From a virus: a stretch of DNA of 24,591 nt. Position 1 is the stretch's first letter. Every line of letters begins with the position of its first letter. The stretch covers positions 1 to 24,591 of IMG/VR virus record IMGVR_UViG_3300021441_000010; one strand, 5' to 3'. The notes beneath the pieces are model-generated. The model saw only the letters and a program-made list of their open reading frames with translations. It did no database searches and was not told the DNA's origin. A program made the position numbers and the translations under genes. Shown here piece by piece: positions 1 through 24,591 of the stretch.

Positions 1-625
1 CTGGCGTCCACCCCTGCTTCTCGGCATCCCAGATGGTGGGATTGTCCTCGTGCCTGGTGTCGATGAGGCGCGTCTGCCCATTGTCGCAGCGCTTCTTGAG
101 CCAGTGCGTGGGCGTGTCGGGGTTGGTGTCAGCGATGAGTTGCTGGTAGGGCATCCGGCCATTCCGCAAGGGCCGGGTCAGCAGTTCCCACTCGTTCTCG
201 GTCAGCTCAATCGCTTCCTGGACATAGACGATATCGTATTCCGTGGACAGGGTGCGCGAGGGCTTGTCGAGGCCGCCGACGACCAGCGTCGAGCCATTGG
301 GGTAGTGGTAGGCTTGCCGTAGCCGCCGCTGCCCCCCGGACGAGAGGGCCGGGTGCCCCACCGGCAGCACCTTTTGCTCAAAGGTCACCAGGCCGGATTC
401 AGTGAGCGAGTCGCGGGTCTTGCGGACAATCAGCCCACGCATCCCCGGGTACTTGGTGGCGCACGCATGGAGCTTTTCCAGGCACGTCCGCGACTTGCCG
501 GTGCCGGCCGGCCCCGAGAGGAGCAGTTCGCCGTTGCGATCGCGAAGCACTTTCAGCACCGTCGGGTTCATGAGGAACGGCCGGCGGTCGGGGTGCAAAT
601 CGGCTTCGGGGACGGTGACCTGCAT
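1..625 (-). CDS. Phage terminase large subunit (ATPase part, C-terminus off the window)
   Basis: This is the motor and nuclease subunit that packages phage DNA into the prohead; only the first ~208 residues are present. A Walker A loop SGPAGTGKS sits at residues 37-45. It is followed by a Walker B-like strand, DIVYVQEA, at 131-138, where the usual DE is QE. The stretch after it (ELTENEWELLTRPLRNG, then IADTNPDTPTHWLKKR) is the familiar coupling region of large terminases whose substrates are double-stranded concatemers. The start is the ATG 24 bases after the small-subunit stop; its Shine-Dalgarno is weak. The nuclease domain would lie beyond position 1. The family call is firm; which packaging type (cos, pac) cannot be told. 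Confidence 0.93.
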   Translation of the reverse strand, partial: MQVTVPEADLHPDRRPFLMNPTVLKVLRDRNGELLLSGPAGTGKSRTCLEKLHACATKYPGMRGLIVRKTRDSLTESGLVTFEQKVLPVGHPALSSGGQRRLRQAYHYPNGSTLVVGGLDKPSRTLSTEYDIVYVQEAIELTENEWELLTRPLRNGRMPYQQLIADTNPDTPTHWLKKRCDNGQTRLIDTRHEDNPTIWDAEKQGWTP

Positions 626-649
626 CAGTCGCTCGCTTGAGTTGCCGGC

Positions 650-1186
650 TTAGACTTCGGCGGCCGGGTCGCCGCCGATATAGACCTTGACAATCTCTCC
701 ACTGTGCTCGTGCTTCTCGGTCCAGTCGCCCTTCTCCTGAGCCAACTGCTTTTGGTACTCGCGGTACTCCTTGAGCAGCCCCGTATCCACTTCATACTCT
801 TCCACGCGTACGAAGTTGTCGCCGCCGCCCGTGCCCTTGATGGTCCGCACCTGAATACCCTGGTCGCCTCCCGGTGCCTTCTGGTGCTCGGGATCCTTGC
901 CGCGGGCCTCAATCACCGCTTCCATCCGGGCCAGCATTCGCTTCAAAGATTCGATCCGGCGGGCGCGCCTGGCCAGCCCGCGGCTAATGATCCTCTCTTC
1001 GATTTCGGCCACCAACTCTTCCACTTTTTGGCTGAACTCAGGGACCGCCAACCATCGCCGCAGCGTCTTCTCGTCAATGTCGAGTTGCTCCGCGATCTTC
1101 CGGTTGGAAAGCTTGTCCTCCGCCAGCAGTTCAGCCGCCTGCAGCTTGATGCTATTCCATTTGAAACTATGGACATTTGTGGACAT
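650..1186 (-). CDS. Phage terminase small subunit
   Basis: This DNA-recognition partner of the large terminase subunit lies directly upstream of it. The N-terminus carries a helix-turn-helix resembling resolvase/transposase types (LSNRKIAEQLDIDEKTLRRWL), followed by a long charged helical region with many Glu, Arg and Lys that fits the oligomerisation part of small terminases. The chosen ATG gives 178 residues and overlaps the previous gene by 20 bases. An alternative TTG start at 1222 adds 12 residues of unlikely sequence. The assignment rests on the helix-turn-helix plus coiled-coil layout and on position next to the large subunit. Confidence 0.8.
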   Translation of the reverse strand: MSTNVHSFKWNSIKLQAAELLAEDKLSNRKIAEQLDIDEKTLRRWLAVPEFSQKVEELVAEIEERIISRGLARRARRIESLKRMLARMEAVIEARGKDPEHQKAPGGDQGIQVRTIKGTGGGDNFVRVEEYEVDTGLLKEYREYQKQLAQEKGDWTEKHEHSGEIVKVYIGGDPAAEV

Positions 1187-1553
1187 TTTCTGACTGTACA
1201 CCCGCTCCCGCATTCGCCCCAAAAAACTGCCGATGGGTCGGCAGCCCTTTCAGTTCCAACCATCGCGCCAGCACCCGCCCGACCCGTCGGAACAACTCAC
1301 GCCCGCGACTGGCCCGCCGCTCGTAAATCGCCAGCAAGTGCGGCAACTCCACCGGCGAAGGCCGCACCACCCCGGTGCTGGTGTGAACCTCTCCCAACTG
1401 CCCCAGCACCACGCTGCACGCCGCACAGGCGGATGACCCGCGCGGCACCGGCACCTTGCGACAAATCTTGCAAAACCGCCGCGTGTCCTTGTGACCCTGC
1501 TTGGGGCCGTCTTGTCCCGGCCGCCGCTCTTTTGTATGGTCGAAGCCAGACAT
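1167..1553 (-). CDS. Small CxxC (zinc-ribbon-like) protein at head of packaging operon
   Basis: This 128-residue protein is of unknown function. Residues 28-46 hold two CxxC pairs (FCKICRK ... ACAAC) that look like a small zinc ribbon. The rest is basic, with a helical Arg-rich segment (YERRASRGRELFRRVGRVLARW). It is the first gene after a good sigma70-like promoter and overlaps the terminase small subunit. A DNA- or RNA-binding regulator of the packaging operon is possible. I note, without evidence of homology, that phage Mu uses a small zinc-finger protein (Com) to control Mom, and a Mom-like gene lies elsewhere in this window. The start follows a GAGAACAGGACC leader; the open frame runs further upstream, but that part crosses the promoter. 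Confidence 0.55.
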   Translation of the reverse strand: MSGFDHTKERRPGQDGPKQGHKDTRRFCKICRKVPVPRGSSACAACSVVLGQLGEVHTSTGVVRPSPVELPHLLAIYERRASRGRELFRRVGRVLARWLELKGLPTHRQFFGANAGAGVQSENVHKCP

Positions 1554-1584
1554 GGTCCTGTTCTCACCAACCGGACTGTGCCGA

Positions 1585-1619
1585 GAGCCGGACAACTGCG
1601 TTGACGCGCGGCCCGGCTC
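1585..1619 (-). promoter_or_regulatory. Stem-loop in the leader of the packaging operon
   Basis: Arms GAGCCGG (1585-1591) and CCGGCTC (1613-1619) form a 7-bp stem. The loop contains a second small inverted repeat, CAAC-TGC-GTTG (1593-1603). The element lies between the predicted transcription start and the first start codon, so it could act on the RNA or as an operator. Its role is inferred from position only. Confidence 0.35.
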
Positions 1620-1623
1620 GTCT

Positions 1624-1652
1624 TTTGTAAGAGCAACAAGATCGCTTGTCAA
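1624..1652 (-). promoter_or_regulatory. Sigma70-like promoter of the packaging operon
   Basis: On the minus strand there is a perfect -35 TTGACA (1652-1647), a 17-base spacer and a -10 TACAAA (1629-1624, 4 of 6 matches). Transcription would begin near 1617, leaving a ~64-base leader before the CxxC gene at 1553. Confidence 0.55.
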
Positions 1653-1674
1653 TCTCAGCCCACCACCCACACGG

Positions 1675-2631
1675 TCAAAACAGGTCGCGCTGTTCCACCG
1701 ACTCAACCGTCTCCCCATTATCCGTTGCATCATCGTTGCTGCTGCCATAGATCGGCCCATTGACCAACAGCACCTCCGGCGCCACCTGCCCCTTGCTTCC
1801 TCTTTGGCCCTGGACCGCCAGCCCTTTCGCGCGCGAGCAGTCGAGCTTCTTCCACCCAGCCGCCGCCGGGTACAACTCGGCCAACTCCGGAGAGTCGTAG
1901 TAGCTCACCACGACGCGAGCTAACCGAAATTGCGACAGCAGCCGCGCCAGTCGCTTGTGGTCCGCTGGGGCCAAATCGTGCGTGTAGACCGCACTGCCGC
2001 GACTGGAGGGCAGGTAGGGCGGGTCCACGTAAATCGCCACCCCGTCCTGGTCCTCGATCTTCTCCAGCAGTAAGAACCCGTCCCGGCGCAGGATGGTGAC
2101 TTTCCTGAGCCGGCGCCGCCAGGCCGGGATAGAATCGACCGCCGACGCGAACCTGGTGCCCTGGATACCGCCGTTCAGGGTGTAGCGCACGCAGAAATTA
2201 TTATTCCACTGTCTCGTCCCGATGACGCCGTTGCGGCCCACCCACGAGGCGACGAAGAAGTGGTAAGCGCGGTCCAGGTCCGGTGAGGCATCGTTCATGA
2301 TGTCTGGGGCTGCCTTGAGGAAGTTGGCCGATTGCCAAAAGATGCCCTCATGGACAAGTGTCCGGCGCAAGCGCCGATAAAGGGCGGGGGCGAGCCGATC
2401 ATCGCGGACCACGAGGGCCAGATTAATCAAATCCCCGTGAAGGTCGTTCACGGTTTCCTGCGAGCAAGCCGGCTTCTCCAACAAAACCGCCATAGAACCA
2501 CAAAATGGCTCCCAATAACAGCGGTGCTTGCCGAGTTGCTGTACGATGGTCGGCGCCATGGTCCGTTTCCCACCGAACCAGGGAGCGATGGCGGTAATCT
2601 TCATGGCGGGCTGCGCTGCCGAAGAAGACAT
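1675..2631 (-). CDS. Dam-type (D12 class) N6-adenine DNA methyltransferase
   Basis: Predicted to transfer a methyl group from S-adenosylmethionine to N6 of adenine in a short DNA target. Residues 17-47 hold the D12-class N-terminal signature (PWFGGKR, then YWEPFCGSMAVL, the SAM-binding motif I). The catalytic motif IV DPPY is intact at about residues 203-206. Total length is 318 residues, slightly longer than typical Dam-like enzymes. The ATG at 2631 follows TAGGAG at good spacing, and this ribosome site overlaps the stop of the gene before it. A further upstream start would only add an Arg/His-rich tail read from a 12-bp repeat. No cognate restriction enzyme is seen nearby, so it is an orphan phage methyltransferase, likely protective. 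Confidence 0.9.
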   Translation of the reverse strand: MSSSAAQPAMKITAIAPWFGGKRTMAPTIVQQLGKHRCYWEPFCGSMAVLLEKPACSQETVNDLHGDLINLALVVRDDRLAPALYRRLRRTLVHEGIFWQSANFLKAAPDIMNDASPDLDRAYHFFVASWVGRNGVIGTRQWNNNFCVRYTLNGGIQGTRFASAVDSIPAWRRRLRKVTILRRDGFLLLEKIEDQDGVAIYVDPPYLPSSRGSAVYTHDLAPADHKRLARLLSQFRLARVVVSYYDSPELAELYPAAAGWKKLDCSRAKGLAVQGQRGSKGQVAPEVLLVNGPIYGSSNDDATDNGETVESVEQRDLF

Positions 2632-2641
2632 CTTAAGACTC

Positions 2642-2998
2642 CTACGTCTGTGCCTGTATCTGTGCCTGTGCCTTGGTCTGTGCCTGTGACTCACTCGACG
2701 CTGGCAAGCCCCGGCAGCGGACGCGCCGGGCTACCTCTCTGGCCCACTGCCAGAAATCCGCCCGGGCCTCCTCTGGCGTCTGCCGATTCTGGCCGCCGCT
2801 GGCCGTGCAGCAGAACCAACTGTACTGCCCGTCGCTCCAGCGGTGCGTCATGGCTGCGAGGATGACGTCGTAAGCTGCCGCCTTCTCGTCCCGGCTGACC
2901 GGCAGCGTTACCAGAGAAGGAGCTGCCTCGTGGGCCGCACCCTGGGTGGCCTCCGGTAATGCTGACTTTGCCGCAGTGTTCTCAGGCTCTCCTTGCAT
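2642..2998 (-). CDS. Hypothetical protein with Gln/Ala repeat tail
   Basis: A 118-residue protein I do not recognise. The centre (about residues 40-95) is the only part that looks folded, with aromatic and Cys-rich stretches such as HRWSDGQYSWFCCTASGG and ADFWQWAREVARRVRCRG. The N-terminus is Ala/Glu-rich and the C-terminus is a low-complexity Gln-Ala-Gln-Thr tail encoded by a 12-bp tandem repeat. The ATG at 2998 has a GGGAGGAG site 11 bases upstream and lies inside the end of the DpdA-like gene (91-base overlap). It is translationally linked to the following adenine methyltransferase, whose ribosome site overlaps its stop codon. Confidence 0.55.
   Translation of the reverse strand: MQGEPENTAAKSALPEATQGAAHEAAPSLVTLPVSRDEKAAAYDVILAAMTHRWSDGQYSWFCCTASGGQNRQTPEEARADFWQWAREVARRVRCRGLPASSESQAQTKAQAQIQAQT
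2646..2687. repeat. 12-bp tandem repeat (three copies of GTCTGTGCCTGT)
   Basis: Copies lie at 2646-2657, 2658-2669 (one mismatch) and 2676-2687, with a 6-base interruption before the third. Read on the minus strand they encode the Gln-Ala-rich tail of the preceding gene and lie just upstream of the methyltransferase ribosome-binding site. Confidence 0.8.
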
Positions 2999-3822
2999 AT
3001 TTCCGTGTTCTCCTCCCAGGTGGCCGCGTAGGCGCCGGCCCGCACCCGATCCTTCCAGCACGATTGCAGTACCGGCCCGCTCGAGTCTGTGCTGAGCGTC
3101 AACCCATGCTGGTCACACAACCAAAGCAACCCACCAAGCACCGGCCGGAACATGACGCCAAAGATATGAACCCGACTCACGCCGGCGTCGGCAATGAGCG
3201 GCAGCACCGACCAGGCCGTGGCCCAGAACGTGGGAATCCACCGCCGGAACCAGCCGAGAATGCACCAGCCGCCCAGCCCAATCCAGTCCGCCGGAATCGC
3301 GCACTGCAACACGCCCTCAACACACTCCCGGTACTGCTGCGCGTCCACGCCCTGGCAAGCCAGCACGAGCTTGCGCGGCTCGAGCCGGTATCGCTGCGAG
3401 GACAGGTAGGCCGCCGCGTCCACGGTGATTGCCACGGCCCGCTCGGCGTCCTCAACTGTCCACCGCTCCTTGCGGCGGCGGCCGTTGTGCCACTTCTCGT
3501 CAATCAAACAGTCATAGCTGACGAGGGCCTCGGCCTGCCACGGGTAGCCCCAGAAGCGGTGGGCTTCGCGCTCCCAACGCAACTGCCGCTCAAGGGCTGC
3601 GGCACAATCCAACCGCGCCTCCGGCGCGTCGGAGAATGCGCCGGAGAATGCGCCGGAATCCAGGATGCCAACCACCTGTGCTGCTTCCGTTGCGGTGAAC
3701 CGCGACTTGGGACCATAAGCCCCACTGAAGCAACGTCGGCCCGTCAGGTTGAGCCGTCGGCTCTGGACGTTCTGCGCATCCGCGCCGACGTACAGCAACA
3801 CTCCCTCGTCCTTGTCCGGCAT
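2908..3822 (-). CDS. TGT/DpdA-like transglycosylase (putative 7-deazaguanine DNA modification)
   Basis: The 304-residue protein has the landmark order of the tRNA-guanine transglycosylase (TGT) superfamily. These are ILDSGAF at residues 53-59 (position of the DSGGFQ substrate Asp), SYDCLIDE at 102-109, CQGVD at 156-160 (QGG-like loop), IGLGG at 181-185, VHIFGV at 218-223 and TDSSGP at 245-250, where the nucleophilic Asp is expected. I do not see the CxCxxC zinc site of true queuine tRNA enzymes. With the phage setting, this favours a DpdA-like enzyme that swaps guanine in DNA for preQ0/ADG-type bases over a tRNA enzyme. The start follows AAAGGAGCGGTC. No queuosine-pathway genes are in the window. 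Confidence is high for fold, moderate for DNA as substrate. Confidence 0.72.
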   Translation of the reverse strand: MPDKDEGVLLYVGADAQNVQSRRLNLTGRRCFSGAYGPKSRFTATEAAQVVGILDSGAFSGAFSDAPEARLDCAAALERQLRWEREAHRFWGYPWQAEALVSYDCLIDEKWHNGRRRKERWTVEDAERAVAITVDAAAYLSSQRYRLEPRKLVLACQGVDAQQYRECVEGVLQCAIPADWIGLGGWCILGWFRRWIPTFWATAWSVLPLIADAGVSRVHIFGVMFRPVLGGLLWLCDQHGLTLSTDSSGPVLQSCWKDRVRAGAYAATWEENTEICKESLRTLRQSQHYRRPPRVRPTRQLLLW

Positions 3823-3839
3823 GACCGCTCCTTTGCTGC

Positions 3840-4079
3840 CTACTCCCTGCTTCCATCCAGCCCCAGCAACTCCAGCATCTTCCCCTGTGGCTGCCGCCCA
3901 TGCTCTTTATGGGACCACACCGGCTCCTGCCCATTCCGGCGGTGCTCGATGCGACAGCCAGCCGCTCGCAACTCCTGGTCAACCACATGCCAGGGGCGGC
4001 GCTCGCGCCAGGCATGCAACGAGTCATCGGCCTCGGCGCCGTCGTGGCACTTTTTCCCTTTGCCGCCCATCAGTCCCAC
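3840..4079 (-). CDS. Hypothetical small phage protein
   Basis: A 79-residue basic protein with a compact central segment (SLHAWRERRPWHVVDQEL, then AAGCRIEHRRNGQEPVW) that could be a small winged-helix or double-stranded-RNA-like fold. I do not recognise the family. The GTG at 4079 is chosen because GGAGG lies 8 bases upstream; an ATG at 4070 and a GTG at 4115 are alternatives. It sits between the DUF2303-like gene and the DpdA-like gene, with a 17-base gap to the latter. Confidence 0.5.
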   Translation of the reverse strand: MGLMGGKGKKCHDGAEADDSLHAWRERRPWHVVDQELRAAGCRIEHRRNGQEPVWSHKEHGRQPQGKMLELLGLDGSRE

Positions 4080-4130
4080 GCCCACTTCCTCCCGTTCAGC
4101 CCAGCCCGCCGACACTTGCTCTGTTGCCGC

Positions 4131-4991
4131 TTACGGCTCCCCCAGCCAGCACGGAATCCCATCCTCATCCAGGGCCTGTCCCAGCATGTCCCCGAGCTGT
4201 AATTCCGCCCGCGCCAGCCCGTTCTCCAGCTGCCCCGGCAGCGGTGTCAGCTTGAACTTCTGCACCTGGGCCTGAATGTCCACGTCAAAGCTACATTCGA
4301 TCTGTAGCCGAATCTGCGGGAAGCCACTGGCGAACACCAACACATCCAGACTCACGTACTCCGGCAGCTGCCCCGCGCCGCTCACCTTGGCAATCATCGA
4401 CTTGCCGACCGATGACCCATCGTTCCGCACGGCACTGTCGCCGCTGGCGGTGACGTTCCAGTTGATCTCCTTCACCACGTCCACGAAGCTCCGGTCCTGT
4501 CCCAGGCAGTCACGGAACACCGTCTTGAGCAGCAACAAGAGGGGCTTGTGCTCGAGCCAGGTATCGCCTTCCAGCGCCTGCAGCTTTTTCCACTGAGCCG
4601 ACAGGGTCAAAGGCAGGGTGCAGCGATCGCGACGGGTGCTATCCTCCTCGATGCACACCACACCTTTCCGTGAATACCAGCACACCGGCCCAAGCGACCG
4701 GCCCAGGATCGCCGCTGCCGCTACTGTCTCAGCCTTCCCGCCACTCCGGCGCTCCCCGGCCGGGCCGTTGCCGCTTTGCAGCCGCTTGGCCCGCTTGGCG
4801 AACTGGATCACCGTTTCCAGGCTACCGGCTGTGTGCAGCCGCATCCCTGGGGCCGCCTCCACCCGCACCGGCTTGCCGTCGCCGTCGAGTAGGTAATAGA
4901 CGTAGGACGGCTCCAGGTCCGGTTTCTTGAACTGCAAGCCCTTGGCCTTGGTTGCCAACTCACCGATGGCTTTCACGAAGTCACTGAGCAT
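4131..4991 (-). CDS. Phage protein of unknown function, possibly DUF2303-like
   Basis: A 286-residue soluble protein. The segment order reminds me of the phage DUF2303/YfdQ group: an N-terminal helix, an SLETVIQFAKRAKRL segment, a WYSRKGVVCIEED strand pair, LTLSAQWKKLQALEG, then a C-terminal LGQALDEDGIPCWLGEP ending. The match is from general pattern and size only. Members of that group lie near phage recombination and regulatory genes and have no known biochemical role. The ATG follows a weak GGTGAG site. The neighbours on both sides are also phage-type unknown proteins in the same direction. Confidence 0.65.
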   Translation of the reverse strand: MLSDFVKAIGELATKAKGLQFKKPDLEPSYVYYLLDGDGKPVRVEAAPGMRLHTAGSLETVIQFAKRAKRLQSGNGPAGERRSGGKAETVAAAAILGRSLGPVCWYSRKGVVCIEEDSTRRDRCTLPLTLSAQWKKLQALEGDTWLEHKPLLLLLKTVFRDCLGQDRSFVDVVKEINWNVTASGDSAVRNDGSSVGKSMIAKVSGAGQLPEYVSLDVLVFASGFPQIRLQIECSFDVDIQAQVQKFKLTPLPGQLENGLARAELQLGDMLGQALDEDGIPCWLGEP

Positions 4992-5094
4992 CGCTCACCA
5001 ACCCTTCCTGCCCCCCCCTATGAGGGCCATGTATCAATCCACGCGCCGGTTGATAGGTTTTGATAGTTGCCTGGTCGCTGGTCGCTCCCGTTCG

Positions 5095-5463
5095 TTACTT
5101 CCCTTTACCGCTGCTGCCGCCGCTCTCATCCTCCGCGTCCATGAACGTGCCTTGGTCGGGCCGCTCCGGGTTGTTACTCTGGAAGGTCATTTGCACGCCC
5201 ACTCCCGGCCGCACCCTAAAATCGCCGAACGTGGTATGCGAGGCCCGCGGCGGCAGCACCGCCTTGCAAGCCACCTTGGTTGCCACGCCGCCGCCGTCGG
5301 TGAGTTTCAGCTTCACCTTGATATCGACTTCTCGAACCTTGCCATCCTTGCCGCGATCTTCCAAATCCGTCACCGCTTCGGCAATCGCGGCGTCTACCAT
5401 TGCCCGCACCAGGCCATTGTCCAGTTCGCCCATCCGGTCCAGGGTCAAGGGTACTTTTGCCAT
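5095..5463 (-). CDS. Conserved phage protein of unknown function
   Basis: A 122-residue protein with an N-terminal helix (LDRMGELDNGLVRAMVDAAI) followed by DLEDRGKDGKVREVDIKVKL. This is the DRPxxxKxRxV plus beta-strand layout I know from a widespread small phage family of unknown function, often found beside replication genes. The C-terminus is acidic then Gly/Ser/Lys-rich. The ATG at 5463 follows AAAGGTGGGAGCG, so it is preferred over one three codons upstream. Confidence 0.65.
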   Translation of the reverse strand: MAKVPLTLDRMGELDNGLVRAMVDAAIAEAVTDLEDRGKDGKVREVDIKVKLKLTDGGGVATKVACKAVLPPRASHTTFGDFRVRPGVGVQMTFQSNNPERPDQGTFMDAEDESGGSSGKGK

Positions 5464-5570
5464 CGCTCCCACCTTTCACGCTGTTGCTCAGGGTTGTTCG
5501 TGTTGGCTGCTGTTTCTTCTTTACCTCAAGCCGGCCGCACAATACAGCCATCTACGACCGTTTTCCAATC

Positions 5571-6131
5571 TTACCCGCCTTCACCGCTCGTTACCACCGT
5601 TCCTTTTGGTGCCGCTGACACCGCGTTGACACCAGCCGCCCCAGCGCCGGCCAACGTCCCCGCGATCTGTTCCTCACGCCACCACTCGGCCAGCACCAGG
5701 ATCCGCTCCAGCATCCGCCGGTACTCGTCCTCGTTCCGCACCGGCACCGCGCCGACCGGTTGCCCGCACTCCCACTTGGCTTCAATCTCCAGCCCCTGCC
5801 GCCAGATCGACGCCCACACGTCGGCGGTCAGCCGCACCGCTGGCGTGCCGCTCACCACGTCCCCGCCCGGACTGAGCCGCAGCCAACCGCCAGCGGGGTC
5901 GCCGTCATCGGCGAAGACGACGCGAAGTTCGTTGGGTAGCCCCGGCGAATCAGGGAGTCGCACCGCTCGGAGGTCTTGGGCGACGTAGATGGCCACCTGT
6001 TTTTCCCCTTCTCGGCTCACCCAGGTGCCGACGCGCCGTAGCCATTCAGTTAGTGGTGTCTTTAGGCCGCCGCGCGTCGGCACTTCGGGAACTCTCTCGC
6101 CACCTTCCCCATCTTGACACCAACCCTTCAC
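5571..6131 (-). CDS. Hypothetical protein
   Basis: A protein of up to 186 residues that I do not recognise. The C-terminal half has a helical, Trp/Arg-rich part (EDEYRRMLERILVLAEWW) and ends in an Ala/Gly-rich tail. The N-terminal half is beta-rich (KQVAIYVAQDLRAVRL). The start is uncertain: GTG at 6131 lies very close to a possible promoter, while GTG at 6083 has a GAGAG sequence about 9 bases upstream. It lies between the primase-like gene and the small conserved phage protein. Confidence 0.55.
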   Translation of the reverse strand: MKGWCQDGEGGERVPEVPTRGGLKTPLTEWLRRVGTWVSREGEKQVAIYVAQDLRAVRLPDSPGLPNELRVVFADDGDPAGGWLRLSPGGDVVSGTPAVRLTADVWASIWRQGLEIEAKWECGQPVGAVPVRNEDEYRRMLERILVLAEWWREEQIAGTLAGAGAAGVNAVSAAPKGTVVTSGEGG

Positions 6132-6141
6132 AACTTTGAGT

Positions 6142-6174
6142 ACGTTCTATATATCTGTATCCAGTTCTCCCAAT
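6142..6174 (-). promoter_or_regulatory. Possible promoter upstream of the 5571-6131 gene
   Basis: The minus strand of this AT-rich patch reads TTGGGA, then about 14-16 bases, then TATATA/TATAGA. The 207-base gap to the primase-like gene holds only a 30-codon open frame with no ribosome site, which I do not call. A weak match; spacing is short. Confidence 0.25.
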
Positions 6175-6338
6175 TGTCACCTGGTGTAGATCTTCTCCGG
6201 TTCCCGCCAGCGAAGCTGCTTGACGAGTCGGTTGCAACTCTGCAAAGGTTCGATCCTCTGTCGTGTCATGGTGGGCTTGCTTGCCGGGCTTGCGTGCCGT
6301 TGGAGTCCTGCTACTGTTGTCGATCTTTCTGAGCCAGG

Positions 6339-8504
6339 CTAATTCTGCTGGTGTCGCGGCTGGCGGCAGTTTCTGAAGACATGGGCGAACCACGAGCCGA
6401 CATTGCCGCCGACACTGTTCGACTGGTCGCCACTCTGTTCGTTGCTGCCGTCTTCGTATCCCTCTTCCTCGTACACACGAGCCTGGCACATCGCCGGATC
6501 GGCTTCCTGCAGCATGAGTTGCCGGTACAGTCCTCGCACCTGTCGCGCCCCCCAGGTGACAGGGTGCCGGAAATACAGGATGCGTTGGAAGTAGCCACTC
6601 GGCGCCGCACCCAGGCGACGGTTGCAGCCCACAGCCGTAGCCGGTTCAGTTGCCGTTGCTGCTGTCGCCTCTGTCGCCTCTGTTCCTTCGCCGGTTGGTT
6701 GCCCTGGTGGCCCGCTCGCTGCTGCTGGCGGATTGCGCGTCCGCAAACCCCCGCCAAATCCTCTTTCAGGATCCACCGTGACCCCATTCGCCTCGATGAT
6801 CTCCTGAATCGTCCCATCCTCGAGATCTTGCGGCAGATGCTTCCCTTCCTCCCACAGGTTCGTTTGCGCCCGCCGCTCGGGTGGCAGTGCCCAGCGCTTG
6901 CCGGCCCAGACGAAAGCACCATAGCCGTGGTGGCGGTCAATCGCCTGGCACAGGATCTCCACGGCCTCGTCCGCCGTAATCTCCTTGGTGCCCTCCGGGA
7001 AGCGGTCCACCGGCAAGCCAGCGATGACGCAGCCGACCACGATCAAGCCGGCTTCGGGCAGCCGCGCGACGCGGGCAAAGTTGCCGGCGAACCAGCGCGA
7101 GCCGTTGCGTTGATACTCCCAGGTGTCGCACTCGAAGGCGAAGAACCGTCCGTGGGAGTGCTTGACGCGCGAGCGGAAATTCTCCTTCCAGCGCTCCTTG
7201 CGCATGCGGATGCAGTGGACACAGGTTTTGCAGCGGTGCTCGCAGATACGCGAATGTCGCTGGTTCTTCGCGGGCTGGAAGAACTTCTTGGGGCGCAGGC
7301 AGCGGAGGTCAACCACATCGTACTTCAGGTAGCGGAGGCGGGCTTCCAGTTCGTCCTGTTGTTGGCGGTCCGCGGCCAGTTGGCGCTGCAGGGCGGCGTC
7401 GTAGAAACGGCCTGGCCTCTCCGGTGTCATGAGGGTCGCGCCGTCTGAGCCAGGAGGCGATATCAGCTGCCCGGAACAGTCGGGGCTATCGAGCAGGGCT
7501 GCGGCGAAGGCACGCCCGGCCGCTGCCAGGTCACTCGACCATTCCAGGTGGGACGGCAGGTTGGGAATGGCCGCACAGAGCCAGGCCCGCACGTCCTTGG
7601 CGCCAGCCGGCGGGAAGGCGACGCGCACCGGCCGGTTCAGCAGTAGGGCCAAGCGCTGGGCCGTGTGCTGGGCGCCGTCGCGGCCGGGCCAGGTGCCGTC
7701 TGGCTTCTGGTCGTTCTCCCCCAGGACGATGATCTCTCGTACCGGTGCTGGTCCGTCGTTTCCAGCCTCAACCCAGCGCTCGGCGTGGTCCTCGAGGGCA
7801 GCGTTGAGCAGTGGCGCCAGCAGGTCGACGCCGCCCGTGTTGGACGGGCGGCCGATCGCGGACAGTCCTATTGCCAGACAGCTCAGGACGTCGCTGGCCC
7901 CTTCGGGAAGCAGAATCGGGCCGGCCTGGTCCAGGTCCCATTGAGTGGCATAACATAGGCCGCGCGCGCCGTGCGAGCGCTTCGCGTTGTCCAGGTAGCG
8001 GAAGGCGTAGCCGATGACCGAGCCGGACTCGTTTTTCTCCTCGCTGACAAAGCAGCTGCGGCCGTAGGTGTCGTTGGCGAGAAAGCCGACGCGGAGCTTG
8101 AGAAACACCCATTCGGGCAGGCCCAGCATCGCGGACAGCTTCTGCGCCGGGTCGTCGCCCACAGCCAAGGGCCGGCTTTCTTCGGCCACGTAATGGAGCA
8201 GTGAGCGCGGCAGCTCATCCAGGGTCGCCGGCCGCTTCGGCTTCTTCTTCTCTTGCTGGCTCCGCTTCGGGGCCGCCGGCTCCTCGGTGTGAAAGGGCGC
8301 CGGTCCGAGCGCGGCATCAACCAGGTACAGGCCCCAGATGTCGCCGCCTACCGGGCCGCTGGTGCGGAGGAAGTTGAAGCCGTCCACGTCCTCGCCGCGG
8401 CGGTAGTAGCAGAAGTAGAGGTCGTCGGCGTGGCGGCAGTTGCCGTTGCGGCCGCCGCAAATGGCGCAGGGATGGTACGCACTACTGTATCGGAAAGATG
8501 ACAT
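6339..8504 (-). CDS. TOPRIM primase-like replication protein with second zinc-cluster domain
   Basis: The 721-residue protein opens with a primase-type zinc site (C13, C16, C23/H25, C32). A TOPRIM-like core follows: LLPEGASDVL at about 198-207, LGENDQKPDG at 261-270 and PPAGAKDVRAWL at 298-309, the last typical of phage TOPRIM primases. No helicase Walker motif follows. The second half starts with a tight CEHRCKTCVHC cluster (421-431) and a domain I do not recognise (residues ~440-545), then a Pro/Gly/Thr/Ala-rich linker (~600-622) and a short C-terminal part. It probably primes or initiates replication. The ATG follows GAGGA at 6-bp spacing. The fusion is unusual for the TOPRIM families I know. 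Confidence 0.75.
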   Translation of the reverse strand: MSSFRYSSAYHPCAICGGRNGNCRHADDLYFCYYRRGEDVDGFNFLRTSGPVGGDIWGLYLVDAALGPAPFHTEEPAAPKRSQQEKKKPKRPATLDELPRSLLHYVAEESRPLAVGDDPAQKLSAMLGLPEWVFLKLRVGFLANDTYGRSCFVSEEKNESGSVIGYAFRYLDNAKRSHGARGLCYATQWDLDQAGPILLPEGASDVLSCLAIGLSAIGRPSNTGGVDLLAPLLNAALEDHAERWVEAGNDGPAPVREIIVLGENDQKPDGTWPGRDGAQHTAQRLALLLNRPVRVAFPPAGAKDVRAWLCAAIPNLPSHLEWSSDLAAAGRAFAAALLDSPDCSGQLISPPGSDGATLMTPERPGRFYDAALQRQLAADRQQQDELEARLRYLKYDVVDLRCLRPKKFFQPAKNQRHSRICEHRCKTCVHCIRMRKERWKENFRSRVKHSHGRFFAFECDTWEYQRNGSRWFAGNFARVARLPEAGLIVVGCVIAGLPVDRFPEGTKEITADEAVEILCQAIDRHHGYGAFVWAGKRWALPPERRAQTNLWEEGKHLPQDLEDGTIQEIIEANGVTVDPERGFGGGLRTRNPPAAASGPPGQPTGEGTEATEATAATATEPATAVGCNRRLGAAPSGYFQRILYFRHPVTWGARQVRGLYRQLMLQEADPAMCQARVYEEEGYEDGSNEQSGDQSNSVGGNVGSWFAHVFRNCRQPRHQQN

Positions 8505-8530
8505 GGATATTCCTCATTGGGTCAACAGAT

Positions 8531-8755
8531 TTATGATTCCACCCGTCCTTCGTTTCCTTCCAAGCCGCCAGCCGTTTTCCCTACCGCTGCCGCTACCGGA
8601 GACATTGCCCCCGCCACATACGCCACCCACATCCGGCGGGTGATGGGATCCTCGATGCGGGCCGCGCGGCCGGGGTACGTGTCCTGGTACCACGAACAGA
8701 ATCGCTGCCACAGAGCCTTGATGGCCGGATCAACCTCGGCCGGTGCTGCTGCCAT
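8531..8755 (-). CDS. Hypothetical small protein
   Basis: A 74-residue protein, mainly helical (DPAIKALWQRFCSWYQDTYP), with an Ala/Val-rich stretch that is too short and too polar to be a clear membrane segment. Not recognised. The ATG has an AAGGAAG ribosome site and lies 3 bases from the stop of the winged-helix-like gene, so the two are probably coupled in translation. Confidence 0.55.
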   Translation of the reverse strand: MAAAPAEVDPAIKALWQRFCSWYQDTYPGRAARIEDPITRRMWVAYVAGAMSPVAAAVGKTAGGLEGNEGRVES

Positions 8756-8758
8756 CGC

Positions 8759-9010
8759 TCACTTCCTTTTGGTTCGTCGCTGGCGGTGTGGCGCGGCGAC
8801 CACGGTGCGGCCGCGCTCGCTCAGTTCGTACAGGGCCGTCCGGTCGCGGACCACCATGTCATTAGCCATCAGCCCTTCGAGCGCCGTCCGCGTTTCCTGC
8901 AGCGTCTCGTAATCCTCCGTGCCGCCGCAGCGTGCCTGCGCCAATTTCCGCGCCGAGCACGGCTCGTGGACCGACAAGAGCACCAGCACGTCTTTGGCGA
9001 CGCCGTTCAT
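8759..9010 (-). CDS. Small winged-helix-like DNA-binding protein
   Basis: An 83-residue protein whose helices (DVLVLLSVHEPCSARKLAQA, then TRTALEGLMANDMVVRD) followed by YELSERGRTVV read like a winged helix-turn-helix: helix, recognition helix, then a beta wing. The C-terminus is a short basic tail (HRQRRTKRK). It lies 23 bases after the Mom-like gene and is a candidate local regulator. The ribosome site is weak. Confidence 0.55.
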   Translation of the reverse strand: MNGVAKDVLVLLSVHEPCSARKLAQARCGGTEDYETLQETRTALEGLMANDMVVRDRTALYELSERGRTVVAAPHRQRRTKRK

Positions 9011-9033
9011 CGTTGAACCATCTGCCTGATTAC

Positions 9034-9741
9034 CTACTCACTGAACAGTTGCCGCTGCGCGTCCCGTATCCGCACCGAGCGCGGGCACACCGCCGCCAGT
9101 CGCCGAATTTCCCGGTCCTGGCATTTGAGCAACGGTGCTGTGGCACCGGTCCACCAGGTTTCCAAACCAGCCGCGTTGCGCCGCCCCAGCAGCCACCCCG
9201 CCGCCCGGTAAATCGTGCCGCGATGCAGGCGCGTGTCACAGTAGGAGAGCACCGCGCGAATCGCGTAAGGCTCGTCGACGAACACCGGCGGATGGAGCCG
9301 GAGGTAGTCGAAACCGACGCGGGCTAGGGCCAGGCGAATGACGGTTGACGCCAGGGTGGACCGAAAGTGGCCCTGGCGGTCGACGAAGCCAGGCAAAAAG
9401 TCCGGCCGGTACAGGTCGCCGCCTGGCTGGACTGACGAGCATAGCCACACGCGCGACAGATTCAGAACTTCCCAGCGGTCGTAGGCGGCGCGGCCGGCGG
9501 CTGCGTCCTGCCGGCTGCCGTAGGTCAAGGTGCCGTGGAAGCAGCGGGTGGATTCGGGGCGGCCGAACCAGAGGCAGCCGATGTAACCGTGCGTGGCCAG
9601 ACGCACGACGTAGCACAGGGGCCGGCTGCGGCGGTCGGGCGGCTTGTGGAGGTAGTGGTGCTCAGAAACAGCGTCGCTGGCCCACCCGAGCGTGGCAGGG
9701 TCCTGAGCAACTTCCAGGAACAATTCACAACTGTTGCTCAT
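9034..9741 (-). CDS. Mom-like GNAT-fold DNA modification protein
   Basis: The 235-residue length matches phage Mu Mom, which converts adenine to a carbamoylmethyl-type derivative and shields phage DNA from restriction. The Mom-type landmarks occur in order: HHYLH at 28-32, a GYIGCLWFG strand at 52-60 (the substrate-side beta pair of GNAT proteins), LNLSRVWL at 93-100, and SYCDTRLHRGTIYRAAGW at 166-183, where the family has S-Y-x-D, then G-T-I-Y and an A-x-x-W ending. DUF4338-type GNAT relatives share parts of this pattern and are the main alternative. The gene starts 3 bases inside the end of the second ERCC4 nuclease gene. Confidence 0.7.
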   Translation of the reverse strand: MSNSCELFLEVAQDPATLGWASDAVSEHHYLHKPPDRRSRPLCYVVRLATHGYIGCLWFGRPESTRCFHGTLTYGSRQDAAAGRAAYDRWEVLNLSRVWLCSSVQPGGDLYRPDFLPGFVDRQGHFRSTLASTVIRLALARVGFDYLRLHPPVFVDEPYAIRAVLSYCDTRLHRGTIYRAAGWLLGRRNAAGLETWWTGATAPLLKCQDREIRRLAAVCPRSVRIRDAQRQLFSE

Positions 9742-10451
9742 CTCGGTCTTCCAACTCGTTGTGCCACGGATCGGGCCGCCCGGTTCTTCCGCAACTCCTC
9801 ATCCCGCCAGAACCTCTCCAACAGCCGGAACGTGGTGCGCTCGGCAAACCACCGGTCCGGGCATGGCCACCAGTGGATCTTCGGGAACCGCTCCTGCCAG
9901 GCGATGATGGAGCGGTAGACGGTGACCGGGTTGAGCTGGGAACGGATCGATGCAGGAACCAGAATGCGGTTCAGGGCTGCATACCAGTTACTCAACTCGA
10001 CTCGTTTGGCTACATTCTGCTGCTGCCGTTGCCCTGCCGGTGGATATGCTTGTTCTTCCAGCCAGTCCAGCAGACGGAACAGTTCTTCTGGCCATGCGCC
10101 GAGAATCGATCTCCAGTCCCCCTCGATGACGACGGCCGCGTAATTGAGCTGGGCCAATCGCTCCAGCTCCCGTTGAAACCGCCCACGGTTCTGCCCCAGC
10201 GTGTTGAACAGGTCAGCCAGCGACTTCCTTTCCACCGCAATGCGGCTCTCGAAACCTTGGAGGGAATAGTCGCCGCTGGGCAGACCCGCCACCACGGTGG
10301 GCACGATAAGCGGATGCCGGCCGGTGCGAGCGTCGGACACCAGCCCGCGAAAAGCGTAAGGGCACTGTTCGCGGGTGTCGATCACCACCACGCCGCCGAA
10401 CGCGATCGGTGCCAGCGCTCTTGACTCGTTAGCTATTGCCTGAGCACTCAT
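9738..10451 (-). CDS. ERCC4-family nuclease, copy 2
   Basis: A 237-residue protein with the XPF/ERCC4 nuclease signature. VVIDTRE at about 22-28 holds the first acidic residue, GDYS lies at 60-63 and VERKSLADL at 73-81 (the ERKxxxD core), followed by a helix and AAVVIEGDW. Members cut branched or flapped DNA. The C-terminal third (NPVTVYRSIIAWQERFP, then PDRWFAERTTFRLLERFWRD) is shared nearly residue for residue with the gene just upstream, so the two are paralogues. The ATG at 10451 lies 14 bases from that gene's stop and has AAGGCGG upstream. Codon use is GC-rich like the rest of the window, unlike copy 1. Confidence 0.85.
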   Translation of the reverse strand: MSAQAIANESRALAPIAFGGVVVIDTREQCPYAFRGLVSDARTGRHPLIVPTVVAGLPSGDYSLQGFESRIAVERKSLADLFNTLGQNRGRFQRELERLAQLNYAAVVIEGDWRSILGAWPEELFRLLDWLEEQAYPPAGQRQQQNVAKRVELSNWYAALNRILVPASIRSQLNPVTVYRSIIAWQERFPKIHWWPCPDRWFAERTTFRLLERFWRDEELRKNRAARSVAQRVGRPR

Positions 10452-10465
10452 TTTGACTACCGCCT

Positions 10466-11176
10466 TCACATTCCTGGCAACAAGCAACCAGTTCGACCCG
10501 TGCAATGCTCTTCTTGGCTCCTATAATGATCTCGCCAAAACCTCTCCAGGAGTCGGAAGGTTGTTCTCTCTGCGAACCAGCGTTCCGGGCAGAACCACCA
10601 ATGAACTCGTGGAAATCGCTCTTGGTAGGCAATAATGCAACGATGAACAGTCACAGGACTCAAATACCTTGGCGGCTTCTCACCCCAGACCTTTTCAGTC
10701 TCTTTGTCCGCATTGAAAAACCCTAAGACCTGGCCAATCCTTCCTTCCAACAGCCGGTTTATCATCATCACCAGCCTTTCGTAATACTCAGGCCACAACC
10801 CAAGGATTTGGCGCCAGTCCGCTTCCACCACGACTGCTGCAAACTTCATCGCGGACAGTCTGGAAAGTTCATTCTCAAATTGCTCCCTGCGGTGTTTCAG
10901 CGTTGAATACAAATCAGTGAGCGACTTTCTTTCAATAGCAACGTCGTTCTCGAAACCTTCTAATGAGTAATCTCCAGTCTTTAATGATCGTGTTACTGTG
11001 TACACACCCTTGAGCCTCGACCCACGGTTGGCCCTCATTGTGAAACCATCAAACGTGAAGGGCAGTTTTTCTTGAACGTCGATAATGATCGTGGCTGAAA
11101 AACGTGTCCCTGTTTCGTTCAAAAAAATCTCTTCGAGTGTTTTCTCACCCGCCATGCCTAAACCCCGTCTCATCAT
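10466..11176 (-). CDS. ERCC4-family nuclease, copy 1 (low GC)
   Basis: A 236-residue paralogue of the next gene with the same catalytic set: IIIDVQEK at ~31-38, GDYS at 68-71 and IERKSLTDL at 81-89. Its C-terminal region matches its partner's very closely. Its DNA is strikingly poorer in GC (two sample 60-base lines each come to about 42%) than the flanking genes, which suggests arrival from a different donor and not a recent local duplication. The start overlaps the end of the RecD2-like gene; an ATG at 11155 is an alternative and neither has a strong ribosome site. It probably works in the recombination module with the helicase. Confidence 0.83.
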   Translation of the reverse strand: MMRRGLGMAGEKTLEEIFLNETGTRFSATIIIDVQEKLPFTFDGFTMRANRGSRLKGVYTVTRSLKTGDYSLEGFENDVAIERKSLTDLYSTLKHRREQFENELSRLSAMKFAAVVVEADWRQILGLWPEYYERLVMMINRLLEGRIGQVLGFFNADKETEKVWGEKPPRYLSPVTVHRCIIAYQERFPRVHWWFCPERWFAERTTFRLLERFWRDHYRSQEEHCTGRTGCLLPGM

Positions 11177-13544
11177 TCGTTGTCTTTTGCGCTGGTGTGT
11201 TTTGCGTTAGCAATTCCGTTAGGAACGTCTTCCTTATCCCCAAGCTGACCCGCCGGCACTGCCGCTCCACCGTGGCTCGCTCGCCGATGATCGTACACAG
11301 CCGCCGCGCCCGCGAAATGGCCGTGTACCACCACTCCCGGTTGGTGACCCGGTGCGCGCTCCCCGAGTTGTCCGCCAGCACAAACACCACTCGCGCCTCG
11401 CTCCCCTGCATCTTGTGGCAGCTCACCGCGTAAGCCAGGTCAAACTTCTTCCCACTGCTGCTCGAGCGCCCCGCCCCCTCGGCCGCTTCGTCCTCGTTCT
11501 CCTCTTCGGCCGCGCTGCGTTTCTTGCCGACGGCCAACCGAATGACCCGCTCGGGCAGCGGAAACTGAATCAAGGTCTGCGTCGTGTCCACGTGGATCAC
11601 CTGGCCAATCTCGCCATTGGCCACGTAGGTGTCGCCCGCCGGCTCCAGGTCGTACATGGCGTTCTTGAGGCAGATCACCTTGTCCCCGTGCCGGAACGGG
11701 TTGCCGTCCACGCGCTCGCCGTCGCCGTTCAATTCCTGCTGCAGCAGCTGGTTGAGCCGCACCCTGCATAGCTCGGACTTGGCATTGATCGGCACCACCA
11801 CCTGGCAGTCCCACACCGGATCAAACTCGCCCGTGGCCCGGAACTGCCGCAACTTATCCAGCAGTGTTTCCAGGGAGTGCGCCGGGTCGCGTGTCTCGAC
11901 GTGGACCAGGTTCTTGCCGTGCTCGATGTCGGGCCGGTCCGTGGCATACTGGTACCAATCGCCGCCAGATTTCATGGCCGCGCATGCCTGGACAATAGCT
12001 CCGTCATTCCGCTGAATCTCCGTCAGTTCCGCGACCGGGATCACCCCTGAGCGGATGAGGTCCCGCAGCGGTGCCCCGTGGCCCACGGGCGGCAGCTGGT
12101 AGGGGTCGCCGATCAAGAAAATATGGCTGCCGTCGCTGCAGGCCGCGAACAGATCCGCCGCGAGGCCCACGTCGAGCATCGAGAGTTCGTCGACGAAGAT
12201 GAACCGCTCGTTCAGGTGATGGTGGCGGTTGCGCTGGAAGCCCCAACCTTTGCCGTCGTGCCCATTGCGGCCCACTTCGAGCAGCCGGTGAATCGTGGTG
12301 GCGGTCTTGCGGATGCCGTACTCGTGCATCGCCGCCGTCAGCCGCACCGCCGCCTTGCCGGTCGGGCTGGCCACGGCCACGTCAGAGAGCGAGTAGGTGT
12401 CCACCACCTGCTTGATTGCCGCCGCCGCGCAGAAGCTCTTGCCGGTGCCGGGGGTCCCGGTGAGCAGGCAGATGGGCGCGGTGAGAATCGGGTAGATCTT
12501 GCCGGTTTGGTGCTCGGTCAGTGATTTACCGGTGCGGCCCAAGGTGGAGGGCAGTTCGCGCGGCCACAGACACCGGCCCAGCGCCCGGCCGCGCTGCAAC
12601 AGCCGGCGCAGGTCATCCGCCAGATCCTGTTCCTTCCGCGCCTTCTCTGCTTCGGCCACCCAGACGCGCTCGCTGCCGGGCGGGTCGCGGCGGGTCGCCA
12701 GCCAGCCGCCGCGCTTGCCGAGCACCAGAGCGGCCAGCGGGTCCACCTTGGTCCCGGCAATCTGGCGGCGGATTTCCTGCTCCACCGCCCCGCGGGCGAA
12801 CCAGGTGTGGCCGTTGCTGTCCTCGCGGAGGGCGTTCCAGGCACAGAGCATCTGCCGCTTGAGTCGGTCCTTGGGCTTGCCAAGATCGAGATAGAGCTTG
12901 TCGCAGCGTTTGAAGCCCGCCGAAGGAATGTCGGCGGCCAGCATGGCGTAGGGGTTGCGGCGCACCGCCTCGGCGGCGCGTGCCCCCCATTGCTCGATGC
13001 AGGCCGCCACTGCCCGGCCGTGGAAGCCCCGGCCCGAGAGCAGGCTAAAGAGGTCGATGCGGGTCTTTTCCAGGGCGGCGAGCCCGGACAGAGCTTCCGC
13101 CGCTTCCAAAGCTTGTTCGTAGGTGATAACCCCAGATTCCGCAACTCGCTCCGGTTCGGTCCGTAGAACTGCCACCGCTTCCGAGCCAAACAGCTCCCAA
13201 AGCCGTTCCGCCTTGCGCTGGCCGATGCCGTCACAGGTTTCGATCAGGTACTTGATGATGCCGGCCCGGTGGTGCGGGGTGTCGCGGATGAAGGTGTCGA
13301 AAGCAAACTGGTCCCCGTGGCGGGCGTGCGTCTCCCACCGTCCCAAAAAGCGGTAGACCACCGACATTTCCAGCGGCTCGTCTTCGATCGGCCCCTTGAC
13401 GATCTCGCCGGATTGCAGCCGGGCAATGGCGTAGTCCTGCTGGTCGCTGCTCCACACGATCGACTGCACCTTGCCGGTCAGTTCGCGGGCGGTGCGGTCG
13501 GAGGGGCCGCGATTCTGGCTCAGGAAATCGGCCAAGGAACTCAT
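11145..13544 (-). CDS. recD2: RecD2-like SF1B DNA helicase
   Basis: The 799-residue protein has the RecD2/TraA-like layout. There is an N-terminal OB-like region, a helix-hairpin-helix-like part (GIGQRKAERLWELFG near 106-120), Walker A GTPGTGKS at 363-370, ASPTGKAA at 392-399 (motif Ia), VDELSM at 451-456 (motif II), GDPYQLPP at 479-486 (motif III) and a C-terminal HKMQGSEA plus YTAISRARR (motifs V and VI). It should unwind DNA 5' to 3'. A charged Glu/Ala/Ser-rich insertion (AAEEENEDEAAEGAG) precedes motif V. It may serve phage replication or recombination, since it lies between a methyltransferase and ERCC4 nucleases and RecB/RecC partners are absent. Confidence 0.9.
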   Translation of the reverse strand: MSSLADFLSQNRGPSDRTARELTGKVQSIVWSSDQQDYAIARLQSGEIVKGPIEDEPLEMSVVYRFLGRWETHARHGDQFAFDTFIRDTPHHRAGIIKYLIETCDGIGQRKAERLWELFGSEAVAVLRTEPERVAESGVITYEQALEAAEALSGLAALEKTRIDLFSLLSGRGFHGRAVAACIEQWGARAAEAVRRNPYAMLAADIPSAGFKRCDKLYLDLGKPKDRLKRQMLCAWNALREDSNGHTWFARGAVEQEIRRQIAGTKVDPLAALVLGKRGGWLATRRDPPGSERVWVAEAEKARKEQDLADDLRRLLQRGRALGRCLWPRELPSTLGRTGKSLTEHQTGKIYPILTAPICLLTGTPGTGKSFCAAAAIKQVVDTYSLSDVAVASPTGKAAVRLTAAMHEYGIRKTATTIHRLLEVGRNGHDGKGWGFQRNRHHHLNERFIFVDELSMLDVGLAADLFAACSDGSHIFLIGDPYQLPPVGHGAPLRDLIRSGVIPVAELTEIQRNDGAIVQACAAMKSGGDWYQYATDRPDIEHGKNLVHVETRDPAHSLETLLDKLRQFRATGEFDPVWDCQVVVPINAKSELCRVRLNQLLQQELNGDGERVDGNPFRHGDKVICLKNAMYDLEPAGDTYVANGEIGQVIHVDTTQTLIQFPLPERVIRLAVGKKRSAAEEENEDEAAEGAGRSSSSGKKFDLAYAVSCHKMQGSEARVVFVLADNSGSAHRVTNREWWYTAISRARRLCTIIGERATVERQCRRVSLGIRKTFLTELLTQNTPAQKTTNDETGFRHGG

Positions 13545-13563
13545 GGGAGCAACGGGGTTCGGG

Positions 13564-15087
13564 TTAGAAGTCGGGGAATAGGGTCGTCATCGGGTCCAGT
13601 TCAGGCGGCGGCTCTGGATTCGCCGCGACCGGCAGAGGTTCCGCGAGGTCTGTGCCGAACAGTTCCATGCCGGCTTTCAGGGCGTCCTGGATGCGCCGGG
13701 CTGCGATGACGCAATACTCGGCTTCGCGCTCGATGCCGATGAAGGGCCAGCCGCCTTGCACGCAGGCCACGGCGGTACTGCCGGAGCCAGCGAAGCAATC
13801 GAGTACCTTTCCGCCCACTGGTACGATCAGCTCTAACATCCAGCGCATCAGCTTCGTACTTTTCACGGTGGGGTGCGTGTTCCCTTCGCCCCGGTCACTC
13901 TTGGGAGCCTTGGAGCAGTAGTAGAAGCGCGACACCTGACCGCTGCTGCGGCCGATGCCCTGCGGGTTCTCCTGGCCGTTGAAGGCACCATAACAGTTCT
14001 TGGTCTTTCGACTCTTGTGACGAGGCGGCGTCCCGCCTCTTGTCTGCGGTCCAGCCTGGTCGTTGAGTTGGCCGATGGGGCACTCCGGGTGACAGTCGTA
14101 GGCGTCCACCGTCTCCGCGTGCACGGACCGTTCCACCAGCCCCTCTTGCCCTTGCTGTCCATTGCTACCAATCCCGCCGGGGCCGCGCCGCGCCGGAAAG
14201 TGACCGTTGCCGTTCACGGTTTGCCGACCCAATAGCTGGCACTCCGGGTGGTGCGTCAGGGCAACGTTCGGCGGGAACCGGCCCTTGTCGGTCACCGACT
14301 TCTGGTTAACGGTGCTTTTCGTTTCCATCCACGGCCGCACCCAGCCAACGTGCTTATTCGCCCCGACTTTGGAGCGCTCGGGCGAGGCTGCCATCGCCGC
14401 CACACCTTGGCGGGTGGCGGCCAGATCGGCGGCGGAAGCGTAGGCGATGCGGGTCGCGTCGATGTTGAGAGCGCCCGTGCCCCAGCGGCGGACGTTGGCT
14501 GCCACGGTGCGCTCACCGAGCGGCTTGCGGGCGAGGATCCAGTGCTCGCAGGCCGGCTTGAGGGAAGTGCCGTAGCCGCGTTCGGTTTCCTGTTCACCTT
14601 CTTGTTGAAGGTCTTCATCCAGGTTGCGACTCTTCGGCATGCCCTGCCCGAACAGGTGGTGAACAATGTCTCGAATCTCAAACCCGGCATCTTCGATGGC
14701 CGTGGCCGTCCAGTGGCTGGTGCGCGGGATGGCCCAGACGAGTGCCCAAGCCCCGGGCTTGAGCACACGGAGGCACTGGCGCATGACCGCCGTCAAAAAG
14801 GTAATGAAGGCTTGCCGGCGCCAGGGCGACAGACCGGCGCCGCCCTGGAACGCATATCCAGGGCGGCGCCGGTCTGTCGCCCGATAAGCGTCTCGGTCGG
14901 ACTGGCCATTGCCGTTGCGTTCCGCGCGTCCTTGCTTGAACTCGTCCCACTCCATCCCCATGAATCCCGTCCCGGAGGGAGGATCGCAGCACAAAGCGTC
15001 GACGCTGTTCTCCGGCAACAAGGGCAGCACATCCAGGCAATCAGCCTGGTAGAGCGTCACTCCCTCGTTTTGCAGGTACGGCGTCAT
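13564..15087 (-). CDS. Site-specific N4-cytosine/N6-adenine DNA methyltransferase
   Basis: A beta-type amino-methyltransferase of 507 residues. Catalytic motif IV comes first (CDPPSGTGFMGMEWD at residues 34-48, DPPS in place of DPPY) and the SAM-binding motif I comes last (VLDCFAGSGSTAVAC near residue 455). This is the usual order of phage enzymes of this class. A long central region (~190-430) is the target recognition domain. Residues ~69-88 are encoded by a perfect 26-bp inverted repeat, a very odd feature. The start is uncertain: ATG at 15087 begins where homologues usually do but has no ribosome site, and ATG at 15162 would add an unlikely 25-residue leader. The likely role is orphan protection of phage DNA. 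Confidence 0.88.
   Translation of the reverse strand: MTPYLQNEGVTLYQADCLDVLPLLPENSVDALCCDPPSGTGFMGMEWDEFKQGRAERNGNGQSDRDAYRATDRRRPGYAFQGGAGLSPWRRQAFITFLTAVMRQCLRVLKPGAWALVWAIPRTSHWTATAIEDAGFEIRDIVHHLFGQGMPKSRNLDEDLQQEGEQETERGYGTSLKPACEHWILARKPLGERTVAANVRRWGTGALNIDATRIAYASAADLAATRQGVAAMAASPERSKVGANKHVGWVRPWMETKSTVNQKSVTDKGRFPPNVALTHHPECQLLGRQTVNGNGHFPARRGPGGIGSNGQQGQEGLVERSVHAETVDAYDCHPECPIGQLNDQAGPQTRGGTPPRHKSRKTKNCYGAFNGQENPQGIGRSSGQVSRFYYCSKAPKSDRGEGNTHPTVKSTKLMRWMLELIVPVGGKVLDCFAGSGSTAVACVQGGWPFIGIEREAEYCVIAARRIQDALKAGMELFGTDLAEPLPVAANPEPPPELDPMTTLFPDF
14824..14882. repeat. Perfect 26-bp inverted repeat (7-base loop) inside the methyltransferase gene
   Basis: The left arm is 14824-14849 and the right arm 14857-14882; I compared the arms base by base and found no mismatch. 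The spacer is ACGCATA. The arms are very GC-rich (each contains CGGCGCCG), so an extremely stable hairpin would form in either strand or in the mRNA. It stays in frame and encodes residues ~69-88 of the methyltransferase. Confidence 0.95.
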
Positions 15088-15192
15088 GGGTGAACAAATT
15101 GGTCCAGTTGCTGTGGTTGAATTGGGGTGCGGCTCCGACCTTACAGTCTCGGCCGCACCCATCCCCCGTGCGAAGGGAGAACACGTTGACTG

Positions 15193-15870
15193 CTACAAGG
15201 CCGCTTCCAAGTCGCGGCGGCGACCGGAGGGACGATTGCCGCCGTTGCTACCGCGCGGCGCCGTCAAGCTGGCCCCATCGCCTCCCGTGGTTCCGGCCGT
15301 GGCACCGCCATTCCCACCATTGCTGCTACCGTTGCCGGCTTTCTTCGGATCGGTTTCCGGTCCAGTCATGACTGCCGCTTTCAGGTCGGCCGGGAAGTCG
15401 CGCGGCAGCTTGTACTTGGGATAGTCCAACGGGAACACCCCGTTAAAGTAATCCACCCCGGAGAAGGTCTGGCCGCTCGCCTTGCCGGTCAGCTTGTCCT
15501 TGCCTTCCCGACTCGTCACCCGGACTACGTACTCGTTGCCCACGGCCGCCACCGGATCCTTCATCACTTCATCCTGGCCCTCATCGGCGCTGCCGAGCAG
15601 ACCGAGTCGCTTGAAGTAGCGCTGCACTCGCAGTTCCTTGTTCTCCTGCTCGGTCGCGTCTTTGGCGTTGGCCGGGTCGTCGAGCCGATCGAACAGCACC
15701 TTGCCCTCGCAGACCCCGGACAGGATGACGTACTTGAACACCTGCTGGCCATGCTTGGCATGGTCCTCGTAGGTGTCATCCAGGCGGACGTGGTAGTAGC
15801 CATCGGGCGGCTGGTTACCGCGCTCGACGTCCTCAAGCGTCTTGCCACTCATGTTGATGCGAAATTCCAC
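15193..15870 (-). CDS. DUF669-like phage protein, putative ssDNA-binding
   Basis: A 225-residue protein. The beta-rich N-terminal part (GYYHVRLDD, then FKYVILSGVCEGKVLFDRL) and the DPVAAVGNEYVVRVTSREGK segment match the layout of phage DUF669 proteins. These lie next to Sak4/AAA_24-type ATPases and are regarded as ssDNA-binding or annealing accessories. That neighbour is present here, just upstream. The C-terminus is a Gly/Asn/Ser-rich disordered tail of ~40 residues, as in many ssDNA-binding proteins, though it ends basic (RRRDLEAAL), not acidic. The GTG at 15870 has AAAGGAG 8 bases upstream, so it is the likely start. Confidence 0.7.
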   Translation of the reverse strand: MEFRINMSGKTLEDVERGNQPPDGYYHVRLDDTYEDHAKHGQQVFKYVILSGVCEGKVLFDRLDDPANAKDATEQENKELRVQRYFKRLGLLGSADEGQDEVMKDPVAAVGNEYVVRVTSREGKDKLTGKASGQTFSGVDYFNGVFPLDYPKYKLPRDFPADLKAAVMTGPETDPKKAGNGSSNGGNGGATAGTTGGDGASLTAPRGSNGGNRPSGRRRDLEAAL

Positions 15871-15892
15871 CGTCAGTTCTCCTTTGTTAGGT

Positions 15893-16045
15893 CTATCCCT
15901 GGCTCGGCAGGGCGCGGAGCAGTTCCTGAATCTCCTTGCCGGACGCAAGCCAGGTTGGCGGGAAGCCAAACAGCTTGAGGCTCGTTTGCCACACCGCATC
16001 TACTCCGCGAGCCTCCACAATTTTTCGGAGCGGCGCGGGCCACAT
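15893..16045 (-). CDS. Small ORF after the ATPase, possible frameshifted extension
   Basis: A 50-codon frame whose product (…IVEARGVDAVWQTSLKLFGF… ending LLRALPSQG) looks like a real helical domain. The same frame stays open upstream without a start codon for about 150 bases through a Ser-Pro-Ala-rich stretch with GC-rich third positions, overlapping the end of the ATPase gene in another frame. It has no ribosome site, so it may be a separate gene, a remnant, or a +1 frameshifted tail of the ATPase. Confidence 0.35.
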   Translation of the reverse strand: MWPAPLRKIVEARGVDAVWQTSLKLFGFPPTWLASGKEIQELLRALPSQG

Positions 16046-16157
16046 GGATAAATCGGGCGAAGCGTTGGGCGACGGTCGGGGCGACGTTGCGACTGCGGGC
16101 GAAGCGGGCGACTCTTGCCGGGCTGTTGCGCTGGGTGTCGGGGTCGCTGCCTGGTCG

Positions 16158-17561
16158 TCAGCTTTTACTGCCGGCCGTGGCGGGGGTTCCTCCTTTCGTC
16201 GTGTCCTGTTGCCAGGTCATCAGTTCGCTCTGGTGCGTCACCTGGCGGATAAACTCTTCCGCCTGGGCCACCGTCAGACCCTTGGCCGTGGTCAGGCTTT
16301 TGCCGCTGGCATCCTTGTACGGCGCGAGCAGTTTGAGCCACTCCTTCTTGATGAGGTCCTCAATTTCGTTGTCCGAGCGGTTGAGGTCCTCATCGCGGAG
16401 CTGGTTGAAGGAGCGATCGGCCCATTCCTTGTAGGCTTCTTTGAGTTGCTCTATCTGCGCGTCGGTGAGGCGTTGGCCGGCGAGTGCGGGCGGCACCGTG
16501 GCCCCGGCGGGCACCGGTTCGCTCGGTCCGGCCGGCGGCGTGGCAGATGCTGCTGGTTTGCCGTTGGGCACGGGCGCGGCGTGCCCGTTTGTTTCGGCTG
16601 CAGGAGCCGGTACGGCTGCGGCTGCCGGTGCCGGATTAGCATTGCCGCTCTGGCTCCGCTTCCCCTTGGCCTTGGCTTGGGCGTCGAGCCACTTGAGCAG
16701 GTCTCCAGCCTGGTCCTGATCCAGCTTGGCCAGTTCCGTGACGCCATAGCGCTTGGGGAAATCGCGACTGATCCTGTCCACCGTCCAGCCCAGCAGTCCC
16801 AAGAGTTCCGCCACCCGTTCTAGTTGCACGTCACTGATGCGCGGCGACACCGCCGTGGGCGCCACCTGGACGCCAGTCTCCAGCCAGCTGAGGACCGGCT
16901 GCAAAAACTCTTTACCGGGCTTCAAGCAGCTCTTCCCTTCGATGGCCAGACAACGGCTGCCGTAGACGGTGCCGATATGGTTCTGGTCCATGTCCATGAG
17001 CACGTCGAACTCGTAAGGCGTGCTCTCGCGCTGGATGGGCTCCATGCCGATGCGGCGGATGACGTTCTTGCCGCCCTCGCTCTCGACCACGTGCGAGATC
17101 TTGCTGCGGCAGGTGGCGATGAGATGGGCCGGCGATTTGCGGATAACCTGGAACAGCTGGTCGTGGAGCGGCGTCGCCACCTTCCAGCCGAAGAACTGGC
17201 CGTGCTGGTCGGCGATCTGCAAGCAACCGTCCTTGCCGTTCCACTCGTGGGAGAGCGAGTCGATCACGATGACTTCGGCGCCCTGGCGACCGGCTTCCTG
17301 GATGGCCTCGATATAGCTTTCCGGGGAGAAGCTGTCGAGCTTGCAGATATCCCAATCCCACTTGACCCCATCCCACTCTTCACCGTGGTAGAGGTCAGTC
17401 GCGTCGTTCTCGCCCGCCTCGATAACGAAGACCTTGTGGTTGGGGGCCAGTGCGAACGCAAAGCGTAGCGCAGTCTTGGACTTGCCCGACTTCGGTGGCC
17501 CGGAAATCATCATCCGCAGCCGCACCTGGCGTCGGGAGCCTTTCTTGAACACAACGGCCAT
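16158..17561 (-). CDS. Phage AAA_24/Sak4-like ATPase
   Basis: A 467-residue protein with a RecA-like ATPase domain at the N-terminus: Walker A GPPKSGKS at 21-28, an ENDATDLYHG acidic loop, and Walker B VIVIDSLSHEW at 97-107. The length, the lack of other recombinase motifs and the DUF669 neighbour favour the phage AAA_24/Sak4 group, which assists single-strand annealing or recombination. Residues ~300-390 are a Pro/Ala/Gly-rich linker; the end is a helical charged region. The ATG at 17561 follows GTGGAGG at 5-base spacing; an earlier in-frame start is less likely. Mu-type or RecA recombinases are unlikely by sequence. Confidence 0.8.
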   Translation of the reverse strand: MAVVFKKGSRRQVRLRMMISGPPKSGKSKTALRFAFALAPNHKVFVIEAGENDATDLYHGEEWDGVKWDWDICKLDSFSPESYIEAIQEAGRQGAEVIVIDSLSHEWNGKDGCLQIADQHGQFFGWKVATPLHDQLFQVIRKSPAHLIATCRSKISHVVESEGGKNVIRRIGMEPIQRESTPYEFDVLMDMDQNHIGTVYGSRCLAIEGKSCLKPGKEFLQPVLSWLETGVQVAPTAVSPRISDVQLERVAELLGLLGWTVDRISRDFPKRYGVTELAKLDQDQAGDLLKWLDAQAKAKGKRSQSGNANPAPAAAAVPAPAAETNGHAAPVPNGKPAASATPPAGPSEPVPAGATVPPALAGQRLTDAQIEQLKEAYKEWADRSFNQLRDEDLNRSDNEIEDLIKKEWLKLLAPYKDASGKSLTTAKGLTVAQAEEFIRQVTHQSELMTWQQDTTKGGTPATAGSKS

Positions 17562-17606
17562 GAGAACCTCCACAGAAACACAGGGGCGACACACGGGGGA
17601 AAGTAA

Positions 17607-17633
17607 GCAGGGTTAGCAGGGTTAGCAGGGTTA
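17607..17633. repeat. 9-bp tandem repeat GCAGGGTTA, three copies
   Basis: Three exact tandem copies at 17607-17615, 17616-17624 and 17625-17633, with partial copies on either side. They lie between the 17631-17990 gene (whose stop codon overlaps the last copy) and the ATPase start. Confidence 0.85.
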
Positions 17634-17990
17634 GAGGGATAGGACAGCGCCGCACTCAGCAGCCATTGCGTCCCATTGATCCAGGGGCGCCGCGCACAGG
17701 TCCTCGTCACGGCCTGGGCCGGGAATGCCGTCCGACTCCAGCAGAGCTTCCACCGGCAACTCAAACTCGAAAGGTTGCACGTCCAGCCCAGCGTCGAAAT
17801 CGCGGACCGCCTGCGTGGCGGCGGGCGGCAAGTCGATGGCCGAGAGCAGGTCGTAGGCCAGGAGCGCCGCCCGTTGCTCCACCCACCACTTGCGGCCGGT
17901 CGCGGCTTCCAGGGCACGCGCCAGCATGCAGTCCTCGGCGTCCTGACAGGTGCCTTCGCGGATATGCTGCTCGGTTACCGTAATACGCAC
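17631..17990 (-). CDS. Conserved phage protein of unknown function
   Basis: A 119-residue protein starting RITVTEQHIREGTCQDAED followed by CMLARAL. This N-terminal pattern (beta strand, then HI.xG, then Cys/Ala-Leu helix) is one I recognise from a small phage protein family without known function. The rest is mostly acidic and may be disordered. The GTG at 17990 has AAGGAG 5 bases upstream; an ATG at 18032 would add 14 residues with no ribosome site. Confidence 0.6.
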   Translation of the reverse strand: MRITVTEQHIREGTCQDAEDCMLARALEAATGRKWWVEQRAALLAYDLLSAIDLPPAATQAVRDFDAGLDVQPFEFELPVEALLESDGIPGPGRDEDLCAAPLDQWDAMAAECGAVLSL

Positions 17991-18032
17991 GTCTACTCCT
18001 TTGGCTGAATCCTGTCGGTGTCGCACTCGCAC

Positions 18033-18095
18033 TGGAGCCGCCGGGAATCGAACCCGGCACGCGGGAGGTATCAGACCGCGCTCCCAGAAAGCCCC
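18033..18095 (-). tRNA. Degenerate tRNA-like element (no D arm)
   Basis: The minus strand has a perfect T arm (CCGGG-TTCGATT-CCCGG) followed by acceptor strand CGGCTCC and A. The 5' strand GGGGCTT pairs with it in six of seven positions, with two G-U pairs. But the element is only 63 nt and lacks a D arm. The anticodon-like region (CTGATAC, GAT for Ile) has no proper 5-bp stem; only CGCGG/CCGCG pairing with an 11-base loop is possible. No CCA is encoded. It is most likely a tRNA remnant or tRNA-like RNA, not a normal tRNA. Confidence 0.35.
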
Positions 18096-18100
18096 CGGGG

Positions 18101-18130
18101 TTGGTCAGTGTCGGTCAGTGTCGGTCAGTA
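18101..18130. repeat. 10-bp tandem repeat (TCGGTCAGTG type), three units
   Basis: Three consecutive units (TTGGTCAGTG, TCGGTCAGTG, TCGGTCAGTA) differ only at the first unit's second base and the last unit's last base. They join the tRNA-like element to the stop of the CHGC/CGPC gene. Confidence 0.8.
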
Positions 18131-18355
18131 GCTGTATTGCTCCCACGGGTGGAAGCGGCCGGAGTCCAGGTCGGCCATGAGCCGGTCGCGGCGGACTTCG
18201 CAGGGGCCGCAGTACCAGTGTCCGGACGAATCGCGGCGCCAGCCGTCCTGTTGGGCCTCGATCAAGCGGATCGTGGCCGGGCAGCCGTGGCACTGGATGG
18301 TTGCCGTGACGGCGGCAGTTTCTGTGGCCTTTGTGGTTGCCGTGGTGTCATTCAT
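18125..18355 (-). CDS. Small CxxC (zinc-ribbon) protein
   Basis: A 76-residue protein with two CxxC pairs: CHGC at about 22-25 and CGPC at 49-52, separated by a beta-rich stretch (WRRDSSGHWY). This is a zinc-ribbon layout. The N-terminus is a Thr/Ala-rich tail and the C-terminus is acidic/aromatic. It could bind nucleic acid; function unknown. The ATG has a GTGGAGC site upstream. Confidence 0.6.
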   Translation of the reverse strand: MNDTTATTKATETAAVTATIQCHGCPATIRLIEAQQDGWRRDSSGHWYCGPCEVRRDRLMADLDSGRFHPWEQYSY

Positions 18356-18397
18356 CGTCGCTGCTCCACTCGGAAAGAGAGAGTCTGGCCGGGTGTT

Positions 18398-18487
18398 TCA
18401 ATGGGCCTCATCAACCGGTACCCGTCGGCGGTTCTCCCGCCGCACCATGCCCGGCCAGTCTCCCGTGGCCGCAGCCGCAGGGGTCAT
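18398..18487 (-). CDS. Possible small coupled gene (29 codons)
   Basis: An ATG that overlaps the stop of the upstream gene in an ATGA arrangement begins a 29-residue basic peptide (…GDWPGMVRRENRRRVPVDEAH). The overlap suggests translational coupling. Homologues are not known to me; it could be chance. Confidence 0.3.
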   Translation of the reverse strand: MTPAAAATGDWPGMVRRENRRRVPVDEAH

Positions 18488-18753
18488 TTGCGGCTGCTTG
18501 CTTTGGCCTTGTGGTTGCCATTACCGTTCGTTGCCGCAACAGGCGGTCCTGTCGGCTCGTCGTCCAAAAGGGCCGAGTCCTGTTCGGCAGTGAATCCACG
18601 GACTGTGACCGCTACCACTGGAGTCTCGCTGTGACCGCTGTAGCCCAGCGAGGCTCGCGCTGTCTCGTTCGTCTCGGCGGCGGTGTCGGCCAGGCCGTTG
18701 ATAGCCTCGGCCAGGCGGTCCACGGCACGCCACAACTTGCGGAATGGGTTCAC
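18484..18753 (-). CDS. Hypothetical small protein
   Basis: An 89-residue protein with an N-terminal amphipathic helix (FRKLWRAVDRLAEAINGLAD) that could form a coiled coil, and a disordered Asn/Gly/Lys-rich tail. Not recognised. The start is GTG with AAGGAG 7 bases upstream. It lies downstream of csrA in the early operon. Confidence 0.6.
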   Translation of the reverse strand: MNPFRKLWRAVDRLAEAINGLADTAAETNETARASLGYSGHSETPVVAVTVRGFTAEQDSALLDDEPTGPPVAATNGNGNHKAKASSRK

Positions 18754-18805
18754 GAGAAAACTCCTTTTCTAGGGTCTGAGTCAGTCAGCATGGGCAACCG
18801 CTGCC

Positions 18806-19033
18806 TTAACTGCTGACTCCTGAGTCCACGTTGACCTTGGCGGCGGTCTGAGCCGGACTTGGCCGCTCACGACTTCCATCCACCAACTCCTGCCGGAAGA
18901 TCGGAATACTCTTGTCCGCCTGAATCCCAATCCTGACCTTGCCGCGCTCGATCTGCACCACCGTGAGTACCACCTTGGTGGGGCCGTCGCCGATGACAAA
19001 CGACTCGTTCTCCTTGCGTGAAAACACCAGCAT
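18806..19033 (-). CDS. csrA: CsrA-family RNA-binding translational regulator
   Basis: A 75-residue CsrA homologue. The core is recognisable from the start: MLVFSRKENESFVIGDG, then KVRIGIQADKSIPIFRQEL, with the Arg of the RNA-binding edge conserved (R in FRQEL). CsrA dimers bind GGA motifs in mRNA leaders and alter translation or stability. About 15 residues extend past the core. The ATG follows a strong GGAGGG site. It is carried in the early operon of the element, between the C5-methyltransferase remnant and small unknown genes, so it could act on element or host mRNAs. Confidence 0.92.
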   Translation of the reverse strand: MLVFSRKENESFVIGDGPTKVVLTVVQIERGKVRIGIQADKSIPIFRQELVDGSRERPSPAQTAAKVNVDSGVSS

Positions 19034-19073
19034 GGAATTACCCTCCGTGTGAAAGAATCAATGGGTCCGTCTT

Positions 19074-20033
19074 TCAAGCCGGTACTTCTTGCAGCGAAGC
19101 ACCGGGATAATTCGCCGCCACAATCGCCTCTGCTACGTCTGGCGGCACGCTGTTACCGATCCGATGCACCTGGCTGCTGAGTGTTCCAGTTAGCACGTAG
19201 CTTTCCGGGAACCCCTGCGCCCTGGCCAATTCGCGCGGCGTCAGCATGCGCATCCCGATATCGACGATGGCGAAGACTTCACCGTGGATGGTGACTGTGA
19301 CGAGGCCGAAGCGGTCGTTGGCCGGCGCCGTGTGCAACGGCTCATGCAGGCTCTGACCGATCGCGGTACCGTTGTACTTGGTCAAGAAGCTGTACACGAG
19401 CGCCGCGTGGTTGCCCGTGGCCGACACGGCGCCGTCACCGCGATTGAGGTAGGCCAGGTTCGCGACGACCAGGGCGTGCTTCTGACCGTTGACGCAGGTG
19501 CCCAACGGCTTCTTCAGTCCGGGGACGCGCGGCTTCTGGCCGGGGCGTTCGCTGTAACCGGTTTGGATCAGCGTCGGACAGACCAGCAAGTGCTCATTCT
19601 TCGACACGATGGTGGTCAGCGGTTCGCTGGCGCCGTTGCAATGCTTGCCGTTGCTGCCCGTCTGACCGATCCGCGCCAGGAATGCCGTCATCAGGGCGTA
19701 GTCTTTCGAGCCAAGAACCGTAGGTAGCGGAGCGGTGACCCGTTCCGAACCTTTGCCCCAGCGGCCTTCGCCGTGGGCGCAGCGAACCAGCATGGGCGCC
19801 ACCAGTCCGGTCGCATCTCGGCTGGCCGTGATGGTTGCCATCGGCTCGTTGAGGGACTGGCCGCGAAACTCCTTGCCGCCGTGGTTGCAGAGCATCTCGA
19901 TGGCATCGCGGTTGTGGTTGATCGCGATGTGCGGACTGCGGCCCGTTGCTCGCGTGATGCCGTGCGACGCACCACCGCCGCCTGCGAAACTGTCAATGAC
20001 GAGAGGTTGACGAGTCGCCGTCTTGGTTGTCAT
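19074..20033 (-). CDS. C5-cytosine DNA methyltransferase with deleted catalytic core
   Basis: A 319-residue protein with motif I (VIDSFAGGGGASHGI at 12-26) and the ending motifs (LTPRELARAQGFPESY with motif IX/X-like QVHRIGNSVPP). The catalytic motif IV Cys loop, ENV motif VI and motif VIII are all missing. The text jumps from the helix after motif I (AINHNRDAIEMLCNH) into the repeat-bearing target region (GGKEFRGQSLNEP). Five imperfect repeats of the x-P-L/M-x-T type follow (near 62, 100, 136, 180 and 230). The reading frame is intact across the join, so the protein is still made but cannot methylate by the known mechanism. First gene of the early operon. Confidence 0.85.
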   Translation of the reverse strand: MTTKTATRQPLVIDSFAGGGGASHGITRATGRSPHIAINHNRDAIEMLCNHGGKEFRGQSLNEPMATITASRDATGLVAPMLVRCAHGEGRWGKGSERVTAPLPTVLGSKDYALMTAFLARIGQTGSNGKHCNGASEPLTTIVSKNEHLLVCPTLIQTGYSERPGQKPRVPGLKKPLGTCVNGQKHALVVANLAYLNRGDGAVSATGNHAALVYSFLTKYNGTAIGQSLHEPLHTAPANDRFGLVTVTIHGEVFAIVDIGMRMLTPRELARAQGFPESYVLTGTLSSQVHRIGNSVPPDVAEAIVAANYPGASLQEVPA

Positions 20034-20062
20034 GGCTTTATCCAGACTTATTTATACTCAAC

Positions 20063-20101
20063 TACACTTACCACGACATTAATTTACCGACATACACTTA
20101 C
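20063..20101. repeat. Direct repeat TACACTTAC, two copies 30 bp apart
   Basis: Copies at 20063-20071 and 20093-20101. The second falls in the spacer of the leftward early promoter and the first just downstream of the -10, so both could be operator half-sites. Confidence 0.6.
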
Positions 20102-20109
20102 AATGTCAA
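20081..20109 (-). promoter_or_regulatory. Leftward early promoter
   Basis: On the minus strand: -35 TTGACA (perfect, 20109-20104), 17-base spacer, -10 TAAATT (20086-20081). It points to the C5-methyltransferase gene start at 20033 and probably drives the early operon. Confidence 0.55.
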
Positions 20110-20143
20110 CCATAGTTGTTGCACGATCCGTGAGAAAAGCCAA

Positions 20144-20171
20144 TTGACGCATACCAAAACCGTGGTACAAT
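20144..20171 (+). promoter_or_regulatory. Rightward promoter of the RHH regulator
   Basis: -35 TTGACG (20144-20149), 16-base spacer, -10 TACAAT (20166-20171). The predicted start near 20178 lies past a TTG at 20177, supporting the TTG start at 20225. It is divergent from the early promoter. Confidence 0.6.
20152..20167. promoter_or_regulatory. Operator-like inverted repeat TACCA-N6-TGGTA
   Basis: Perfect arms TACCA (20152-20156) and TGGTA (20163-20167) sit between and over the promoter elements, a place where a bound repressor would block transcription. Just downstream lies another inverted repeat, GGTTG-ACG-CAACC (20175-20187), and TTGACGCA occurs twice 33 bp apart. Confidence 0.5.
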
Positions 20172-20224
20172 GACGGTTGACGCAACCCGGCTTGGCATTT
20201 ACTTCTTTTTGGGAGACCGGTACC

Positions 20225-20491
20225 TTGGGCGCAACAGCAACACTGATCGATGTCGACAAGGTTCGCAGCGGAGGGCTGCCGGTGACCAAGAAGCGACCGG
20301 GAGGGACCCCGGAGAACAAACAGGTTTCGTTTCGTCTGCCGACTAGCCTGGTTGATCGCGCGGAAACTACTGCGGGTAAACTCGGGCTGGATTTGAGCAA
20401 CTTTTTCCGCATGATGCTGGTCGAGAACATTGGCACCTATGAAGAGCGTGTTCGCCAGATCGAAAAGAGGCAGAGTCACGAGCAGGGTTAG
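20225..20491 (+). CDS. Ribbon-helix-helix-like putative regulator (only plus-strand gene)
   Basis: An 88-residue protein with a disordered basic N-terminus (VTKKRPGGTPENK) and then QVSFRLPTSLVDRAETTAGK, the beta-strand-helix start of ribbon-helix-helix proteins, followed by LGLDLSNFFRMMLVENIG and a charged tail. The TTG start at 20225 has GGGAG 9 bases upstream. It faces away from the early operon and its own promoter carries an inverted repeat. It is a candidate repressor of the leftward early promoter and of itself. A toxin-antitoxin antitoxin is less likely, as no toxin partner is adjacent. Confidence 0.65.
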   Translation: MGATATLIDVDKVRSGGLPVTKKRPGGTPENKQVSFRLPTSLVDRAETTAGKLGLDLSNFFRMMLVENIGTYEERVRQIEKRQSHEQG

Positions 20492-20514
20492 CACCATTTC
20501 ATTGTCCTCAAAAC

Positions 20515-20584
20515 CAGGCGCCCTTGGCCCTTGTCACGGACGGCACACGCTCTCACGGACGGGTCACTACCCCAGGGGCGCCTG
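20515..20584. terminator. Inverted repeat between convergent genes (possible terminator)
   Basis: The 93-base gap between the convergent genes has arms CAGGCGCCC (20515-20523) and GGGCGCCTG (20576-20584), with a 52-base loop and a direct repeat of TCACGGACGG inside. No T run follows, so the terminator role is only a suggestion from position. Confidence 0.3.
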
Positions 20585-21046
20585 TTAAGTCTCTACCTTG
20601 TCCCGCTCCCGATTGACAATCCATTCCAGGTGCCGCTGCTCCTCCGGGAACTTGCGGTTTAGATGCGGGCACATTCTTCGCTCGATGCGCCGAATCTCAA
20701 TAACCCGCCACCGCAGCGGCCAGCGCCTGAGCCACCAGCCGGGAAACCACCGTTGCCGCAGCGCTTGCCACCAGTCGGCCGGCACGCGCTCGGTTGCGTC
20801 CACGTAGGACGTGTCCTTGCCGAGCACGTAGGACTGCAGCCGGAACACCAGGTTCTGCGCGACCGGATCAAGTGCCACCGTCAGGTTTAGGTGGTTGCGG
20901 AGGCAATCCAGGTGATGGCGGTCCCACCGGTGCGTCACTTCGACGCGAATCTTGTCTACGAGGATCCGTTCCAGCTCAACCATGCTGAGGTCGTGGCGGG
21001 CTGGCCCGAATGGCTCGAAGAAGCGCGGCTGGTTCTGGCTGCTCAT
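20585..21046 (-). CDS. Hypothetical protein
   Basis: A 153-residue basic protein of unknown function. The segment RVPADWWQALRQRWFP, followed by Trp/Arg-rich RWPLRWRVIEIRRIERRMCPH, is characteristic and of a kind I have seen in phage hypothetical proteins, without known role. No transmembrane run long enough to call. The ribosome site is weak; an 8-codon frame just upstream overlaps the start in ATGA fashion. Confidence 0.6.
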   Translation of the reverse strand: MSSQNQPRFFEPFGPARHDLSMVELERILVDKIRVEVTHRWDRHHLDCLRNHLNLTVALDPVAQNLVFRLQSYVLGKDTSYVDATERVPADWWQALRQRWFPGWWLRRWPLRWRVIEIRRIERRMCPHLNRKFPEEQRHLEWIVNRERDKVET

Positions 21047-21072
21047 GCAAGGATGGTCCGTGCGATCATGTC

Positions 21073-21396
21073 TTAGGTTCGACTGGCGGACGCCAGCTTG
21101 CCTTCCGGCCCATAAAACGCCGTTCCGGCAAAGCGCGAGCGTGGCTGCCGCGGCTGGCGCGACCGTGGTGGCGGCAACGTGGCGTTACTTCTGGCGGCCT
21201 TGAACTCGTCCAGGTGCTTGCGTTCGATCACCCATCGCGGCTGGCCGCCCAGGCACGTCGCCACATTGATTGCCTTGAGTGCGCCGGAGCGAATCCAGCC
21301 GTGAATCTTTTCGACGGCACAGCGTAATTCCCTGGCTGCCTCAGGCGGGGTCAGGTTGGTATGGGCCTCATGCTGCTGATAGCGTCGACGTCCCAT
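21073..21396 (-). CDS. Excisionase-like helix-turn-helix protein
   Basis: A 107-residue protein with a MerR-like/excisionase helix-turn-helix: TPPEAARELRCAVEKIHGWI, then SGALKAINV, with a wing-like WVIERKHLDEF. This is the usual small Xis or regulatory protein design. The C-terminal half is Arg/Pro/Ser-rich and likely disordered. An AAGGA site precedes the ATG. Its closeness to the integrase (about 2 kb) fits a role in excision, but it could also be a regulator. Confidence 0.72.
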   Translation of the reverse strand: MGRRRYQQHEAHTNLTPPEAARELRCAVEKIHGWIRSGALKAINVATCLGGQPRWVIERKHLDEFKAARSNATLPPPRSRQPRQPRSRFAGTAFYGPEGKLASASRT

Positions 21397-21416
21397 TGGT
21401 GTGTCCTTATGGCTAG

Positions 21417-21680
21417 CTAGTTATCCGCCGGCACTGGCTTCCCTTCGAGCCAAGCAATGAGCCACGAGCCCTTGTAATGCCGGTTGCCCTTGATGATCTC
21501 CCGGGAACGTAGCCGGCCCTGGTAGCGAGCTTTCCTGAGTTGGTTGAAAGTAAAGAACCTCTTGGCCACCAGGAATTCTTCGGGGTAAAACTCATTGGGC
21601 TCGGGCAGGAACGGCTGCCGCACATGGGGCGGTGCCGTGCTGGGCGCCGGGCCAGTTTCAGGCGTCTGAGTCTGCATCAT
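21417..21680 (-). CDS. Small DNA-binding protein (helix-turn-helix-like)
   Basis: An 87-residue protein. After a Pro-rich N-terminus comes FFTFNQLRKARYQGRLR, then GNRHYKGSWLIAWLEG, a pattern like AlpA/excisionase-type helix-turn-helix with a wing. GGAGGGAG lies 8 bases before the start. A perfect inverted repeat sits in its leader. Confidence 0.55.
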   Translation of the reverse strand: MMQTQTPETGPAPSTAPPHVRQPFLPEPNEFYPEEFLVAKRFFTFNQLRKARYQGRLRSREIIKGNRHYKGSWLIAWLEGKPVPADN

Positions 21681-21696
21681 CGTGAGCCTCCCTCCA

Positions 21697-21714
21697 CTGA
21701 CAACCTGGTGTCAG
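21697..21714. promoter_or_regulatory. Operator-like inverted repeat CTGACA-N6-TGTCAG
   Basis: Perfect 6-bp arms at 21697-21702 and 21709-21714 lie in the leader, between the predicted -10 and the start codon at 21680. The same TGACA-N6-TGTCA plan recurs at 22350-22365. Confidence 0.5.
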
Positions 21715-21732
21715 TTATCTCTGTCCGCGGCG

Positions 21733-21761
21733 ATTCTAACACCGAAAATTTTGGTTGTCCT
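21733..21761 (-). promoter_or_regulatory. Promoter of the 21417-21680 gene
   Basis: Minus strand: -35 AGGACA (21761-21756), 17-base spacer, -10 TAGAAT (21738-21733). An AT-rich stretch fills the spacer. Confidence 0.4.
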
Positions 21762-21764
21762 AGT

Positions 21765-21784
21765 ATCGCCCTATATCGCCCTAT
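21765..21784. repeat. 10-bp tandem repeat ATCGCCCTAT, two exact copies
   Basis: Copies at 21765-21774 and 21775-21784 lie directly upstream of the promoter -35 and may be an activator or repressor site. Confidence 0.7.
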
Positions 21785-21826
21785 TTAGCCGTACCCTGGC
21801 GCTGGCTGACGGCCGGTTGTCACTAT

Positions 21827-22168
21827 TTAGTTGTTTGCCTTTTCGTCAACTGTTTCGCAGTCGTCAAACTTCTCCCCAGCCAAGGGTGGCAGCATTTCCG
21901 GCAGTCCCGGCATGTCGAAACGAACAACCAACCAGGGTCTAATGGTCGGCCAGTACCACAAGTGCTTGCGCTTGCCCCGGCCGGCCCGGAGCACCGGCGC
22001 CCCAGCCAGCAGGGCTTGCAGGTGCCGCCGCCGCATCGAGGCCAGGCTCATCTGGCACAGGGCCGCGACCTGGTCCAGGTCCACGATTTGGGCCGGATCA
22101 AGGCGCACGGGCGTGCTGTGCGCCTTGTGCGCGTGCGACTCGGGCGGCCGGTTGGGTTCGGTGACCAT
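21827..22168 (-). CDS. Helix-turn-helix DNA-binding protein
   Basis: A 113-residue protein. The centre (LDQVAALCQMSLASMRRRHL, followed by a wing-like GRGKRKHLWYWPTIRPWLV) is a helix-turn-helix with wing, related in shape to AlpA/MerR-type regulators or excisionases. The ATG has a GGAG site. It lies after a 314-base gap that contains inverted TGACA repeats. Confidence 0.6.
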   Translation of the reverse strand: MVTEPNRPPESHAHKAHSTPVRLDPAQIVDLDQVAALCQMSLASMRRRHLQALLAGAPVLRAGRGKRKHLWYWPTIRPWLVVRFDMPGLPEMLPPLAGEKFDDCETVDEKANN

Positions 22169-22482
22169 TAACCACTCTCCGACGCGGGCGCACCGTCGGC
22201 GCGAACGCCTGGCGCGGGGTGGCGCAGGCGCAGCACAGAGGACAGGGACCCGGAAGTAAGTTGTGAGTGGGGCCGGCGGGCGGAACGGCTGCCGCGCCGG
22301 TCAGGTCACTCTACCTTACCACGCTTCGCGGACCGGTCCAGGTTAATGGTGACAAGTCACTGTCAAAAGCGACGCAGCGATGTCAGTACGTGCGGCACAG
22401 GGCGCACCGTGAGCGCAAGCGGCACGTGTGACGATGTAGTGACGGTCGCATGACAGTAGATGATTGGCCGGCGCAGGTGGCT
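22169..22482. other. Gene-free gap with repeated TGACA/TGTCA half-sites
   Basis: No convincing gene; only a 22-codon minus-strand frame rich in Cys/Arg (22383-22451), which I do not call. The gap holds several TGACA or TGTCA half-sites and GTGAC-AA-GTCAC (22349-22360). Near 22.36 kb the minus strand has TTGACA but no good -10. Confidence 0.5.
22350..22365. promoter_or_regulatory. Operator-like inverted repeat TGACA-N6-TGTCA
   Basis: Perfect arms at 22350-22354 and 22361-22365, the same layout as at 21697-21714. The site overlaps a TTGACA hexamer on the minus strand upstream of the gene at 21827-22168. Confidence 0.5.
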
Positions 22483-22686
22483 TTAACCCGTCTTGCGCCG
22501 GCGGCTCTTGCGGGTGAGCGAGATTTCCTTGTCAGCAATCTCAATGGCGGCAGCGGCGGCGTCATTGAGCGAGTGGGGGCGGCCCGTCTCCTCGGTGAGC
22601 TGAGCCGCGAGGGCTGCCAGGGCTGTCATAGCCTCGGCGTCGAGATAGATTTCCAACTGCTGGGATCGTGCAGCGGATTTTGCCAT
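22483..22686 (-). CDS. Small ribbon-helix-helix-like protein
   Basis: A 67-residue protein: QLEIYLDAEAMTALAALAAQ, then LNDAAAAAIEIADKE, a beta strand followed by two helices as in ribbon-helix-helix DNA-binding proteins. The ATG at 22686 is preceded by AAGGAAGAG at good spacing, so it is preferred over an upstream frame opening. Upstream lies a perfect CATGACA-C-TGTCATG palindrome, which may be its own operator. Confidence 0.65.
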   Translation of the reverse strand: MAKSAARSQQLEIYLDAEAMTALAALAAQLTEETGRPHSLNDAAAAAIEIADKEISLTRKSRRRKTG

Positions 22687-22772
22687 GAGACTCTTCCTTG
22701 TGATGGGGCCAGCGCGATCTGGCCAGTACACGGGCACCAATAGCCTGGGCCGGGATGGCTCCCGCTTGGGCA

Positions 22773-22787
22773 CATGACACTGTCATG
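22773..22787. promoter_or_regulatory. Palindrome CATGACA-C-TGTCATG
   Basis: Perfect 7-bp arms around one central base lie ~86 bases upstream of the RHH-like gene. A weak promoter match (TTGGGT, 18 bases, TACATT) lies just upstream on the minus strand, so the palindrome would cover the transcription start. Confidence 0.5.
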
Positions 22788-22886
22788 ATAATGTATGCAA
22801 GCCCCGCGCGGGAACCCAAGCTGACAATAGGAAGAATCTTAAGGTGGGAGATTGGGCAAAACAAGCAAAAAGACAAGGAGAAAGGT

Positions 22887-23180
22887 TCAATCCGATTTGC
22901 GGCGCTCTTTTTCGCGTGCTTTCCTGCGCTCTTCGCGGCGCTCTTTTCGACGATCAACGACGTTGGACGCAAGATAAACTGCATATCTGAGCGCGTCGCT
23001 GAGATTGTGTTCGTAACCTTTGGTTTCTTCCAATTCCGCCTTGATGTTGGCAAGTCGCTTTCGCTCATCGGCCGTGTTACGAAACTGAATGAAATCGTTC
23101 TTGGCGGTCTTCTTTCGCCGACGTTCCGGTTCGGGCTCCGACGGCGGCGGTGTTTTTGGTGGTTTCTTAGCCATCATCAT
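22887..23180 (-). CDS. Small basic ribbon-helix-helix-like protein
   Basis: A 97-residue protein. A Lys/Pro-rich N-terminus precedes NDFIQFRNTADERKRLANIK, and ETKGYEHNLSDALRYAVYLA closes a strand-helix-helix unit. The last ~25 residues are extremely basic (RKERREERRKAREKERRK), fitting nucleic-acid binding. Its DNA is less GC-rich than the neighbours. A run of three ATGs begins at 23180; GTG at 23195 is an alternative. Between GGAGG and the ATG run is a short TGCCC-C-GGGCA inverted repeat. Confidence 0.6.
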   Translation of the reverse strand: MMMAKKPPKTPPPSEPEPERRRKKTAKNDFIQFRNTADERKRLANIKAELEETKGYEHNLSDALRYAVYLASNVVDRRKERREERRKAREKERRKSD

Positions 23181-23247
23181 TGATGCCCGGGGCACCCCTC
23201 CTGCCAGGGCGAGAGCCTCTCAGAAGACCGACTCAAGACCATTGAAA

Positions 23248-23276
23248 ATGTTAGAAATAGGCTGGTCGTGTGTCCA
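23248..23276 (-). promoter_or_regulatory. Promoter of the 22887-23180 gene
   Basis: Minus strand: -35 TGGACA (23276-23271), 17-base spacer, -10 TAACAT (23253-23248). It lies in the ~220-base gap after the integrase stop; nothing else is seen in that gap. Confidence 0.4.
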
Positions 23277-23402
23277 GAGAAAAACCGCGGCAGAGGGGGG
23301 GGTAGCGGCAAAAACAGGGTCCAGGATGGGAGAGGCGGTGGGATTTTGGCACAGGCTTTAGATCTAGTGGGGCCCGGCATCGGCCCAGCTTTCTGGGAAG
23401 GC

Positions 23403-24591
23403 TCAGGAGCCAAAAAGCCAGCGATGGACATGGGCGGCGACGTTTTCCAGGCGTTCGTCAAAAACGGCTTCCCGGTAGACGCTCGCCATGTCATCCTTGG
23501 CATGACCCATGATGTAGTCGACCGCGACTTGGTCTTTAATGGACAGTCCCCCGCCGCTATAGGACGCATCGCCGCCGACGGTCTCAAAGGTGTGGCGCAG
23601 CGAATAGAACGAGAGTCCCTGCTTATACAGGCCGGTCGCGTCGAGGAGCTTGCGCGTGGCCTGCGAAATGGTAGCAAAACTTTTGGTGGTGGCCCAGGGT
23701 CGGCCGAACCGGGTGAGGAAGACGAGCGGCTCATGCTCGGGCTGGCGCGGACGCGGGCGGCGGGCGATCGCTTCCTCCAGGGCCGCGACGGTTTCGGGCC
23801 AGAGCTTGGCCCGGCGCCCGATCCCGGTCTTGGGACGGTGGTAATGGTGCCAACCCTTGGCCAGGTCAAGACGGTCGCGCGGCAATTGCACGCAATCCTC
23901 GTTGCCGAAGCCGCAGTTGATGCCCAGAAGCAACATGGCCGTCAGGGGCGGCTCGGCGGCGGCAAGGAGTTGCCGCAAACACTCGGGCTCAAAGAAGCGC
24001 GGGTTCTTGGCAGCGCGCTCAAGCCGGAGGGTCTTCTTGCTGGGTCGCTTGAAGCCCGTGCCGAAACGGACCGTCTTGGTGAGCAGTCCGGAGGCGTCCT
24101 CGCCGCCGTGGCGAAAGAGGATACGGATGCGGTTGATTTCATTGCCGAGCCGGACGGGTCCCCACCGCCGGGCCAGCTCATCGCGCAGGTCGGCGAAGTC
24201 CTTGGGGGTCAGATCCTCCACGGCCCGGTTCAGACCGAACTGCTGGCCCACCAGGTCACAGGTCGCTTCATAGTCGGCCAGGGTGCGCTGGCCGATTTCG
24301 CCGGTGTCAAAGAGCCGGCGCTTCTCGGCCAGGAAGGAGTTGTTGAGTTCGTAGAGGCGCACGCTGACACCCGTTGACACCCGCGGTGTGCGGCCGGCGT
24401 AGAGGTCGTCTTTTTGCTCCAGGTAGCGGTTGAGCGCCCCCTGCCAGTCCTCCCAGGGACCGAAGTAGTGCATCTTGCCGCGGATCTTCTTGGCCCAGCG
24501 GCGGGTGGCGTGCGGGAAGAGGGGAAAGTCAGGATAGGGCTTGGCTGGTTTGGCGTGGCCGGTGACGCCGGTGACGCCGTTGACGCTCTCA
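23403..24591 (-). CDS. Tyrosine recombinase/integrase (5' end off the window)
   Basis: At least 395 residues are present and the frame is open to the window edge. A planctomycete-type N-terminal start (PYPDFPLFPHATRRWAKKIR, then HYFGPWEDW) precedes a SAM-like core-binding domain and the catalytic domain. Seen there are RPKTG (beta-hairpin Lys), LRHTF (second Arg), IMGHA (His) and MASVYRE with the nucleophile Tyr at 23477-23475. The first catalytic Arg of the normal box (GLRxxE) is replaced by GFGNED. This looks like a clade trait I remember from planctomycete integrases, but is not verified. The gene likely integrates or excises the element; att sites are outside the window or unseen. Confidence 0.88.
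   Translation of the reverse strand, partial: ESVNGVTGVTGHAKPAKPYPDFPLFPHATRRWAKKIRGKMHYFGPWEDWQGALNRYLEQKDDLYAGRTPRVSTGVSVRLYELNNSFLAEKRRLFDTGEIGQRTLADYEATCDLVGQQFGLNRAVEDLTPKDFADLRDELARRWGPVRLGNEINRIRILFRHGGEDASGLLTKTVRFGTGFKRPSKKTLRLERAAKNPRFFEPECLRQLLAAAEPPLTAMLLLGINCGFGNEDCVQLPRDRLDLAKGWHHYHRPKTGIGRRAKLWPETVAALEEAIARRPRPRQPEHEPLVFLTRFGRPWATTKSFATISQATRKLLDATGLYKQGLSFYSLRHTFETVGGDASYSGGGLSIKDQVAVDYIMGHAKDDMASVYREAVFDERLENVAAHVHRWLFGS

Follow-up and report, generated by a model that had tools for sequence, protein, structure and literature searches.

We report here that a gene of the window (24,591 nucleotides, the whole stretch of DNA analysed and an entire IMG/VR record of a virus known only from metagenomes) encodes, with a probability that we put at about 0.58, a virus-borne DpdA of a divergent branch. 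Such a protein would be a DNA base exchanger devoid of the tRNA-type zinc site, and its likeliest base would be a 7-deazaguanine of the host. Fold, residues and context make membership in DpdA proper likely. The family to which the gene belongs is a separate, divergent and uncatalogued DpdA-like clade, invisible to current family models. The gene and its landmark motifs are located as follows:

2908..3822, minus strand: predicted DpdA-like (TGT-superfamily) base-exchange enzyme, 304 aa (translation, relatives, fold)
3631..3660, minus strand: first catalytic motif, D55-SGAF-SGAF-S, with D55 as counterpart of TGT Asp102 (alignment, motif search)
3490..3519, minus strand: SYDCLIDEKW (residues 102-111), with D104/D108 as base-recognition Asp region; a beta-hairpin specific to the family comes next (invariant columns, DSSP)
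3349..3357, minus strand: CQG (156-158), Q157 ending a strand like TGT Gln203 (alignment, model)
3262..3279, minus strand: GLGGWC (182-187), predicted base-binding glycines (alignment, model, hhalign)
3154..3171, minus strand: VHIFGV (218-223), H219 aligning with the conserved DpdA His196 (alignments)
3082..3093, minus strand: STDS (244-247), D246 being the candidate nucleophile (TGT Asp280) (alignment, model, hhalign)

In the 304-aa ORF, DSGAF occupies residues 55-59, SYD 102-104 and TDSS 245-248. The original prediction had listed TGT-superfamily landmarks in this order, with an unclear zinc site of the tRNA enzymes, and translation bore out both points: in 200,000 shufflings of the protein sequence the ordered motif set never appeared, and the zinc motif CxCxxC is missing from the ORF and from all family members examined. 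The two catalytic Asp positions, D55 and D246, are invariant in an alignment of 14 members and fall at predicted C-terminal strand ends.

Two AlphaFold models were obtained, model 1 from 6 sequences (pLDDT 84.9, pTM 0.86) and model 2 from 14 sequences (pLDDT 89.9, pTM 0.89). In the Foldseek comparison with the PDB, the best match of model 1 was 7ui4, the DNA preQ0 insertase DpdA (6e-7, probability 1.00), followed by TGTs, whereas the best matches of model 2 were TGTs, 7ui4 not being among the 50 matches listed. Since model 1 favours DpdA and model 2 TGTs, the fold settles the superfamily and not the choice between DpdA and TGT. The TIM-barrel matches to TGT/DpdA had a TM score of about 0.5 and E-values of 1e-6 to 1e-7, against about 1e-3 for the next fold classes. 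The viral fold models matched included annotated phage queuine transferases and protein R9TGF0 of Vibrio phage nt-1, which may be the DpdA2 of that phage. According to DSSP on the models, residues D55, D104, Q157, G184-G185, G222 and D246 lie at the end of, or after, consecutive strands (50-55, 99-101, 151-156, 180-183, 217-221, 242-247), and this predicted placement of conserved residues at strand ends is the TGT layout, to which Gln203 and Asp156 belong. As modelled, fold and catalytic residues together place the enzyme in the TGT/DpdA superfamily. In TGT the attack is made by Asp280, with the assistance of Asp102 (PMC6165067).

Searched with the single sequence, Pfam, NCBIfam, PHROGs, PDB, phages and plasmids yielded no relative or model match, PADLOC models did not match the enzyme, and an initial scan of genomes, run with this protein alone, did not reveal any relative. 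An Amastin match was weak, below the cut-off, and thus rejected. Among the scanned relatives of the adjacent D12 methyltransferase, none was seen to have a DpdA-like neighbour. Relatives were first found in viral contigs through a degenerate pattern for WIGLGGWC, and alignment-guided scans enlarged the set to about 20 distinct relatives (33-72% identity), present in viral contigs plus one Chloroflexota MAG. This MAG copy, found by the alignment-based genome scan, is the sole copy found in a bacterial assembly (L020 1197-2093, Candidatus Chloroheliaceae), and its flanking genes do not look viral. Invariant columns of the 14-member alignment include D55, S60, A62, F63, R70, Y103, D104, D108, E109, K118, R120, W121, Q157, G158, Q163, Y164, D179, G184, G185, W186, C187, H219, F221, G222, D246 and W269. 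Pairwise dN/dS in the family ranged between 0.14 and 0.38, dS being high in several pairs; on these sequence comparisons, the family evolves under purifying selection. Two members are split across two frames (L082 2157-3221 and L083 1480-2749), by frameshift, split gene or assembly error. Also, a 1014-aa ORF (L084 5053-8097) contains a DpdA-like scrap of about 40 aa within another protein, perhaps a recombination scar.

The curated DpdA models of NCBIfam, PHROGs and PADLOC gave no sequence-level match, nor did PF01702. The NCBIfam result is uninformative because the DpdA of phage 9g itself fails that cut-off (13.9 against 200). When the 14-member family was aligned by hhalign with 10 phage DpdAs, the similarity was weak, although located at the expected motifs (P 2.7e-4, probability 42%, 76 columns). 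The phage 9g DpdA and nine other phage DpdAs have in common LDSGAF-S, LGG, VH-FG and DSS, with an invariant H196, the hallmark His of DpdA; H219 is invariant in our family and sits in the same VH-x-x-G motif.

Phage DpdA of the 9g/CAjan type (PHROG 887) resembles the family in its LDSGAFS, LGG, VH-FG with His, and C/TDSS motifs, and also in being viral, about 300 aa long and free of the zinc motif. However, PHROG 887 does not recognise the family, which reads Gln-Gly where phage 9g DpdA reads Phe-His (PCFHAGE) and has an LIDExW hairpin and a GGWC motif that are absent from 9g-type DpdA; moreover, the present virus has no preQ0 operon. Bacterial DpdA (PDB 7ui4, NCBIfam NF041059), the best PDB fold for model 1, has corresponding GAF, GG, VHLLG and IDST motifs, but there is no sequence-model match, the protein of the window is smaller (304 vs 436 aa), and no dpd defence cluster surrounds our gene. 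The tRNA-guanine transglycosylases (PF01702) share the barrel fold and the two-Asp mechanism layout, and differ from the family in its lack of a zinc site and its DNA-modification context. DpdA2 of Vibrio phage nt-1 is reported to lack His196 (PMC6884629), whereas the family keeps that His.

The window matches one end of IMGVR_UViG_3300039452_000187 (97,554 bp) at 100% and runs on into its other end at 99.98%, and the ends of that record overlap by 147 bp. The window thus bridges both ends, which indicates a circular genome of about 97.4 kb; as this assembly is circular and complete, the absence of genes can be judged. The genome encodes both terminase subunits, small (TerS) and large (TerL), as well as an integrase, and therefore belongs to a tailed, probably temperate virus, in line with the phage element that had been proposed; the planctomycete host named in the original prediction is a conjecture. 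Directly after TerL, outside the window, the same virus encodes a Cas12m-like protein (L002 13040-15076; PDB 23vw, 1.3e-53; PADLOC Cas12u1, 4.5e-77), followed by a CRISPR array (L002 15269-15755) of 7 repeats sharing 37 nt at a spacing of 71-74. Judged by sequence, gene and array form a type V CRISPR system borne by a virus. At window 9738-11176, the minus strand encodes two ERCC4-type nucleases in tandem, both of one PHROG.

Several DNA-modification genes occur in the window:

1675..2694, minus strand: D12-class N6-adenine DNA methyltransferase, the next sizeable gene downstream of the enzyme (PF02086, 67.9 bits)
9034..9741, minus strand: Mom-like DNA modification protein, on the enzyme's strand (PF25680, 28.6 bits for a cut-off of 27.1; phrog_1384, 2.4e-10)
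13564..15162, minus strand: N4/N6 DNA methyltransferase (PF01555)
19074..20033, minus strand: C5-cytosine methyltransferase remnant (PF00145 only in 256-306; sequence inspection)

In the C5 remnant, motif I runs straight into the C-terminal part, the catalytic middle being missing in frame. The Mom-like gene is homologous to the Mom domain of a fusion found in one relative (L027 7611-10781), where a single 1056-aa ORF joins a DpdA-like domain, Mom (PF25680, 46.4 bits) and a C5 methyltransferase (PF00145, 102.6 bits). In L031 (7968-10706), the DpdA-like domain runs stop-free and in frame into ParB_N and HTH_ParB, and in L024 the family gene comes immediately after a 1339-aa C5-MTase (Dcm)/Dam/ParB_N/D12 fusion. 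A C5 methyltransferase was present in 9 of the 16 viral records. The idea that Mom is general to the family was rejected, matches occurring in only 2 of 17 records, and a PAPS-reductase-like gene beside the enzyme in L014 was dropped as a partner, as its family occurred in no more than 4 of 16 records, for the most part at a great distance from the enzyme. A DNA-modification setting is seen in relatives too, and because fusions and neighbours are DNA-modification genes, DNA is strongly suggested as the enzyme's substrate.

The lack of preQ0 synthesis genes, first noticed in the window, holds for the whole circular genome of about 97.4 kb, in which QueC, QueD and FolE models found nothing. All three genes were also missing from 15 of the 16 viral records, several of those other than this virus being fragments, and the YhhQ transporter was found in none of seven records tested, again including this virus. 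The lone exception is G015 (177.6 kb), in which QueD, a radical-SAM QueE-like gene, FolE, a Gat-QueC fusion and a second DpdA-like gene lie together at 61-66 kb, its family member being apart from this operon at 7.6-8.5 kb. This region (L056, G015 56,000-70,000) is a complete preQ0/archaeosine-type operon, and one virus genome thus holds two base-exchange enzymes. The Chloroflexota MAG with the lone cellular copy has QueC, QueD, FolE and TGT. Phage DpdA is required for base insertion into CAjan DNA, and phages with a lone DpdA are a reported group, preQ0 genes nearby not being obligatory (PMC6884629). Any deazaguanine in the present virus would be host-derived, because the virus has no synthesis genes. 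A host-derived deazaguanine is possible as the inserted base, although we infer both base and source.

These same data leave some room, tentatively, for a DNA base exchanger or glycosylase of the same fold whose base would not be a deazaguanine of the queuosine pathway. An unknown purine might be swapped in, or the base might be removed so that a Mom or methyltransferase partner completes another modification. Such a reading accommodates the complete virus genome without preQ0 genes, the preQ0 operon of G015 already served by a second DpdA-like gene, and the physical fusion with Mom and C5 methyltransferase. It also accommodates the conserved LIDExW hairpin and GGWC, and the deazaguanine measurements in lone-DpdA phages, which were little or none (none in Orion, a trace in 7-11; PMC6884629). 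However, the family retains every base-binding residue that characterises guanine/deazaguanine enzymes (two Asp regions, Gln, GG), and we consider this alternative unlikely.

The state of this particular copy also has to be considered. DSGAFSGAFS, which the original prediction did not mention, is the product of a 12-nt in-frame tandem duplication (GGAGAATGCGCC x2, window 3631-3654). All relatives in which the motif is present read DS(G/C)A(F/Y) once, the duplication being unique to this virus among about 20 relatives, and the duplicated stretch (residues 58-62) is the only core segment with a pLDDT below 50 in the 14-sequence model. As the duplication lies inside a catalytic motif, whether this copy still functions is uncertain. 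The family could be active and this copy impaired or dead, and a second modification gene of the same virus, the C5 methyltransferase, is likewise broken. Against this, D55-SGAF is intact, the frame is kept, and the remainder of the protein is conserved with respect to the L011 homologue (72% identity, dN/dS 0.23); we regard an impaired or dead copy as rather unlikely. That the enzyme is a queuine-type transferase of the virus with tRNA as its substrate is highly improbable: the fold class is shared and Foldseek scores TGTs about as well as DpdA, but the CxCxxC that belongs to the tRNA-binding scaffold (PMC6165067) is missing, the DpdA-type His is kept, and the fusion partners and neighbours are DNA-modifying enzymes.

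For the divergent viral DpdA that we favour, we hypothesize, by analogy with TGT, that an attack of D246 on the sugar C1' would free guanine from a guanosine of the viral DNA, leaving a covalent DNA-enzyme intermediate. The base to be inserted, most likely a 7-deazaguanine (preQ0 or preQ1) out of the host queuosine pathway, would be bound by residues Q157, G184-G185 and D104/D108, and D55 would activate it so that the bond is re-formed. Acting alongside this virus's own Mom-like protein and its methyltransferases, the enzyme would make the DNA resist host nucleases, and a protective role against these nucleases may be proposed on this basis. In favour of this explanation stand the fold matches, the invariant catalytic residues, the DpdA-type His, the fusions and neighbours that modify DNA, the C5 methyltransferases of the viral records, the preQ0 operon in the virus of one relative and the requirement for DpdA in CAjan (PMC6884629). 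Counted against it are the weak similarity to known DpdA (hhalign 42%) and the missing NCBIfam DpdA match, the absence of preQ0 genes and YhhQ, the other DpdA-like gene in the operon of G015, the lone-DpdA phage data (PMC6884629) and the low-confidence DSGAF duplication. It is also conceivable, as a speculative proposal, that base exchanger, Mom-type enzyme and methyltransferase form a viral module and jointly install an undescribed or stacked modification without viral preQ0 synthesis; this module is fused in L027, whereas its genes are separate in this virus.

In many phages DpdA is a lone gene, unaccompanied by genes for its precursor. The clade described here is defined with a set of candidate catalytic residues, and the fusion of DpdA, Mom and C5 methyltransferase ties it to DNA modification in a single polypeptide open to assay.
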